DNA of 64,000 nucleotides, taken from IMG/VR virus record IMGVR_UViG_3300032242_002454, positions 1 to 64,000 of that record; one strand, written 5' to 3'. Source of the stretch: a virus. The translations under genes and the position numbers were made by a program. The notes under the pieces were generated by a model that was not told the DNA's origin, searched no databases, and saw only the letters and a list, made by a program, of their open reading frames with translations. This document shows, one piece after another, positions 1 through 64,000 of this stretch. Numbering within the stretch: the first letter of the stretch is position 1; each line of letters opens with the position of its first letter.

Positions 1-1
1 A

Positions 2-622
2 CAAGCGGTAGAAGAAATCAAAAAGACTCCATTTTTTCACAAAAGCATAGCTGGAAAACCTTTTGAAGATCAATTGGCTATTATGAGAAGATGGGTCTTG
101 AAAGAAGTTGGTCTTAATGATGATGGAACAGCTAAGGATTGCGTTATATTCTATGACTATCTAAAACTAATGGATAGTGCCGGAATGAGTCAGGACTTAA
201 AAGAGTATCAGGTTTTGGGTTTTATGATGACCTCTCTGCATAACTTTGCTGTTAGATATAAAGTACCAATTGTGGCCTTTATTCAATTAAACAGAGACGG
301 CATAACAAAGGAAAGTACAGACACAGCAAGTGGTTCAGACAGAATTATTTGGTTGTGTAGTAATTTCAGTATATTTAAAAGAAAAACACCAGAAGAAATT
401 GCAGAAGACGGTCCAGATAATGGCAATCGTAAACTAGTTCCTTTAATTAGTAGACATGGTGGTGGCTTAGACGATAATGATTATATTAACTGCCACATGA
501 AGGGTTGGTGTGCAAAGATTACTGAAGGTAGAACAAGATTAGAAGTTATTAATAATAAAGGCGGCTCATCTGATGGATTTATTGTTGAAGAACAAAATAA
601 TGAAGAAATCCCATTCGAATGA
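2..622 (+). CDS. DnaB-like replicative helicase, C-terminal part (5' end outside window)
   Basis: The frame is open from the left edge, so only the C-terminal ~206 residues are present. A TTG at 74 is an internal codon, not a credible start. The segment VIFYDYLKLMDSAG is a Walker B-like strand of the RecA-fold DnaB/gp4 helicase family. It is followed by VAFIQLNRDG, which matches the family's SQLNR sensor motif, then an acidic SDRIIWLCS strand and a C-terminal basic patch (NRKLVPLISRHGGG) in the arginine-finger region. The product would unwind DNA at the phage fork. It overlaps the primase gene, the usual phage helicase-primase pairing. The hexamer-forming N-terminus and Walker A cannot be seen here. 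Family assignment is strong; subfamily is not resolved. Confidence 0.85.
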   Translation, partial: QAVEEIKKTPFFHKSIAGKPFEDQLAIMRRWVLKEVGLNDDGTAKDCVIFYDYLKLMDSAGMSQDLKEYQVLGFMMTSLHNFAVRYKVPIVAFIQLNRDGITKESTDTASGSDRIIWLCSNFSIFKRKTPEEIAEDGPDNGNRKLVPLISRHGGGLDDNDYINCHMKGWCAKITEGRTRLEVINNKGGSSDGFIVEEQNNEEIPFE

Positions 623-1751
623 TCAACACAAACTTAAAATAGTTTGTGATGAGGTATGTGATAACATTGATACCTTATTGGACTTTTTTAATATTGAATA
701 TAGATCAAATAATAAAATGATTTCAATGGCTTGTCCAATTCATGGAGGAGACAACATTTCGGCTATCAATCTGTATCCAGAAGGAGATAGATATAGAGGC
801 AACTGGAAGTGTAGAACACATGGATGTGATAAGGTATTTAAAGCATCTGTCATTGGTTTCATCAGAGGAGTATTATCTCATCAAAAACATGGTTGGGAAA
901 AAGATGGAGATAAGGCTTGTTCATTTAATGATGCTTTAGACTTCGCTCTTAAGTTCATTAAAAAAGATCTAAAGAACATTAAAATCTCTGGATCAGAGAA
1001 AAACAAGAAATTATTTACTAGTACTATTAATTATATAGGTAATGCTACTGCCACCCAAACTCCAGTATCACAACTTCCCACAAGACAACAAGTGAGAAAG
1101 TCTTTGATAATGCCTGCTGAATATTATTTGAGTAGAGGATATTCATTAGAAATACTAGATAAGTACGATATTGGATTTTGTAACAAACCTAGTAAAGAAA
1201 TGTCTAACAGAGTAGTAGTTCCTATTTATAATAATGACTATACTCACATGATAGGATGTTCCGGTAGAAGCGTATCTGAGAAATGTTCAAAATGCTCATC
1301 ATATCATGCTTCATCAGAACTTTGTCCACCAGATGAAAAGAAATGGTTATGTTCAAAATGGAAACATAGTACTAATTTCAAAAGTCAAAATTGTTTGTAT
1401 AATTTTTGGTTTGCTAAAGAACATATTATTAAAAGCACTGTAGCTGTTATTGTAGAAAGTCCAGGTAATGTTTGGAGATTAGAGGAAAACGGTATACATA
1501 ATAGTGTAGCTATTTTTGGTTCTTCACTAAGCGATAGACAGAAAATCATGCTTGATTCTTCTGGAGCTATGACTATTGTTATATTAACAGATAATGATGA
1601 AGCAGGAAAAAAGGCAGCTGAACAAATTAAAGATAAGTGCAAAAATACATACAGAATTTTTATTCCTCAAATCTCTAAGGCAGATATTGGAGAAATGACT
1701 CAGGCCGAAATTAATACAGAAATTAAACCCTTCTTAGAAAGTATCATATGA
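573..1751 (+). CDS. DnaG-type DNA primase (zinc finger plus TOPRIM)
   Basis: Up to 392 residues. A CHC2-type zinc-binding region lies near residues 54-85: CPIHGG, then a CRTHGC pair about 30 residues later. A middle domain contains YYLSRGYSLEILDKYDIGF, typical of the DnaG RNA-polymerase core. A TOPRIM fold follows, with VIVESPGNVWRL (catalytic Glu) and LTDNDEAGKKA (metal-binding DxD). A second cysteine cluster (CSKCSSYH... and LCSKW) sits between core and TOPRIM. The protein would make RNA primers for the DnaE polymerase encoded downstream. The start is uncertain: ATG 573 has a weak AAAGG upstream and overlaps the helicase, while ATG 600 (MKKSHSN) has no clear ribosome site. The stop overlaps the next gene as ATGA. 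Confidence 0.88.
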   Translation: MDLLLKNKIMKKSHSNDQHKLKIVCDEVCDNIDTLLDFFNIEYRSNNKMISMACPIHGGDNISAINLYPEGDRYRGNWKCRTHGCDKVFKASVIGFIRGVLSHQKHGWEKDGDKACSFNDALDFALKFIKKDLKNIKISGSEKNKKLFTSTINYIGNATATQTPVSQLPTRQQVRKSLIMPAEYYLSRGYSLEILDKYDIGFCNKPSKEMSNRVVVPIYNNDYTHMIGCSGRSVSEKCSKCSSYHASSELCPPDEKKWLCSKWKHSTNFKSQNCLYNFWFAKEHIIKSTVAVIVESPGNVWRLEENGIHNSVAIFGSSLSDRQKIMLDSSGAMTIVILTDNDEAGKKAAEQIKDKCKNTYRIFIPQISKADIGEMTQAEINTEIKPFLESII

Positions 1752-2344
1752 CCAGAACAAAGATTGTAGCTTTTGCCGGAAGAAAGCAATCTGGTAAAAC
1801 CACATGCTCAGAATCCACACTTGCTTATTTTAAATATTTGGGCGGCGAGTCTGGTAAGATATATAATTTTGCTGATCCTCTGAAACAAGATATTTGTGTG
1901 AATATATTAGGATTAACCCATCAACAGTGTTATGGTGAAGATTCTGATAAAAACACAATGACTGATATTGTATGGGAAGGTAAAAATCTAACAGCTAGAG
2001 AAGTAATGCAATTTGTTGGTACTGATTTATTTCGTAAAATGAAAAATGATGTGTGGACAAGCGCAACGCTAAATAAAATCAACAATGAAAAACCAGCATT
2101 AGCTATTATAGCTGATTGTAGATTTCCTAATGAAGTAGAAGCAGTACAAGCTGTTGGTGGACTAGTTATTAAGCTAACTAGAAATCCTTATGATTCCAAT
2201 CATGATAGCGAAACAGCTTTAGATCCACTTCGTTATCCTCAAAGTCTATTTGATACAATTATACAAAATGATAAAATGGATATACCAACTCAACTTGAGT
2301 TAGTTCTAAATTATCTACAAGATAAAGGAGTGTTCGTATTATAA
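1748..2344 (+). CDS. Deoxynucleoside monophosphate kinase
   Basis: 198 residues beginning with a beta strand and a Walker A loop (AFAGRKQSGKTT, residues ~9-20). FADPLKQDI follows, then a lid-like segment and the AREVMQFVGTDLFRK helix. IIADCRFPNEVEAV corresponds to the phage T4 gp1 / DNMK family 'D.RfpnE' signature. The enzyme would phosphorylate dNMPs released from host DNA to dNDPs and feed phage replication. It starts inside the primase stop codon (ATGA), which implies translational coupling. A conserved RNPYDSNHDSE segment near residue 150 may contact nucleotide. Length fits the family. Substrate range cannot be read from sequence. Confidence 0.85.
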   Translation: MTRTKIVAFAGRKQSGKTTCSESTLAYFKYLGGESGKIYNFADPLKQDICVNILGLTHQQCYGEDSDKNTMTDIVWEGKNLTAREVMQFVGTDLFRKMKNDVWTSATLNKINNEKPALAIIADCRFPNEVEAVQAVGGLVIKLTRNPYDSNHDSETALDPLRYPQSLFDTIIQNDKMDIPTQLELVLNYLQDKGVFVL

Positions 2345-3378
2345 TCACATATCTTAGAAGTAGTTCTTATGGAACACATTCTATGTGTCCTCAACAATAT
2401 TTTTTTGAATATATTCTTGGTTTAAGATCTCCATCTAATAAAAAAGCAGACAAAGGAACTATTTGTCATAAAGCTTTAGAAATCTTAGCATTTATTAAAC
2501 TAAATACCCAAAACAATAATCCTATTTTTGAGGATGACGTTGTGGGAAAAGTGGATATCAATAATTATAGCATCAAAAAAATAACTGATCAAGTATATGA
2601 TTATTATACTTCTCAATTTACTCATCATGTTTGGGAACCAAAAGATCATAAAGATTGTCATGCATGGATTAATAAAGCCTTAGAATATAATAAGGGTATG
2701 TTTGATCCTAGGAATAGATATATCGTTCAGCCAGAGCAACGCTTTGATATTGAAATCAAGAAACCTTGGTCCTCTTACCGATATGAAACTAAAGACGGAA
2801 TCCTTGAAGGTAATCTTGCTATAAAAGGTACTATTGATCTTATTACTAAAGTCAATGATAATACATTAGAAGTTATTGACTGGAAAACAGGACGAAGACT
2901 AGATTGGGCCACTGGAGAAGAAAAAACTTTAGAGAAATTACAAAATGATCCTCAGTTAAGAATATACCATTATGCTATTCAACATCTATATCCAGAAATT
3001 GAACATGTAATGATATCTATTAATTTTATTAATGATGGTGGAGCATTTACTATTTGTTTTGACAAAAATGATTTATACAAAACTGAAATAATGTTAAAAC
3101 AAAAATTTGAAACTATCAAGAATACCCAAAAACCTCAGTTAAATAAAAGTTGGAAATGTAGTAAGCTTTGCTATTTTGGTAAAAGTACATTTGCTAATAG
3201 TACAATAGAGCCATTAACAGAATACAGAGATGGTCAGCTAACAGCTAAAAATCAATGTATGACTAAGTGTGAACAGGTTAAACACGATATAGATACAACC
3301 GGGATGAAAGCAGTCATTGACAAGTATCAGGCTCCCGGTTATAGTATAGGTCACTACAAGGCACCCGGCACCGTATAA
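2338..3378 (+). CDS. RecB/Cas4-like PD-(D/E)XK nuclease, probable ATT start
   Basis: The N-terminus reads TYLRSSSYGTHSMCPQQYFF, the usual start of the RecB/Cas4 nuclease family (S-S, then CP..Y, then F.Y..GL). Counting from Met-2383, catalytic signatures are GTICHKALEIL (His), IKGTIDLI (Asp), VIDWKTGR (D-x-K) near residue 165 and QLRIYHYAI (Q-Y). Cysteines at MCPQQ and in the C-terminal KCSKLC and QCMTKC pairs could hold an Fe-S cluster, as in Cas4/AddB relatives. The first ATG (2383) would cut off the conserved N-terminal strand. The frame is open back to a stop at 2323, and AAAGGAG at 2324-2330 is well spaced for ATT at 2338. Probable role is DNA end processing in replication or recombination. 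Confidence 0.8.
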   Translation: MIITYLRSSSYGTHSMCPQQYFFEYILGLRSPSNKKADKGTICHKALEILAFIKLNTQNNNPIFEDDVVGKVDINNYSIKKITDQVYDYYTSQFTHHVWEPKDHKDCHAWINKALEYNKGMFDPRNRYIVQPEQRFDIEIKKPWSSYRYETKDGILEGNLAIKGTIDLITKVNDNTLEVIDWKTGRRLDWATGEEKTLEKLQNDPQLRIYHYAIQHLYPEIEHVMISINFINDGGAFTICFDKNDLYKTEIMLKQKFETIKNTQKPQLNKSWKCSKLCYFGKSTFANSTIEPLTEYRDGQLTAKNQCMTKCEQVKHDIDTTGMKAVIDKYQAPGYSIGHYKAPGTV

Positions 3379-3417
3379 CATTTTGGCTAGAACAATTAAA
3401 TAAGGAGACAATTAGAT

Positions 3418-5311
3418 ATGGACATGACTAGAGGATATGTGCCTCTTCATGTCCATTCTTAGGTGGGCTATGTACTCACTTTTGGATGGACTGTCGCAAC
3501 CAAGAACTATTGCTGAACGATGTCAAGAAATCGGAGCAACTTCTTGTGCATTAACTGATCATGGTAATATTGCCGGAGCAGTTAAGTTTTATACAGAAAT
3601 GAAAAAGAAAGGCATTAAGCCTATTCTAGGTTGTGAGGTTTATCTATGTGATCAAGACCCTAAGATTAAAACCAAAGAAAATAAAGACTTGACCCACTTT
3701 GTTATTCTAGCTAAGAATTATGAAGGGTGGAAGAGTCTTATTAGAATTGTTTCTGAGTCTAATCAACCAGATCATTTTTATCATAAGCCAAGACTAGATA
3801 TAGCCTCTTTGGCAAAGTATACTAATGGTAATATTATTGGTTTTTGTGGTCATGCTGGATCATATTTGGCAGATAGGATAACCTCTGATAATCGATTAAT
3901 TGGCGATTGGAAGAATGTTGGTATTGACCAAATTGGTAAATTAAAAGATGTTTTTGGCAAAGAGAACTTTTTTCTAGAAGCACAATTAATGGATTCGGTC
4001 AATTCTCCTATTCAGACACTCTTAACTGGTGCTATGAGAGATTTGGCCAAAATTACCAACACTAAAATCATATCTACGCCAGACGCTCATTATTGCCGTA
4101 AGGAGGACGCTGTAGATCAAAGGGTGCTTCTCTGTAATAATTTAAAAACAACCTTCCCAGAGATCAGCAGGAAGATTAGCAATGATGAGGAAGTGCCTCT
4201 TGGATGCTTTTTTACATCTGACAACTTCCATATCCTATCTCCAGAAGAAATGGGTCATTTTCATACAGAAGAAGAGATGGAGAATACCAAGTTAGTGGAT
4301 GCATTATGTGAAAAATATAATATATTAGATAAGCCACATTTACCCCCATTTCCTTGTCCTGACGGAGCTAATCCAGATGAATATCTAAGGCAATTATGTC
4401 GTAATGGTTGGAGAGATAAAATTGCTAATAATATAGATAAAGATATCCAAGAAGATTATGTGAATCGAATAAAGTATGAATTAGAGGTTCTACAAGGAGC
4501 CGATCTCTCTAGTTACTTTTTAATTGTACAAGATATTGTGAACTATGTCAGGAAAAATAACTGGCTTCCGGGACCGGGAAGAGGAAGTGCGGCTGGTTGT
4601 CTAGTCTCTTACCTGATTGGTATTACTAGTATTGATCCTATTAAGTATGGTTTATTATTTGACAGATTTTATAATGCTGGACGAAATAGTAAAGACCATA
4701 TCTCTATGCCTGATATTGACGTAGACGTACCTATTAATAAGAGAGAAAATGTAATCGAATATATTAAGCAGTGTTATGGGGCTGATAAGGTTTCCCAAAT
4801 GATTACATTTAATACTATTAAGGGTCGTGGTGCTATTAAGGATGTATTGAGAGTTTATGGTAATATATCATTTGATGAAATGAATAAGATCACTAAAAGT
4901 ATTCCAGATGAAGCTAAAATTGCCGACGATCTTCAAGAAATGAAAGAAGAAACTGGGGAAGCATCTATTATTCGGTGGGCATTAGAAAATGAGCCAGATA
5001 AACTGAAAGAATGGTGCTATATAGATGAAAAAAATGAATTACAAGGACCGCTTGCCAAAAGATTTGAACAGGCTATTAGATTAGAAGGAACTAAGTCTAA
5101 TCAGTCCAAACATGCGGCTGGTATTGCTATTAGTTCTAAACCATTAAATACATTGTGTCCTATGGTGTACGATTCAAAAAACGATCAGCTTATAGCTGGT
5201 ATGGAAATGCAAGATCTAGAAGCGTTAGGCATTATCAAATTTGATATTCTTGGCGTGGCAATGTTAGATAAAATTATGACTATCCAAGACATCTTATCAA
5301 AAGGAGATTAA
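3418..5311 (+). CDS. dnaE: DNA polymerase III alpha, N-terminal half (PHP and catalytic palm), +1 frame change near 3460
   Basis: The ribosome site AAGGAG before ATG 3418 gives MDMTRGYVPLHVHS, the first strand of a PHP domain with its HxH metal motif, and then hits TAG at 3460-3462. The rest continues in the +1 frame (open from 3437) with YSLLDG, TDHGNIAG, GCEVYL and TPDAHY, so the other PHP metal ligands are present. The polymerase core follows: PGPGRGSAAG near residue 379 (counted from 3437), the two-aspartate PDIDVDV near 425, SKHAAGIAI and KFDILG near 601 with the third catalytic Asp. The gene then ends; fingers, tau/beta-binding region and OB fold are in a separate gene from 6201. Expression needs programmed +1 frameshifting or reinitiation at ATG 3470, or the sequence has an error. 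Confidence 0.85.
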
Positions 5312-5312
5312 T

Positions 5313-5510
5313 ATGGCAATGCAAAAATTCATGGATATAGCAATCGGTACTGTTTTTAAGCATGAAGGTAATGATTATCGAAAAATCCCAGAAGAAAGAA
5401 TAAGTTGTTGTTCGGCCATTAATGCTCAAGGAGTACATAATGCCCAGCAAAGAATTCAGGTTTTACCATTGGTGGAAGTCGAAGTCCTAGGAGATAACAC
5501 TCAAGCATGA
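5313..5510 (+). CDS. Small conserved-looking protein between the polymerase halves, function unknown
   Basis: 65 residues, with AAAGGAG overlapping the end of the upstream polymerase gene, six bases before ATG. The sequence has the form IAIGTVFKHEGNDYRKI, then SCCSAINAQG, then a short beta-rich tail (RIQVLPLVEVEVLG). This reads as a compact beta domain of the kind found as tiny phage proteins with no known role. No catalytic motif is seen. It begins two bases after the DnaE-N stop and overlaps the exonuclease start, so it is co-translated with the replisome genes. It might be an accessory of the split polymerase, but that rests on position only. Confidence 0.7.
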   Translation: MAMQKFMDIAIGTVFKHEGNDYRKIPEERISCCSAINAQGVHNAQQRIQVLPLVEVEVLGDNTQA

Positions 5511-6208
5511 TCAATTATAACAAAATTTGCGTTTTTGATTTTGAAACCGATGGTTCTGATCCTAAATCTTGTAGCCCGGTACAAATTGCAGCAATAATTA
5601 TTGATCCACTAAAATTGGAAATTGTTCCTAACTCTGAATTTAATATCTTTTTTAAACCAGAGGTATTGGCAAATGATGAACAATATCAATATACTACAGA
5701 TATTTTGGATTTTCATGCTAAGGTAAGAGGCTCTTCTAAAGAAGCTATTTTAGAAGAATGGAAAAAGTATCCAGCTCAAGATCAGTCTTGGAAATTGTTT
5801 ACAAACTATTTAACAATGCATCATACAAGATCCAGCAAAAAGAGCCAGTTTAGTGCTCCTATTGCTGCTGGTTACAATATAAATAGATTTGACTTGCCAA
5901 TTATTGATAGATTGAGTCGTAAATATGGTAATACAAATAAGGAAGAAAGAAGCGATATTTTTTATCCAAGAGACGTATTAGATATTATGAACCTAGTCTT
6001 CTATTGGTTTGAAAATAATGGAGATCTCAAAAATCTTTCTCTGGATACTCTTAGAGATTATCTGGGCATAAATAAAGAGGGTTCTCATGATGCTCTAAAA
6101 GATGTTAAAGATTGTGCAGAAATTCTGATTCGTTTTATGAGACTACATCGTAACCTAGGAAATAAGATTAAGTTTAAGGACTCATTTCAGTCACCATCAC
6201 ATGTCTAA
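5507..6208 (+). CDS. DnaQ-like DEDDh 3'-5' exonuclease
   Basis: 233 residues. Exo I motif VFDFETDG near residues 9-16 gives the D and E ligands. Exo II is YNINRFDLPIIDR near 123-135. Exo III is SHDALKDVKDC near 193-203, with the His and Asp of the DEDDh subclass. The enzyme would remove misincorporated nucleotides for the phage DnaE polymerase, whose PHP domain is encoded separately. The gene lies exactly between the two polymerase halves and overlaps both neighbours by a few bases, which strongly suggests one replisome operon. The ribosome site is modest (GGAG about 12 bases upstream), so translation may rely on coupling. Confidence 0.88.
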   Translation: MINYNKICVFDFETDGSDPKSCSPVQIAAIIIDPLKLEIVPNSEFNIFFKPEVLANDEQYQYTTDILDFHAKVRGSSKEAILEEWKKYPAQDQSWKLFTNYLTMHHTRSSKKSQFSAPIAAGYNINRFDLPIIDRLSRKYGNTNKEERSDIFYPRDVLDIMNLVFYWFENNGDLKNLSLDTLRDYLGINKEGSHDALKDVKDCAEILIRFMRLHRNLGNKIKFKDSFQSPSHV

Positions 6209-7832
6209 AAAATTTCAATACAGTTGTGGATGTTCTTTTGACATTATATCTGAACATGACGATAAGGATAGAATGACTCTTAGATTTAATCCTAAAATAG
6301 AAGAGATAAGTTTGGAGTGTCAAAAGACTTGGGATCTAATTTCAGATGGAAATACTAAGGGGTGTTTCCAGTTGGAGTCTAGACTTGGTAAGTCTATGGC
6401 TAAAAAACTAAAGCCAGAAAATATAGAACAGCTATCTGCCTTAATTAGTATTATGAGGCCGGGTTGTCTAGAAGCTTTTAGAGATGGCAAATCAGTTTCT
6501 AATCATTTTATAGATAAAAAGAATGGTCAGGAGTCTGTAGACTATTATCATCCCTCTTTGGAGCCTATTTTAAAGGCAACGTATGGTGAAATGATTTATC
6601 AAGAACAAGCTATGGAAATAGCTAAGATCGTAGCTGGTTTTGATCTTCAGGAAGCAGACATGTTAAGAAAAGCCATTGGTAAAAAGAAACCAGAAGAAAT
6701 GGCTAAAATTAAGATTAAGTTCTTAGAAGGTACAGAAAAAGTAGGAACAGTGGCTACTTCTCAAGCAGAAGAAATTTTCGGCTGGATTGAAAAGTCTCAG
6801 AGATATTCTTTCAATAAATCTCATGCTGTTAGTTATGCTATTAATAGTTATTTGTCAGCTTATACTAAAGCTCATTTTCCCAAAATATTTTTTGCTGCAT
6901 ATTTAAGATTTGCAAAAGATAAAATTGATCCTAAAGCAGAAATTAAAGAATTGGTACAAAACGCTAACGAAATGGATGTTCCTGTTTGTATACCAGATAT
7001 TAGAAACTTAAATCAACTATTTATTCTTAAGAATAATAAGATCTATTTTGGACTAACAGATATTAAAGGTTTTGGACAATCTGTATTTGATAAATTAGTC
7101 AAACTCAAAGAAGATAAGAAGCTAGACTTCGATACTATGAATTGGATAGAAATGCTTATGATGGTTTTGATCAATATCAACTCCACATCTGCTAAAGCTC
7201 TAATTCAAAGTGGAGCAATGTCATATTTGGGTAAGAATAGGGTGGCCATGTTATTTGAATTTGGTTTAGTCTCAGAATTAACTAAGAAAGAATCAGATTT
7301 CATCATAGCTAATCTCTATAAATATAAATCAATAGGAGATGCTCTTCACGATCTATATCATAATGGTAAGTCTAATAAGAATAGAAAAGCTATTATACTA
7401 GACCTAATTAATAGTTATAATAAACCCCCATATTCTTTAGAAGATAATCCAGATTGGATCGCTGATGCGGAGGATTCATTTTTAGGATGTAGTATTACTT
7501 GTTCCAAGGTTGATATGTATGATATTACTATGACCAATACAACTTGTAAAGACTTTAAAAATACCACACTCAAAGATAATATTTTGTTGTGCGGAGAAAT
7601 TGAAAGTGTGGGTGTTACTAAGACCAAATCTGGCAAGACTCCGGGACAAGAGATGGCATTTGTTACTATGAGTGATGGAACAGGGGTAATTGAGTCTGTT
7701 GTATTTTTTCCAGAAGCCTACAAAGCTTATCGAAATATTTTATTTGATGGTAATGTTATTATCGTAAAGGGGAACAAAGCAAAGTCTGGTGATTCGTTAA
7801 TAGTTGAAAAGACGTATATTCCCAAAACTTGA
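6201..7832 (+). CDS. dnaE: DNA polymerase III alpha, C-terminal half (fingers, beta-binding region, OB fold)
   Basis: 543 residues. After a ~35-residue leader containing CGC, the chain aligns with DnaE from TWDLISDGNTKGCFQLES (near residue 50), which in one-piece polymerases lies shortly after the third catalytic Asp. ALISIMRPG, YHPSLEPILKATYG and YQEQAMEIA (fingers) follow. Then come FNKSHAVSYA (near 207), a helix-hairpin-helix-like region (YFGLTDIKGFGQSV) and a C-terminal OB fold from about 455 (LCGEIESV, FVTMSDGTG). It carries no polymerase catalytic aspartates and must pair with the product of the gene ending at 5311. No intein sequence is present at either break. It overlaps the exonuclease gene by eight bases and lacks its own clear ribosome site. 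Confidence 0.9.
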   Translation: MSKKFQYSCGCSFDIISEHDDKDRMTLRFNPKIEEISLECQKTWDLISDGNTKGCFQLESRLGKSMAKKLKPENIEQLSALISIMRPGCLEAFRDGKSVSNHFIDKKNGQESVDYYHPSLEPILKATYGEMIYQEQAMEIAKIVAGFDLQEADMLRKAIGKKKPEEMAKIKIKFLEGTEKVGTVATSQAEEIFGWIEKSQRYSFNKSHAVSYAINSYLSAYTKAHFPKIFFAAYLRFAKDKIDPKAEIKELVQNANEMDVPVCIPDIRNLNQLFILKNNKIYFGLTDIKGFGQSVFDKLVKLKEDKKLDFDTMNWIEMLMMVLININSTSAKALIQSGAMSYLGKNRVAMLFEFGLVSELTKKESDFIIANLYKYKSIGDALHDLYHNGKSNKNRKAIILDLINSYNKPPYSLEDNPDWIADAEDSFLGCSITCSKVDMYDITMTNTTCKDFKNTTLKDNILLCGEIESVGVTKTKSGKTPGQEMAFVTMSDGTGVIESVVFFPEAYKAYRNILFDGNVIIVKGNKAKSGDSLIVEKTYIPKT

Positions 7833-7856
7833 CGCGGACGACCCTCAAACTATAAT
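7829..7856 (+). promoter_or_regulatory. Sigma70-type promoter for ssb
   Basis: TTGACG (7829-7834), 16 bases, TATAAT (7851-7856): a near-consensus promoter whose -35 overlaps the polymerase stop codon. It lies about 50 bases upstream of the ssb start, so ssb can be transcribed independently of the replication operon. Assigned by motif match only. Confidence 0.7.
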
Positions 7857-7905
7857 ATGAAGCAGTGCGTTGGACCTTGGTTTTTTAATTTTAAGGAGAA
7901 CTTGA

Positions 7906-8277
7906 ATGAATATTAATATTCTACGTGGTAATTTAGCTAGAGATCCAGAAATGCGAGTTGTTAATACTGGTGGAAAGCAGACATCAGTAGTAAATTTTAC
8001 TGTTGCTGTTTCTCGTGAGTATACTAAGGCAAATGGCGAACGAGATAAGGTTACTACGTTCGTTCCTTGTGAAGCATGGGATAGTGGTGCCGAGATTATT
8101 GGTCAATCCTTTAAGAAGGGTGATTTTGTTCTGGTAGAAGGCTCACTAAGGAATGACTCATGGGAGAAGGATGGAGTGAAGCATAATTCTCTCAAGGTCA
8201 GGGTAAATAACTTTTCTAAGATTACTAAGCTATCAAAGAAAAGTAAGGAACAGTCGGAAGAAGTAGTAAGCTTCTAA
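7906..8277 (+). CDS. ssb: Single-stranded DNA-binding protein
   Basis: 123 residues covering a full bacterial-type SSB OB fold: MNINILRGNLARDPEMR, then VVNFTVAVSREY, FVPCEAWD, KKGDFVLVEGSLRND and LKVRVNNFSKI. The tail is short and moderately acidic, ending EEVVSF. A terminal Phe is kept but the classic DDDIPF tip is not, so docking of partner proteins may differ from the host version. The protein would coat single strands at the phage fork. Its AAGGAG lies seven bases before ATG. A promoter in front and a terminator behind make it a one-gene transcription unit, fitting the need for high protein amounts. Confidence 0.95.
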   Translation: MNINILRGNLARDPEMRVVNTGGKQTSVVNFTVAVSREYTKANGERDKVTTFVPCEAWDSGAEIIGQSFKKGDFVLVEGSLRNDSWEKDGVKHNSLKVRVNNFSKITKLSKKSKEQSEEVVSF

Positions 8278-8306
8278 TCTTATTCTAATCTTATCACTTT
8301 AAAGAG

Positions 8307-8334
8307 ATGGGGGTGGTAACACCCCCCATTTTTT
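8307..8334 (+). terminator. Intrinsic terminator after ssb
   Basis: ATGGGGGTG pairs with CACCCCCCAT (one bulged C) around a GTAA-type loop, followed by six T. It ends directly at the ATG of the next gene, which is unusual. Confidence 0.88.
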
Positions 8335-10002
8335 ATGTCTAACAAAAAACTCAAAATTTTAATGTGTTCCGAAGCCAGTTTTTTAAGCTCTGGATTTGGT
8401 ACTTATGCAAAAGAAATCTTAAAAAGACTCTATGCAACAGGCAAATATGAAATAGCTGAATTTGCTTCTTATGGAAAAGTTAATGATCCTAAAGACGTAG
8501 ATATTCATTGGAGATATTATGCTAATGCTGTGGATGATAGAGATCCAAGACATAAAGAATATAATAGCTCAATGGAGAACCAGTTTGGTAGATGGAGATT
8601 TGAGAGAGTTCTTTTAGATTTCCAACCAGATATTGTATTTGATGTAAGAGATTATTGGATGAATTCTTATCAACAATTTTCTCCATTACGACCATTCTAT
8701 CACTGGGTTCTTATGCCCACAGTCGATTCTGCTCCACAACAAGAAGAATGGATTGATACTTTTATTCATGCTGATGCTATTTTTACATATTCTGATTTTG
8801 GTAAAGACACAGTATTAGAGCAAAGCAATAATCAAATAAGATATATAGATACTACATCTCCTGGTGTTGATCTTAATACTTTTAATATTATCGCAGATAA
8901 GAAGTCTGTAAAAAAAGCTTTAGGATTAGATGAAGATAGTTTTATTATCGGTTCTGTGATGCGTAATCAAAAGAGAAAGCTTATTCCAGAGCTTTTTGTT
9001 TCATTGCGTAAATTACTAGATAAGTTTCAAACAGAAAATAATCCTATTGGAGAAAAGACATATCTGTATTTACATACCAGCTATCCAGATGCTGGCTGGG
9101 ATTTGCCACAACTATTAAAAGAATATAAGATAGGTAATAGAGTTCTATTTACATATAGTTGTAAAAACTGTGGCTTTTTTCAGCCATCTTTATTTCAACA
9201 TCCTCTCACTTTCTGTCCAAGATGTAGTCAAAAATCTTTGTCTATGCCTAATGTAAGTGCTGGAGTACAATCTAAAAATTTAGCTACCATTATAAATACT
9301 TTTGATATCTATGTACAATATGCTATTTGTGAAGGTTTCGGTATGCCTCAAGTAGAAGCTGCTGCTTGTGGTGTGCCAATAGCTTCTGTAGACTATAGCG
9401 CTATGAGTGACGTTGTTAGAAAAGTAAATGGTTATCCAGTTAGAATTAATCAATATTTCAAAGAACTGGAAACCAAAGCTATTCGAGCTTATCCAGATAA
9501 TAATGATTTAGTAGAAATACTATATAATTATGCTAATATGCCAGATTTCTTAAAAGAACAAAAAAGATTCGAAACCAGAAAGCTAACAGAAGAACATTAT
9601 AACTGGGACCATATTGCACAAAAATGGGAAAAATATTTTGATAGCGTTAAACTTACTGGTTTACAAGGTAAGTGGTCAGAAAACTTACCAATGTTGGAGA
9701 CTATTAAAGAACCAACAGGGAAAGTCAATCCATATGATTTTATGACACATTCAGTATCTAAGAATATGTCTCAACATCAGCTTACGTCATCATTAATACT
9801 ATTGAATATGATTAAAGATTTGGACTATGGTTTTGCTATTAATGGAATACAAACAGAACCATATGATATAAGCAAAGCATTAGATGTTATCAATAATATT
9901 ATTAACAATAACAATTTAGCTCAAAATGCTAAGATGAATCATGATAGTCTAAGAAATGAAGATTTTATCCAATATGCTCATATGAAAGAAAACCTAAAAT
10001 GA
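8335..10002 (+). CDS. GT4-type glycosyltransferase with an inserted zinc ribbon
   Basis: 555 residues. The N-terminal Rossmann strand is KILMCSEASFLSSGFGTYA, with the Gly-rich donor-side loop. The C-terminal GT-B half has YAICEGFGMPQVEAAACGVP, the EGFGxPxxEA signature of GT4 retaining transferases. Between them, near residues 274-304, two CxxC knuckles (CKNCGF and CPRCSQ) form a zinc ribbon not usual in GT4 enzymes. About 120 helical residues extend beyond the GT-B fold. It probably transfers a sugar from a nucleotide donor to a phage or host acceptor. The ATG follows the ssb terminator immediately and has no ribosome site. An internal ATG at 8362 would remove the first strand, so 8335 is kept. 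Confidence 0.85.
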   Translation: MSNKKLKILMCSEASFLSSGFGTYAKEILKRLYATGKYEIAEFASYGKVNDPKDVDIHWRYYANAVDDRDPRHKEYNSSMENQFGRWRFERVLLDFQPDIVFDVRDYWMNSYQQFSPLRPFYHWVLMPTVDSAPQQEEWIDTFIHADAIFTYSDFGKDTVLEQSNNQIRYIDTTSPGVDLNTFNIIADKKSVKKALGLDEDSFIIGSVMRNQKRKLIPELFVSLRKLLDKFQTENNPIGEKTYLYLHTSYPDAGWDLPQLLKEYKIGNRVLFTYSCKNCGFFQPSLFQHPLTFCPRCSQKSLSMPNVSAGVQSKNLATIINTFDIYVQYAICEGFGMPQVEAAACGVPIASVDYSAMSDVVRKVNGYPVRINQYFKELETKAIRAYPDNNDLVEILYNYANMPDFLKEQKRFETRKLTEEHYNWDHIAQKWEKYFDSVKLTGLQGKWSENLPMLETIKEPTGKVNPYDFMTHSVSKNMSQHQLTSSLILLNMIKDLDYGFAINGIQTEPYDISKALDVINNIINNNNLAQNAKMNHDSLRNEDFIQYAHMKENLK

Positions 10003-11120
10003 ATGTATTGTTCGTAGGACCATATAGACAACAAGATGGCTGGGGTTTAGCTACCCAAAGCTATATTAGGGCACTGGCTTCTCAAAAACACAATTTAACA
10101 ACTAGGCCTGTGTTTTTAGGGACTCCATCTAATATTATAGCTGATGATATTTTAGCTTATGAAAACTCATTATATGATTCTTATGATGTAGTTATTCAAA
10201 AGACACTGCCTCATGGTTTGTTTTACAATAAAAAATTTAAGAAAAATATAGGCTTATTTGTCTTAGAAACTAATAATATTGGTAACTCATCTTGCATTTT
10301 TAATATCAATCAGATGGATGAGGTGTGGGTTCCTAGTAAGCAAGAACAAAAATGTTTACTGAAATCAGGAGTCACTAAGCCGATTAAAGTAGTATCACAA
10401 CCACTTGATACCGATTTTATTAAGTCTAATAAAAACCATACTTTGGATCTTCACTCTCTAGTTAAAAAAACATTTAAGTTTTATTTTATTGGAGAATATG
10501 TTCAACGTAAAAACATTAGGGATTTGGTAACTGCTTTTCATTTAGCTTTCGATATGAGTCAATCAGTTTCTTTAATTATTAAAACTAATATCCCCGGTAT
10601 GTCACCTATTGATTCTCAAAAAACTATTGAAAAAGATATAGAAAGTATTAAAAGACAACTTAATATTAATCAAAAATATAAACAAGAAATTATTATCACA
10701 GATAGACTATCTGATAAAGAGATAGTTGGTCTACATAACTCTTGTGACTGTTTTGTTATGCCTTCTTTTGGTGAAGCATTTTGTCGTCCAGCAGCAGAAG
10801 CTCTTGTATTAGGTAAAACACCTATTGTAACTGACAATACTGGAATGGTAGATTATGTAAATCATGATAACGGTTTTGTGGTTCAAAGTCACAGAACCCC
10901 AGTTATGTTAAATCAAAGAACTTTATCTGTAGACTATGATATCTACAATGCTAATGAGTATTGGTATCGAGTTAATATGTATGATTTAATTGAAAAAATG
11001 AGATCAGCATATATAATGAATAAAAACGAAAAGAAAAAACTAGAAGAAAAAAGACTACTAGGTATTAATAGTATTGATCAATTTAGCTATCAACACATCG
11101 GGGAAAATCTATGTATCTGA
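9999..11120 (+). CDS. Glycosyltransferase, GT4-like
   Basis: 373 residues with two Rossmann halves. The first strand MNVLFVGPYRQQDGWGLATQ contains the donor-binding loop. IGLFVLETNN and MDEVWVPSKQEQKC are typical middle segments of phage and bacterial GT4 enzymes. VMPSFGEAFCRPAAEAL near residue 250 is the E-x7-E nucleotide-sugar site, followed by VTDNTGMVDYV. Start and upstream stop overlap as ATGA, so it is translated together with the larger glycosyltransferase before it. Substrate and acceptor are unknown. Confidence 0.85.
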   Translation: MNVLFVGPYRQQDGWGLATQSYIRALASQKHNLTTRPVFLGTPSNIIADDILAYENSLYDSYDVVIQKTLPHGLFYNKKFKKNIGLFVLETNNIGNSSCIFNINQMDEVWVPSKQEQKCLLKSGVTKPIKVVSQPLDTDFIKSNKNHTLDLHSLVKKTFKFYFIGEYVQRKNIRDLVTAFHLAFDMSQSVSLIIKTNIPGMSPIDSQKTIEKDIESIKRQLNINQKYKQEIIITDRLSDKEIVGLHNSCDCFVMPSFGEAFCRPAAEALVLGKTPIVTDNTGMVDYVNHDNGFVVQSHRTPVMLNQRTLSVDYDIYNANEYWYRVNMYDLIEKMRSAYIMNKNEKKKLEEKRLLGINSIDQFSYQHIGENLCI

Positions 11121-12031
11121 GCTTTATTACCGGTAATGTTTTAGAAAAATTTACAGACGATAAGCACAATATCATATATTATCCTCAAAATAATATGTTT
11201 GATCATTTGTTAGCTAATATTAATGATCATTCCTATTATATCTTTGGAGAAAATAAAGATAATTTTCAGATTGCAAATATAATCAATCTACCTAACAGTC
11301 TAGTATCTCTGTATAATTACAATTTATCTATTACAAATAATATTTTAGGCTATGCGTCTAATAATTTAAAACATTTACATTTAAATAGTATTATTTGTAC
11401 ACACTCACATAAGCCATCATATATTAAAAAAGAAGATTCTCTATTAATGGATCAAAGACTATCCAAAGAAATAAAAGTCTTTTTTACAGAATCGAGTAAA
11501 GAGTCTTGGAGAATCAGCACAGGTAGTGTTATTAAATATGGTATTCCAGAACTATTTAGTAATGAGGTTCTTGTAGAAAATAGAAAAGATGTTTTGATTC
11601 TTAATTTTGAAAATACTCCTCATGCTAAACAAATTCAGCAAGCATTATTGAACAGTAACTACTCTTGTGATATTATGGATTCATGCTCTGTTAATACTAA
11701 AGAAATTTCTAAGCAATTTAATAATTATAAGGTATGCATAGATTTATCTGAACATAATATTATTAATCTTCTGTGTGCTATTGCTGCTGGGTGTGAGACT
11801 ATTACTATGATGCCACAAATACTGGCTTCAGAATATACTGATCTTGATGGTTTAGTCTTTATAGAATCAATTAGTCAAATAGGAGATGCTATTCAATCAG
11901 TTCTTGCTATTTCAGATGAAAGAAGACAACAAAATAGAGATCAAGTGCTAGAAAGATTTTCTTTCAATAATTTTAAAACACAGTTTAATTCTTTAATTAC
12001 TAGAGCCAACACGGAGGCATTTGTCCTATGA
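11111..12031 (+). CDS. Glycosyltransferase-like protein, degenerate
   Basis: 306 residues. It opens with a short strand (MYLSFITGNV) and alternates hydrophobic strands with polar helices in the style of a GT-B fold. Near residue 220 IINLLCAIAAGCETITM resembles the C-terminal 'EA.A.G.P.i' loop of GT4 transferases, but the expected catalytic Glu is missing. It ends with a helix like the final helix of glycosyltransferases (RDQVLERFSFNNFKTQF). It overlaps its neighbours by 10 and 4 bases. It may be an inactive partner of the two clear transferases or a divergent enzyme. The call rests on fold pattern and context. Confidence 0.5.
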   Translation: MYLSFITGNVLEKFTDDKHNIIYYPQNNMFDHLLANINDHSYYIFGENKDNFQIANIINLPNSLVSLYNYNLSITNNILGYASNNLKHLHLNSIICTHSHKPSYIKKEDSLLMDQRLSKEIKVFFTESSKESWRISTGSVIKYGIPELFSNEVLVENRKDVLILNFENTPHAKQIQQALLNSNYSCDIMDSCSVNTKEISKQFNNYKVCIDLSEHNIINLLCAIAAGCETITMMPQILASEYTDLDGLVFIESISQIGDAIQSVLAISDERRQQNRDQVLERFSFNNFKTQFNSLITRANTEAFVL

Positions 12032-12444
12032 TTCATCAAATTAACATTGTAGTCAATCCTGAAACAGATGCTCTTGATGGGTATTCTAATCTGGAAATTG
12101 ACAATATTCCACAAGTTACCAACGGCTTTGTTAATGCTATTGTTTTTACAACAATTGATAAGGTTGTGCAGAAAAATCGAGATGCCATATTTATTGAGTT
12201 ACTAAAAAAACTAACTCGCGGAGGATCTTTAACTGTTCGATTTTTAAATCCAGAATCCATTTGTCATAAGATCAAAAATGGGTCTTGTTCCGGTCTAGCA
12301 TTTGCATCAATGGTTGATAGTCTTAAGTCTTCATGGATGGAAACAGAATTTTTATCTCTGGTATCGTCTATACCCGGATTCGAATTAATTAAACATATTC
12401 ATGAAGATGTTCACTCTATAGCTGTTATAGAAAAGAGCAAATGA
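12028..12444 (+). CDS. Methyltransferase-like fragment lacking the SAM-binding half
   Basis: 138 residues with a good GGAGG ribosome site. FVNAIVFTTIDKVV, FIELLKKLTRGGSLTVRFLN and a closing beta hairpin (GFELIKHIHEDVHSIAVIEK) match the second half of class I SAM methyltransferases (strand 4, the 'LkpGG.l.i' helix-strand, strands 6-7). The glycine-rich motif I that binds SAM is absent, because the protein begins too late to hold it. It may be a decayed methyltransferase or a partner for another protein. It sits inside the glycosyltransferase cassette with ATGA overlaps on both sides, so it is probably still expressed. Confidence 0.5.
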   Translation: MIHQINIVVNPETDALDGYSNLEIDNIPQVTNGFVNAIVFTTIDKVVQKNRDAIFIELLKKLTRGGSLTVRFLNPESICHKIKNGSCSGLAFASMVDSLKSSWMETEFLSLVSSIPGFELIKHIHEDVHSIAVIEKSK

Positions 12445-13133
12445 GTAAGATAGCCTCCGTTATACTCTCATATGAAATTACTAAGGGTATGAAATCTTTT
12501 GGTCCAATAGGATTGCTAAAGTCCAAGACCAATGGTAAAGAGCTAATTTTACATCAAATTGAAGGATTAGAAAAACTGTTTAAACATACTGATATGTTTG
12601 TGGTATCTGGTTTTGGCTATGAAAAACTAAATAAAGCTATTCCTAAAAACACAAAAATTATTGTGAATAATGAATTCCAAAATAAAAGTCATGCATATGC
12701 TATTAAACTAATATTATCCGAATATAATCCAGATAACTATGATGGTGTTTTCATTATTAATAATGGAGGCATTATCAAAGCCCAAATTCCTTCCAAAAAC
12801 CTTTCATTTAATCATTCTTGGATCTTATCCAAAAATATTAAAACAAGTCAACAGAACAGTAAATTCTTGGGTTCAGTAACCAACGATCAGGGATTAGTTG
12901 ATTATATCTTTTATAATGTAGGACAAAATGCTTGGTGTGAGGGTGTTTATTGGTGCAATAAAGATATTAAAAAAATATTGTCATCAATAGATACTTATTA
13001 TGATAATATGTTTTTATTCGAAGTAATTAATAAATCTATTACGCAAAATATAAAATATAAACAGGTAGTGTTGAGTGCAGATGAGATTATAAGTATTTAT
13101 GGCATGAGAGACAAACACAAAATTAAAGTATAA
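12441..13133 (+). CDS. Nucleotidyltransferase-like protein (GT-A fold)
   Basis: 230 residues. The start SKIASVILSYEITKGMKSFG followed by LLKSKTNGKELILHQIEGL resembles NTP-transferases of the MobA/GlmU type (first strand, then 'K.l..i.gk.li..qi'). DMFVVSGFGYEKL and KIIVNNEF...SHAYAIKL match the following strand-helix pairs. The usual 'L.xGxGTR' loop is replaced, so activity is uncertain. It may activate a sugar or another small molecule for the adjacent glycosyltransferases. It starts in an ATGA overlap with the methyltransferase-like gene. Confidence 0.5.
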   Translation: MSKIASVILSYEITKGMKSFGPIGLLKSKTNGKELILHQIEGLEKLFKHTDMFVVSGFGYEKLNKAIPKNTKIIVNNEFQNKSHAYAIKLILSEYNPDNYDGVFIINNGGIIKAQIPSKNLSFNHSWILSKNIKTSQQNSKFLGSVTNDQGLVDYIFYNVGQNAWCEGVYWCNKDIKKILSSIDTYYDNMFLFEVINKSITQNIKYKQVVLSADEIISIYGMRDKHKIKV

Positions 13134-13136
13134 ATT

Positions 13137-13922
13137 ATGAAAAAGATAAAAGTAATAACCCATGTCCCATCAAATAATGACGAATATAGGTCATTTGTCA
13201 AGAATTTGTATAATAATGATGAAATCCTGGATGTTTCATCTACTAATGTTCATGGTAATCTATTTGAGATATATTATCAATATAAACCAGAAATTCTAGT
13301 TCTCTGTGCTAGTGAATATACTCAAGAATTTCATGATTTTATTAGTGAACATGAAAAACATTTACAGATAGTATTATTTATTAATCTTCCCATTGCTAAT
13401 GTACAACTAATAGATTTTTGGAATAGTACTTCAATATTAGGAGTTGGTAGAAAAGACTACCCTGTTAAACTGCTAACTAACGACAAACTTTTTTATAATA
13501 AGCTATACGATAATACTATTTTTACAAAATCAGATACTGAGGCTAGAAATGACAAGATAGCCGTACTTCTATCTAAGAATGATGAGGTCAACGACAAGAT
13601 AATTGGTCCATATTTATATCCTTCTACAAAAGAAAAATTTGTATTATTTAACTCTCCAACATACAAAAAATTTCAAAATGTAGGAACATTAAACTCAACA
13701 GATACTTGTTTAATCTTTAATACCTATAAGTGTCTCGTAGATCTAGATAATAACTATGAACTAGAAGCTAAAGTTTGTTCAATAGACAATATTGATACCG
13801 AAGGAAATCTTATAGAAAATATAAAGAATCATGTTGTAAAAAATACTCATATCAATATTGAAGAATCTTCTTATGACTATTTTATTAAAAATAAGTTTTT
13901 ATCTACAATAATAAAGGAATAA
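13137..13922 (+). CDS. Unknown protein of the glycosyltransferase cassette
   Basis: 261 residues, not recognised. It opens with a Rossmann-like strand (KIKVITHVPS) and alternates strands and helices: PEILVLCASEYTQEF, IVLFINLPIA, then a second half with KIAVLLSKNDEV and TCLIFNTYKCLV. This two-lobed pattern would fit a divergent GT-B fold, but no donor-site motif is seen. It is spaced three bases from the preceding gene and two from the next, without a strong ribosome site, so it depends on coupling inside the cassette. A role in the same surface-modification pathway is inferred from position only. Confidence 0.55.
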   Translation: MKKIKVITHVPSNNDEYRSFVKNLYNNDEILDVSSTNVHGNLFEIYYQYKPEILVLCASEYTQEFHDFISEHEKHLQIVLFINLPIANVQLIDFWNSTSILGVGRKDYPVKLLTNDKLFYNKLYDNTIFTKSDTEARNDKIAVLLSKNDEVNDKIIGPYLYPSTKEKFVLFNSPTYKKFQNVGTLNSTDTCLIFNTYKCLVDLDNNYELEAKVCSIDNIDTEGNLIENIKNHVVKNTHINIEESSYDYFIKNKFLSTIIKE

Positions 13923-13924
13923 CT

Positions 13925-14392
13925 ATGGATATAGGTTTTTATCTATTGGATGTTGAGCCAAATAATGAAACTCAAAACAAAATTATTAAAGCCATAAATG
14001 ACTTGTGTGGCACATATCCATATGCTAATATTGTTTTATTTAATAATCAATTCAATAATATAGATATTGGACATAAGTATTATACATTGCACATTCAACA
14101 GGCTAAATATTTTGATGGGATACTTTTTGTTTTTGATATTAAAAGTGCAATGTTAACACAAACTTTTCCTGCTCCAAAAAAACAAGTTCTATATATGTCA
14201 AATCCAGAATGGAATAAAAATGGATCCATCCCGTATGGGTTTTGGCATAACATTTATATGAAAAATAATTTTGAGCTTATTACAGATAATCAACAAACCT
14301 ATGATTTGTGTGAAATTTGCTGGAAAAAACCATTAAGTTTAATCCAAGAGATTAATAGTCAGGAGCTTCAAAATGTCATCTCCCAAATATAA
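13925..14392 (+). CDS. Unknown protein, 155 residues
   Basis: Not recognised. The chain alternates short strands and helices (DIGFYLLDVE, ANIVLFNNQF, DGILFVFDIKSAML, KQVLYMSNPEW), which suggests a small alpha/beta domain. WHNIYMKNN follows, and a two-cysteine stretch CEICWKKP near residue 130. It ends with a helix whose coding sequence overlaps the next gene by 20 bases. It closes the glycosyltransferase cassette. No catalytic residue set can be proposed. Confidence 0.55.
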   Translation: MDIGFYLLDVEPNNETQNKIIKAINDLCGTYPYANIVLFNNQFNNIDIGHKYYTLHIQQAKYFDGILFVFDIKSAMLTQTFPAPKKQVLYMSNPEWNKNGSIPYGFWHNIYMKNNFELITDNQQTYDLCEICWKKPLSLIQEINSQELQNVISQI

Positions 14393-15164
14393 GAAATTGA
14401 CTGACACAGATAAGTTGGCTGTTTTGCAACAGCATTATGTTAAAGAAAAGCTAAGTTTTCAAGATATTGCTGACATATATGGAACATATGCTAATGAAAT
14501 AAGAAGAGATGCTAAAAAATTTGAGATACCAATTAGAGATAAAAGTGAAGCTCAAAAAAATGCTCTCTCATCAGGTAAACATAAACACCCAACCAAAGGA
14601 ATAGCTCGTAGCGAAGAAACCAAAGAAAAAATTGGTTCTGGTGTTATGGGAGCATGGAATAATCTTAGTGCGGACGAATTGCAAAAAAGACAAGACAAAA
14701 GTAGACTAAATTGGGAAAAGCTAAGTGAAGAAGAAAAAGGAAATATCGTAAAAGCTGCTAATACTGCTGCTAGACTAAGTAGCAAAACTGGATCAAAATT
14801 AGAGAAATTTATCCTAAAAAAGCTTTTAACAGATGGATATTCTGTTGAGTTGCACAAAGAGCAATTGTTATCAAATACCAAGTTGCAAATTGACCTGTTC
14901 TTGCCTACAATGAACATAGCGATAGAGGTTGACGGACCATCCCACTTTTCTCCTATATGGGGAGAGGATGCTCTTAAAAAAAATCAGAGTTATGATGAGA
15001 AGAAAAATGGATTAATTATCGGTAGAGGATTATCATTGATCAGGATCAAGCAATGTAGAGATTTTTCTAATGCTAGAGCTAATTTAATTTACTCAAGACT
15101 ATTAGACTGTTTACAAAACAAAACATATCAGAATAATACTATTACAAACATAGAGGATGAATAA
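14373..15164 (+). CDS. Candidate free-standing homing endonuclease (HTH, NUMOD3-like motif, Vsr/DUF559-like nuclease)
   Basis: 263 residues. The N-terminal ~50 residues contain a helix-turn-helix (LSFQDIADIYGTYANEIRRD). Near residue 70, HPTKGIARSEETKEKIG is a NUMOD3-type DNA-binding motif. From about residue 140 the chain becomes a small PD-(D/E)XK nuclease: LEKFILKKLL, then LQIDLFLPTMNIAIEVDGPSH, whose ID...EVDG..H matches the Vsr/DUF559 class that includes EDxHD homing enzymes of phages. LSLIRIKQC is the last strand. AGGAG lies seven bases before ATG. It breaks the run from sugar-modifying genes to recombination genes, as a mobile endonuclease would. No intron or intein is visible. Confidence 0.75.
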   Translation: MSSPKYKKLTDTDKLAVLQQHYVKEKLSFQDIADIYGTYANEIRRDAKKFEIPIRDKSEAQKNALSSGKHKHPTKGIARSEETKEKIGSGVMGAWNNLSADELQKRQDKSRLNWEKLSEEEKGNIVKAANTAARLSSKTGSKLEKFILKKLLTDGYSVELHKEQLLSNTKLQIDLFLPTMNIAIEVDGPSHFSPIWGEDALKKNQSYDEKKNGLIIGRGLSLIRIKQCRDFSNARANLIYSRLLDCLQNKTYQNNTITNIEDE

Positions 15165-15889
15165 TGGTTAAGGAAAAGAAAATTGCAGAAGTAGTGACTG
15201 AATCTGTGGAATCAACATCAGTAAAAGTCACACCTAATGATCTAGGATGGACAGATTATGTTTTGGGATTATTGTCAGATGATGAAAAAATTTCTGGCAA
15301 TCCTACTACTGATGGTTTAAGGAGAATATTTGAAATAGCTTTAAATTGTGATGTTATTGAGGCTATGACAGAAATTGTTCAAGCTCCAACACCAGAGAAT
15401 GAAAAAAGGGCAACTGCTACTCATACTATTCGTTATGTATTAAAAGGGGATCTCTCCTCAGAAGGAGAAGTTAAATACCGGGCTGTAACGGGCGCTGCTG
15501 ACGTTTATTGGGGTAATTGTGATAAGATCTATCGTAACCACCCTACTGCTGTAGCAGAAACAAGAGCAGAAGGTCGAGCACTACGAAGAGGTCTTAAACT
15601 AAGGAAAGTTGTTGCTGCTGAAGAAATAGCTAAAGATATTGAAGATCATCCAGATGAGAATTCAGTATCTAAGATTAGTGTTAATCAGATTAACTTTATA
15701 GATGTAATTGCACAAAGACTAAATGTTAATGTAGCTAATTTAATAAAATCGCTTGCAATTACTGAAGCTAACATATATAATATCGCACATGAGGATGCTG
15801 TGAGCGTGATCAAGCATCTTACTTCATATCAACAAGATATGAGCAAATTAACAGATGAACTATTAGGCTATCAATCAAACTGGAAGTGA
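15164..15889 (+). CDS. Probable single-strand annealing recombinase (Rad52/Erf-like)
   Basis: 241 residues. The core TATHTIRYVL, YRAVTGAADVYWGN, then HPTAVAETRAEGRALRRGLK resembles Rad52-superfamily annealing proteins (Erf, Sak), whose final helix carries an 'A.T.A.gRAl...g' signature. A charged linker (KDIEDHPDENS) leads to a C-terminal helical domain (ISVNQINFIDVIAQRLN and a conserved-looking LTSYQQD helix), like the protein-contact domains of phage annealers. GAGG lies eight bases before ATG. With the Cas4/RecB-type nuclease and SSB in the same window it would give phage-encoded annealing recombination. An unrelated ssDNA-binding protein is the alternative. Confidence 0.55.
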   Translation: MVKEKKIAEVVTESVESTSVKVTPNDLGWTDYVLGLLSDDEKISGNPTTDGLRRIFEIALNCDVIEAMTEIVQAPTPENEKRATATHTIRYVLKGDLSSEGEVKYRAVTGAADVYWGNCDKIYRNHPTAVAETRAEGRALRRGLKLRKVVAAEEIAKDIEDHPDENSVSKISVNQINFIDVIAQRLNVNVANLIKSLAITEANIYNIAHEDAVSVIKHLTSYQQDMSKLTDELLGYQSNWK

Positions 15890-15893
15890 TATT

Positions 15894-16226
15894 ATGAAAG
15901 TAACTTATAAAGCCAATGACAAACTATCTTTTGAACTAGAAGCTGCTGGACAAAAGGAAATTTTCAAAGAATTAGCCTTAATTCAGGAGATTTTTTCAGA
16001 AGATAAGTGTGGGCTTTGTAAGAGTACTAATTTGAAGTTTATAGTTCGTAATGTCGAAGGTAACGATTATTATGAATTAAGATGCATGGACTGTGGGGCA
16101 ATCTTGTCCTTTGGTCAGCATAAAAAGGGTGGTACTTTATTTCCTAAGCGTAAAGATGACGAAAACAATTGGTTACCAAATAATGGTTGGCACAAATGGC
16201 AAAAAAATTCGGCAGACAAAACTTAA
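15894..16226 (+). CDS. Zinc-ribbon protein, function unknown
   Basis: 110 residues. Two knuckles, CGLCKS near residue 39 and CMDCGA near 62, are spaced for one zinc ion, with a beta hairpin between them (LKFIVRNVEG, YYELRC). The C-terminal tail is basic and aromatic (NNWLPNNGWHKW). Small zinc-ribbon proteins of this layout are common beside phage recombination genes and may bind nucleic acid or protein. It starts four bases after the annealing-protein gene and overlaps the next gene. No enzyme activity is suggested. Confidence 0.7.
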   Translation: MKVTYKANDKLSFELEAAGQKEIFKELALIQEIFSEDKCGLCKSTNLKFIVRNVEGNDYYELRCMDCGAILSFGQHKKGGTLFPKRKDDENNWLPNNGWHKWQKNSADKT

Positions 16227-17167
16227 ATCGTTGGTTAGATAAAACAGTTAATGAACTGCATGATTCTGGTATATTATATAGTTGTATTTTACATACAATT
16301 ATACTCTTAGTAATGTCTTTGACATTTTTAGTACCAGAGCCTTTACAAACCATAAGATTAACACTATCTTTTAATGGTGATTCTTCAATAGAAGAAGGTT
16401 CAGAACCAATATTAGATATTCAAACAATGGAAGATATTTCTGAATCAGCTTCGGATATCGAGTCCGATTTTAATCCAGAAAATATTGCAGCAATTGAAAG
16501 TTCGGATATTATAGAAACTGATAGCCTATCTCCTATTTTGGACTCTTTAGAACCATCTGATAGTAATGAAATAATCGATTTAGCAACTGAGCAGCTTGAT
16601 CAACAAATAGCAGCACAAGAAGAAACCCCTGCTCCTGCACCACCTAAAGTTGTGGTAGCCAAAACTGGAAAACAAACTAGTAGTAATACTTCAACAAATG
16701 AAAAGTCTGGTGGTGAACAATTAAGCTCTGGTGATCAGGCTATAGTTGGTGCTATAGGAGAAAGATTAAGAATGGCTGGTGCAAAAACGGGGGATATACA
16801 AATATCTATTGGATGGAATACCGTGGACGATATTGATTTGCATGTGAAAGCAAAAAATGGTCATGGTGTATCTTGGATAAACTGGATGGCTCCATTCGGT
16901 ACAGATGGTGGTCACTTAGATGTGGATATGAATGCTTCACCTACTCAGCTAACAAATAGAGCGGTAGAAAATGTTTATTGGCCGTTCGGTCAGTCGCCAC
17001 AAGCAGAATATATAGTTGGAGTGCATTTGTTCAGAAACAGGACTGGATTGCGATCTGTACCAGTAAGCGTTGTTATTAAAGTGGGAGATAAAACTAAAGT
17101 GTTTAATGTCAACTGTATGTCTGGCACAAATGTGACTGAGGTGACTCGATTTACGAAGGTAAACTAG
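16196..17167 (+). CDS. Membrane-anchored protein with C-terminal DUF2135/YfaP-like beta domain
   Basis: About 323 residues from ATG 16196 (TTG 16187 is also possible). One hydrophobic helix near residues 24-44 (SCILHTIILLVMSLTFLVPE) anchors the N-terminus. A long acidic, Ser-rich, then Pro-rich region follows (EETPAPAPPKV). From about residue 200 there is a beta sandwich: GWNTVDDIDLHVKAKNG, GGHLDVDMNAS, AVENVYW and YIVGVHLF, the DLDLHV...LDVD...ENI pattern of DUF2135-type domains. It is probably envelope-associated. The short N-terminus, one TM and proline-rich spacer recall planctomycete proteins, so it may be host-derived. It converges with the minus-strand operon, overlapping 17 bases. Confidence 0.65.
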   Translation: MAKKFGRQNLNRWLDKTVNELHDSGILYSCILHTIILLVMSLTFLVPEPLQTIRLTLSFNGDSSIEEGSEPILDIQTMEDISESASDIESDFNPENIAAIESSDIIETDSLSPILDSLEPSDSNEIIDLATEQLDQQIAAQEETPAPAPPKVVVAKTGKQTSSNTSTNEKSGGEQLSSGDQAIVGAIGERLRMAGAKTGDIQISIGWNTVDDIDLHVKAKNGHGVSWINWMAPFGTDGGHLDVDMNASPTQLTNRAVENVYWPFGQSPQAEYIVGVHLFRNRTGLRSVPVSVVIKVGDKTKVFNVNCMSGTNVTEVTRFTKVN

Positions 17168-17642
17168 GCATAATAGGACCCCATTTATCGGCGGGACATT
17201 TTTGATCTCTGTGAGCAAGCTTGTTTTTATGATTAGCATCCCTTACCACGGTACATCCACATAATAAACAAGAACTATCTTTAAAATACTCACATGTTTT
17301 ACAAATAGCTAATCTTTGATCTATTTCTTCTTCAGAACACATATTTGCTGGAGCATTTTTAACTGATTCATCATTTCTAATTGCTTCTTTTTTAATTTGA
17401 TCTAATAAAATATTATTCATATCATTAGGACTAGAAAGATGTACCGGTTTTTCTAGATTAGGATCATTAATATGATTAGAGTGTATTAAATGAGCTAAAT
17501 CTTCTATTTTTTTAAAACACATTATCTTAGTGTCAGGATTTTCTAAGCCCATAGTTAAACCACAATATTTACATTTATAAAGTGGTTTATTATTAAAACT
17601 TGATCCTAAGCTCTCTAAATCACAATAAGCTGTTTTATTCAT
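17151..17642 (-). CDS. Cysteine-rich zinc-binding protein, last gene of the structural operon
   Basis: 163 residues. An N-terminal zinc knuckle CKYCGL near residue 24 is followed by a His-containing helix (IEDLAHLIHSNH), which together could form a C2H2-like finger. The C-terminal 55 residues hold CKTCEYFKDSSCLLCGCTV and then CPADKWGP, the layout of small cysteine-rich (DUF6171-type) domains often fused to phage structural genes. The start abuts the stop of the giant gene upstream. Its 3' end overlaps the plus-strand gene. The role is unknown; metal-dependent folding in virion assembly is possible. Confidence 0.65.
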   Translation of the reverse strand: MNKTAYCDLESLGSSFNNKPLYKCKYCGLTMGLENPDTKIMCFKKIEDLAHLIHSNHINDPNLEKPVHLSSPNDMNNILLDQIKKEAIRNDESVKNAPANMCSEEEIDQRLAICKTCEYFKDSSCLLCGCTVVRDANHKNKLAHRDQKCPADKWGPIMPSLPS

Positions 17643-20600
17643 TAGTTAGGTGGCCTGTTATTTGTCTTTTTTCCTGCTTTACAACAATAGTTAGTATCAT
17701 TACATGTTGGAATATCAGTATTATAACATTGTGGAGTATTATCGCAATCTGATGTTTTATATATTTCTGTTGTATTAATTGATCCTGTAGGACAAGATCC
17801 TTTGATTCTATCACATTTTTCTCTTATTGCATCTGTTTTTAAAGTATCTTGTATGGTTCTTGGTCTACGATATTCATAAGTATAATATGCTACTTTATAT
17901 GTAACAGTTGAGGATTTGAGTTCAGGATTAGTTATGGTTGCTCTATATCTTATAGCAGGATAGGTGATGTCTGTATAGAGTACTGAACTACAAAAGCCAG
18001 GAACAATTCCTTCTACAATATCATTTTCATTTAATGATGTATTATTATGACAAGGAGCGACATTCCTTAGAATCTGTTCCATTTGCTCTTGCCATATTTG
18101 TAACTTTCTATTTTGTGCTACAGGATTAGCTGCTGGAAAAAATACTGGAATATCGCATCCGGAAATAATGGCTCTTGAACGAGCATTGCCACCAACACAA
18201 ATTTTGGGAGCATCTAAAGAAAAGGATATGCATGTGGTCCAAGGAAAAGAGTCTGGGGCTTCTTTGCCACACTGACCAAAACCAGCACTAGTATAATCTT
18301 GGGAACCGCAAGCAATATCAGAACATCCATTACAAGTTCCACAACCTATAGTTTGTGAACCAACAGCTATTAATGCTTCGGTATTAGCGTCAGCGCTATT
18401 TAAAAAATATCCCAAAATACAGGTTCTAGTCTCAGTTATTATATCCCAAGTTTGTGTTTGTGCTGGCATAGTTATTTTATTCGGTTCAACTCCACAATTA
18501 TCACAATTGCTAGATATTGAATCTGAAATTGTAAAACTATCATCTGGTACTGTAATTTTAATTACAGGACAATTATCTCTAATACTATGAGATATGCAGT
18601 GGGATGGTCCATTAGGTAAATTAATAGTTAATGAATTATTATCATAATTAATGGAACATAAATTTGTAGGACAAATTGGATTATATGGTGTTATTGAAGA
18701 TCTAGTCACAGCATCATAAATATACCATGTAGCCGGTGCTCCTGTGTCGCATTCTATCCAAGCACATTCTTCTGTTATATCTCCTCCTATCTCACCTAAT
18801 TTACCATTTATAGCTCCATTTCCACTATAATCTCCACAAGAATCTAGCGGAGTTACTTTACGAGCATCTTCATTTCCATATTTAATTCTTCTTTTATGTC
18901 CTTTTAATTGTATTTGATATCTACAATATTCAAAATTGTAATCAAATTCATTATATTCATATCGTGAAGGTCCACCTGTGGCATTGGGTCCAGAAGGAAT
19001 ACATCCGCATTGGCCATTACGACAATATCCATATTCCCAATCCGCACAATCACAATGATTTTCATTATCTCCCGCAGCTGGAGGATATGATCTACCACTT
19101 ATAGCATCATAATATAAATTTTTAGTTAAAGGATCTATATAACTATCTGTAAAACAAGTACCACAAGATGGTTCAGAAACAGCTCTTAAACTACCTACTC
19201 CTAGTGGATGACTAATAATTCTACCTCCTATACCCAGCTCTAAAGAACGTGTTATTGATGAGTTGCTAATACTACCTTCAACATAGCACTCTGATTCAAA
19301 AACATTAAAAACTCCTCTTGCATATCCTCCTAATTTTATATTACTAGATGTTTGTGTTAATATTTTGCAGTTTGGTCCTATAAGATCTTTTACAGAATCT
19401 CCTATTCCCATATTAGTACATGTATATTCTGGTGGAGCATATGCTATAGTACCTACGCATCCGACTGCTGGTATGTATCGTACGACATATCCTGGAGGAC
19501 TTCCATAGTCTGGATTACAGTCTGGATAAGGAGTACCCGGTTTCCAAAGAGCAGCAGTACACGGGGCACCTTTTTCCCAATATGGTAATTTTAAATCATA
19601 TCTGGTTATTCCATCACAATCAAATGCATTATATAATGTTCCCTTTGGGTGTTGTGCCATAAAACCAACACTATGACTGGCTATTTCTTGACATGTTGTT
19701 AAAAAATCATATCTAGTAGTATTTGTACTATTTAATTCTTGATCTGATACTGCCATAGTATGATTATCTATATATTCTGTATGAATAACACTCTCAATAG
19801 TTTGACCATCTACTACTGCTATTATTTTAATTTTTCCATCAACACTTGCTACTCTAATAGAAATATTTTTATTTCCAATAGTTACTGATACTGCTTTTCC
19901 TATAGTTAATTTACCCTCAATTGATAATGATCCAGAAATTTTTCTATTGCTAGAAGATGCGTTTGTATCTAAATTATATGGAATATTTTTATAGATATCT
20001 TTTGCTTCTATTTTAGGATCGGTATATTTAATTAGATCATTGAATTTAATTGGTTGAGTAGTATGATCATCTATAGTTTTTAAATTGATTTTTTGTTTTT
20101 CTCCATACATCATACGAAATAACATCTCATTTGCTAATATATCTGTATTTTTTACTATTTCTGTATGATCTTCTACTATACTATCTCTCATGATAGCCTG
20201 ATATTCTTCATTTAATACTGATATTTTATTTATAGTTGGTCGAGGAGATATATTTGAATTACAATTATTGGTTGTAAATAATGTATTTTTAATATTTGTA
20301 GGATCTAATTCTAATCTTTGTATATAGTATAATTCATGATTACCGATAGGATTATAGATACCAGCATCATAAGATATTATATATGGAATATCATTAAGTT
20401 CTTTGGGCAAGGATATAGTTTTTGGCATTTGAATATGATATATTCCACTAAAAGCTACAGAACCAATAGTGTTTATCCCACAACCAACGCTATTACATCC
20501 TTCAACTCTATCGGTGTCTCCATAAACTGGCATTTTAATAAAAGGAGTACTTTTATATTCAGTATTATTAAAGTGGTCAAAATCAAATGTTATTGATTGA

Positions 20601-23600
20601 AAAGTTGTTGAGTTAGTTGGTACTACAGGTTTAAAAGTACCTCCAGCACGTATTCCCTGATCATTAATAATACTATTAGATTCTACAGAATATAATTGAA
20701 AAGGAACATCATCTACTCTTAATGTATTTGTATAAAAAATTTGATCTTTTTTAATGGTTAATGCTGATTTCAATTGATCATCTTTTTTCTGCAAATCTAT
20801 AAAAAATAATGGTTTTTCATCAGGATTTAGATAATTTTTTTCCCACTCATGATCAGCATCTAGATTTTTATATATTCCACTAATTTGAACAACACCAGAA
20901 TAGATATAAGATTGATTCTGTAATAAGTTTTTTAGTACTGATACATCTTTTATTAATAAATCTTTTAGTACTGGCTTTAAATTTTCTCTAACGGAATTCT
21001 CATATTTACCAGAATCTGGTATAAAATTAATATCCATAAATGGTAAATAGTTATTATAGTCTCTAAAAGTTTTTTTGACTATAGAATTATTTCCATCTCC
21101 AATATTGTATTTTTGATGAATAACATATGAGGTTTGACCATCATAGGTAATTAGAATATTTTTATCTTTATTTTTTTGATCCTTGATTTTAAAATTATAG
21201 TTGTATAAATTATTATTAGCATTATTAATAATTGTTTTGAAAAATAAGTTCTTATACAGACTGTCTGGATAAAAATCTCGTAAATATCCAGTATTATAAA
21301 TATATTGTCCTAGTTCATTAGTTAACTTGCCATCAAAATTAATCAAATCTCCCCATTTAGTACTATATATGGGATTTCTTAATAGCGGATCATATTCACT
21401 TTTTAAAGCTTCTGATATGTCTTGATAAATAATTAAAGAATCAATGCCCATCTTAATATCTTCTGATCTATCAAAAATATCCCCTAAATTTGCAGCATTA
21501 TCAAGGGTTATTTGTGGTATTTTTCCTAGAAAAGTAAAATCTAAATTACCTATATTATATTTTACTTTAGCATCTAATACAAATTCTGTATATATTTTTA
21601 AATATTTATCATGAATATTGTCATTATAACTTAATTTATTTCCATCTTTATCAACATATATTGCATAAATACTTTTCTTTATAATTTTGCCGATATATGA
21701 TAACTTTGGGTTTTCACTTGAACTTATCAGAACTTTTTGATCACAATTTTTTGTAGTATTATGGACATATCCAACTTTATTTTTACGATTGTAATCAATC
21801 TGTAACTCGGTAAACTTAGTATTTAAACGACTAGTATTATCCTCAGTATGCTCTGCTACAAAAAAATAAGGCCGAGAACCTTCTATAACTATTTTAGTTT
21901 CATCTCTACCTCTTAAAAACCGAGTATTAATAATCGGATAATAAGAAGTATTATTTCTTTGTGTATTAAATAAGTCGTATGTAAAATTATAGAAAAAATT
22001 AAAGTCTAGGTATTCTTTAGTAGATACTGGTAGAATTGGTCCCGATAAATCTGTAGAACTATCTTTTTTCACATATTCAAATAAATATGGTTTACCAATA
22101 TACTTTTTGCCATCTTTAAAATATCCAAAAATATTAGGATCATTATATTCCCACCACTGATTTTGTATATTTAAATAAAGTCTAATTTTTTTATGACTAT
22201 TTAATTCTCCTATTTGTCGTAATGTTTCTTTAAGCTTATCGTTCATTTCTCCGATAAGCATTGTGCCATCTTGGAATTCTTCTTGTTCTCTAAATACTTC
22301 TTTATCATAATCAATATATGAAGTTAAATTATTACTATCTCTAACAACTGATGTTTTATCAGTTTTATCGCTATTATAGATCAATCCAGTATTAGGATGA
22401 AAAAATCCTTTTTTAAGAGTTCCCATTTGTACTGGAGCAGGAACTGCAAAATTTAACATTTGCTTGCGAGGAATTCTCTCAAACTTTATCATTAGGTCGA
22501 TACTTTGATCTCCTAGTGTTCCAAATACGGTATTAGTTGAACAAAAATTCCCTATTGGAGGATATAAAATCAAATTATCATTTCCTGCTAAAGCTTCTAA
22601 ATAAGGATTTACTAAGACAGCAGTAACAGCAGAGGCTGATGCTCCTCCCTTTAATATGAAAGGTTTTTTCTGTTTATCATAAATTAAGATATCATTTAGA
22701 CTAACACGAGTAGCAAATCTTTGGTATCCTATATTTGGAGAAGGTGTCCACTCTAAATTTCCATCCTCATCAAAAGTTTGAGAATAACTTGTTGTTTTAA
22801 ATAAATCAACATTCTCGATAACTTCTGCCCAAACGTCGGCATGAATAGTGTTATAAGAAGGTAATGAGAAATTCCATTCTGTTTTAACATAATTAGGAAA
22901 ACTAACAGTTACCGACTGAGAGCATCCATATGGTTGTTCTGGATCTATTTTTTGATCTAAGCTAGCTAAAGAAGATCCTATACTTGGATGATGAGGTATC
23001 CTGCTATTATCTAAAAGTTGAGTAATATAATTTTCAGAATACCCACCATAAGCTTTAAAAACTGGACCATTAGCTGTTGATAAGTTAGGAGTAAATAATA
23101 ATGGTTCATTACTATAGGTAACCTCTCCATCTTGTCCACAAACATGTGGATATTCTGTTACTGTATTAATAGAGAAACATTGACATTCATTTTTATTAGG
23201 GAAACCTAAGCATTCATAGGTGCTAGGATCAGAACCTCTTAATTTTTCTATATTTAAACCATAAATTTTAATACCAACATCTTTAGTAGTAAAAGTTATA
23301 CGACACTTACCCGCTGTTAAAGAAGGAGTAGCTTTATTAAAAATTGTACTATTATTCGCACCAAAAACTTTACTATCATAGTAAACACCACCCTGATGAT
23401 GAAATGCAGCTTTATCAATACGAGGATTCATTATCGCAGCATGATATTTTCTTTGATCATAAAGACTGCCATCAAGAATAGTTCTTCCTGGTCTTGTTCC
23501 CTCTATTAATCCTTCGCTATTGTTATTAAATCTTGCATCAAGTTCATCACAAAAACTACTATCTCCTTCAGAGCCAGAACAAATAGTAGGATTTAATTTA

Positions 23601-25666
23601 ACAGCTAATTTATAAGATGATCCATCTTCACAAGTAGAACATGATCGAGTAGAATCTTTTATAAATGGTCTGGGATAAGTATTTTGAAATGTCGAACAAC
23701 CAGTAAAATATACTAGTTCTTTTAACAAGTGATCATTTAAAAAAATACCAGCCATACTAGCTGATTTTGTTGTAGTTATATCTCCATTAGTACTATTACA
23801 AGCTGAAGCATATCTTTTTCTAGTATTTGTTTTACTTTCTATTTTTAGATTACCTAACTCGATAGTTTGATCATATGAAAATGATTTAAATTGTGAATTA
23901 GTATGATCGGCACAATCTACTTCAGATGAGCAACCTCCCAATAATCTTCTAGTGTCTTTTATTTTTATTCCCATATCAAAACTTAAATCTACATAGGATT
24001 GAGCACTGATATCTTTTGTAAATTCTAATATAGAAGTTGTATTAGCATCACACCATAAATAAGATCCATATTTATTAGCGAGGGTATGTATTAGTTCCTC
24101 TTGAGAAGAAATAAAATTCATATGACTTGCAGAATCAATAAGACTAGTAGACATATCTTTATTCATCTGATCTCTTTGTCTATAGTCATTAATAGGCTTG
24201 ATAGGCTGCTGATCTTGATCTAATTGTTCGGGGTCTAAGTCCGTAGTTTTTAATAAATCTACCACAACAGCATCGTATTGAGGTGCAGTACTGAGCAAAG
24301 CTGCCAACTCAAATTTTTGCAGTGTGGTCATTGAGTTTGGTTTTTTAACTGACTGCTTATCTGCATTATCTATACGATTATAAATGTCTCTCATAAGAGG
24401 ATAAAGATTAGCAGAAATATATGTGAAAGATGAACCAGATGGAATAACTCCTATCACTGTAGAGTCTTTGATCAGTTTAATACCAGAAGGGCAAGTATTA
24501 ATAACTGGAGTGCCATCTTGTGATGCTGGAACAGTATCAGATAGTGGTTCTGGACCATCATTTTTAGCATAAAAAACATCTCCGGGAGATATGTATAAAT
24601 CTATGCCAGGGATTGGCCTATTATCATTCTTCCTATCTTTATCATAATATCTATACCATCCAATGATACCAGAAGAATAATTCCATCTCCAATAAGAAGC
24701 TAATTTTTCTGTTTTTACAAAAATATTATTATATGTAGTTTTAGCAAATCCATAAGGAACATCACTAAAATCTTTGACAGAGGGTAAGAGGGTGGTGACA
24801 TCGCTAGATACAGTTGACTCTGGTAGAGGATATTCTGTGGTGTCTACCTCAGAGTCTTCTCCCATTAATCCACTAAATAAATCATCAGAAGTATATGAAA
24901 CTGATCCTTCATTATTTAATTTGGTAAGAATAAAATGTCCACAAGTACTCCCAGTTTGAAGATATTTTTTATATGCTTTATTATGGTCATCTATATTATC
25001 ATACTGAGAAGTAATAGAATCGTATGGTATTTCACCTATTCTAGGCTTAAGTTCCCAGTCTATACATAATTGAGGCGTAGATGAATTATTTGTGAAACTA
25101 TTAAGTGGTTTATTGCTGCCATCTCCAAATTTAATAAATTTATCAAAACCTAATCCAGAACCAATAGCAGGAAACTGTTTCATATGTTTGAAATCATAAA
25201 ACTGATCTACATATTTCTGGTTCAGTATGGGTATTTTTGGCAAATAATCATCTTTGTCCATTCTAATATCACAAGCCCCATTGCAACAATTAGAAGATAA
25301 TTTATAAGATTCATTTCCTTGAATATCTTTTAGTTTCCAAGAAACAGTGTGGTCTTTATTATTGTCTAATGAGGAACAATAAGAACAACGAAAAGAATCA
25401 AGAGATTCAATTTCATCATAATTCGTAATGACAGGAGAACAAGAACAAGGATTAAAAGCAGCATTTAAAGTAGAATCAGGCTGGGATAGCAAATCACCAT
25501 ATTTAATGGTAGAATTTTTCTTATAAATAACAATAGGTTTCCATAAGCCACTAGTTTTTTGATCAAATGGAGAAAGAAGAGTTGTTAATGATGCCATATC
25601 AATAACAGCAGTACTAAAATCTGTATCTGATAAAAAAGACTTATTAAATATGGAGCAACAACTCAT
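17642..25666 (-). CDS. Giant cysteine-rich tail or baseplate protein, ~2674 residues
   Basis: The frame opens at TTG 25681, but AGGA followed by ATG 25666 (MSCCSIFNKS) is the better start, just after the upstream stop. No enzymatic domain is recognised. The N-terminus has CSYCSS and SSNCCNGACD clusters. The middle ~1000 residues are beta-rich, Asn/Tyr/Asp-rich and low in Cys. The last ~600 residues are again Cys-rich, with CDCADWEYGYCRNGQCGC near residue 2217 and GCGTCNGCSDIACG near 2440, resembling EGF- or knottin-like disulphide modules. Position after the tape measure, distal-tail candidate and hub-like gene suggests a tail-tip or adsorption protein exposed to the outside. Disulphides or metals could stiffen it. 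Confidence 0.7.
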   Translation of the reverse strand: MSCCSIFNKSFLSDTDFSTAVIDMASLTTLLSPFDQKTSGLWKPIVIYKKNSTIKYGDLLSQPDSTLNAAFNPCSCSPVITNYDEIESLDSFRCSYCSSLDNNKDHTVSWKLKDIQGNESYKLSSNCCNGACDIRMDKDDYLPKIPILNQKYVDQFYDFKHMKQFPAIGSGLGFDKFIKFGDGSNKPLNSFTNNSSTPQLCIDWELKPRIGEIPYDSITSQYDNIDDHNKAYKKYLQTGSTCGHFILTKLNNEGSVSYTSDDLFSGLMGEDSEVDTTEYPLPESTVSSDVTTLLPSVKDFSDVPYGFAKTTYNNIFVKTEKLASYWRWNYSSGIIGWYRYYDKDRKNDNRPIPGIDLYISPGDVFYAKNDGPEPLSDTVPASQDGTPVINTCPSGIKLIKDSTVIGVIPSGSSFTYISANLYPLMRDIYNRIDNADKQSVKKPNSMTTLQKFELAALLSTAPQYDAVVVDLLKTTDLDPEQLDQDQQPIKPINDYRQRDQMNKDMSTSLIDSASHMNFISSQEELIHTLANKYGSYLWCDANTTSILEFTKDISAQSYVDLSFDMGIKIKDTRRLLGGCSSEVDCADHTNSQFKSFSYDQTIELGNLKIESKTNTRKRYASACNSTNGDITTTKSASMAGIFLNDHLLKELVYFTGCSTFQNTYPRPFIKDSTRSCSTCEDGSSYKLAVKLNPTICSGSEGDSSFCDELDARFNNNSEGLIEGTRPGRTILDGSLYDQRKYHAAIMNPRIDKAAFHHQGGVYYDSKVFGANNSTIFNKATPSLTAGKCRITFTTKDVGIKIYGLNIEKLRGSDPSTYECLGFPNKNECQCFSINTVTEYPHVCGQDGEVTYSNEPLLFTPNLSTANGPVFKAYGGYSENYITQLLDNSRIPHHPSIGSSLASLDQKIDPEQPYGCSQSVTVSFPNYVKTEWNFSLPSYNTIHADVWAEVIENVDLFKTTSYSQTFDEDGNLEWTPSPNIGYQRFATRVSLNDILIYDKQKKPFILKGGASASAVTAVLVNPYLEALAGNDNLILYPPIGNFCSTNTVFGTLGDQSIDLMIKFERIPRKQMLNFAVPAPVQMGTLKKGFFHPNTGLIYNSDKTDKTSVVRDSNNLTSYIDYDKEVFREQEEFQDGTMLIGEMNDKLKETLRQIGELNSHKKIRLYLNIQNQWWEYNDPNIFGYFKDGKKYIGKPYLFEYVKKDSSTDLSGPILPVSTKEYLDFNFFYNFTYDLFNTQRNNTSYYPIINTRFLRGRDETKIVIEGSRPYFFVAEHTEDNTSRLNTKFTELQIDYNRKNKVGYVHNTTKNCDQKVLISSSENPKLSYIGKIIKKSIYAIYVDKDGNKLSYNDNIHDKYLKIYTEFVLDAKVKYNIGNLDFTFLGKIPQITLDNAANLGDIFDRSEDIKMGIDSLIIYQDISEALKSEYDPLLRNPIYSTKWGDLINFDGKLTNELGQYIYNTGYLRDFYPDSLYKNLFFKTIINNANNNLYNYNFKIKDQKNKDKNILITYDGQTSYVIHQKYNIGDGNNSIVKKTFRDYNNYLPFMDINFIPDSGKYENSVRENLKPVLKDLLIKDVSVLKNLLQNQSYIYSGVVQISGIYKNLDADHEWEKNYLNPDEKPLFFIDLQKKDDQLKSALTIKKDQIFYTNTLRVDDVPFQLYSVESNSIINDQGIRAGGTFKPVVPTNSTTFQSITFDFDHFNNTEYKSTPFIKMPVYGDTDRVEGCNSVGCGINTIGSVAFSGIYHIQMPKTISLPKELNDIPYIISYDAGIYNPIGNHELYYIQRLELDPTNIKNTLFTTNNCNSNISPRPTINKISVLNEEYQAIMRDSIVEDHTEIVKNTDILANEMLFRMMYGEKQKINLKTIDDHTTQPIKFNDLIKYTDPKIEAKDIYKNIPYNLDTNASSSNRKISGSLSIEGKLTIGKAVSVTIGNKNISIRVASVDGKIKIIAVVDGQTIESVIHTEYIDNHTMAVSDQELNSTNTTRYDFLTTCQEIASHSVGFMAQHPKGTLYNAFDCDGITRYDLKLPYWEKGAPCTAALWKPGTPYPDCNPDYGSPPGYVVRYIPAVGCVGTIAYAPPEYTCTNMGIGDSVKDLIGPNCKILTQTSSNIKLGGYARGVFNVFESECYVEGSISNSSITRSLELGIGGRIISHPLGVGSLRAVSEPSCGTCFTDSYIDPLTKNLYYDAISGRSYPPAAGDNENHCDCADWEYGYCRNGQCGCIPSGPNATGGPSRYEYNEFDYNFEYCRYQIQLKGHKRRIKYGNEDARKVTPLDSCGDYSGNGAINGKLGEIGGDITEECAWIECDTGAPATWYIYDAVTRSSITPYNPICPTNLCSINYDNNSLTINLPNGPSHCISHSIRDNCPVIKITVPDDSFTISDSISSNCDNCGVEPNKITMPAQTQTWDIITETRTCILGYFLNSADANTEALIAVGSQTIGCGTCNGCSDIACGSQDYTSAGFGQCGKEAPDSFPWTTCISFSLDAPKICVGGNARSRAIISGCDIPVFFPAANPVAQNRKLQIWQEQMEQILRNVAPCHNNTSLNENDIVEGIVPGFCSSVLYTDITYPAIRYRATITNPELKSSTVTYKVAYYTYEYRRPRTIQDTLKTDAIREKCDRIKGSCPTGSINTTEIYKTSDCDNTPQCYNTDIPTCNDTNYCCKAGKKTNNRPPN

Positions 25667-25674
25667 TTTATTTC

Positions 25675-28600
25675 CTAACAATTAACTGACTGTAATACCC
25701 AAGATCCATTAATAAAAACAAACATTCCTAAGTCTCCAGCAGAAACATTAAAACCCATGGGATTATTATAATTGGTACGATACATAATAGGGATGGGTAT
25801 TGGTGCGGGAGAGTCTGTTGACGTAGTGTTTGCTGTCATGGCGGTTGTATCTTGATAAATCTGATATATAGATACATCTGTATCTCCTTGAATAACTCCA
25901 GAAGTCATGTAGTGTTTATTATAGATGGGTTCATAAAATCCATTTTGACCATTGTATTTACAATAAACTGGAGCACCTCTGGGTACACAAACAATATTCA
26001 AGTTATCTTGAACGAATACTAATTTTCTTAAACCACTTGGTAATGGATCATTTGTATATGAATCTTCTATAATAGCTCCTCTAGAAGGTTGTCTATTTAC
26101 TAAATCAGTTTCTAAAACTACCCAAATTGGTTTATAATTAGCTCCTACTGTCCACACTCCTGCATTAGCATCCCACCTTAAATCAACTGGCCCGACTGGC
26201 CAAGTGCTAGGTAATTGTCCCCAGCCTTTATAAAACTGATGCTCTTTATATGGAGCTGTCCAAGTTCCGTCGGGTTTTTGGCTTTGGTTTTTGTATATGA
26301 TTTGTTTGGTTCTTGTGTCTCTAACTATTTCTCCATTAAGAACCTTTGGTTCACCAGAAGCATTAGGTACAGGATAACCTTCTAAGTCATAACCCCAAGC
26401 ATGAACCATTAAAGGTCCACGTAAACCAAAATATCTCATATTGTTAGCAGGAGTAATACCTGGGGCAATTCCTCGTTTACTACAAAACTCCATATAGTTC
26501 TGGTCATAATCCAAAAAACTACGTTCTATATTTTTTGAATATGCTGGCTTTAATCCATTATAGCCTTCAGGAATTGATAAACCCTGACCAATTAAATCTA
26601 TACTATGACCAGTTTTATCAGTGAATTGTCTATTAGGAAAACTACTAAACTCACCAACAGACATTAATACAGGATTTAATGTTCCATAATTAATAATTGG
26701 ATTACCACTTAATCCATTAGGTAGTCCAGAAGAATTTCTACTAATTAAAGTTAGATCATCTCCACTAGCTAAAATATAAGGTGGATTAGTTTCTTTTGGA
26801 GATGCTGAAACCAAAGCTTTTTTAGTTTTATCTTCTATAGTTTCACAAAAAGGACAATCTACTTCTTTTTCGATTGCGGCATTAGTTATTGTACTAACAT
26901 TAACAGTAGTCAAAGGATTATCAGGATCTAAATACTTATACCTATATTTTGCAGTTCCTTGACAAAATGGACATCCTGGCCTAGGATACTTAGTAATACT
27001 AAAGGTGGATCCGTGCGGAGTTGGATAAAATGAAATAGGAGATAATATTCCATCTAAACTCATCATAGATTTATTTTCATATCCTTTTTCAAATTCTCTA
27101 GGTAATTCTTGAACGTCCTGTAAAGAAACATTCGTTGATTCCCTTATCATATTTATAGGGTCATATGATATGTTTTTGGTCGTAAAAGGCATTTTAGACC
27201 AACCGGGAGAATAATTTAAATCTTTGTAAATATCAGTTATTGTACTATCTGGACGAACAATAGTAGCATTAGATCCAGCCAAAATTTCAAATGGACTCCA
27301 TCTTAAAAACTTAGGAGTATTGTTTTCGTTGGGTATATTAAAAAGATTTCCAAAATATCCTTGATTACTTAGTGTTGGACCATATTGTGGCCCATTATTT
27401 AATGTGTTTAATACTCCCATTAAGCTGGTGCTTATTTCTTTTCTTCTTTTTAGTGATTCTTGACCTATTTCTTTTATTCTATCTGCATTTTCTTTATTAT
27501 AAAACCCCAATTTTCTAGTATAGGTTCTAAAGTTATAATTAGTAGTTATTCCTCCTTCACCAACCTGAACTTGAATACTACTAATGATAGGACCACCAAA
27601 TGTTTGATTTTCACCTATTAAAGCATCTCCTAAATTAAAAGCTGTTCCTTGAAGACTTGTTAATAATGCTCCAGGAACTTGAATAGAACCTTGTTCAGTA
27701 ATTTGTTGATAATTAACATCATCTTTAATTCTTGCCATAACCGCAGCATCTAAAGCATCCATACCACCATAATTCCACGGAACTAATCCAGCATCATGCT
27801 GAACCTTAACGCTCCCCACAAGATTATTAACAGATGATGGTACGTCTAAAACTCTACTATCAAAGATTTTCTCTTCTATTAGTCCAGGATGATTGGTCCA
27901 TGGCCCATATGTGGCCATTGAACTTTCAAGTGGTATAGCAGCAAAGTATGGGTAAGCTGCTTTTTCTAATATATGCATATTATCTGATGATAGGTTCGAA
28001 TCTTGACCATTACTATCTAAAAATACTTCCCTTTGTAGACCAGGATATAAAAATGCTGCCAAGACAGTTCTTGGATCCCAAGTCAAAGTAAAAGGATATC
28101 TGCGCAATCCTCCATTAACTGTTGAATTGGTATTAATATCTACTGGATTTTTTACTGGAGAAGGTATTGTGGAATCTCTCAGCATTTTCAGTAAAAAATC
28201 TTGACTTATAATATGGTTTAATTCTTTATCAGCTATATTTCTACCATTACCCATTTTAACTGGTGAAGATATTTGTATTACTACTCTAGCATCAGTTACA
28301 TCCCCATTTGGTAATGCTTCCATAAAAACAAAATCTTTTTCACAATTAGCTTTAACATATGTTTTACTAATTTGTTTACTAACTTTACTATTTGCTCCAG
28401 TACTAGTTCCTATAGGAAATCCGTGAGCTGTGCGAAAAGCTACAGAATTTGCAAATCCACCAGTATATATGTCAATATATTCTTCTGGAGGCAAAGAATG
28501 ATTAATAGAACCATAATAATTATTACTTTCTTCTAAGGCATCATTTGCATTCCGACTATTTAGTAAAAATCTCCAATCTGTGACTAAATGAGATTTGCCA

Positions 28601-31281
28601 TAATTACTAGCAGGAGCATTACTAGCAATATTAATATATTGTTCAGCCACCCATTTTTCTCTGCTATTAACTTCTGGATGATTACTAAATCCGACTATCG
28701 GGGGAATTTTACCTTGATCATCGCACATAGCATTAACTGTAACTGATCCTACTATCAAAGCATCATCAATATAATTGCCTGGTTCTTCCCAGGCCCCGTC
28801 AGACGAAATCTCAAAGTCTGTATAAATTTTTCCATTACCTTGTTGAACAAAAATTTTAGTACCGTTTCCTTCTGAATCTTTGATTTCAGTCGTGGCACCA
28901 TCATTAGTAAATAATCTACTATCTCTATACCATTGTGGCATAGGAACTTTAACCATATATTGTTTACCATAATATTCTGTGGCAATATTAGCAAAAAATT
29001 GATGAATAGCTTGCAAATGATTATATAGAGTTTTTTGAAAAGGATCAGCTTTGTCCATTTCTGTTTGACCTTGTCTTTGTGCTCCACCTTGAAAATTTGC
29101 TCGATTTACACGATCATTATAAGTATTATTCAATATTGATTTTGTTAAACCTTGAAACAGTTCCAAAGTATTATTACCATATATTTGTCTAAAAACTTTG
29201 TAACAAAGTTCAGCAATATCTGTGGTAAACATTGGATTAAAAGCATATGCCATCCATATGTCGAAACCTTTACCAGCAGCTCGTATTTCATTTTCTAAAA
29301 CTAAAAATAATGAACTATGATTACTATAACCATCAAAATATGTTTTTGGTAAAGCACCCTTAAGATCATCAATATAAAATAAAATTTGCATTTGAGCCAT
29401 ACCAGGATCAAAATAAACCTTACGAACTAGTCCATTAGAACCTACTCCAAAATAAGGACAGATCGTATCTGCATACATTGGATGATTCTTTTTAGTACCT
29501 GGTAAATTAATAAGAATAATTTCACCAGCTAAATTTACTCCATCATAATAATTTCCTCTAGAAATATTATTAGAAGAACTCCAAGGATCTAAAGGATTAG
29601 GATGATTTGAAAACATCTGTTGATCAGCAAAATTTCCGGGTTGATTCTCAGCCACGGCTGCTCCATCACCATATAACCTAGAATATCTTCTGGTGCTTAA
29701 AAAACTAGGAACTCTTAATTGATTACTCCCTGGCTGTAGAGAATTTTCATAATTAATAAAAGAACCAGTTCTATTATTAGCATAAGGATCATAAATTAAT
29801 GTGGTCTGTTTAGAAACTAAAGAACTAGTTTTAAATTGCCATAATCGTTTCTGTTTTCCTCCCAAATACATTGATCGAGTAGTTTGATCAGAATATTCTT
29901 GTCCATAATTAAAAGTGCTAACATTTAACTTTTGATTTACTAACCAAGATACATAGTTTTTAATAACGTCTTTTTGTGGCTGTAATCTACGAGATATTGT
30001 GTTAACTTTAAAAATACCACTATATGCACTTCCAGGAGGAGCTGGTTCTAATGAGATAAAAAAATCATATCCTGATCCATCACAAATTTCTGTAATGAAA
30101 GACATTAAACTAATAGTTGGTCCTGTCATATATAGACTAGAAGGAGGATATGGTAATGCACTTAAGTCTAATTTATAGTAAGAATGAAAACTACCATCAC
30201 CACCCATAACGCTAGGACACAGACCACATTCTTTTAATGAGATATGATTAGTATCAGCATCATCTATACCAGATTGATCAAAGTCTACAGGCGAACCATT
30301 TGCAAAAGATAATGCTCGACCAAGAATTGCTCCATGAGGGAAAAATGGATTAGTATCTGTTGTTCCTGGAGCCAACATATTAACTAGAGCATCATAGATA
30401 TTTCTTGCGGGTATGCCATTATCTGTTCTTCCAGAATTACCGAATTTTATTTGTTCCCAATATCCATAAACATTAAAAACATTAGGTAAATTGCCCTGTC
30501 TTATAGAACCATTAAAAGGTAAGAATGGTTGAGTAGAATCATAATGACATGGTACAGATATGTTCTGTTCAGTATTATTGTCTGATGTATTTGGTATTGT
30601 GGCCGCTACTGTTCCAGCGTATTCGTCTATAATTAAATAGCATCCTTTTAATAAAGAGGATCCACTCTTCATCTCTATCTCATACGTAGGCGAACCACCT
30701 TGAGAACCCATAGCTTTCCATGAGGTTATTAATCCTCCAAAATATAAATCTTGAAACCAAAAAACTGCTGGTATACCAATTAAGTCATATCCTACATTAG
30801 AAAATTTGTTAGCGCCAGCCAAAAATCCTGGATCTGGACCTAGCCATCTTTTTGGAATACCATTAACATTTTTACATATCTTGCCCGGATCCATATTGCT
30901 GAGATTTTGTTGCTCTATTTGTAAACTAATTGGTTTAACTAAATTTTTAGTGTTGTCTGTAGCAAAATTTTCTGATGAGTCTATCACTAAAGCTTGAGAC
31001 TTAACAGTAGTAGGTTGATTATTAACTTGTTTTACTACAGTATTAAGAGAGTTATATTTAACAGATCTTGGGTGGTATGCTTTGTCTTCTACTATGGTAA
31101 CGGTTAAAGAACTAGAATCTTCGCCCCAGGCTAGATTCATATTAAAATTAGTGACACTGCATCCTAAAAATATTGATTGTTCTAATGGTCCAACTTCTCT
31201 ATAGTTTCCGGCCGGATTTGTTTGAACAATAGTGGAGAATTCTGATGCAGTACACTCTTGACTATTGACTATGTTTCCCAT
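25675..31281 (-). CDS. Giant tail-tip / baseplate hub-like protein, 1868 residues
   Basis: SD AAGGA precedes ATG. The N-terminal ~230 residues (FLGCSVTNFNMNLAWGED..., LTVTIVEDKA) look like a beta-rich assembly domain followed by one typical of tail-hub proteins (VGYDLIGIPAVFWFQDLYFG). The middle has many aromatic, loop-rich stretches. Near residues 1437-1480 two identical CPFC knuckles (GCPFCQG and DCPFCET) about 40 residues apart could hold zinc. The order tape measure, fibre, distal-tail candidate, this gene, giant Cys-rich gene is what is expected for siphovirus tail-tip genes. No peptidase or lysozyme motif is recognised. The hub role is inferred from size and place. Confidence 0.6.
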   Translation of the reverse strand: MGNIVNSQECTASEFSTIVQTNPAGNYREVGPLEQSIFLGCSVTNFNMNLAWGEDSSSLTVTIVEDKAYHPRSVKYNSLNTVVKQVNNQPTTVKSQALVIDSSENFATDNTKNLVKPISLQIEQQNLSNMDPGKICKNVNGIPKRWLGPDPGFLAGANKFSNVGYDLIGIPAVFWFQDLYFGGLITSWKAMGSQGGSPTYEIEMKSGSSLLKGCYLIIDEYAGTVAATIPNTSDNNTEQNISVPCHYDSTQPFLPFNGSIRQGNLPNVFNVYGYWEQIKFGNSGRTDNGIPARNIYDALVNMLAPGTTDTNPFFPHGAILGRALSFANGSPVDFDQSGIDDADTNHISLKECGLCPSVMGGDGSFHSYYKLDLSALPYPPSSLYMTGPTISLMSFITEICDGSGYDFFISLEPAPPGSAYSGIFKVNTISRRLQPQKDVIKNYVSWLVNQKLNVSTFNYGQEYSDQTTRSMYLGGKQKRLWQFKTSSLVSKQTTLIYDPYANNRTGSFINYENSLQPGSNQLRVPSFLSTRRYSRLYGDGAAVAENQPGNFADQQMFSNHPNPLDPWSSSNNISRGNYYDGVNLAGEIILINLPGTKKNHPMYADTICPYFGVGSNGLVRKVYFDPGMAQMQILFYIDDLKGALPKTYFDGYSNHSSLFLVLENEIRAAGKGFDIWMAYAFNPMFTTDIAELCYKVFRQIYGNNTLELFQGLTKSILNNTYNDRVNRANFQGGAQRQGQTEMDKADPFQKTLYNHLQAIHQFFANIATEYYGKQYMVKVPMPQWYRDSRLFTNDGATTEIKDSEGNGTKIFVQQGNGKIYTDFEISSDGAWEEPGNYIDDALIVGSVTVNAMCDDQGKIPPIVGFSNHPEVNSREKWVAEQYINIASNAPASNYGKSHLVTDWRFLLNSRNANDALEESNNYYGSINHSLPPEEYIDIYTGGFANSVAFRTAHGFPIGTSTGANSKVSKQISKTYVKANCEKDFVFMEALPNGDVTDARVVIQISSPVKMGNGRNIADKELNHIISQDFLLKMLRDSTIPSPVKNPVDINTNSTVNGGLRRYPFTLTWDPRTVLAAFLYPGLQREVFLDSNGQDSNLSSDNMHILEKAAYPYFAAIPLESSMATYGPWTNHPGLIEEKIFDSRVLDVPSSVNNLVGSVKVQHDAGLVPWNYGGMDALDAAVMARIKDDVNYQQITEQGSIQVPGALLTSLQGTAFNLGDALIGENQTFGGPIISSIQVQVGEGGITTNYNFRTYTRKLGFYNKENADRIKEIGQESLKRRKEISTSLMGVLNTLNNGPQYGPTLSNQGYFGNLFNIPNENNTPKFLRWSPFEILAGSNATIVRPDSTITDIYKDLNYSPGWSKMPFTTKNISYDPINMIRESTNVSLQDVQELPREFEKGYENKSMMSLDGILSPISFYPTPHGSTFSITKYPRPGCPFCQGTAKYRYKYLDPDNPLTTVNVSTITNAAIEKEVDCPFCETIEDKTKKALVSASPKETNPPYILASGDDLTLISRNSSGLPNGLSGNPIINYGTLNPVLMSVGEFSSFPNRQFTDKTGHSIDLIGQGLSIPEGYNGLKPAYSKNIERSFLDYDQNYMEFCSKRGIAPGITPANNMRYFGLRGPLMVHAWGYDLEGYPVPNASGEPKVLNGEIVRDTRTKQIIYKNQSQKPDGTWTAPYKEHQFYKGWGQLPSTWPVGPVDLRWDANAGVWTVGANYKPIWVVLETDLVNRQPSRGAIIEDSYTNDPLPSGLRKLVFVQDNLNIVCVPRGAPVYCKYNGQNGFYEPIYNKHYMTSGVIQGDTDVSIYQIYQDTTAMTANTTSTDSPAPIPIPIMYRTNYNNPMGFNVSAGDLGMFVFINGSWVLQSVNC

Positions 31282-31307
31282 AATTTATCCTTATTTTAAT
31301 CTTCTTA

Positions 31308-32948
31308 TTAATCTGTTATGCACCTGATCCATTCCCATCCTTTAATTTTAGTGAATCTTCCTTCTGATGGATTCCAGGTTGAACTATCTTGTTTGATATA
31401 AGATTTTACACCACCGTTGATTGGATTATATGACATATTTCCGGGATTAAAAGCTTCCACCGCACCTGTAACAGCATTAAAATGTTCTATTGGGAATGCT
31501 AGATTTTTTAAGCCTGTAGGTCTAGGAAATATAACTTCAAAAGTAACATTTCTAGAAGCAGCAGTAATTGTACCTAAATCTTGTAAAATAGGTCCAAGTT
31601 TACGACCAAGAACAAAAATAGAAGCAATAACAGGTATGGCAGAAGTATCTTCTACTGTTAATGTTTCACTAATTGATCCTGGAATTAAATTAATAGGTCT
31701 ATTATTAAAAGTCCAACTATAAGTAACAGTACCTTCTGATGGATTAAAGCCTTCTTGAATATTAAATGGAATGGGATTCATTGCATTTTCATATCCATTT
31801 GGTCGGTTTCTATCTGACTTAAATTGATCTTTAAATAGAGGAGGAAAAAAGCTGCGATCTCCCGTATTTGCAAAACTATTTGCTCTATTCAACATTTCTA
31901 TTTTGACACCACTATATCCACTAATAGCAGCAATAAATTTATTATTATAGTCTTTATCATTTTTAGTAAATGAATTATGCAAAGTAGCTAATGAGCCGCT
32001 TAATCCACCAGTAATATAGGTAACTGAATTAGTATCGTATATATTACCACTTTGAAAAGGTTCTAAACCTTTAATACTTCCATTAATAACAACTGTTCTT
32101 AGCATGGTATTGTCTAGAGTATTCTCTACTGAGAAAGTTTCTATATATCCGAGTGCATTACCGGGCATACCTAGCCAAGTATCTGTAATTTTATAAGAAC
32201 CTTCAGTATCACTAACATTAATGCTTCTAACAAAATTATATAGAGTTAAACCTTTATCAATAACTCCTGTATATTTGGGGGTTTGACTAAGATGAAAATT
32301 TACCCAGTCTTTTGCCCCACTAACTGCACTTAATCCTGATCCTCCTATTCCAGTTCCTGTGGGTATAAATTTACCAACTGCTCCTAATGTTCTAGTGATA
32401 CGATATAGTGGATAAGCTAGTCCAGCATCATATTTAGGACTACCAAAACCCAAAGAACCAAGAATAAGAGGAGATCTAGCAGTCCAGTTATATTCATCTA
32501 TAGTTTCTATTGTATAGTCATCTTGTGTTTGACTAACATGAAAAATACTATTAGAAGCATCTTTTACTTCTGATTGTAGTTCTATACTATAGTCAATAGT
32601 ACTTGTCCAATTATTATCAGTTTTACTAGCACCATATTTACTAATCTTAATTCCAGAATATACTATATTAGTAGTAGAAGTATTATCTCCACAACCAATA
32701 GTTAAATTTTGTCCATCTATTGAAAAAGTATTTCGTAATCCACTTTCTAAGATTAACAAATTATTAAAAGCAGTGACTCCGCTTCCGCTATAAATTTGAC
32801 CTTCTAAAGTAATAGTAACAGTAGCACCAATAGCTTTACCAGCTCCATCTCTTTGTTGTTCTTTAGAGATACTTATTGATGGAACAGGATATCCACTAGC
32901 TCCTTTAAAACTAAAGTCTCCATATTTTATATATGATGGTGTTGCCAT
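31308..32948 (-). CDS. Distal tail-like structural protein, 546 residues
   Basis: Starts MATPSYIKYGDFSFKGASGY after an AGGA ribosome site. The N-terminal ~150 residues are a regular beta sheet with GATVTITLEGQIYSG and LTIGCGDNT. The middle has repeated short strands, and the C-terminal ~150 residues have TVTYSWTFNNRP and ASRNVTFEVIFPRP followed by a tryptophan-rich ending (TKIKGWEWIRCITD). This suggests a beta-sandwich virion protein near the tail tip, in the position of distal tail (Dit) or adaptor proteins. No specific family is recognised. It is preceded by the long fibre and followed by the hub-like giant. Confidence 0.6.
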   Translation of the reverse strand: MATPSYIKYGDFSFKGASGYPVPSISISKEQQRDGAGKAIGATVTITLEGQIYSGSGVTAFNNLLILESGLRNTFSIDGQNLTIGCGDNTSTTNIVYSGIKISKYGASKTDNNWTSTIDYSIELQSEVKDASNSIFHVSQTQDDYTIETIDEYNWTARSPLILGSLGFGSPKYDAGLAYPLYRITRTLGAVGKFIPTGTGIGGSGLSAVSGAKDWVNFHLSQTPKYTGVIDKGLTLYNFVRSINVSDTEGSYKITDTWLGMPGNALGYIETFSVENTLDNTMLRTVVINGSIKGLEPFQSGNIYDTNSVTYITGGLSGSLATLHNSFTKNDKDYNNKFIAAISGYSGVKIEMLNRANSFANTGDRSFFPPLFKDQFKSDRNRPNGYENAMNPIPFNIQEGFNPSEGTVTYSWTFNNRPINLIPGSISETLTVEDTSAIPVIASIFVLGRKLGPILQDLGTITAASRNVTFEVIFPRPTGLKNLAFPIEHFNAVTGAVEAFNPGNMSYNPINGGVKSYIKQDSSTWNPSEGRFTKIKGWEWIRCITD

Positions 32949-32976
32949 AAATTAATCCTAAATTCTATTTATTTTC

Positions 32977-35900
32977 CTAGTTTGTATACAAATCATCAGC
33001 CCCATAATGATTAAGCTGATTAATCCTTGCTGTGGCCGACCATATTGCAGTATAATTGTCTGCACCGCTAGCAACAACACTAAGTCTAGAAGGATTAGAG
33101 CCAACGATTTGAGTATAAAGTGTCATGCCTCCAGGCATAGTATCTCCATAAGTTCTTACACTTTCTGTACCAAGTTTAGAAAATCTAATACCACTAACTG
33201 TTTTAATTAAAGCTCCTTCAATAAACATTCCAGCACCATATTTAGTGCCATATCTGTTGGTATTTGTTAAGCTACCTGATTGCCATAGTACAGATACATC
33301 TATTTGATATGCCCACACTCTATCATATTCAGCGTCTTGAAGTCCAGAAAAAGCATCCAAGTTAATACAATTTGTTGATGTTTCTGTAGTAGGAACTGTA
33401 GTACCAACTGCTGGTTTGGTCCAATTAGTTACTAATGGTCTTACTTGACCACCATTTGTGGTACGAGTTCTTAAATAATATTGAGCAAACTGTGAGGATC
33501 CATTATATTTATCATCACTAACTTTGAGAGATCCTCCAGCAAAAACATGGTTGTGTTTAGTTCGAGTTACTTGTGCTTTATAGCCAAACTCTATACCAGC
33601 AACAGTTGATGGATCATTAATTGGATTTGTATTTTGATAAACTCTTAAACCAGTAGATCCTACCCATGTGTCTCCACGATAAACTAACATGGTTCCATCG
33701 GTCAGATCAGTGCCATCAGGAAATTTGGTAGTTAACCCAAGGTCTACTCTGTATGACGAATTACCCTGTGAAGTATAGGTAATATTTGCTGGATATATTC
33801 CAGAAAACTGTGTTTTCAAATCTATATCACTAAAGCTTAAGTTTCCATACTGATCGGTTTTTAGATAATAGCCAGATACAGTAGATCCAACACCAAGCTT
33901 TAAACTATTAAACCAAGCTGTACCATTGGCATATAGTACCACGCCACTAGCATTATATCTAGAGATATCGCTTGATGAAGCATTTATCATCACAGATCCT
34001 GTGGGACTAATATGAAAACCGTTTCTAGTGCTCCAAGAACCAGAATTAATCACAGAAAACTTATTTCCTAAACCACGATTATTAAATACTGTATCATATG
34101 TATCATTAGAACTTAATACAATATTATAGAAACTATCTGGATTAGTAGTTAAAGCATCAGTATTCACAACCCCTGTAGCTCCTAAAGCTAAAATTTGTTG
34201 AGAATTAATCCATTTTATACTAGTATTACCTGTAGCTAATGAACTTTGATTAGCAAAAATAATACTATTAGGACTTGTTGTGCTAGAATTTAATTTTCCA
34301 CTATTATTAACATATAGGAATGTTCCAGTAAGACTAGGAGAAAGACTGATCCCACTACTTACTGTTAAATTATTAAATGTACCAGAATTACCACTAATAT
34401 TATAAAAATCAATTCTTTGATTACCAAAATTAGTATCTAGTAATACTTTAGCAAATTCAACGCCGCCACTGCCTCTGATTCTGAACTTATATGTGGATGC
34501 TTGATCATTAACAAATAATCCAGTAGAAGCAATATAAAAACCATTATCTCCACCCAAATTAAAGTTCATAGTCTTGGTACTGGGACTATATAATATTTCG
34601 GAAATACCACTAGCTACCTTATCACTTACTCTGTACATTAATCCAGTATCTAGACCAGAAATTCTAACAGGCAACTGCCATGTTCCAACTCCATTAGTAT
34701 TAGTAGTTAATACATAAGCATCTGGAGCAGAGAAACCTACCCTAAGTCCTGATGTTGTTGTTAGTCCACTTACTGAAAACTCTGATGTGGGACTATCTGT
34801 ATTAATACCCACCCTATTATTATTTAAAGAAATATTGAGTATACTAGTATTATCACTACTAGATTTAATAATAAAGTTATCTTGTGTAGCTCCAGAATTA
34901 AAAACTACTTTATCATTGTCTAATACCATTTTATTGGAGTTATTGGTACCCATATATAGAGTATTATCTGCAACGCCACTAATACCATAACCCACTACCA
35001 CATTACGAACACCAGAAACATTATTATTATAGCCAACAATAACACCACTACTATATAAGTATGTATTATTAGTGCCAACAACTATGTTATTAGAACCATA
35101 AATTGGATTTGTTTCTGTTCCACCAGCACCACCCATTCTTTGATATGGCATTACCCAGCCACTAATTGCTGATGTATTAGGACTATTATTATCATCAAAA
35201 GCAGTATTAATAGCATAATATCCATTAGTAGTATCAATAGCCATTGGTGCACCAACAGATATTGTTGTATTATTATTCATACTACTTTCTACTACATTAG
35301 TAATCTCTCTAATGAAAGTATTTGAAACAGAGGGTGGGTTCTGAATACAAACTAAAAGCTTATCTCCTGTTAAATATTTAGACGCAACACCTTGGGTTGG
35401 AATTGTAATATTAAGACCAGCAACATCTAAAGAACACTTATCTCTAGTAGAACCCAAAGTATTATTACGACCATATACTATATTGTTGACGCCATGTAAA
35501 TTATTTGATGTTCCAATAATAATTCCACTTGATACTACCTGATTATAACCTAATACAACATTACCACTACCAAAAACATCCATTTTGCTATCTATGGTAT
35601 TGAAAATTAGAGACTCTTGACCCACAACAGCTATTTTGGATCCAACAGTACCTAACTGATTACCAGCCAAGAAATTAGAATTACCAATAGAATAAGAGTT
35701 TGAGGCGTTTTTTAAGTTGTTATAAGAACCAACAGCACTAAGATTAGAACCAGAAGCTATGTTTTTATTACCTAAAATAACATTACTATTACCAGACAAT
35801 ACTAAATTATTAATACCTGCAACAATAGAATTATTAACTGTACCAGCTGTTCTAGACGGAGTGCCACTTATGGTGCCATCTGAAGAGATATAGACACCAG

Positions 35901-37308
35901 TTTGATTATTCAATATACCAACAACTAAATTATTATTACTGGTTGGTGGAACAGCATTAATACTCCCTAACACTAAATTGTTGGCAACAGTACCACTTAG
36001 ATTATTAGTATTACCAACTACTAAAGAGCCATTAATATCTTTAAGAGTATTAGACTGACCAATTAGTAATAGTTTAGACGGAGCACCACTAGCAAGATTA
36101 TTATTTATACCTAAAAGAATACTTTGATCCAGACCAGAGATTGTGGAGTTACCTAGTCCAATAATAATAGACTTATTGGTATCTTGTAGGCTGATATTAT
36201 TACCAACAAAAATACCACTAGAAATATTAGTTATAGTTTGATCAGAACCAATGCAGATGAGTTTAGTGCCAGTAATTACATCTGAGCTGCCATATACCTT
36301 ATTGGAGTTACCACTCAGACTAACTTTAGAACCTACTACACTATTATCATTACCAATTAAAGTATTAACATTTCCAATGTAAATATTATTATCACCACTA
36401 TTGCTTACATAAGAACCTAAAACTACACCGGACGCTCCAGAACTCACTCCAACCTGTACTAACCCAACGCTAGTAGAAGTATTGAGACTATTATTGCTGC
36501 CTAAAAGAATATTGTAGTTGCCAGTAATGCTACTAGAATTACCCACGAAAATATTAGATAGTCCATTCAAATTAATTGAATCACCTAAAGCAGTATTATT
36601 TGCGCCAATTAATCTAGAATTATTTACTAGGGCAAAAACTTTGGCTCCATTGAAATAATTATAACTACCAATAGCTATGCCAGTATTAGATATTCCTGTG
36701 TTACTAGAACCTACAGTTATTAAATTAACACCTGTTACAGAATTGCTAACACCCATAACAGTATAAGTATAACCAGAAACACTATTGCTACCACCTAACA
36801 CTATATTTCTTAAATTAGCACTAAATACTGGTTTATTTGTTCCCTTATCATCAACAGTAAATAGTATTTCACCACTAGTAGATCCAGTTATAGGATCTAA
36901 AATTTTGGACATTATTTGTCCATAAACAATTTCATTATAGTTTGTATCTCGTCCAGCTAAATTAATCGTGGCTGGATAGCTACCAGATAATGGAGCAGTC
37001 TGGGGGTTGTGTACTAATAGAAGGGTGACACCTGTGGGGCAATTGGTGATACTTTCAACAATTAAACCATCTTTAGAGCATGGGGCTACAACATGTAAAA
37101 CAGCGTCGGGTAAGCCTGTGCCAATTCCTAATCTACCAGCAGAAGCATCAAAATATACTAATCCATTGCCGGTACCACGAATGCTAAAATCAATATCTTG
37201 TTTGAGAGCATTAAAAGAAGTACTAATTCCAGAAGTTTCTGATAATATAATTGATGGATTAATACCAGAACCAATATAAAGTGTACCAGATACTGTTTGA
37301 CTACTCAT
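32977..37308 (-). CDS. Long tail fibre with YadA-like Asn-rich beta repeats, 1443 residues
   Basis: The N-terminal ~150 residues hold a fibre attachment region with GRLGIGTGLPDAVLHV, the 'GIGT..P...L.V' shaft motif. From about residue 165 to 795 dozens of imperfect 13-16-residue repeats follow (SNIFVGNSSSITG, YNILLGSNNSLN, NNIVVGTNNTY). They alternate [I/V]x[I/V]G with Asn/Ser turns, as in the heads of trimeric autotransporters (YadA) but richer in Asn. A second shaft motif NRVGINTDSPTSEFSVSG lies near 840. The C-terminus (AGMFIEGALIKTVSGIRFS, MPGGMTLYTQIVG) is a globular beta domain. It is probably a trimeric fibre for receptor contact, placed directly after the tape measure. Confidence 0.75.
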   Translation of the reverse strand: MSSQTVSGTLYIGSGINPSIILSETSGISTSFNALKQDIDFSIRGTGNGLVYFDASAGRLGIGTGLPDAVLHVVAPCSKDGLIVESITNCPTGVTLLLVHNPQTAPLSGSYPATINLAGRDTNYNEIVYGQIMSKILDPITGSTSGEILFTVDDKGTNKPVFSANLRNIVLGGSNSVSGYTYTVMGVSNSVTGVNLITVGSSNTGISNTGIAIGSYNYFNGAKVFALVNNSRLIGANNTALGDSINLNGLSNIFVGNSSSITGNYNILLGSNNSLNTSTSVGLVQVGVSSGASGVVLGSYVSNSGDNNIYIGNVNTLIGNDNSVVGSKVSLSGNSNKVYGSSDVITGTKLICIGSDQTITNISSGIFVGNNISLQDTNKSIIIGLGNSTISGLDQSILLGINNNLASGAPSKLLLIGQSNTLKDINGSLVVGNTNNLSGTVANNLVLGSINAVPPTSNNNLVVGILNNQTGVYISSDGTISGTPSRTAGTVNNSIVAGINNLVLSGNSNVILGNKNIASGSNLSAVGSYNNLKNASNSYSIGNSNFLAGNQLGTVGSKIAVVGQESLIFNTIDSKMDVFGSGNVVLGYNQVVSSGIIIGTSNNLHGVNNIVYGRNNTLGSTRDKCSLDVAGLNITIPTQGVASKYLTGDKLLVCIQNPPSVSNTFIREITNVVESSMNNNTTISVGAPMAIDTTNGYYAINTAFDDNNSPNTSAISGWVMPYQRMGGAGGTETNPIYGSNNIVVGTNNTYLYSSGVIVGYNNNVSGVRNVVVGYGISGVADNTLYMGTNNSNKMVLDNDKVVFNSGATQDNFIIKSSSDNTSILNISLNNNRVGINTDSPTSEFSVSGLTTTSGLRVGFSAPDAYVLTTNTNGVGTWQLPVRISGLDTGLMYRVSDKVASGISEILYSPSTKTMNFNLGGDNGFYIASTGLFVNDQASTYKFRIRGSGGVEFAKVLLDTNFGNQRIDFYNISGNSGTFNNLTVSSGISLSPSLTGTFLYVNNSGKLNSSTTSPNSIIFANQSSLATGNTSIKWINSQQILALGATGVVNTDALTTNPDSFYNIVLSSNDTYDTVFNNRGLGNKFSVINSGSWSTRNGFHISPTGSVMINASSSDISRYNASGVVLYANGTAWFNSLKLGVGSTVSGYYLKTDQYGNLSFSDIDLKTQFSGIYPANITYTSQGNSSYRVDLGLTTKFPDGTDLTDGTMLVYRGDTWVGSTGLRVYQNTNPINDPSTVAGIEFGYKAQVTRTKHNHVFAGGSLKVSDDKYNGSSQFAQYYLRTRTTNGGQVRPLVTNWTKPAVGTTVPTTETSTNCINLDAFSGLQDAEYDRVWAYQIDVSVLWQSGSLTNTNRYGTKYGAGMFIEGALIKTVSGIRFSKLGTESVRTYGDTMPGGMTLYTQIVGSNPSRLSVVASGADNYTAIWSATARINQLNHYGADDLYTN
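34925..36815 (-). repeat. YadA-like Asn/Ser beta repeats in fibre gene
   Basis: Several dozen imperfect units of about 13-16 residues, for example SNIFVGNSSSITG, YNILLGSNNSLN and NNIVVGTNNTY. Each has a short beta strand, a glycine and Asn/Ser-rich turns, predicting a beta-roll or trimeric head like YadA. Confidence 0.8.
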
Positions 37309-37320
37309 TATAGTTACTCC

Positions 37321-40300
37321 TTAGAGTACTCCTTCTGTTTTTCTTGATAGGTTATTCATGGCCTTATCTACTTCTGTTACTATCATTCTTTGAATAGGCT
37401 CTTGCATATTAGCGAATACTGATGCTCCATTAATAACAACATCTACTCTGTGTGTGCCTTGTAGACTAACTTGTTCTGGTATCTTAATCTGTTCAAGTTG
37501 ACCAATAAATTTATTGAAGGTGTTAGTAAACTGGCTTAATCCATCCATATTTAGTGTATTTGAGCCATTATTATTAGATACACTATTTGTGGTTGTTGAG
37601 GATAGTTGTTTTTGATACTCTGAGAGTGTATTGACTGCTAATTGTAAGCTATTTGTGAACTGTTTTGTGGTCTGTGATAGGGTGGTAAATATTTGACCAA
37701 AATTAAATGTGCTACTACCAGTTACGGGTACTGAGCCTCCATCAGCAAGATAAACTGATCCACCACCACTCATATGGTTATTTCCATTATTTATTGATTG
37801 TAATAGTGGCAGATTTTGTTGGGTAGCTTGACGATTAACAACAAACTCTCCGGGTGTGAGCATGGCTGGGACAGTATCTGTTCCGCGAGGCTGGTAGTTT
37901 ACTAATGTTCCACGAGAAGCATATATCATGCCTCCATTAGCTTTATGTGTTGATGATAAAGATTTTTGTTTAAACTCTTCAAAAATACCATCAAGCATTC
38001 CAGGTTTTGATGTCTCTGGAGATAGAGGAGGTGTTTTAATTCCTGGTTTTCCTTGTCTAAATGCTGCTGCTGCTTGTTCCGCAGCAGACGGAGTATATGG
38101 AGCAGATAACTCTCCACCAAATCGTGCTATATTTCTTGTAAACGAAATAGTAGGTAGATTACGACCTATCTTGTCAGCGCCAGCACCAGCAACTACAGAC
38201 CCCAATAATGAAGCCTGCCAATGTTCTTCCATAGTATCGTTAATGTTTTTATTTAGTTCTGGAGCTAAAGCATTCAAATAATTTTCTTGAGCTTTATATA
38301 CTGCGGTCCCTGCTCCTAAACTAATAGCAAATCCACCAGGACCTGTGGTGGGTAAACCTAAAACTCCAGCACCCAAACCAGCTAAACCTGGAAGTATTGA
38401 TTTAGCGGCTCCGTATAAAGCAGCTTTGCCTTCTCCGGCCAACTTCTCACTGTCAAAATTAGTAATAGGTTGTTGGGGTAGCGTTGAAGTTGGACCCTTT
38501 CCATGACGATTCATCATAGGATTTAATGGTCTTGATGGATCGAATCCATCCTGAGCATAAATTACCCCACCCTTACTCTTAAATCTATCATCTAAAAGTC
38601 CCACATCCAACGCTTTATCTAGCTCATTTCTATTAGTAAATGATTCAATTAAAAATTGACTAATTTGTTCTTTGTTAGTTAATGTGTCTTGGACAGGAAA
38701 CCCACTACCAGTATATTCTATACCAGAAAGATGAGGTCGTGGACTATGATATTTAGAAGCCTTTATTCCTAATGCCGGAGCCATATTTGGATATCTTGCC
38801 GACATTTGTAAGTGAAAAGGTAGGTCTTGTATATCTACCTGTGTCGCTTGTTGAGCCACTTCTTTAGGAAATACGAACTCTGAGCCTCTCATAGCGCTAG
38901 CTTTTGTTAGAGGATGATCAGACATATTAGTATGTGATAGTCTATATTTCTCTGCTTCTCCTCTTGGTAATTGTAGTCTTTTAATAACCATGTCTTGAAG
39001 ACTATCTAATGGAGCATTATATTGTTCCCTTTGTGGTAAGGACTGTATGGTACCAGATCTTTTTGATAAATAAAATGATAATTGACTTGCTGCTTCTGTT
39101 TCATTCTCAGGAAAGAAATAACGACTTCTGTTCTCTCCAATTGAACCACCATCTCTAGCAGCCGCTTCCGTTAATCGTTGACTATATGTCGAGTTATCAA
39201 GTGTATCACTATTGCCAGAAGCTGCCTCCACACGAAGAAAAGTTATCATTTCTTTTAGATTGGTCGATGTTCCCACCATTTTTAATATAGCTTCTTCTCT
39301 TGGAGAAAGAGGCTTTTGTGCTGGAACTTGTGGTTTAGAAGACTGTAAATTTCCAGGAATAGCAGCACTAATCATGCTCTCTCTACCAGCCATTTTTAAT
39401 TCGTCAACAGTAAGTTTACCATCTAAAGCAGAAAAACCCAAGCTTAATCCACCACCAATACCTGCGGAAGCTGCTCTTTGACCAACGCTTCCCTTTAATA
39501 ATTCTGGTATGCGAGTAATATTTCCACCAGCTCTAGTAACTCCACCACCAATAGCTGATCCTCCCATAGAAGCCCATGGTCTTTCGTTCATTCTCTTATT
39601 CATGTACTCATTGAGTTCTGGAGCAAAAGCGTTTAAATAATTTTCTTGTGCGTGTGCGGCAGCAACTCCTGATGCAATACCTGTAACCGGGGCTGCTGGC
39701 CCACTAACTGCTCCTACGCCAGTTCCAACAAGAGTTGGTAAAACGCTCTTAGCTGCTCCATAAGCAAAAGATTCTGCTTGTAAACCAGCTTCTTGAGCAT
39801 AACCTAGTAATTGGTTTAAAAAACCTCCTGATTGAGCATAAATTATCCCACCCCTAGAGTAAGGCTTGCCTTGTTGATCATACTGGATACCAGCACCACC
39901 AAAACCAGGAGCTCTAGTATTTCTATCTCTATCTAGTGCCTGTTGTTGTCTTTCTTGAGCAGCTTCTGGGCTATTTTCTTGTTGTCTTCTTCTTTCCATT
40001 TCATTATCATAGGCATTCTGTCTATCATAAACTTCTTGATCATGCAGTGCTCCCCTTGTTTTGTGTTTAAACTCTCTAGTTGCCTGTTCTACTACTGCTT
40101 GATTTCTTTTATCTTGTTGAGCATTTCCGTGAGCTATTTTCTTTTGATCTGCTATTTTAGCCGCTAAACTAGGATAAGGTACAAAGCTCTCTGCTTTATT
40201 TCTTTTTGCTTCTTGAGATGCATTATAAGCTGTTCGTTTTTCAGCTGCTCTTTTATCTGCTAAACTACGGAAAGGAACAATACTTTCTACTTTTCTACCA

Positions 40301-43300
40301 TCTTGAGCATAAACTACTCCACCCTTACTAAATCCATAAGCTTTCATAATCTGTGATAATAATTCACTAGCTGCTGGATTATTTTTAAATGCATCAGTAC
40401 TTTCAGCTTGTATAAGATTAGTGAATATTTCTCTAGGATCTTTTCTCAAGTCTTCGGCAGTATAGAAGGTTCCTGTTGCTTTTTTTAATGCATCCCAACC
40501 TTTTGGATCTTTTAAGAATGTTTCAATATTTTCTTGTAATCTTGTTTTAGTATTGAACGTATTTTTAAATTGACCACTAGCATTTACCAATGCATGACCT
40601 AATTCATGATGTATTAGTTTTGGATCAACATATTTATCTCTGTAATGAATAGATCCTGTTTTGTCACCATACGCGAAATACTGTCCATCGTAGTTTGGAT
40701 TATCAACATCTCCTTGACCATGAAACTCAAGACCAAAGTTACGTCTAGCAAGATTACGAAGTTTCCTACTTCCAGCTGTCATTTTTCCAGGTTTATAGCC
40801 GGTGGTGTATTTGTCCAGTATTTCCACAAAGGATCGTTTATGAGCTTCAAGATTTTCAGGATCAGTAACATTAACAGCACCAGGAAATGGTTCATTACTT
40901 GATTTTCCGCTATCTGTAACAGGATTAGAATTTATACGCACTCCTGTTTTTCTCTCTATTCTATCGATTAATGTTCCATCTTGAGCATAAACTATACCAC
41001 CTTTATTAAAATGTGGAGCACCCGAATATTGACTTATTATTGTATTAACCTTGAGTAAGCGGATATATTCCTCAAAACCATGATCCTCTTGAGTTTTTAA
41101 AATATTATCTAATGTTTCATTATGTAATTGTATTATTCCTTCTTTCGCAGGTATGTTTAACCGAGTATTTTTATTAGACTTATATATTGCTTCTACATAA
41201 TTTCTTCTTTCGTGTAGATTTTTTATAACACTATCATATGCCTGTTGTTTGTTATCTTCTCCTATTTGTTTATTAATATATTTTTGAGCTTGATCTGCTT
41301 TTTCCTCGACATCTAAATCTTCATGAAGCATATCATTATTAAAAATATCATACATATTTTTGTTAGACAATATATCATGAGCTGCTTTTTTTCCAAGTAT
41401 ACTCTTAAAATCTTTGAGGGGATTTGGGTTCCCAGCAGCTGCTGCACCAGGAAGTCCTCCTCCTTTTTGAAGATAAACTGGTCCTCCCTTGCTCTTATTA
41501 ATAGCTTGCAATAAAGGTAGATTGCTACTAGTAGCTTGAGCATTAACAACAAATTCTCCCGGAGTAAGCATTGCTGGTACAGTATCAGTTCCTCGTGGCT
41601 GATAATTAATTAGTTTGCCATTTGAAGCATATACCATACCACCACTACTAAATACTCTAGAAGCTATTAGTAATTTGTTAGTATTTTTAACTAATGCTTG
41701 GCCGGTAGAATCCACCTTATCGAATCTTGCAGCATTAGATGTAGCAATAGACTGCGTATTGTTTAATAATTTAGGTATTTCTTTATCTTTAGTAGTTTTA
41801 GTAATATCAGAAACTTGTGATGAAACTGATAAATTATTTTTAGTATTATTAGCAATTTCTTGTTGTAGTCTAGAATTAAGATCTCTATCACGAATTTGTG
41901 ATGATGCTTGTGTGGGGCTTAATGATTTTGTTTCGCCTCCAGCTGCTCTATAAATTACTCCACCGTTACTCTTATTAAGAGCTTGTAATAAAGGAAGATG
42001 TTGGCTAGTAGCTTTAGCATTAACAACAAATTCGCCCGGTGTTAACATTGCAGGAACAGTATCAGTTCCTCGTGGCTGATAATTTACTAAGGCTCCTTCA
42101 GCAGCATAAATCATTCCACCATTACTGGCTCCTTGGGCAACTCTGAAAGCTGGATTGCCAGCAGCAACCCTAGGATATAATAATCCAACAGTATTATTAA
42201 TATTAAAAGCTGATAGTCTAGCAGCATTAGCAGCATCAGTATCTTGTGGGTTAATATAACCCATTTTAGTTAATTGTTTACTGATATTATTTCTTAGCAT
42301 GGCCTGTTGGGCAAGGTTCATGCTTTGTCCTCTTGCGGCCATCTTATCAATGCTAGTAAAGTTTCTTAATAACTTAGCAAAAGTTTTTCCTTGAGCTTTC
42401 TCTAATCTCTTTCTCTCAGCCATAGTAGCCACATCCGCACCATAATCACCAGACTTATTATATATACGAAATGCAGCTTGTTCAATCTGATCTTGACTCA
42501 TTCTTAATATAGAAATATCTCTATCACTATATTTATAGTTACCACCAACCGTTTGCTGACTCATGGTTTTAATGAGCGCTTCAGCTTGTTCTGGAGTAAA
42601 TGGACGGAAAAGATCTTGAGCAGCATCAGCTGACAATCCATACTTTGTCAAGAGTTTTTCATCTAGTCTGGGACTGCCACTTAGATTAAACTTTGCTCTA
42701 AGTTTAGATAAAGTTTGTTCTCTCCATCCCATGAAAGCTTCTGGACTTCTGAATTTATCGGGAGCACCCATACCAACAGCTTTACCTACCGCTAATTCCA
42801 AATTAAATCGTCTAGAATTTGCCCTATTAGATGCTAAAATTTGTGCTCTATTAGCTTCTCTCTCTTGTTTTTTCTCATAGTTTTTCCATAATCTATTTTG
42901 TTCAGCTATTGGGTAATTTTCAGCAGCTTTATTATTTAATACTATAATTTCTCTATTTTTAGCACTAAGTTGTCTTTCTAATCTTGCTTTTTCTGCTTTA
43001 TCATCATCGCTCATATTTTTAGGGTCTTTATATTTAAACCTATCTAAATCAGCTTCTATCTCTTTCTTTTCTTTTCCTAGTTTTTCTGTTTGTTTATAAA
43101 CATCAATTCTATCTCCATCAAAAGCAATCTTTCCAACTCCTGGTGGTAATGCTGGATGAGCAACTAAACTATTAGCTTCTGCTTGATTAGAGGCTTGTCT
43201 ATTTCTCTTATATGTTTCTTCTTCTTTTTGTCTCACTCTTTGACCAGTTGCACCAAGTCCATAAAAATCAGTCTGTCCATTAACAATATTTATTCTCATT

Positions 43301-46300
43301 CTACTACTGGTCGGCGCTTCATTTTCCGAGCCCATATTGCTAGCATCTATACTTTCTCCATTAACATTACCAAATATTGAAGAAGAAGCTCTATCAGCAA
43401 TTTTTCTCTGTTGTCTTCTTTGTTCTCTACCAGCTTTTGCTTTTTCATGTCTAGCATGAACTTTTTGAACTCTTTTTCTCTCTATTTCTTGTTGTGTTCG
43501 TTGTTCCATCATTTCTGTATAAGTTATTTGATCTTGAATAGCTCTATCATAATAGTTTTTATTTTCAGCTCCTTTAGTATTATTTCCTCTTGATACTCTA
43601 GTGTTACCATAAAGATAGCCAGGCACCAACGTAGAATCTTCAGAATTAAGAGCTTCTCTAGTAAGAATCATTTGTTGATTCAAAAAAGCTTCATCCATGA
43701 ATTTACCGGGCTGGTTTGCAACAGGTTTTGGAGCACCTCCATTTTGTATTCTTCTTCTTTCTCTTTCTAGTTCGGCTAATCTTTCAAGAGCTGATCTTTC
43801 TATAACATTAAATCTAGCTAAAGGATCTCTAAAAGGAATAACGGATGGTCCTCTTGGTCCTCTGGTTCTTAGTAATGCATTATTTACTCTATCTGTACTA
43901 TCAAAAGCCTCATGCTGTGCTTCTATTGCACTAGAAGCAGTATAACCAGCTTCCACCATAGTATTAATTGGTCTAGTAAAACCCTGCAAGGCTCCACCAA
44001 TCATAGAAGTTTCATTATGTCTGGTAGAGTCTACTCTATTTCTATGAAATGCTTCACGATCATAAAGAAATTCTCCACCAGTACGAATAGCATCTATACC
44101 AGTATTCAAAGCAATAGTACTAGCTGTTCCTGCTCTGGCGGTTGTAGCCATACTCCCCACAGTTGCATCGCCAGCAGCTGTTGCAAAAGTATGGCCAAAA
44201 CGAACACCAAATTCTCCTGTTGTGGTTAATAAATGAGCTGTTTTTTCATCTACCCCTGATGCAGAAAGAACAACTCCCGCACCCAGAGATGTCAAACTGC
44301 CAGCATTATTAGCAGAAAATCCACGAGCACCATTCGCTAATCCAGACCCAAGATTTCTAGCGCCAGATCTTGTACCAGATAAAAATCCTTTAGTTCTTTC
44401 ATATATACTTCCAGCTGTTTCTCTAGCTCTGGTTAAAAATGAAGGCTTGGTGTCTGGTAAGTCTGGTTTAAATGTTGTTTTTGGCTTGGGTGTTGTTGAC
44501 GACTGAGATGGTAATGGTTTTCTACCATCTCTACGATCAATAGCATCTCCTACTTCTTGAATATATGGTTCAAACATGGGATCAAGAATACCTGATGTAT
44601 AACCTTGACGATGAGCGGAACTAATTGCATTCTTCCACTCTTTCAAAGTTCTAGGGTTTGAAAGAGTAGGATCAGATTCTCTGGCTATTAAAAATCTAAA
44701 TAAAGGATGTCCAGGTCTAACATTAATACCAACATGATGTACCGGATTAGTAGTACCACCAGCCAAATAAACCACCCCACCCTTAGCATAGTTGCCAGAA
44801 TTAATACTCTTTAAAAGAGGCAAATTGCGCTGTGTAGCTGATCTATTAACTACAAATTCACCAGGAGTTAACATAGCAGGAACAGTGTCAGTTCCTCTTG
44901 GCTCATAATTAACTAAAGTTCCACTAGCAGCATAAACTGGACCACCTTGTGCTCTAGTCATAACATTGCCCGGTCTGGCTAATCCTAATCCTTCATTACG
45001 ACCTTGAGCATTATTAAAAGCATTGGTCAAATTAGTTAAAGCTGTAATTAAAGCTGTATTAGCAGTATTAAGTATTTGAGCTTGTTTTTCTAATAGTGGG
45101 TTAATAGCCTTTTGAGTAGCTTCGCCCAAAGCTGCCTGTTGTTGTTTGTATAGATTCTCTAATGCTTTGATTTGTGGATCTTCTTTTGGTGCAGCTCTTA
45201 GGTTTGCGATAATGTCTCTTAAAAAAGGATTATTCTCAACATTAAGTCCTTGATTCCTGGCTGTATTTTGTATTAGATCAGCTCTTAAATTATTGGCTTT
45301 TTGTTTATCAGTAACATCTAAACCGGAAACTTGAATAAGCTCATTAAATAAACTAAAACTATTTTTAGCTTCACTAGCAAAGGCTTCTTGAGCAGCTCCA
45401 ACGGCCTCCATATGCGTACCACCATCTTGGATAACTTTTTGATAAGCTTGTTGGGAAGAAACAGATTGGTTGATTGTGGTTATTTGACCATTTAATGTTC
45501 TATTAAGAAGGTCATAGGTGGAATTGAGATTTTTTAATTCTGTGGGGGTGCTTGTTACTAATTTTTCTCCAAAAGAAGCGCCGACCTGAGTTTTATTCTC
45601 TTTTTCTCCTCTAAGTTGTTCAATTTTAGCTTTAGTATTCTCCATATCTTTTCTAATAAGATCTGGTAAAGTTTCTAATCCTTTTTCAGTAGCAGCAATT
45701 TGTCTATTTAAACCAGCAAGAGCTTCTTTTTGTTTGTTAATAAGAGATATAACAGCAGGATCTGCCGCATTGCCTGAATTTTCTAGTTTACTAATATTAC
45801 CTTGAACAGCAGCCTGCTGACCCATCAATAAGGTTCTTTGGTTAGTTAAATTAGCAGCTGTTAAAGAACCAGGTTTTACTCCAGCATTTATGGCTGATTC
45901 TGTATATGCTCCTGATGCTCTTTCTTTAAGAGAAATATTTCGTCCTTCTCCCAAAGCTTCTTTGAGTGCAACATTACTATCTGCTATATATCCTTGTAAA
46001 TTAGCAAATTTACCAATAGCTTGAGTTTGAAGTTCAGCTGCTTTTTGTACAGCTTCTCCGTATTGATTTAATCCTTTTTCTATAAATTCATACTGACCCA
46101 ACATTGTATTGAAGGATTTTTTCTGAGAGTCAATTAATTGCTTAAGTCCACCAGTACTCTCTATCAAAGCTTGAGGATCTAATACTCCGTTATTCTTTTT
46201 AACATTCTCTTGAACAGCATCTTTTAATTCGGTGCGAATAGCATCAGAAACCCTATTATCTCCAAAGGTATCTATAAGTTGTTGAGTTAATTCTCTGGTG

Positions 46301-49300
46301 ATGTTTTCTCCTAGAACTTCACCACTAGCACCAGTCTGTTGTGCTTGAACAGCAATCTTAGTAATAGTATCTTCAGCTGAGGAACCAAATTTTGATAATC
46401 CTTCAACAAACTTCTTATCCGTACCAAACATACCGCTAACTTGACTAATTGCTGTTTGACGTTCTTTTTGTGAATAAGCATTAGGATTTTTTAATACGTC
46501 TTTAGACTTAAATTCTGTTTTTAGCGAAGCTTGACCACTTGCTATCTCATCAATTCTTTGACTAGCCTTATCTAGTCCCATAGTAGCTGCTGCAATAGCC
46601 TGATCCATGTTATCAAAAGTTTTAGAAATACTGACAGATGCAAGATTTAATGTTCGTGCAGATTGCTGTAAAGCTTTTACTCTGGATCTTTCTGCAACAG
46701 TAGCTTGTAGTGTTGCTGTTTCTTCTTTAAAATAGGTATTAACTAATTCTTTTTGTCTCTTCTCTATATCTGCTATGATCTGTGGATCTTGACCCGGTGT
46801 TTTCTTAATATTCTCTAGTCTTTGGTTTTCAGTATTAAACTTTTTATTTGTTTGAGCAATATTCAATTTTGCTAAGTCTTGATCTCCACCAAAAGAAGCT
46901 AAAGCTTCTTGAATATTTGATCCACTCTCAACCTTAGTACTTATTGTTTTAAGAGCTATCTCTCCAGCTACTTTTTGATTAGCAGTTTCTTCTTCTCCAA
47001 TTTGTTCATTTGTTGGTCTAGCAGCTTTATAGAAACCAAAAGAAGCCTTTTCTAGACCGCGAGTAAGCATACTAGGCTGACGTAGCTCTGCTTGTTTTGC
47101 TGATATTTTTTCTTCTTCAGCAGCAATACTCTTAAAATTTTGAATAATTGACGATGTAAGAGCAGCATCTTTTGGATTTTTATTAAGTTTTTCTAACTGA
47201 GCTTCCGCATTTGTTGCACTACCTTCTATTTTCTTTTTGCTAAGATCTATATCAGCTTCTGCAACTGCCTTTTTAAAACTATCCATAGCGAGAACTAAAC
47301 CAACAAATGCTCCAGTAGCTGCTCCTATGGGACCAAATTGCGCCCCAACAGATACGGCTCCACCAAAAGCTGTTCCAAAAGCGGCAGCACCTCTACCATT
47401 ACTTCCACCAACCATTGATCCTACCGCTTCTGCTGCCATAGGAGCAGCAAATGCTAATCCCAAACCTCTATTCATCCAAGCTGCTCTATTATCTCTCTTA
47501 GCCTGATATCTATTTCTATCGACATCAGACATATTAGCTATTTCATCTTCTGATGGTCCCATTATTCGACTTCTAATTGAACCCAATCCTCTGGATGCTC
47601 CTTGAAATGCTCTGGAAAGAGTAGGAAAGCTTTGTGCTAGCCTACTCTGAGATTGAGTATTTGTTTGAACAGCCTTATACAAACCTCCCCATGCGTCTGC
47701 TACTTTTCTTTCTGCTGCGGCCTTGGCCATAGAAACACTGACACTACTATCTGTTGCTCTAATTTGTCTAGTAAGAGATACTACCTGTTTACGTTGAGCA
47801 TCAGCTACAGCCTTAGCGGCATTTTGATCTCCTAAATCAGCTGCTTGTCTAGTACCAAGACTAACTCCTCCAATTACTTGATCTTCTGCTGCTCTATGAG
47901 CCGTATCAAAATCAACAGTAGGATTAGCTGCGGCTATCTGACCTACAATTTTAGCTAATAAATCATCTACTGCTTTTTCAGCTTGTGCCGATACTGCATC
48001 AAAACTTGATACTGCTTCATATGTTTTACCACCATCAGAAAATCCTTTTACTCTGCGAACAGCACCACCAGAACGATAACCTAAAGCTTTTGTTGCAGCT
48101 TCACGCAGAATAAAGCTGCCTACTGGTAAGTCTATTGGTCCAATACTATCGCTAGTACCTGTTCCCGAACCTTTAAAAACACTAATGCCTCCACTAGAAA
48201 ATGAGCTCATTCCGTTACGATCTGCTTGATTCATTCGGTTAAGTGTGCCATATCCTATTGCTTTTGCTGTTTCTGGTGGAATATAAGCCTCACCATTAGA
48301 AACCATAGCCTGAACATGTCCACCATCAGCTTTTTTAATGGGAGCTACTAATCTTGTTCCTCTAGTTATTTCTTTTTCTTCTAATAAAAGTTGACCGCTA
48401 ATCTTAGAAGCCATTGATTTATTTGTCGCAACATCATCGCTAGCTTTAGCATCCACATATTGCATACCGAGCTTATTGAACAAAGACCCGGCATCTCCAA
48501 GATAGTTTGGAAAATCGAAAGGTCTATTGGGATCAGGACTGGAATCGAAAGATCCCTTATTTCTCATAGCTCCTAAAATTTCTTCAAAAAAAGCACCCTT
48601 AGCTCCAGGATTAATACCTGCTAAAAATTTATCTTTCATTCCTTCTGTTACTGCTGGTTTAGGCAGACTACTAAATCCTGGTTTAGTAAATAATGTAGAT
48701 ACAGCACCATTAATTCCATCAAATAGACCTTGTCCGATTGCTTCATTAAAGTAATCTTTAGCTGGATCTGATAATCCTTGTTTAGTTAATACATACGGCG
48801 CTTTTCCTCTAGTATTATCTAGTACTTCTTTGGTATCTTTTTTGTATTTAGTAGGGGTTGCTGATAGTATATCTGTTGTGGTAATTAGACTCTTTTTCCC
48901 TTGGGATAATTTAGAAGATAAAATAGCAAAACCAACACTACTATCTTTAACTAAATTTCCAACACCTTTTAATCCTTTAAAAGATTCAGCTTTGTCTATT
49001 TTTTTAGATAGTGCGTTCTTTTTTTCTCCTACTTTTGAGGTATATTTCGCTATAATAGAATCTTTAATCTGTTGCTGTTCTAAACTTAAGTTTCTTGATT
49101 TTAATATTTTATATTCTTCTGAAGTAGCGCTAATACCCAGTCCTCTAGCAATTTCTGTCATTGAAGCTGGTTTTCCTTTATCTCCTCCTATAGAGAATGT
49201 TCTCATCTTCATAGATTCAATTCTGGATAACATCTTGCCTGTTCTTCTTCCTAACTTACCAGTTAAGTGATCTCTTTCTTCTCTTAAACTCTCCATTCTA

Positions 49301-52300
49301 GCTATAATTTCTGGTGGTGTAGTTTTGGTTTTTCTTGCTGGTAATTCAGATAATTGACTATTAATAGAAGATAATCTTCCTGATATTCCTTTTCCACTTT
49401 GGAAACGACTTAATATAGCATCAAGTAGTTGTGGTCTTCTTTGTAAGGTTTTAATATGTTGTTGTATATATTGAAAACCATCAGGAGTCAACAGTTTTTT
49501 CATAGCAACAATGTCATTATTCATGATTGCTGCTCTAGCAGCAGTACCGCTAATACCATTTCTTGCTATAGCTAATGGTGAGTATCCATATCTAGAATAT
49601 TTATCTGTAGTTAATGATCCTTTGTCGTCTCCAATAATAGCAACATTTCCTGTCTCTTTTGGTACTATGTATGAGTCATCTCCAACCTTAAATGAGCTAG
49701 GAATAGATCCCGGAGCACTTCCTTTAGGCATAGCAGAAACATTAAAGTCTCTAGAACCGAATACTGTTTGAGCCATACCTAGTCTAGAGGGACCATCTTT
49801 AGATGTTTGCGGCAGATACGCTGTTCTTATTTGTTGATCATCTCTTTTAAGAGGATCTATAGGAGTATCTCCAGACACTACTACAATAGTATCTTTAGCA
49901 CTAACTCCTGCTTTTTTAGCTCCTTGTTCAGCTGCACTAACATGACCAGCTGTTGCTGGACCAAAATTACCAACATAGATTGCTGTTTTTTCTGGTGTTC
50001 TTACTGTTGGTTGGTTAGTTCTCTTCTTAGAAAAATTAGAACCAATAGCATATGTTACTACTTTTTTAGGGTCAACTCCAGAGACGCTACTAGCTGCAAT
50101 ATAGGCTTCTCCTGGACCACTATCTAAAGAAGCTCCCTTCGTAGCTCCTACTTTACGTCCAAATAATCCTTGTCCTGTCTTATCTCTATACTTTCTATTT
50201 TCTACTAGTGCTGTTTGAGATTCTTTTGTTCTTGATGAAAGATTAATAATTCTATCTGATTGACTTAAAAATCCTCTTTGATTAGGACCAGCAACAGAAG
50301 TAGAGTCTATTATTTGATTTGATCTTAAAATATCTGCTTCTGTCAATATTGGATATCTATTAGTTTTTCTTAATCTGCTATTATCTGCCTGTTGAGCTTT
50401 AGAGCCTCCTTGAACAAATGTACTCTTGCCTGAACCTGCAACGCCATGAACAGTTGTTAGTCTACTTAAGTCTCCAGATTTACGTTTTGCTGCTGCAAAA
50501 TTAGATAAATGCATTTTATATTTATGTATATCTGCAATCTTAAGTCTTTCCATCTCTTTTCTAACAACAACTGCATGAATAGGATCATTTAATACGTCTC
50601 CATCTATATATCCTATATTACGAACTGTCTGTCCTCCAATATTAAATTTTTGAACACTTCCTCCTCCAGCATGTCTATTAATACGATGAAGATTTCCTAC
50701 TCCAATACTGCGAACAGCACTTTTTCTAATAACAAACTCACCAGGAGTCAACATGGCTGGAACAGTGTCTCCATCCCCAGAACCCGGAACATGACCACCA
50801 GCAGCAAAAGCCCTAATTTGTCCACCCTGACTATTTCTATTGGGTCTCATACCACCAATAAATCCTCTACCAAATTGACCAATAGCAGATAATCCTCTTA
50901 GTGCAAAGATAGCTCCTAAAGCTGGTAATGCTCCCTTAGCAGCATCTGTTAATCGAATTAAATTACTAGTTAAGTCTAAAGATAATTTAACGAAAGATTG
51001 GAATCCAGAACTTTGTCCAATAGATCGGACTAATCCTACAAATTCATTTCTTACTTTTGCCATTTGAACAGCTAAAGATTGTTGTGCTGTGGCAGCATCA
51101 ATTGCTAAAGAGTCTTGTCCACTTTGTGCAACCTTTAATGCTGCTTGAGCAGTTGCGAACTGTTGAATTAATGGGATCACCTTACCAATCTGACGGAAAC
51201 CACCAAGTTCTTCTACAATTCTGGAGAACTTTAAATCTCGGGGATCTAGTTGTGATAATCCTTCACTTAATCTTCTAACAGCTTCATATGGTCCAACGAA
51301 CTTGCCTTGTAGATCTGTTAATGTTACACCATATTCTTTAAGAGCATCAATTGTGTCGCCTCTTTGAATTCTGGTAAAAATTGTTCTTAAACCAGTAGCA
51401 ATAGTTTCAGCACTTTCACGAGTAGTAGCACGAACACTGGTAAATACAGCCATAAATTCATTTAAGGCTTGAGTACCTTCGCTAACTCCCTTACTAGCTG
51501 TAGCAAACACACCACCAGTACGTTGAATAGCAGTAATAATGTCACCGGCTTCAACAGCAAATTTAGCAGCTACAGCGTTTACTGAACCTAGTGCTCTATC
51601 TAATTCACCAGCACTAATACCGAACTGTCTCATCAATGCAATACTACCTTCTACAGTACTATTTAAATTATCGAATGATGGAGCTAATGCACTAAGTGCT
51701 AATGCTTTTAATGCTTTCTCTGTATCTCTAGCACTTAAACCAGCCTGAGCTAATGTACTAGATACTTTAATTAATTCATTAGATGACACACCAAACTTAG
51801 TAGATAGATCAGTAATTTCAGCAACTAATCCACCCAAGTTTTTAACTGATGTATCAGTAACCTGAGATACTCTCACTAATTCTTGATTAAAAGCAATAAA
51901 ATCAGTTGTTGCCGATGTTAAAGCATTAGATACTTTATAGATAACCCCTGTTACTGTAGCAAATGCGGCAAATCTACGAACAGCCAATGCTGATTGGCGA
52001 CCAAATTCCATAAAAGCCGAAGTAGTAGTATTTGCAGCATTAGTAGCAGCAGCATTTTGCTGAACCATATTTCGTGTAGCAGCATTGATCTGTTGTAGGT
52101 TTGCTGGTAGATTAGCAGCACTATTATTAACTTGCTGTATAGCTGCTCCAAGATTTCTCAAAGATAATGCTGTAGCATTTGCTGAAGCATTAGTAGCTTG
52201 TAAGGTATTATTAAAATTTCTAAAAGTTTGGTTGAGCGTATTAATATTACGGGTAACACCGGGATCAACACGAACATTAACATTAGCATTAATTGTTCCT

Positions 52301-52389
52301 AATTGTCGCCTAATATCAGCAACAACGGTCCTAATATTAGATGGTCCTCGTAAATTTAACTCTGCTGTAAGATTAAAACCTCTAGACAT
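37321..52389 (-). CDS. Giant tape-measure protein with embedded enzyme-like domains, 5022 residues
   Basis: The N-terminal ~400 residues match TP901-type tape measures (TDFIAFNQELVRVSQVTD, LSTKFGVSSNELIKVSSTLA, SAETIATGLRTIFTRIQRG). A linker centred on DTVPAMLTPGEFV recurs near residues 541, 2501, 3442, 3601 and 4839, joined by many GG[VIM]xYAxxG connectors. Embedded segments: P-loop GVAGSGKST (649-657); nucleotidyltransferase-like GNFGPATAGH (807-816) with GISGTAAR (945-952); PD-(D/E)XK-like GAFFEEILGA, FDFP, YVDAKAS (1265-1317); long coiled coils (~1650-2450); a zincin HELGH near 3928 with DPREIF about 60 residues later. A hydrophobic ~100-residue module occurs twice (near 4209 and 4658). 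It sets tail length, enters the host envelope and may carry enzymes inside. It follows a terminator; GAGG precedes ATG. Confidence 0.9.
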   Translation of the reverse strand: MSRGFNLTAELNLRGPSNIRTVVADIRRQLGTINANVNVRVDPGVTRNINTLNQTFRNFNNTLQATNASANATALSLRNLGAAIQQVNNSAANLPANLQQINAATRNMVQQNAAATNAANTTTSAFMEFGRQSALAVRRFAAFATVTGVIYKVSNALTSATTDFIAFNQELVRVSQVTDTSVKNLGGLVAEITDLSTKFGVSSNELIKVSSTLAQAGLSARDTEKALKALALSALAPSFDNLNSTVEGSIALMRQFGISAGELDRALGSVNAVAAKFAVEAGDIITAIQRTGGVFATASKGVSEGTQALNEFMAVFTSVRATTRESAETIATGLRTIFTRIQRGDTIDALKEYGVTLTDLQGKFVGPYEAVRRLSEGLSQLDPRDLKFSRIVEELGGFRQIGKVIPLIQQFATAQAALKVAQSGQDSLAIDAATAQQSLAVQMAKVRNEFVGLVRSIGQSSGFQSFVKLSLDLTSNLIRLTDAAKGALPALGAIFALRGLSAIGQFGRGFIGGMRPNRNSQGGQIRAFAAGGHVPGSGDGDTVPAMLTPGEFVIRKSAVRSIGVGNLHRINRHAGGGSVQKFNIGGQTVRNIGYIDGDVLNDPIHAVVVRKEMERLKIADIHKYKMHLSNFAAAKRKSGDLSRLTTVHGVAGSGKSTFVQGGSKAQQADNSRLRKTNRYPILTEADILRSNQIIDSTSVAGPNQRGFLSQSDRIINLSSRTKESQTALVENRKYRDKTGQGLFGRKVGATKGASLDSGPGEAYIAASSVSGVDPKKVVTYAIGSNFSKKRTNQPTVRTPEKTAIYVGNFGPATAGHVSAAEQGAKKAGVSAKDTIVVVSGDTPIDPLKRDDQQIRTAYLPQTSKDGPSRLGMAQTVFGSRDFNVSAMPKGSAPGSIPSSFKVGDDSYIVPKETGNVAIIGDDKGSLTTDKYSRYGYSPLAIARNGISGTAARAAIMNNDIVAMKKLLTPDGFQYIQQHIKTLQRRPQLLDAILSRFQSGKGISGRLSSINSQLSELPARKTKTTPPEIIARMESLREERDHLTGKLGRRTGKMLSRIESMKMRTFSIGGDKGKPASMTEIARGLGISATSEEYKILKSRNLSLEQQQIKDSIIAKYTSKVGEKKNALSKKIDKAESFKGLKGVGNLVKDSSVGFAILSSKLSQGKKSLITTTDILSATPTKYKKDTKEVLDNTRGKAPYVLTKQGLSDPAKDYFNEAIGQGLFDGINGAVSTLFTKPGFSSLPKPAVTEGMKDKFLAGINPGAKGAFFEEILGAMRNKGSFDSSPDPNRPFDFPNYLGDAGSLFNKLGMQYVDAKASDDVATNKSMASKISGQLLLEEKEITRGTRLVAPIKKADGGHVQAMVSNGEAYIPPETAKAIGYGTLNRMNQADRNGMSSFSSGGISVFKGSGTGTSDSIGPIDLPVGSFILREAATKALGYRSGGAVRRVKGFSDGGKTYEAVSSFDAVSAQAEKAVDDLLAKIVGQIAAANPTVDFDTAHRAAEDQVIGGVSLGTRQAADLGDQNAAKAVADAQRKQVVSLTRQIRATDSSVSVSMAKAAAERKVADAWGGLYKAVQTNTQSQSRLAQSFPTLSRAFQGASRGLGSIRSRIMGPSEDEIANMSDVDRNRYQAKRDNRAAWMNRGLGLAFAAPMAAEAVGSMVGGSNGRGAAAFGTAFGGAVSVGAQFGPIGAATGAFVGLVLAMDSFKKAVAEADIDLSKKKIEGSATNAEAQLEKLNKNPKDAALTSSIIQNFKSIAAEEEKISAKQAELRQPSMLTRGLEKASFGFYKAARPTNEQIGEEETANQKVAGEIALKTISTKVESGSNIQEALASFGGDQDLAKLNIAQTNKKFNTENQRLENIKKTPGQDPQIIADIEKRQKELVNTYFKEETATLQATVAERSRVKALQQSARTLNLASVSISKTFDNMDQAIAAATMGLDKASQRIDEIASGQASLKTEFKSKDVLKNPNAYSQKERQTAISQVSGMFGTDKKFVEGLSKFGSSAEDTITKIAVQAQQTGASGEVLGENITRELTQQLIDTFGDNRVSDAIRTELKDAVQENVKKNNGVLDPQALIESTGGLKQLIDSQKKSFNTMLGQYEFIEKGLNQYGEAVQKAAELQTQAIGKFANLQGYIADSNVALKEALGEGRNISLKERASGAYTESAINAGVKPGSLTAANLTNQRTLLMGQQAAVQGNISKLENSGNAADPAVISLINKQKEALAGLNRQIAATEKGLETLPDLIRKDMENTKAKIEQLRGEKENKTQVGASFGEKLVTSTPTELKNLNSTYDLLNRTLNGQITTINQSVSSQQAYQKVIQDGGTHMEAVGAAQEAFASEAKNSFSLFNELIQVSGLDVTDKQKANNLRADLIQNTARNQGLNVENNPFLRDIIANLRAAPKEDPQIKALENLYKQQQAALGEATQKAINPLLEKQAQILNTANTALITALTNLTNAFNNAQGRNEGLGLARPGNVMTRAQGGPVYAASGTLVNYEPRGTDTVPAMLTPGEFVVNRSATQRNLPLLKSINSGNYAKGGVVYLAGGTTNPVHHVGINVRPGHPLFRFLIARESDPTLSNPRTLKEWKNAISSAHRQGYTSGILDPMFEPYIQEVGDAIDRRDGRKPLPSQSSTTPKPKTTFKPDLPDTKPSFLTRARETAGSIYERTKGFLSGTRSGARNLGSGLANGARGFSANNAGSLTSLGAGVVLSASGVDEKTAHLLTTTGEFGVRFGHTFATAAGDATVGSMATTARAGTASTIALNTGIDAIRTGGEFLYDREAFHRNRVDSTRHNETSMIGGALQGFTRPINTMVEAGYTASSAIEAQHEAFDSTDRVNNALLRTRGPRGPSVIPFRDPLARFNVIERSALERLAELERERRRIQNGGAPKPVANQPGKFMDEAFLNQQMILTREALNSEDSTLVPGYLYGNTRVSRGNNTKGAENKNYYDRAIQDQITYTEMMEQRTQQEIERKRVQKVHARHEKAKAGREQRRQQRKIADRASSSIFGNVNGESIDASNMGSENEAPTSSRMRINIVNGQTDFYGLGATGQRVRQKEEETYKRNRQASNQAEANSLVAHPALPPGVGKIAFDGDRIDVYKQTEKLGKEKKEIEADLDRFKYKDPKNMSDDDKAEKARLERQLSAKNREIIVLNNKAAENYPIAEQNRLWKNYEKKQEREANRAQILASNRANSRRFNLELAVGKAVGMGAPDKFRSPEAFMGWREQTLSKLRAKFNLSGSPRLDEKLLTKYGLSADAAQDLFRPFTPEQAEALIKTMSQQTVGGNYKYSDRDISILRMSQDQIEQAAFRIYNKSGDYGADVATMAERKRLEKAQGKTFAKLLRNFTSIDKMAARGQSMNLAQQAMLRNNISKQLTKMGYINPQDTDAANAARLSAFNINNTVGLLYPRVAAGNPAFRVAQGASNGGMIYAAEGALVNYQPRGTDTVPAMLTPGEFVVNAKATSQHLPLLQALNKSNGGVIYRAAGGETKSLSPTQASSQIRDRDLNSRLQQEIANNTKNNLSVSSQVSDITKTTKDKEIPKLLNNTQSIATSNAARFDKVDSTGQALVKNTNKLLIASRVFSSGGMVYASNGKLINYQPRGTDTVPAMLTPGEFVVNAQATSSNLPLLQAINKSKGGPVYLQKGGGLPGAAAAGNPNPLKDFKSILGKKAAHDILSNKNMYDIFNNDMLHEDLDVEEKADQAQKYINKQIGEDNKQQAYDSVIKNLHERRNYVEAIYKSNKNTRLNIPAKEGIIQLHNETLDNILKTQEDHGFEEYIRLLKVNTIISQYSGAPHFNKGGIVYAQDGTLIDRIERKTGVRINSNPVTDSGKSSNEPFPGAVNVTDPENLEAHKRSFVEILDKYTTGYKPGKMTAGSRKLRNLARRNFGLEFHGQGDVDNPNYDGQYFAYGDKTGSIHYRDKYVDPKLIHHELGHALVNASGQFKNTFNTKTRLQENIETFLKDPKGWDALKKATGTFYTAEDLRKDPREIFTNLIQAESTDAFKNNPAASELLSQIMKAYGFSKGGVVYAQDGRKVESIVPFRSLADKRAAEKRTAYNASQEAKRNKAESFVPYPSLAAKIADQKKIAHGNAQQDKRNQAVVEQATREFKHKTRGALHDQEVYDRQNAYDNEMERRRQQENSPEAAQERQQQALDRDRNTRAPGFGGAGIQYDQQGKPYSRGGIIYAQSGGFLNQLLGYAQEAGLQAESFAYGAAKSVLPTLVGTGVGAVSGPAAPVTGIASGVAAAHAQENYLNAFAPELNEYMNKRMNERPWASMGGSAIGGGVTRAGGNITRIPELLKGSVGQRAASAGIGGGLSLGFSALDGKLTVDELKMAGRESMISAAIPGNLQSSKPQVPAQKPLSPREEAILKMVGTSTNLKEMITFLRVEAASGNSDTLDNSTYSQRLTEAAARDGGSIGENRSRYFFPENETEAASQLSFYLSKRSGTIQSLPQREQYNAPLDSLQDMVIKRLQLPRGEAEKYRLSHTNMSDHPLTKASAMRGSEFVFPKEVAQQATQVDIQDLPFHLQMSARYPNMAPALGIKASKYHSPRPHLSGIEYTGSGFPVQDTLTNKEQISQFLIESFTNRNELDKALDVGLLDDRFKSKGGVIYAQDGFDPSRPLNPMMNRHGKGPTSTLPQQPITNFDSEKLAGEGKAALYGAAKSILPGLAGLGAGVLGLPTTGPGGFAISLGAGTAVYKAQENYLNALAPELNKNINDTMEEHWQASLLGSVVAGAGADKIGRNLPTISFTRNIARFGGELSAPYTPSAAEQAAAAFRQGKPGIKTPPLSPETSKPGMLDGIFEEFKQKSLSSTHKANGGMIYASRGTLVNYQPRGTDTVPAMLTPGEFVVNRQATQQNLPLLQSINNGNNHMSGGGSVYLADGGSVPVTGSSTFNFGQIFTTLSQTTKQFTNSLQLAVNTLSEYQKQLSSTTTNSVSNNNGSNTLNMDGLSQFTNTFNKFIGQLEQIKIPEQVSLQGTHRVDVVINGASVFANMQEPIQRMIVTEVDKAMNNLSRKTEGVL
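37790..37938 (-). repeat. Tape-measure linker module, copy 5
   Basis: Encodes GGMIYASRG, PRGTDTVPAMLTPGEFVVN, then QNLPLLQSINN and another Gly-rich connector. It lies near residues 4818-4867, after the second hydrophobic module. Confidence 0.85.
38254..38416 (-). repeat. Hydrophobic module duplication in tape measure, copy B
   Basis: YGAAKSILPGLAGLGAGV followed by AQENYLNALAPELN about 40 residues on. It parallels copy A at 39620-39764 and probably derives from it by internal duplication. Confidence 0.75.
39620..39764 (-). repeat. Hydrophobic module duplication in tape measure, copy A
   Basis: YGAAKSVLPTLVGTGVGAV followed by AQENYLNAFAPELN about 35 residues on. The Gly/Ala-rich hydrophobic stretch could insert in a membrane. 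Confidence 0.75.
40110..40300 (-). repeat. Tandem ~32-residue repeat in tape measure
   Basis: Two adjacent units: ESIVPFRSLADKRAAEKRTA..., then ESFVPYPSLAAKIADQKKIA..., each ending in a basic Gln/Lys/Asn-rich stretch (EAKRNKA, QDKRNQA). They lie after a GGVVYAQDG connector near residues 4034-4097. Confidence 0.7.
41497..41646 (-). repeat. Tape-measure linker module, copy 4
   Basis: Encodes GGMVYASNG, PRGTDTVPAMLTPGEFVVN and NLPLLQAINKSKGGPVY, near residues 3582-3631. It is only about 160 residues from copy 3 and nearly identical to it in protein. Confidence 0.85.
41973..42123 (-). repeat. Tape-measure linker module, copy 3
   Basis: Encodes GGMIYAAEG, PRGTDTVPAMLTPGEFVVN and HLPLLQALNKSNGGVIY, near residues 3423-3473. 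Confidence 0.85.
44800..44946 (-). repeat. Tape-measure linker module, copy 2
   Basis: Encodes GGPVYAASG, PRGTDTVPAMLTPGEFVVN and NLPLLKSINSGNYAKGGVVY, near residues 2482-2531, at the end of the coiled-coil region. Confidence 0.85.
50670..50800 (-). repeat. Tape-measure linker module, copy 1 (divergent)
   Basis: Encodes GGHVPGSGDGDTVPAML, then TPGEFVIRKSAV and GNLHRINRH. It separates the TP901 core from the embedded kinase/nucleotidyltransferase region. Two degenerate relatives occur near residues 1370 and 1430. Confidence 0.75.
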
Positions 52390-52404
52390 AATTTATATTA
52401 CCTC

Positions 52405-52444
52405 AAAAAAATAACACCACACTGTCGATTAACAGTATGGTGCT
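52405..52444 (-). terminator. Intrinsic terminator upstream of the tape-measure gene
   Basis: On the minus strand AGCACCATACTG pairs with CAGTGTGGTGTT (12 pairs with wobbles, 8-base loop), followed by TATTTTTTT. It lies between the chaperone-like gene and the tape-measure ribosome site and could lower tape-measure transcript relative to tail tube. Confidence 0.75.
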
Positions 52445-52472
52445 ATAAGTGAAACAAAATTTAAAAAAAATA

Positions 52473-53354
52473 TCAGACAGTCTTATCTGATGGAGTTGGC
52501 TCTGGGGATGGCGTAGTTGTAGGTGTTGTTTCATCTTTTTTAGTTTCTTCTTTATTGCTTTCTAATACAACAGGCTTTCCTTCTTCGTCCAAAAATGGCT
52601 GTGCTTCAACTACATAGTCACCTTCTAGATCTACCCTATTGCCGAACTTATCAACAAAGTTACCCTGCTCATCAATGAAACGATTATTCTCATCGATCAA
52701 CCTACCTTCTGCATCAACCAAACGACCCTGCTTATCAACAAGTCTTAGTTTTTCATCAACAAATTTATACTTCTGTAAAAACTTATTTTCAGGTAAAGTC
52801 TTTTCAAAATTATTATCCAACCCATAAATTATATTAGCCAATTTTTGAGCACCAAGCAAAGCCACTGGGTCATCAGCTTTGTTCAAATACTCTTCCAAAC
52901 TCTTAAAATAAGGCTCATTAGTATCTTTATACACCACACAAGCAGATACTAAATAATTAAACCTAGCATTATCAGCTTGACCTTCAGCACTATGATTATC
53001 TAGAGATGTACGAACACTAATTAGATCTCTTATTTCGGCTCTAATTTCTTTCATCTTTAAAGCAAGATCTTTAGCCTCTTTTAGACCAAATCCACCTTTA
53101 GCTAATCTCTTTTCACCATCTAGTAGTTCTTGTTGCAGGTCTGAAAACTTCTTCTGTTTGTCTCTATTCCATAATCCCTGTTCTTCTAAAAGATCATCCA
53201 TCTTGGCTCTAACCACAGACTTGCTCTTGATAGCGTCTGTAAAGGCTTGGTTATAAGTCTTCTGGGCTTCTCTCTGGTCATTTAAAGAGGGTGAACGAAC
53301 CACGAAATGCTTCTCTACGTTATCAACAACCACACTAAAATTATCAGTTTTCAT
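52473..53354 (-). CDS. Tail assembly chaperone-like protein with C-terminal heptapeptide repeats
   Basis: 293 residues. The N-terminal ~190 residues (FVVRSPSLNDQREAQKTYNQ, DDLLEEQGLWNRDKQKKF, a coiled-coil run, then DNHSAEGQADNARFNYLVS) look like tail-assembly-associated proteins found just before tape measures in phages. Residues ~197-245 are seven-residue repeats of the type [FL]VDxxGR. A tail rich in Glu, Thr and Pro follows. AGGAAGGA precedes ATG. In many siphoviruses this slot makes G/GT chaperones by -1 frameshifting, but no slippery heptamer was seen here. The protein may load onto the long tape measure during tail assembly. Confidence 0.6.
   Translation of the reverse strand: MKTDNFSVVVDNVEKHFVVRSPSLNDQREAQKTYNQAFTDAIKSKSVVRAKMDDLLEEQGLWNRDKQKKFSDLQQELLDGEKRLAKGGFGLKEAKDLALKMKEIRAEIRDLISVRTSLDNHSAEGQADNARFNYLVSACVVYKDTNEPYFKSLEEYLNKADDPVALLGAQKLANIIYGLDNNFEKTLPENKFLQKYKFVDEKLRLVDKQGRLVDAEGRLIDENNRFIDEQGNFVDKFGNRVDLEGDYVVEAQPFLDEEGKPVVLESNKEETKKDETTPTTTPSPEPTPSDKTV
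52620..52766 (-). repeat. 21-bp / seven-residue tandem repeats
   Basis: About seven consecutive units: FVDEKLR, LVDKQGR, LVDAEGR, LIDENNR, FIDEQGN, FVDKFGN, RVDLEGD. Each has a conserved Val/Ile-Asp and a turn residue pair, suggesting a beta-solenoid or Asp-rich metal-binding rod. Confidence 0.85.
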
Positions 53355-53355
53355 A

Positions 53356-53661
53356 TTAATTGTCCTTCCTGTCTTGATTTTTAATTACTGGAAATGAGTA
53401 GTTATATTGTGTCTTAAACAAACCGCCGTATCTATAAAAGTCTTCTTTAATATTTCTAATTTGTGTATTACCGTGATTCAAAATTTGATTACGAGTGTAA
53501 TCCCACATATCAGCAAATTCTTCTTCTTTTTGTGATAGTTCTCCATCTTTATCATGGCCCCACAAAAAACCAAAGTTATCTTCCATGCGAGCTAATGCTC
53601 CGATCATGGTTGTTTGAATCCTTTTTTCCATATAAAATCTTAGTCTGTCTGGATCATACAT
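53356..53661 (-). CDS. Small tail-gene-cluster protein, 101 residues
   Basis: Begins MYDPDRLRFYMEKRIQTTM with AAGGGA before ATG. It is helical in the first half (MIGALARMED, SQKEEEFADMWDYTRNQIL) and aromatic in the second half (YRYGGLFKTQYNYSFP). No family is recognised. It lies one base from the chaperone-like gene and four from the gene before it, so it belongs to the tail assembly set between tail tube and tape measure. It may be a second chaperone or a connector; this is positional inference. Confidence 0.6.
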   Translation of the reverse strand: MYDPDRLRFYMEKRIQTTMIGALARMEDNFGFLWGHDKDGELSQKEEEFADMWDYTRNQILNHGNTQIRNIKEDFYRYGGLFKTQYNYSFPVIKNQDRKDN

Positions 53662-53665
53662 AAAA

Positions 53666-54706
53666 CTATCCCTTACTATTTAATTGTTGTACTATCCTCT
53701 GTTGAACATCCGGTAATTGAGCATCGGGCACTCTATTTCCAGCATGGGTCTTTGTTACAAAATCTACCTTTTGTCTAAGAGTAGATAATCCTTCATTATT
53801 ATTAAGTCCAAGTATATCATCTGCCTGTTGTTTATTTCCGGCCATTAAAAATACTTCAGAAGCATTTTTCAAATTGCCACTCAATACATTTTCTACACCC
53901 TTTTGCTTTTTTTGTCTTTCATTTTCTTGTTTATTAAAAAGCATCCAACCATCTAGAGCATCATCATCATTAATAATATCTTGTTGTGGACATTCTGGAT
54001 GTTCATATATCTTATCATACATATAAGAAATATTTATCAAACTCTTTTGTTCTTCAGACCATTCTTTAACAGAATCATCTAGTATATTACTTTTATTATT
54101 ATTCCAATAATTTCTCCAATATTCACTTCTAGCGAGAGCTTTGAAAGTACTAATATCTATCAGATTTTGAGAAATTTTGGATGCTATACTGTTAAAAAAA
54201 TTATAATTAATATGATCATTGTTAAAAATTAAATTATCTGTATTATATTCATAAAGAGTATTAGTTATTAAAAATTCATTCCTAATATTATCACAATAAT
54301 GTTCTAATGTAATATAATCTAAGCAATGTTGTTTTTGTAAGAATTGCTCAAGATCCTTTTTTAAATTTTGTATTTTCTGTTTAATTTTATTTCTTTTGGT
54401 ACTATCAAAGTATTGTTGATATAGTGTAATTTTACTGGACTCTAAACTTTTTTCTATTTTCTCTATTATTTTTTTATAGTCCCATGGAAGAATCTGTAAT
54501 TCAAATAATAAATGTTCAATATCTTCTAAGAACCAAAATTCATTATAGAGATTATTCTCATAGGCATCGGTATAGAGAATATCTCCACTAATTTTTAGAG
54601 ATAAAGAAGGTTTCCTAAGTTCATAAGTGATATCATTACAAACAAAAACTTGTTTTCCAGATAAAATCCTATGTACTAGTATTTCGTGATACTTAGACTC
54701 ATTCAC
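53666..54706 (-). CDS. Tail assembly-associated protein, 346 residues (GTG start)
   Basis: Starts at GTG, two bases after the stop of the hidden 48-residue gene, with no strong ribosome site, so translation is probably coupled. The N-terminus is beta-rich (KQVFVCNDITYELRKPS). A central Lys/Glu-rich coiled coil follows. Near residue 195, ALARSEYWRNYWNNNK leads to WSEEQKSLINISYMYDKIYEHPECP and NDDDALDGWMLF, a block that looks like a conserved family signature in phage tail operons. The C-terminus has a Gln/Asn-rich helix. Position directly after tail tube suggests an assembly chaperone or tail-terminator partner. The exact role is unknown. Confidence 0.55.
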   Translation of the reverse strand: MNESKYHEILVHRILSGKQVFVCNDITYELRKPSLSLKISGDILYTDAYENNLYNEFWFLEDIEHLLFELQILPWDYKKIIEKIEKSLESSKITLYQQYFDSTKRNKIKQKIQNLKKDLEQFLQKQHCLDYITLEHYCDNIRNEFLITNTLYEYNTDNLIFNNDHINYNFFNSIASKISQNLIDISTFKALARSEYWRNYWNNNKSNILDDSVKEWSEEQKSLINISYMYDKIYEHPECPQQDIINDDDALDGWMLFNKQENERQKKQKGVENVLSGNLKNASEVFLMAGNKQQADDILGLNNNEGLSTLRQKVDFVTKTHAGNRVPDAQLPDVQQRIVQQLNSKG

Positions 54707-54708
54707 AT

Positions 54709-54855
54709 TTACTGTTCTTGAGAAATAATAGAAGCTTGTAATTTAGAGATATCTTTTTCTCTATCTTCCAATTTTTTTTGTAGATTTTCTATTATTTTTT
54801 GACTTTGTAATAGATCTAAATATAATTTTCCTATTGTTGCAAATACTTCATCCAT
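54709..54855 (-). CDS. Hidden 48-residue coiled-coil protein
   Basis: An ORF from ATG 54855 to TAA 54709 fills the only sizeable gap in this part of the operon. GAGGA lies five bases before the start. The product begins MDEVFATIGKLYLDLLQSQK and continues as one heptad-patterned helix (IIENLQKKLEDREKDISKLQ) to QEQ. It should form a dimeric or trimeric coiled coil. It sits between tail tube and chaperone-like genes. Small coiled coils here could aid tail-tube or tape-measure assembly. No family is recognised. Confidence 0.75.
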   Translation of the reverse strand: MDEVFATIGKLYLDLLQSQKIIENLQKKLEDREKDISKLQASIISQEQ

Positions 54856-54900
54856 AATAGTCCTCGAACCATGTTCTTTTGATATAAATTAACTTAACAA

Positions 54901-55977
54901 TTAGTAATCATTACCTGGGGTTGGTAGCCCACTTTCAATAACATCAGTAAAACCAATTGGAGCATAACCACTACCAGAAGCAGGTGGAGTAAAGATAAAA
55001 TCACTGTATGTTGTATAGCTATAAGTGATTGTAGCATTACCACCATCAGTGCCACCGCCGTTGTAGTTAACTGACTTGAGCTTGTTCTTACTACCAAGAT
55101 CAATACTCATACCGTCGCAAAGAGCAATCTTGATACTCTTATTACTAAGAGCCTTTGGGTTACTGCAAGAGGTGTTACTGGAACCGCTAACTCCAACCAT
55201 GTCTCCAGTATTAGCTGTAACTTCAATATCTGTTGAAATTTCAACTGGAAACTTGATATAACGATAGTAAGGTGTTCTACTACCTAATTCACGAATTTGT
55301 TCACGACCAAGATTCATACTAACTTTAACACTGTTAATCTTAATACCACCTGGAATACCACCAGAAGCTGACTGTTTATCCAAAGTGTTACCGACCCCAG
55401 TACCACCAGTTGGAAGAATAGTATTAGCAACACTCCATAATCCACGACGCATAATACCAAGACCTGACGGAACATCAACAGATGGTGCTGTTCCAGTAGA
55501 ACTTAGTGCTGATGCCCATGTTTTATCGTTACTTACCAAAGTAACTTCTTCTGTAAAATTACCATCTGTGGGGAAGTTATATGTGACAGATGATAGGTAG
55601 GCTGGGGTGCATTCCACTACTGCAATAGGAACACCTGTGGCACTAGTAACTGTATCTGGATAAAGCAACATTTTGACACCGCAACGATTATTTGCTAAAT
55701 CAGCTAAACTGCCACTACCCATACTCATTTCATAGATTGTTGGCATACCATCTAAAACTTTATTCAAAGTAATTTCAACTTCTGGAATTTCTTCATAGTT
55801 ATCATATAAAGAAAGTTGACCAAGTTGATAAACTGGTTCTAGATTAAAGTTTGTTTGCATTCCGACACTTTGTAAACCTTGTACTGTGTCGTAGTCAGTA
55901 TTGAAGGTACGTTTAGTGCCTGATGGACCAGCTAATTGAACAGATTGGCAGGCGTAGTAAATACGATTTGAGGCCAT
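54901..55977 (-). CDS. Major tail tube protein
   Basis: 358 residues with GGAG eight bases before ATG. It begins MASNRIYYACQSVQLA and has a first beta sheet with GLQSVGMQTNFNLEPVYQLG and YEEIPEVEITLNKVLDG, the layout of tail tube proteins of long-tailed phages. A beta-rich core follows (VTYNFPTDGNFTEEVTLVSN). The C-terminal third (IEVTANTGDMVGVSG, ITYSYTTYSDFIFTPP) may be an added surface domain. Position before the chaperone-like genes and tape measure supports the call. With a tape measure of this size many copies of this protein would be needed per virion. Confidence 0.75.
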   Translation of the reverse strand: MASNRIYYACQSVQLAGPSGTKRTFNTDYDTVQGLQSVGMQTNFNLEPVYQLGQLSLYDNYEEIPEVEITLNKVLDGMPTIYEMSMGSGSLADLANNRCGVKMLLYPDTVTSATGVPIAVVECTPAYLSSVTYNFPTDGNFTEEVTLVSNDKTWASALSSTGTAPSVDVPSGLGIMRRGLWSVANTILPTGGTGVGNTLDKQSASGGIPGGIKINSVKVSMNLGREQIRELGSRTPYYRYIKFPVEISTDIEVTANTGDMVGVSGSSNTSCSNPKALSNKSIKIALCDGMSIDLGSKNKLKSVNYNGGGTDGGNATITYSYTTYSDFIFTPPASGSGYAPIGFTDVIESGLPTPGNDY

Positions 55978-55999
55978 GAGAGTGTCTCCATTAATTTGG

Positions 56000-56962
56000 C
56001 TAAATAATAACTTCAGTCGTTAATCTTAATGTACACCAATATAAATTTTTATTTCTGCTTTCCATGTCTAAAATTGAGACCTCTTTTAAATAACATCTTT
56101 TCCATCTGTATAATGGATTTAGTACTAAGTCGCAATAATTTTTACCAGTATTATTGATAGAACCTTGATAATTTAAGGGATTTACTCCACTATTTATTAC
56201 TTTTTGAATATCGTATAACCATAAAGTTTTTTGTTTTTGTAGTCGTATAATATCGGCTATTTTATTTTTATCAGAAGAATTTTCTGCAAAAACATGTAAT
56301 AATACATCCTGATTAACAGCAAAATCATGAGCTCCCATTTGCCAAGGTTGAGAATAACTACTAGCAATAGGTTCAATAACTACACAGGGCATTTGAACTC
56401 TATGATTAGAAGATATCTGATAATCACCTTTATCTTTTTGATTAATAGCTGGTGATGGACTATATGTCATACCTTGTAGTTCTACCCAATAAGGATCAGT
56501 ACTACTTTTATATACTTGACACCATCTATAAGCATATTCTAGCTTAACGGATGATCCAGCAGCTAATGGTTTGTCAAATACTACTTGTCCCAGAGGATAA
56601 TTTATATGATAACCTACAGACCCACTACCAGTTGGAGATGGATAAAAATTAGTTCCAATAGTAACTCCAGAAATATTTGTTGGTTGAGTACCATTAAATG
56701 ATACTCCAGTTTCCCACACCCAATCTTTTTTTGGAGTTTGCCATATTTGGCCTTTAGTAAAGCCTGGTTGTTCAGAAATTTTAAGTTCATGAAATGATCC
56801 GCCATATAAGCCACTGGTTGGAATCTTTACATTAACAAAACCTCCTATATTAAGAAATCCCCAATCTAGGAATGTTTTTAAATTTTCTTCTAATTCATTT
56901 AGTAAAGTATTACCACCTAATGAAGTAATAGTATTAAATTTTGTATAGTCTTCACAACTCAT
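56000..56962 (-). CDS. Neck or tail-completion structural protein, 320 residues
   Basis: Begins MSCEDYTKFNTITSLGG in an ATGA overlap with the preceding gene. After an N-terminal helix (NELEENLKTFLDWGF) comes a beta-rich chain with TSGLYGGSFHELKISEQPGF, FYPSPTGSGSVGYHINYPLG and AYRWCQVYKSSTDPYWVELQ. The C-terminus has DVLLHVFAENSSDKNKIADI and a late strand pair (WKRCYLKEVSILDME). This reads as an adaptor or head-tail joining protein. It lies directly before tail tube. No firm family name can be given. Confidence 0.55.
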   Translation of the reverse strand: MSCEDYTKFNTITSLGGNTLLNELEENLKTFLDWGFLNIGGFVNVKIPTSGLYGGSFHELKISEQPGFTKGQIWQTPKKDWVWETGVSFNGTQPTNISGVTIGTNFYPSPTGSGSVGYHINYPLGQVVFDKPLAAGSSVKLEYAYRWCQVYKSSTDPYWVELQGMTYSPSPAINQKDKGDYQISSNHRVQMPCVVIEPIASSYSQPWQMGAHDFAVNQDVLLHVFAENSSDKNKIADIIRLQKQKTLWLYDIQKVINSGVNPLNYQGSINNTGKNYCDLVLNPLYRWKRCYLKEVSILDMESRNKNLYWCTLRLTTEVII

Positions 56963-57606
56963 ATGTTTTTCTCAATTTCTGTTTGTATCATAGTTGGAAT
57001 TTTGTTATCGTCTAATTTATCTAATGCTCTAGTTACCCAGTTATTAGTAGATGTTCCAGCAAATTCTGGAGGAACTCTCCAATTTTCTTTTGCTGGTTTC
57101 ATAATAGCTAATCCTGTTCTAGAATATGGATTAGGACCAACCTGAACGGTATAGTTTTTTACAATAATTTTACTACCATATAATAATAGCCACTCTAGCC
57201 ATGGTAATACAGCTTTACTCAAACCATCAAATACTAAAGCACTATCACTAGTTAAAACATCTTCATAATTAGACTTAATCATATTGATACTAAAACCACC
57301 TTTTAGACCAGATCCATTCAACGTAATTGGATTAACATTAACAACTACATTATTGGTCCATATATGAACTATTTCATTAACTTTTTGAGCAGCTTCTGGG
57401 ATACCGAATTCATATCTTAGTCTACCGGATATTAAAGATTGATATTCCGGTTCAGATACTATAGCTTTATAAATTTCAGCTGGTATAGTTTTGGCTAATA
57501 CCAGACGAGCTTTATAAAATGCAGTCTGTAAATGGTCTTTGATGCTATCTAGAACCATTCTTTGGATAGTGGCATCAGATTCTAATAGTTTTAATGAAAA
57601 TTCCAT
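56959..57606 (-). CDS. Neck/tail-terminator-like protein, 215 residues
   Basis: The frame is open further upstream to 57699, but ATG 57606 is preferred: GAGG lies eight bases before it and it follows the upstream stop by one base, whereas the longer form would read through the previous gene. The chain starts MEFSLKLLESDATIQRMVLD and has an amphipathic helix bundle (SIKDHLQTAFYKARLVLAKT). A beta sheet follows (NVVVNVNPITLNGSGLKGGF), then a hydrophobic helix (LPWLEWLLLYGSKIIV). Position between zinc-containing neck protein and tail-completion protein suggests a head-tail connector. Confidence 0.6.
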   Translation of the reverse strand: MEFSLKLLESDATIQRMVLDSIKDHLQTAFYKARLVLAKTIPAEIYKAIVSEPEYQSLISGRLRYEFGIPEAAQKVNEIVHIWTNNVVVNVNPITLNGSGLKGGFSINMIKSNYEDVLTSDSALVFDGLSKAVLPWLEWLLLYGSKIIVKNYTVQVGPNPYSRTGLAIMKPAKENWRVPPEFAGTSTNNWVTRALDKLDDNKIPTMIQTEIEKNI

Positions 57607-57607
57607 T

Positions 57608-58141
57608 TTAGGCCCTCGACCACATTGTAATAATATATCTGTTTTCTCCAAATCCGCATGGTTGTGGATCGCCAGCGGTAACGTAGGTATAACCACCATA
57701 ATTTGTTAAATTTTTATCTATTGTGATATATTGGGCATTTTTAATTTTAGGCAATAGCATTATTGGACATATAGTTTGAATCATACCATCTACAATATTG
57801 ATAGAATCATTCTTAGGAGACCAATCAAACCAGTATTTACTGTCAAATAGTACTGCTAAATAAACTAATTCTTCTTTAGACTGATCAATGAAACCATATC
57901 CATTACAAACTGGGCAAATGGTATCAGTAGTAAAAGAAACTGGTCCTGTTCCATTATATCTGTTGGCTGATCTGACAGAAATGGGGTCAAATATACAGTT
58001 ATTGCATGGGTTATTGTTAGAAGAACCATAGGATATAAGACACGGGACTGTTAGTCCAGTGTTAGACAATATTGCGTCTATGGCTTGATTATATAAGTTT
58101 TTATAACCGGCTGATATTACGCCTTCAAAAGGATTAGCCAT
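57608..58141 (-). CDS. Neck-region protein with two zinc knuckles, 177 residues
   Basis: The frame opens at 58192, but the leader has no ribosome site. AAGGA before ATG 58141 (MANPFEGVISAGYKNLY) is the likely start. After an N-terminal helix (NQAIDAILSNTGL) come CNNCIF and, about 30 residues later, CPVCNGYGF, spaced as one zinc site. A beta-rich C-terminus follows (IDKNLTNYGGYTYV). Structural zinc proteins of this layout occur in phage head-tail junctions. It precedes two neck-like genes and lies downstream of the fibre genes. Confidence 0.6.
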   Translation of the reverse strand: MANPFEGVISAGYKNLYNQAIDAILSNTGLTVPCLISYGSSNNNPCNNCIFDPISVRSANRYNGTGPVSFTTDTICPVCNGYGFIDQSKEELVYLAVLFDSKYWFDWSPKNDSINIVDGMIQTICPIMLLPKIKNAQYITIDKNLTNYGGYTYVTAGDPQPCGFGENRYIITMWSRA

Positions 58142-58185
58142 ATTAATTATCCTTAGAGTGAAAATACTAATATAAAGTACACATT

Positions 58186-59130
58186 TTACCAACCACTATG
58201 AGCAGAACGTCTCCAGGTATTATTACCTACACAAATATATAGATAGGATGAATCCCATACTATATCTCCAGGATTTCCAGAAGAAGACGAAGAAGCTATC
58301 ATTCTGTAAGGTATATTTGTAACTGACCTAGAAAAATCTACAATATCAGATAAATAGTGTTTATGTCCACTAATAGAATAATTACCAACAGGTTGTGGAA
58401 TATAACTTAACGCTCCACTAATATCTGTGAAAGATAAAGTAACTGTGCCAGATCTGGCATTAAACGATGTTACCCCACTATTTCCCAAAGAATCAACAGT
58501 GATAGTCTTAGAATTATTATCATAATAAATATTAGTATATCCGCTACCAACAATATTTAGTCTTTCATTAGTGGAATAATAAATTGCTGGTGATTTACCA
58601 TCTCCAATAACTAGATTGTGAAGATGACTACTATAGGAATATGATCCACTAGGCTGTTTGCTATCTAATGTTGTTTGGAGATCCGTAATTTGATCTATAG
58701 TATGATGATGTCCATTTACGCTATAGTCTCCAGATACTTGTGGAGTATAACCAAGCCTACTGATAATATTGGGAGCAGTTAAAAAGCTAGAACCTGATTT
58801 GGTATCAATAACTAAGCTACGAGCAGTATTATTATACGAAATAGTTGTATCACCTGAACCTACAACATTGAGATATTGTCCACTAGATAAATTAATAGCT
58901 ACCCTTGGGTCTGCTCCATCTGCTATGGATAGATAAATTTCTGGGAAATTAATAGTTATCGGAGGAATATCCACATATGACAAACCAGACCAGCTAGTAA
59001 CCCCATCTCCAATTTTTAAATATCTAGATTCGGTTTCATATCCTGGCTCTCCTAAAGCTAAAATAGGATTAGAAGCAATCCATTCTCCACTAGCTGCTCT
59101 TCGTAGTCTAATTCTTCGATAATCACTCAT
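58186..59130 (-). CDS. Receptor-binding or fibre protein with Mtd-N-like start, 314 residues
   Basis: Residues ~1-55 match the N-terminal module of tail adsorption proteins: RRAASGEWIASNPIL, GEPGYETESRYLKIGDG and SWSGLSYVDIP. A fibre shaft with repeated motifs follows: GHHHTIDQITDLQTTLDSKQ, SSHLHNLVIGDGKS, GNYSISGHKHYLSDIVD, where His pairs ('HxH') recur as in trimeric phage fibres. The last ~45 residues (SGNPGDIVWDSSYLYICVGN) form a small carbohydrate- or receptor-tip-like domain. Start and upstream stop overlap as ATGA. It may bind a host receptor. Confidence 0.75.
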   Translation of the reverse strand: MSDYRRIRLRRAASGEWIASNPILALGEPGYETESRYLKIGDGVTSWSGLSYVDIPPITINFPEIYLSIADGADPRVAINLSSGQYLNVVGSGDTTISYNNTARSLVIDTKSGSSFLTAPNIISRLGYTPQVSGDYSVNGHHHTIDQITDLQTTLDSKQPSGSYSYSSHLHNLVIGDGKSPAIYYSTNERLNIVGSGYTNIYYDNNSKTITVDSLGNSGVTSFNARSGTVTLSFTDISGALSYIPQPVGNYSISGHKHYLSDIVDFSRSVTNIPYRMIASSSSSGNPGDIVWDSSYLYICVGNNTWRRSAHSGW

Positions 59131-61565
59131 AGTTTTTTAACTCCGAAAATTAAACCAGTTACTTGTGGGACCAACCAGTTTTCTTGTGTAATTGGGTTTT
59201 GATTCACATAATATTGATATGTTTTATAGCTTGTTTTATTAACAGTTTGTATCGGGCCCACTTCCACATAGTCATCTGCTTTAGTTTTAAATGCTGAAAG
59301 CGGTACACTAAAATTAGTTAGATAACGATTTACTCCCGAAGTAATTCTATACTCATCTATATATCCGTCTTTACCAATACTGAGATATGGTTTAGGACCA
59401 TAAGAAGTATCTAAATAAGAAGATATCTCTGATCCAGCATCTGGTAATGTATAGATAGTATTAAAGGTTCCTGTAGATTCAGAGTCAATACCTAAGAAAA
59501 AATTTCCACTGGTAGAAAGTTTATACGAATTACCAGCCTGACCATCAAGATAACATACTATATGATTACCAGAACTTCTTGTAATAGCAACATGATGCCA
59601 AGCTCCTGTGGTTGCTACATTAGGGAAAAATAATTGTCTAATAACTTTATGTGGATTGTAATAATTAACATAATCAGATATATACTGAATTCCACTAATA
59701 TTAGTATTAAAAGAATATTGTTTTGAATTTATATCAGTTGGAGATACTGATGAGACAGCATCAACTGCTGGTAATTGAACTTTATCAAATAAAGAGATAG
59801 ATGTTCCGCTATTGGTAAAATACACCCACGATTCTATTGTAAAAAGAGAAGTTGATAAGTCTGGATAATTCAAATATATGTAAGAGTTTTGATTGGGAAA
59901 ACTAATGCTACGAGCACCTATTTTACTAAGTGAAGCTGTGGTAGTTGTTGATCCATAAAGATTAAGAGACCTTGGATTTATTGCATTATCTACTATAGGA
60001 TTAGAATCTCCATGTAAAAGCAATGTTACGTTGGGTTCATAGCTATCACTTTGTCCAGAATACATTACATTGATAAATTTAGTATCAAGATATTTTTTAC
60101 GAGCACTATTATAAACTTTCATTCCTCCGACAGCATCATTAAAATTAGTTCTCCAAACAGAATCAGGATCAAATGAACTATATATGGTATTCAACTGATA
60201 GTTAGGTTTACTCATTTTTATAGCATCTATATTACCACTAACAATAGTTTCTATATTATTACCATCAGCATCTGGCATTAAAAAAGCTCTCCTATGACTA
60301 CTATAATCATAGTATGTATATCCACCATCAGTAGTTTTGGTAATAGAACGAACAGCGGGATCTTTATACCATTTTAATAAACCATCTGATGATCCATAAT
60401 TATCTACCAAACTACCACTAACTCCGGGATAGATAGACATAATTTTAGCCGAGCTCCCTATCCAATAAGATGGAGGCGGGTCAGCATTATCTACTAAAAC
60501 TAAGTCATCTAATAGCCAAACTCTTCCTCTCATATAATACCAAGAATCTTTCCACAAATCCTCTCCTTGAGTAGAGGCTGTTATTCCATTCATAATAGAA
60601 CTAGAATATGTACGATTATAAAAACGTAAATTATTAAAATTAAAACCACTAATTGGTAAGCTAGTACTCCAGGATTCTTTAAGAATTGTTGGATCAGGAT
60701 CCACAACTTGTAAATTAATATCTTCAGCATTAATATACAGTAATACTTGACTAGCAGATTGATCTATAGAAAACTCTAAATGACACCATCTGCTAATCAT
60801 AGAACTAAAGCCGTCACCAGCATTTGTATCTGCTATTGTTAATATTTTATTTGTATTAGTATTAAGTACAGAAGCTATCTCATATCTATTTATGAGATTA
60901 GAAATATTAAGATCAAAATAGCCTAAAATATTATTATTTTGCTGTATTTCTAAAGCTAGTGTCTCTTTTTTATTATTTATTGTTGTTAGATTATCTCCAG
61001 TTATTTTAACAACATTAATTGTTAAACAAGGAAGATTGCCGCTATTGAAACTAAATAGTGTGTGTCTATACGGATAAGTTGAATAATCACTATGTTTGGA
61101 TTCTAAACCAAGACATCTCATTGATAGATATGAAATATTTCCTGATGCAAGAGGGAATCCGCTGGCTTGTAAGTATGTTGGTGTTTCTAAATTATTAGTA
61201 TCTTCTATTTGTATATTGGTAAATGCAAGAAATCCAGGTGGACTTCCAAAACCAGGGTATGAATTTTTAGAAAAATAATTTGTATAATATCCATTAGAAA
61301 AACTGGCTCTATTATCTGTATATCTTCCACTAGGAAGTAGTCCATTAATAGATGTTGGAGTAGAGTACTTATATATGAAAGCTAATTTATCTACACCTAT
61401 ATTGTTTCCAAATATTCCATCCATAGCTTGATCTTCTATAGTAGTTGGAGCATATCCTCCAAAAGCATATTTAGGAAAATGATTAAATTGAGTAGACCAA
61501 TACTTAGGGTCTAGCTCATTTAAGAGTACTCCTTTATCAAAGCCTTCAAAAAATAAAGTAGACAT
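59127..61565 (-). CDS. LamG/concanavalin-like structural protein, 812 residues
   Basis: AGGAG lies six bases before ATG. The N-terminal ~500 residues are aromatic and beta-rich (MSTLFFEGFDKGVLLNELDP, SMRCLGLESKHSDYSTYPY) and end with a repetitive Tyr/Ser/Gly stretch. From about residue 508 to 760 there is a LamG-type jelly roll: VTLLLHGDSNPIVDN, FTIESWVYFTNSG, GAWHHVAITRSSGNHIV, CYLDGQAGN, and KDGYIDEYRITSG. Such domains bind glycans or proteins and are common in phage fibre or capsid-decoration proteins. It precedes the Mtd-N-like gene and overlaps it by four bases. Confidence 0.8.
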   Translation of the reverse strand: MSTLFFEGFDKGVLLNELDPKYWSTQFNHFPKYAFGGYAPTTIEDQAMDGIFGNNIGVDKLAFIYKYSTPTSINGLLPSGRYTDNRASFSNGYYTNYFSKNSYPGFGSPPGFLAFTNIQIEDTNNLETPTYLQASGFPLASGNISYLSMRCLGLESKHSDYSTYPYRHTLFSFNSGNLPCLTINVVKITGDNLTTINNKKETLALEIQQNNNILGYFDLNISNLINRYEIASVLNTNTNKILTIADTNAGDGFSSMISRWCHLEFSIDQSASQVLLYINAEDINLQVVDPDPTILKESWSTSLPISGFNFNNLRFYNRTYSSSIMNGITASTQGEDLWKDSWYYMRGRVWLLDDLVLVDNADPPPSYWIGSSAKIMSIYPGVSGSLVDNYGSSDGLLKWYKDPAVRSITKTTDGGYTYYDYSSHRRAFLMPDADGNNIETIVSGNIDAIKMSKPNYQLNTIYSSFDPDSVWRTNFNDAVGGMKVYNSARKKYLDTKFINVMYSGQSDSYEPNVTLLLHGDSNPIVDNAINPRSLNLYGSTTTTASLSKIGARSISFPNQNSYIYLNYPDLSTSLFTIESWVYFTNSGTSISLFDKVQLPAVDAVSSVSPTDINSKQYSFNTNISGIQYISDYVNYYNPHKVIRQLFFPNVATTGAWHHVAITRSSGNHIVCYLDGQAGNSYKLSTSGNFFLGIDSESTGTFNTIYTLPDAGSEISSYLDTSYGPKPYLSIGKDGYIDEYRITSGVNRYLTNFSVPLSAFKTKADDYVEVGPIQTVNKTSYKTYQYYVNQNPITQENWLVPQVTGLIFGVKKL

Positions 61566-61587
61566 AGCATCTCCTAGACCGGATTAT

Positions 61588-61617
61588 ATTATTTAATGTT
61601 ATCATTATAATGGTCAA
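61588..61617 (-). promoter_or_regulatory. Candidate sigma70-type promoter for the LamG-like gene
   Basis: On the minus strand TTGACC (61617-61612), 18 bases, AATAAT (61593-61588), about 23 bases before ATG 61565. It lies in the ~80-base gap after the 63-residue gene, the largest gap in this part of the operon. The -10 is imperfect, so confidence is low. Confidence 0.35.
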
Positions 61618-61645
61618 TATAGTCCTAATAGTTTAATACACCGGT

Positions 61646-61837
61646 TTAAATGATTGAAATCTCTAAGTCGCATGGCAAATTGTATAATAAAACTTCAACG
61701 GATACATACGATACTATAGCTATTTCATTAGGCTTAGTATATGTTAATAAATCATTAGATAAATAAGAATGATAGAGTCTAAAAATCTCTCTATCTTGAT
61801 ATGATAAAGGATATCCAAAAAATGGAGGTAAAATCAT
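61646..61837 (-). CDS. Small protein of 63 residues in the fibre gene cluster
   Basis: AAGGAG lies six bases before ATG, so this short ORF is a real gene. It reads MILPPFFGYPLSYQDREIFR, then LYHSYLSNDLLTYTKPNEIA and a hydrophobic ending (IVSYVSVEVLLYNLPCDLEI). No family is recognised. The aromatic and Pro-rich start and the valine-rich end could form a small beta domain or a membrane-associated peptide. It lies between the collagen-like fibre and the LamG-like gene. A role in fibre assembly is only positional. Confidence 0.6.
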   Translation of the reverse strand: MILPPFFGYPLSYQDREIFRLYHSYLSNDLLTYTKPNEIAIVSYVSVEVLLYNLPCDLEISII

Positions 61838-61848
61838 TACTATTCTCC

Positions 61849-63003
61849 TTATTCTGGACCACCATTTGCATCTGTGGTATCCCCAGATATTATGATAGTA
61901 TTATCTCCAGCCTTTACTAGGGTAGCAACAGAAAACTGTCCTACCAGTTTGGAGTGACCTAACCTGTTCGATAATCCATTACCAGATAGTCTTACTTGGC
62001 CAGAACCCAGTTGAGAAATCAAGCAATTAAATCCTAAAGACAGGTTATCACTAAAGGATACATTGATAGCACGAATATTATTAGTAAAAGTCAATACTTT
62101 ACCATTATCAGCTTGAGATATGGTATAGCCAGACGAGGATATTGTCTGCAATGATGCTGAGAATCTTGTTAATTCACCATCTCCGAGAGATTGAGTTCCT
62201 GTAAAGCTATTCCCTCCATTTAGTTTGGCAAAAATACCGGATGACAGTGTCGATATGTCTCCGAGACCTAAAGTAGTTCGTTGAGCAGAGGCCGATGCGT
62301 CATTAATTAGTAATTTGCCAGCATCAGTTATAGATATGGTTCCATATTTATCTACTCCTGTACCACAGATAAGTTTATTTTGAATAATAGAAAGATTGCT
62401 GAGTTCACTAAGTCTACTATTATAAGCCTGTACATTTGTACCAATTGTTAGTCCAGTGACTGATATAGTTAAAGTATTCAGATCCTGGTCTGCATAACTT
62501 AATTGAAGATTATTTCCGGGTTGTAATAAATTAGCTACCCTATCATCTACTGACTCATTAAAATTATCGATTTCGCTTGAATTGTGATGGTGTCCTAACT
62601 GAGAATATTGAGAACTTAAACTATCTGATGAAATACTGATAGTTTTAGTATTAGGAATAAATGAAACAACAGTACCTCCAGCGCCCTCAATATTAAGAGT
62701 ATCATTTTCTCGAATAGTAATAGTACCAACATTCAGTTTGGTTAGACCAGTTCCCGGTGGTCCCTGTAAACCCGATGGCCCAATTGGTCCGGCTGGACCG
62801 CTTGGACCGATTTCTCCTGGCAAACCGCTTGGTCCAGTTAATCCAGTCAAACCTCTTTCAACATAAACAACGCTTACAGTATTGTCAAAGCCATCTATAA
62901 TATTTAAATTTGTAGTAATAATTCCAGTACTATCAGAACCATCAGTAGACTGATTAATTACTAAAACTTTTTGAGATGGTGGTATTATATTAACAGTAGC
63001 CAT
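61849..63003 (-). CDS. Collagen-like fibre protein, 384 residues
   Basis: Residues 51-86 are twelve Gly-X-Y triplets (GLTGLTGPSGLPGEI...GPPGTG), a collagen-like triple helix that fixes a trimeric fibre. Before it is a ~50-residue N-terminal attachment region (ATVNIIPPSQKVLVINQSTD). After it comes a beta-rich shaft: VGTITIRENDTLNIEGAGG, QLGHHHNSSEIDNF (His motif shared with the Mtd-N-like fibre), VQAYNSRLSELSNL and a C-terminal jelly-roll-like tip (ISSSGYTISQADNGKVLTFT). Phage collagen-like segments act as stiff spacers in tail fibres. It follows directly after the partial structural gene at the right edge. Confidence 0.85.
   Translation of the reverse strand: MATVNIIPPSQKVLVINQSTDGSDSTGIITTNLNIIDGFDNTVSVVYVERGLTGLTGPSGLPGEIGPSGPAGPIGPSGLQGPPGTGLTKLNVGTITIRENDTLNIEGAGGTVVSFIPNTKTISISSDSLSSQYSQLGHHHNSSEIDNFNESVDDRVANLLQPGNNLQLSYADQDLNTLTISVTGLTIGTNVQAYNSRLSELSNLSIIQNKLICGTGVDKYGTISITDAGKLLINDASASAQRTTLGLGDISTLSSGIFAKLNGGNSFTGTQSLGDGELTRFSASLQTISSSGYTISQADNGKVLTFTNNIRAINVSFSDNLSLGFNCLISQLGSGQVRLSGNGLSNRLGHSKLVGQFSVATLVKAGDNTIIISGDTTDANGGPE
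62746..62853 (-). repeat. Collagen-like Gly-X-Y repeat tract
   Basis: Twelve uninterrupted triplets in residues 51-86 of the fibre protein, rich in Pro and Ser, the usual pattern in phage triple-helix spacers. Confidence 0.9.
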
Positions 63004-63018
63004 AATTAAATACTATCC

Positions 63019-64000
63019 TTATGGTGAAGTTAAGTTTACTGTTTGTGTATCAAAACCAGTATCATCATATACTTTAAGACTAAAATTACTAGTATTTCTC
63101 CAATCATATCCTATAGAATTAATACCAGATAAAGTAATAGAGAGTCTGTCTGTACTACTGTTATAGTTATCGGTCATATCTTGAATATTTAATTTTCGAG
63201 TAAAGTTACACATATTGCCATTGATTAAGATTTCTGGAGTGTTGCTATAAACAGGTCTTAATCCTCCCTCAATTTCAAAACTAAGACTCCATGCTCCATT
63301 ATTTTTACTAATATTAGGATTAGGCAATATGATCTGAATAGGTTTATTGATAAATAATGGATATTCTACTGTATATTTCTTTGGAGTTAAACTTGTTCCT
63401 GAAAAAGCTGGTAGGTTAGGGTTTTCTAAAGATATCATTTTATAGATATAGTCTTTATATAGTCCAATTGGAGTGCCACTCAAGCTAAATCTCCATTCTC
63501 CTTCTTTATTCGAATAGGCAATATTTCTTATTTGAATTTGATCATAGTAATTTTTTCTCAAATCATAAAAACCAGAAACAAACAATCCGCTCATAAAAGG
63601 ATAATTACTAGGCCCACTAAAAGAAGCAGTCAGCGTTGTACTATTACCACCTACAATAGATAGCTTATAATTAGAGGGTAAAATGCTATTATTTTCAGTA
63701 GATGCAGAACTACCATCTAATATATCAATATAATCTCCAACACTATAAGTAAGATTATTGTGATTGATAGTAACTGTTCCATTGTTAACTGATTGTATAA
63801 CACACTTATCAGATGCTATTACTAACCCCGAAACAGAAAGTCCTTGGCGCTCAAAAGGTAGACTAATTGTATTAGCATATGTATTACTTAATACTATACC
63901 AGTTGAAAAAGATAAATCGCCACTAAAGGTAAGTAAAACGTAATTATTAGAATCAAAACCTGCTGGAAGAGATATATTAATTTTTTGTCCATTAACACCA
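63019..64000 (-). CDS. Beta-rich structural protein, 5' end outside window
   Basis: The first ATG in frame is at 63594 (MSGLFVSGFYDLR), but the frame stays open without a stop to the right edge. It reads ...NGQKINISLPAGF, NNYVLLTFSGDLSFS, VTINHNNLTYSVGDYIDI and LSIVGGNSTTLTASFSGPSN before that ATG, so the protein is longer and the true start lies outside. At least ~326 residues are in the window. It has regular beta strands with Gly/Ser/Asn turns, like a fibre or immunoglobulin-like decoration protein. The end is three residues of Thr-Ser-Pro before the stop. No specific family is recognised. Confidence 0.7.
   Translation of the reverse strand, partial: GVNGQKINISLPAGFDSNNYVLLTFSGDLSFSTGIVLSNTYANTISLPFERQGLSVSGLVIASDKCVIQSVNNGTVTINHNNLTYSVGDYIDILDGSSASTENNSILPSNYKLSIVGGNSTTLTASFSGPSNYPFMSGLFVSGFYDLRKNYYDQIQIRNIAYSNKEGEWRFSLSGTPIGLYKDYIYKMISLENPNLPAFSGTSLTPKKYTVEYPLFINKPIQIILPNPNISKNNGAWSLSFEIEGGLRPVYSNTPEILINGNMCNFTRKLNIQDMTDNYNSSTDRLSITLSGINSIGYDWRNTSNFSLKVYDDTGFDTQTVNLTSP

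Follow-up and report, generated by a model that had tools for sequence, protein, structure and literature searches.

Tape measure proteins (TMPs) occupy the lumen of the phage tail and exit before the DNA. TMPs with built-in peptidoglycan hydrolase domains exist, and the tape-measure enzymes known so far are mostly cell-wall attackers. Ejection of the TMP has been described for the RcGTA tail, into the periplasm (PMC7296036). A precedent for cargo acting at entry is given by polyvalent injected proteins (PMC5512222, PMC9503650), and zeta-toxin-like kinases are reported among the domains of such proteins (PMC5512222). Phage NadR proteins, which join a nucleotidyltransferase (NTase) of the HIGH superfamily and a P-loop kinase, have also been described (PMC7824862, PMC9503650).

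The locus presented here holds a P-loop domain followed by a HIGH NTase inside a TMP. With the known HIGH NTases (NadM/NadD/NMNAT, PPAT, UPF0348 MJ0951; PF01467, PF16581, TIGR00125) the module shares the Rossmann-like fold and the motifs GxFxPx[TH]xGH and ISxTxxR in that order, but it has about 14% identity to them, forms a subfamily of its own under the curated cut-offs, and lies within a TMP behind a P-loop domain. As in NadR of phages and bacteria (NMN adenylyltransferase and ribosylnicotinamide kinase), a HIGH NTase and a P-loop domain are found in one chain, whereas here the order is reversed, the P-loop half is unrelated by profile, PnuC is absent alongside, and the carrier is a tail protein. 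Polyvalent or virion-injected proteins are likewise long virion-type proteins; their enzyme domains are exchangeable and have been proposed to work during entry. Slot exchange and several unrelated enzyme-like inserts (HAD-like and PD-(D/E)xK-like, both at motif level) are seen among the present TMP and its relatives too. The present carrier is a TMP, while the main text of PMC5512222 mentions neither TMPs nor the pair of P-loop and HIGH NTase domains. In hydrolase-bearing TMPs the enzyme domain is also within the TMP, but those enzymes act on the cell wall outside the cytoplasm and the module would need ATP or CTP. Phage "cytidyltransferase" proteins (phrog_395, phrog_3041; BFVD matches) resemble the NTase half weakly by profile and clearly by fold and, unlike the module, are not annotated as TMPs. 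Searches of open-access literature on TMPs with a nucleotidyltransferase, a kinase or a polyvalent protein did not turn up such a module.

The window, the whole stretch of 64,000 nucleotides that was analysed, comes from a virus record of 204,625 bases. Its TMP matches PhageMin_Tail with E 8e-25 over aa 191-384. Searching IMG/VR with the N-terminal core of this TMP as query gave 80 relatives; the closest core from a cultured phage is that of Rhodococcus phage Reynauld (27% identity), and the lineage is without a close cultured relative. Its giant TMPs range from 2,600 to about 7,600 aa, and TMP open frames in the records G003 (which contains locus L089), G006 and G005 reach 7,577 aa. The ruler of a 7,577-aa TMP would exceed 1 micrometre if all helical, and the variable slots may therefore not count towards tail length. 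Elsewhere in the window, DNA polymerase III alpha is present as two ORFs (3437-5311, with PHP and polymerase core, and 6201-7832, with fingers, HHH and OB), and a pair of neighbouring glycosyltransferase group 1 genes is found at 8335-11120.

Table. Features of the TMP gene, in window coordinates.
Feature	TMP residues (aa)	Window position	Strand	Basis or remark
Tape measure protein ORF, 5,022 aa		37321..52389	minus	PhageMin_Tail PF10145 and PHROG tape-measure families
Conserved N-terminal TMP core	1-560	50710..52389	minus	Aligned in 80/80 relatives
First GDTVPAMLTPGEF linker repeat	541-553	50731..50769	minus	DNA like it is found at several further places in the TMP gene
Exchangeable slot	~578-1355	about 48325..50658	minus	No DNA similarity to L002 here; flanks 92% and 88% identical
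P-loop (kinase-like) domain	589-799	49993..50625	minus	Alignment A3; model pLDDT 86, pTM 0.83
Walker A, GVAGSGKST	649-657	50419..50445	minus	Sequence motif
HIGH-superfamily NTase domain with helical tail	800-1010	49360..49992	minus	Profiles, model, Foldseek
xGH-motif region, AIYVGNFGPATAGH	803-816	49942..49983	minus	Sequence motif
GNFGPATAGH (GxFxPx[TH]xGH motif)	807-816	49942..49971	minus	Sequence motif
ISGTAAR (ISxTxxR motif)	946-952	49534..49554	minus	Sequence motif
PD-(D/E)xK-like region, E...PFDF...DAK	~1249-1315	48445..48645	minus	Motif level only; no Pfam match

A sequence-only reading of this DNA had pointed out the Walker A loop, an xGH motif about 150 residues further on and GISGTAAR at aa 945-952 (window 49534-49557), and all lie where it placed them. 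The motif series in the TMP is confirmed as a real observation. From the composition of the TMP, 0.85 Walker A, 7e-5 GxFxPx[TH]xGH and 0.16 ISxTxxR motifs are expected by chance, and the joint expectation for all three in the observed order and spacing is about 2e-8.

The module proper (aa ~589-1010) is narrower than the slot in which it lies. A scan of the 80 TMP relatives, widened by further searches, brought the homologous modules on the TMP tree to about 23 distinct ones. All of them belong to uncultured phages and lie in TMP-type ORFs; the motif series keeps the same spacing among carriers while its position in the TMP differs. In the alignment of 22 rows (A3; 28-69% identity to the window), a GxxxxGK[ST] P-loop is present in every homologue, followed after 152-166 aa by a GxxxPx[TQ]xGH-type motif (22/22; exact in 21, with one inserted residue in L041) and after another 123-144 aa by xS[GA][TS]xxR (22/22). 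The invariant columns include G593, D596 and D598 (GxIDxDV), the Walker A residues G649/G654/K655, the LID-like R735/R745 and D756 in the P-loop half, the G and H of the xGH motif (A3 columns G232 and H233) and the S and R of ISGTxxR. Pairwise dN/dS values of 0.04-0.24, with dS close to saturation in the most diverged pairs, show that the module is under purifying selection. All 12 records searched contain exactly one module, always inside a very long TMP-type frame, and it was not found in cultured phages, plasmids or GTDB genomes. Among the matches listed for a P-loop-anchored scan there was nothing beyond one P-loop in Macrococcus, attributable to chance, and comparison with PADLOC gave P-loop-level matches and nothing more.

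As a single sequence, the window's TMP gave no Pfam match above the cut-off for either half (CTP_transf_like E 0.04; AAA_33 E 0.035), single-sequence searches of PHROG and PDB gave matches too weak for a decision, and NCBIfam TIGR00125 cyt_tran_rel stayed sub-threshold (E 6.4e-5, 23.1 bits; cut-off 27.7). Among ten module members, PF16581 was matched by eight (best E 1.2e-6) and PF01467 by four, and in six TMPs PF01467 aligned over its full length (2-132/133), in all cases below threshold. The profile of the NTase half against PDB gave UPF0348 protein MJ0951 first (E 1e-6), then NMN adenylyltransferase 9x6f (E 2.5e-4), NadD and PPAT, with the N- and C-terminal motifs both aligned in order in 3gmi, 9x6f and 5llt; no HIGH NTases were recovered from PDB when the P-loop half or the HAD-like insert supplied the profile. 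An AlphaFold model (pLDDT 88.7, pTM 0.86) had NadM/NadD as its top Foldseek matches at probability 1.00, and in the viral structure library BFVD the NTase half is resembled by phage cytidyltransferase-like proteins. Profile search and model thus recovered the HIGH NTase proposed from the motifs. The second half has (H/T)xGH after its first strand and ISxTxxR on the C-terminal side together with the fold and profile match, and because of the family conservation, the profiles and the confident model its place in the HIGH superfamily is secure; it is a predicted NTase with a substrate that cannot be read from the sequence.

In the first half, a P-loop domain, a LID-like R...R segment is conserved. 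The model of this half is confidently alpha/beta, with Walker A between strand 60-66 and helix 72-76. No significant Foldseek neighbour was obtained (E >= 0.06, best probability 0.69), the best informative match being zeta toxin 6epi (E 0.08, probability 0.66), and Zeta_toxin of Pfam was matched in one of ten members (E 0.015). Given this lack of a significant structural neighbour, the term kinase rests on the motif pattern: the strand, SS-T-EE and R...R past the P-loop make a kinase likely but unproven. The PDB matches of the P-loop profile (UvrA and others) covered Walker A alone and were not taken as kinship. L047 (aa ~673) and L058 (aa ~791) have a P-loop insert that begins in a similar way (GVFDSDMI...GPAGSGKTTF) but lacks the NTase half, so the P-loop part may also move on its own.

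The more important fact, which the sequence-only reading did not contain, is that whole modules are exchanged in the TMP slot. Starting at window position 54983, the close relative L002 is 92% identical in DNA as far as 50658 (TMP aa 577), where all similarity is lost; it is regained at aa 1356 and continues at 88% over 3.6 kb. What L002 has in the gap is unlike the module: its insert shows the HAD-like motifs DFDRTLA, SARP and FIDDDxRN together with a GEVKF segment, and L001 (flank 87% identical in DNA) also has a HAD-like insert in the slot. On the TMP-core tree of 78 rows the module is patchy (present in 23, absent in 44, not scorable in 11), with 13-14 changes, of which at least 10 are forced by well-supported branches. 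The loci extend about 3,300 aa beyond the core, and modules lying past that point could have escaped notice; the known ones lie within aa 585-2070. The slot is flanked by repeated TPGEF / GGxxQKF linkers, and the TPGEF linker DNA, which is repeated along the TMP gene with 73-92% identity across phages, could provide recombination sites.

Taken together as one reading, we lean towards the view that aa ~589-1010 are a folded, catalytically competent two-domain payload enzyme. On this view the giant TMP is modular, the enzyme occupies a slot in it that is exchanged by recombination, and it is delivered with the TMP and acts in the host cytoplasm. The P-loop half would then probably be a small-molecule or nucleotide kinase. 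The TMP would leave via the tail before the DNA, and the module would cross the tube unfolded or extended and refold once it has reached the cytoplasm of the host and its ATP. There it might phosphorylate and/or adenylylate (or cytidylylate) a host metabolite, a signal nucleotide or RNA and so aid the first minutes of infection, for instance against nucleotide-based defence. Delivery together with the TMP is plausible, and the other modules in the same slot of close relatives suggest that exchangeable enzymes are delivered by the ruler as well. Only in the cytoplasm would a module that depends on ATP be of use, and it is from this that we infer extended passage, refolding in the cell and an early role; the kinase chemistry, a coupling between the domains and the target are likewise conjectural. 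Against the payload reading, a folded module of ~45 kDa would be too large for the tail lumen, and a module that acts in assembly should show exchange and selection too.

A role in tail assembly or elsewhere in the producing cell, such as modification of a tail protein or of the TMP itself rather than action in the next host, would fit a TMP that is a late product made in many copies, and is compatible with the tool results. Unrelated inserts replace the module in close relatives, which makes it dispensable for assembly, and we regard this role as distinctly unlikely. That the module is an enzyme-derived but inactive spacer which only lengthens the ruler appears highly improbable: the slot length varies freely among TMPs, as in filler sequence, yet diverged homologues keep the active-site motifs in invariant columns and dN/dS is low.

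Regarding the substrate, an RNA- or tRNA-directed enzyme (TmcAL-like or end-modifying) is unlikely. In such a case the NTase would activate a group through adenylylation, so that tRNA or RNA could be repaired or modified at entry, and the P-loop half would serve it as a polynucleotide kinase or as a partner driven by ATP. UPF0348 MJ0951 is the top profile match, and two members have a weak match to NCBIfam "nucleotidyltransferase" PRK13670, a family that includes TmcAL; HAD-like and PD-(D/E)xK-like enzymes, whose motifs occur in the same slot of relatives, are also common in nucleic-acid metabolism. However, the MJ0951 match is mainly a 50-residue ISGTxxR segment, and no RNA-binding domain was recognised in the module. 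NadR-like NAD salvage or reconstitution, in which the P-loop half would convert nicotinamide riboside to NMN and the NTase half NMN to NAD, delivered to offset NAD-depleting defences, is very unlikely, even though the fold and motif of the NTase half resemble NadM/NadD/NadR and phage NadR with both kinds of domain is already known (PMC7824862, PMC9503650). When NadR of E. coli and of three phages was compared with the module halves by hhalign, the NTase half gave 89% over 41 columns around the HIGH motif, which is common to many HIGH enzymes, while the P-loop half reached a probability of 8.5%. The NTase is N-terminal to the kinase in NadR and follows the P-loop domain here, and the best single PDB profile match, MJ0951, is not an NMNAT. 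In T5-like phages PnuC adjoins nadR; among the 11 module-bearing records PnuC was found in none and NAPRTase in one, with no other NAD-salvage context found there. Kinship to NadR was rejected for the P-loop half on the profile comparison. The two domains suggested earlier, P-loop then HIGH NTase, stand by conservation, profiles and model, and the suggested kinship to NadR does not; judged from its sequence, the module would work as expected of a HIGH NTase with a fused P-loop domain, yet is not a NadR.

Further enzyme-like inserts and motifs occur in the TMPs. A HAD-phosphatase-like insert (alignment A9) is found in L001 (aa ~940-1070), L002 (aa ~995-1120), L019, L022, L029, L045, L052 and L074, and its motifs DFDRTL, ARP, K and DD..N do not vary; it lies in the same TMP slot except in L052, where it is further downstream, beside the P-loop/NTase module. 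Its profile had no match in Pfam or PDB, and its HAD identity is at motif level only. The PD-(D/E)xK-like region is common to the window and to relatives with other inserts, and its E...DF...DAK motif occurs in 28 of 81 TMPs, a set that includes near-identical contigs, against 5.2 in shuffles. A zincin-like metallopeptidase motif, HHELGHAL, is present at window 40594-40608 (TMP aa 3928-3932) in a variable stretch (aa ~3640-4817) with a sub-threshold DUF4932 match only in Pfam.

It is tempting, if tentative, to regard the giant TMPs of this lineage as modular effector-delivery rods, with repeat-bounded slots swapped between phages, the tail ruler doubling as a polymorphic effector system. The cytoplasm-acting cargo of such rods might comprise the P-loop and HIGH NTase pair, the HAD-like phosphatase, the PD-(D/E)xK-like nuclease and the zincin-like peptidase. 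The presence of the module in a TMP raises the question of how folded domains get through the tail tube. If the payload reading is true, the ruler itself contains effectors for the cytoplasm, which the tail delivers ready for use before phage genes are expressed, and comparing variable TMP slots would be a route to many hidden effectors.
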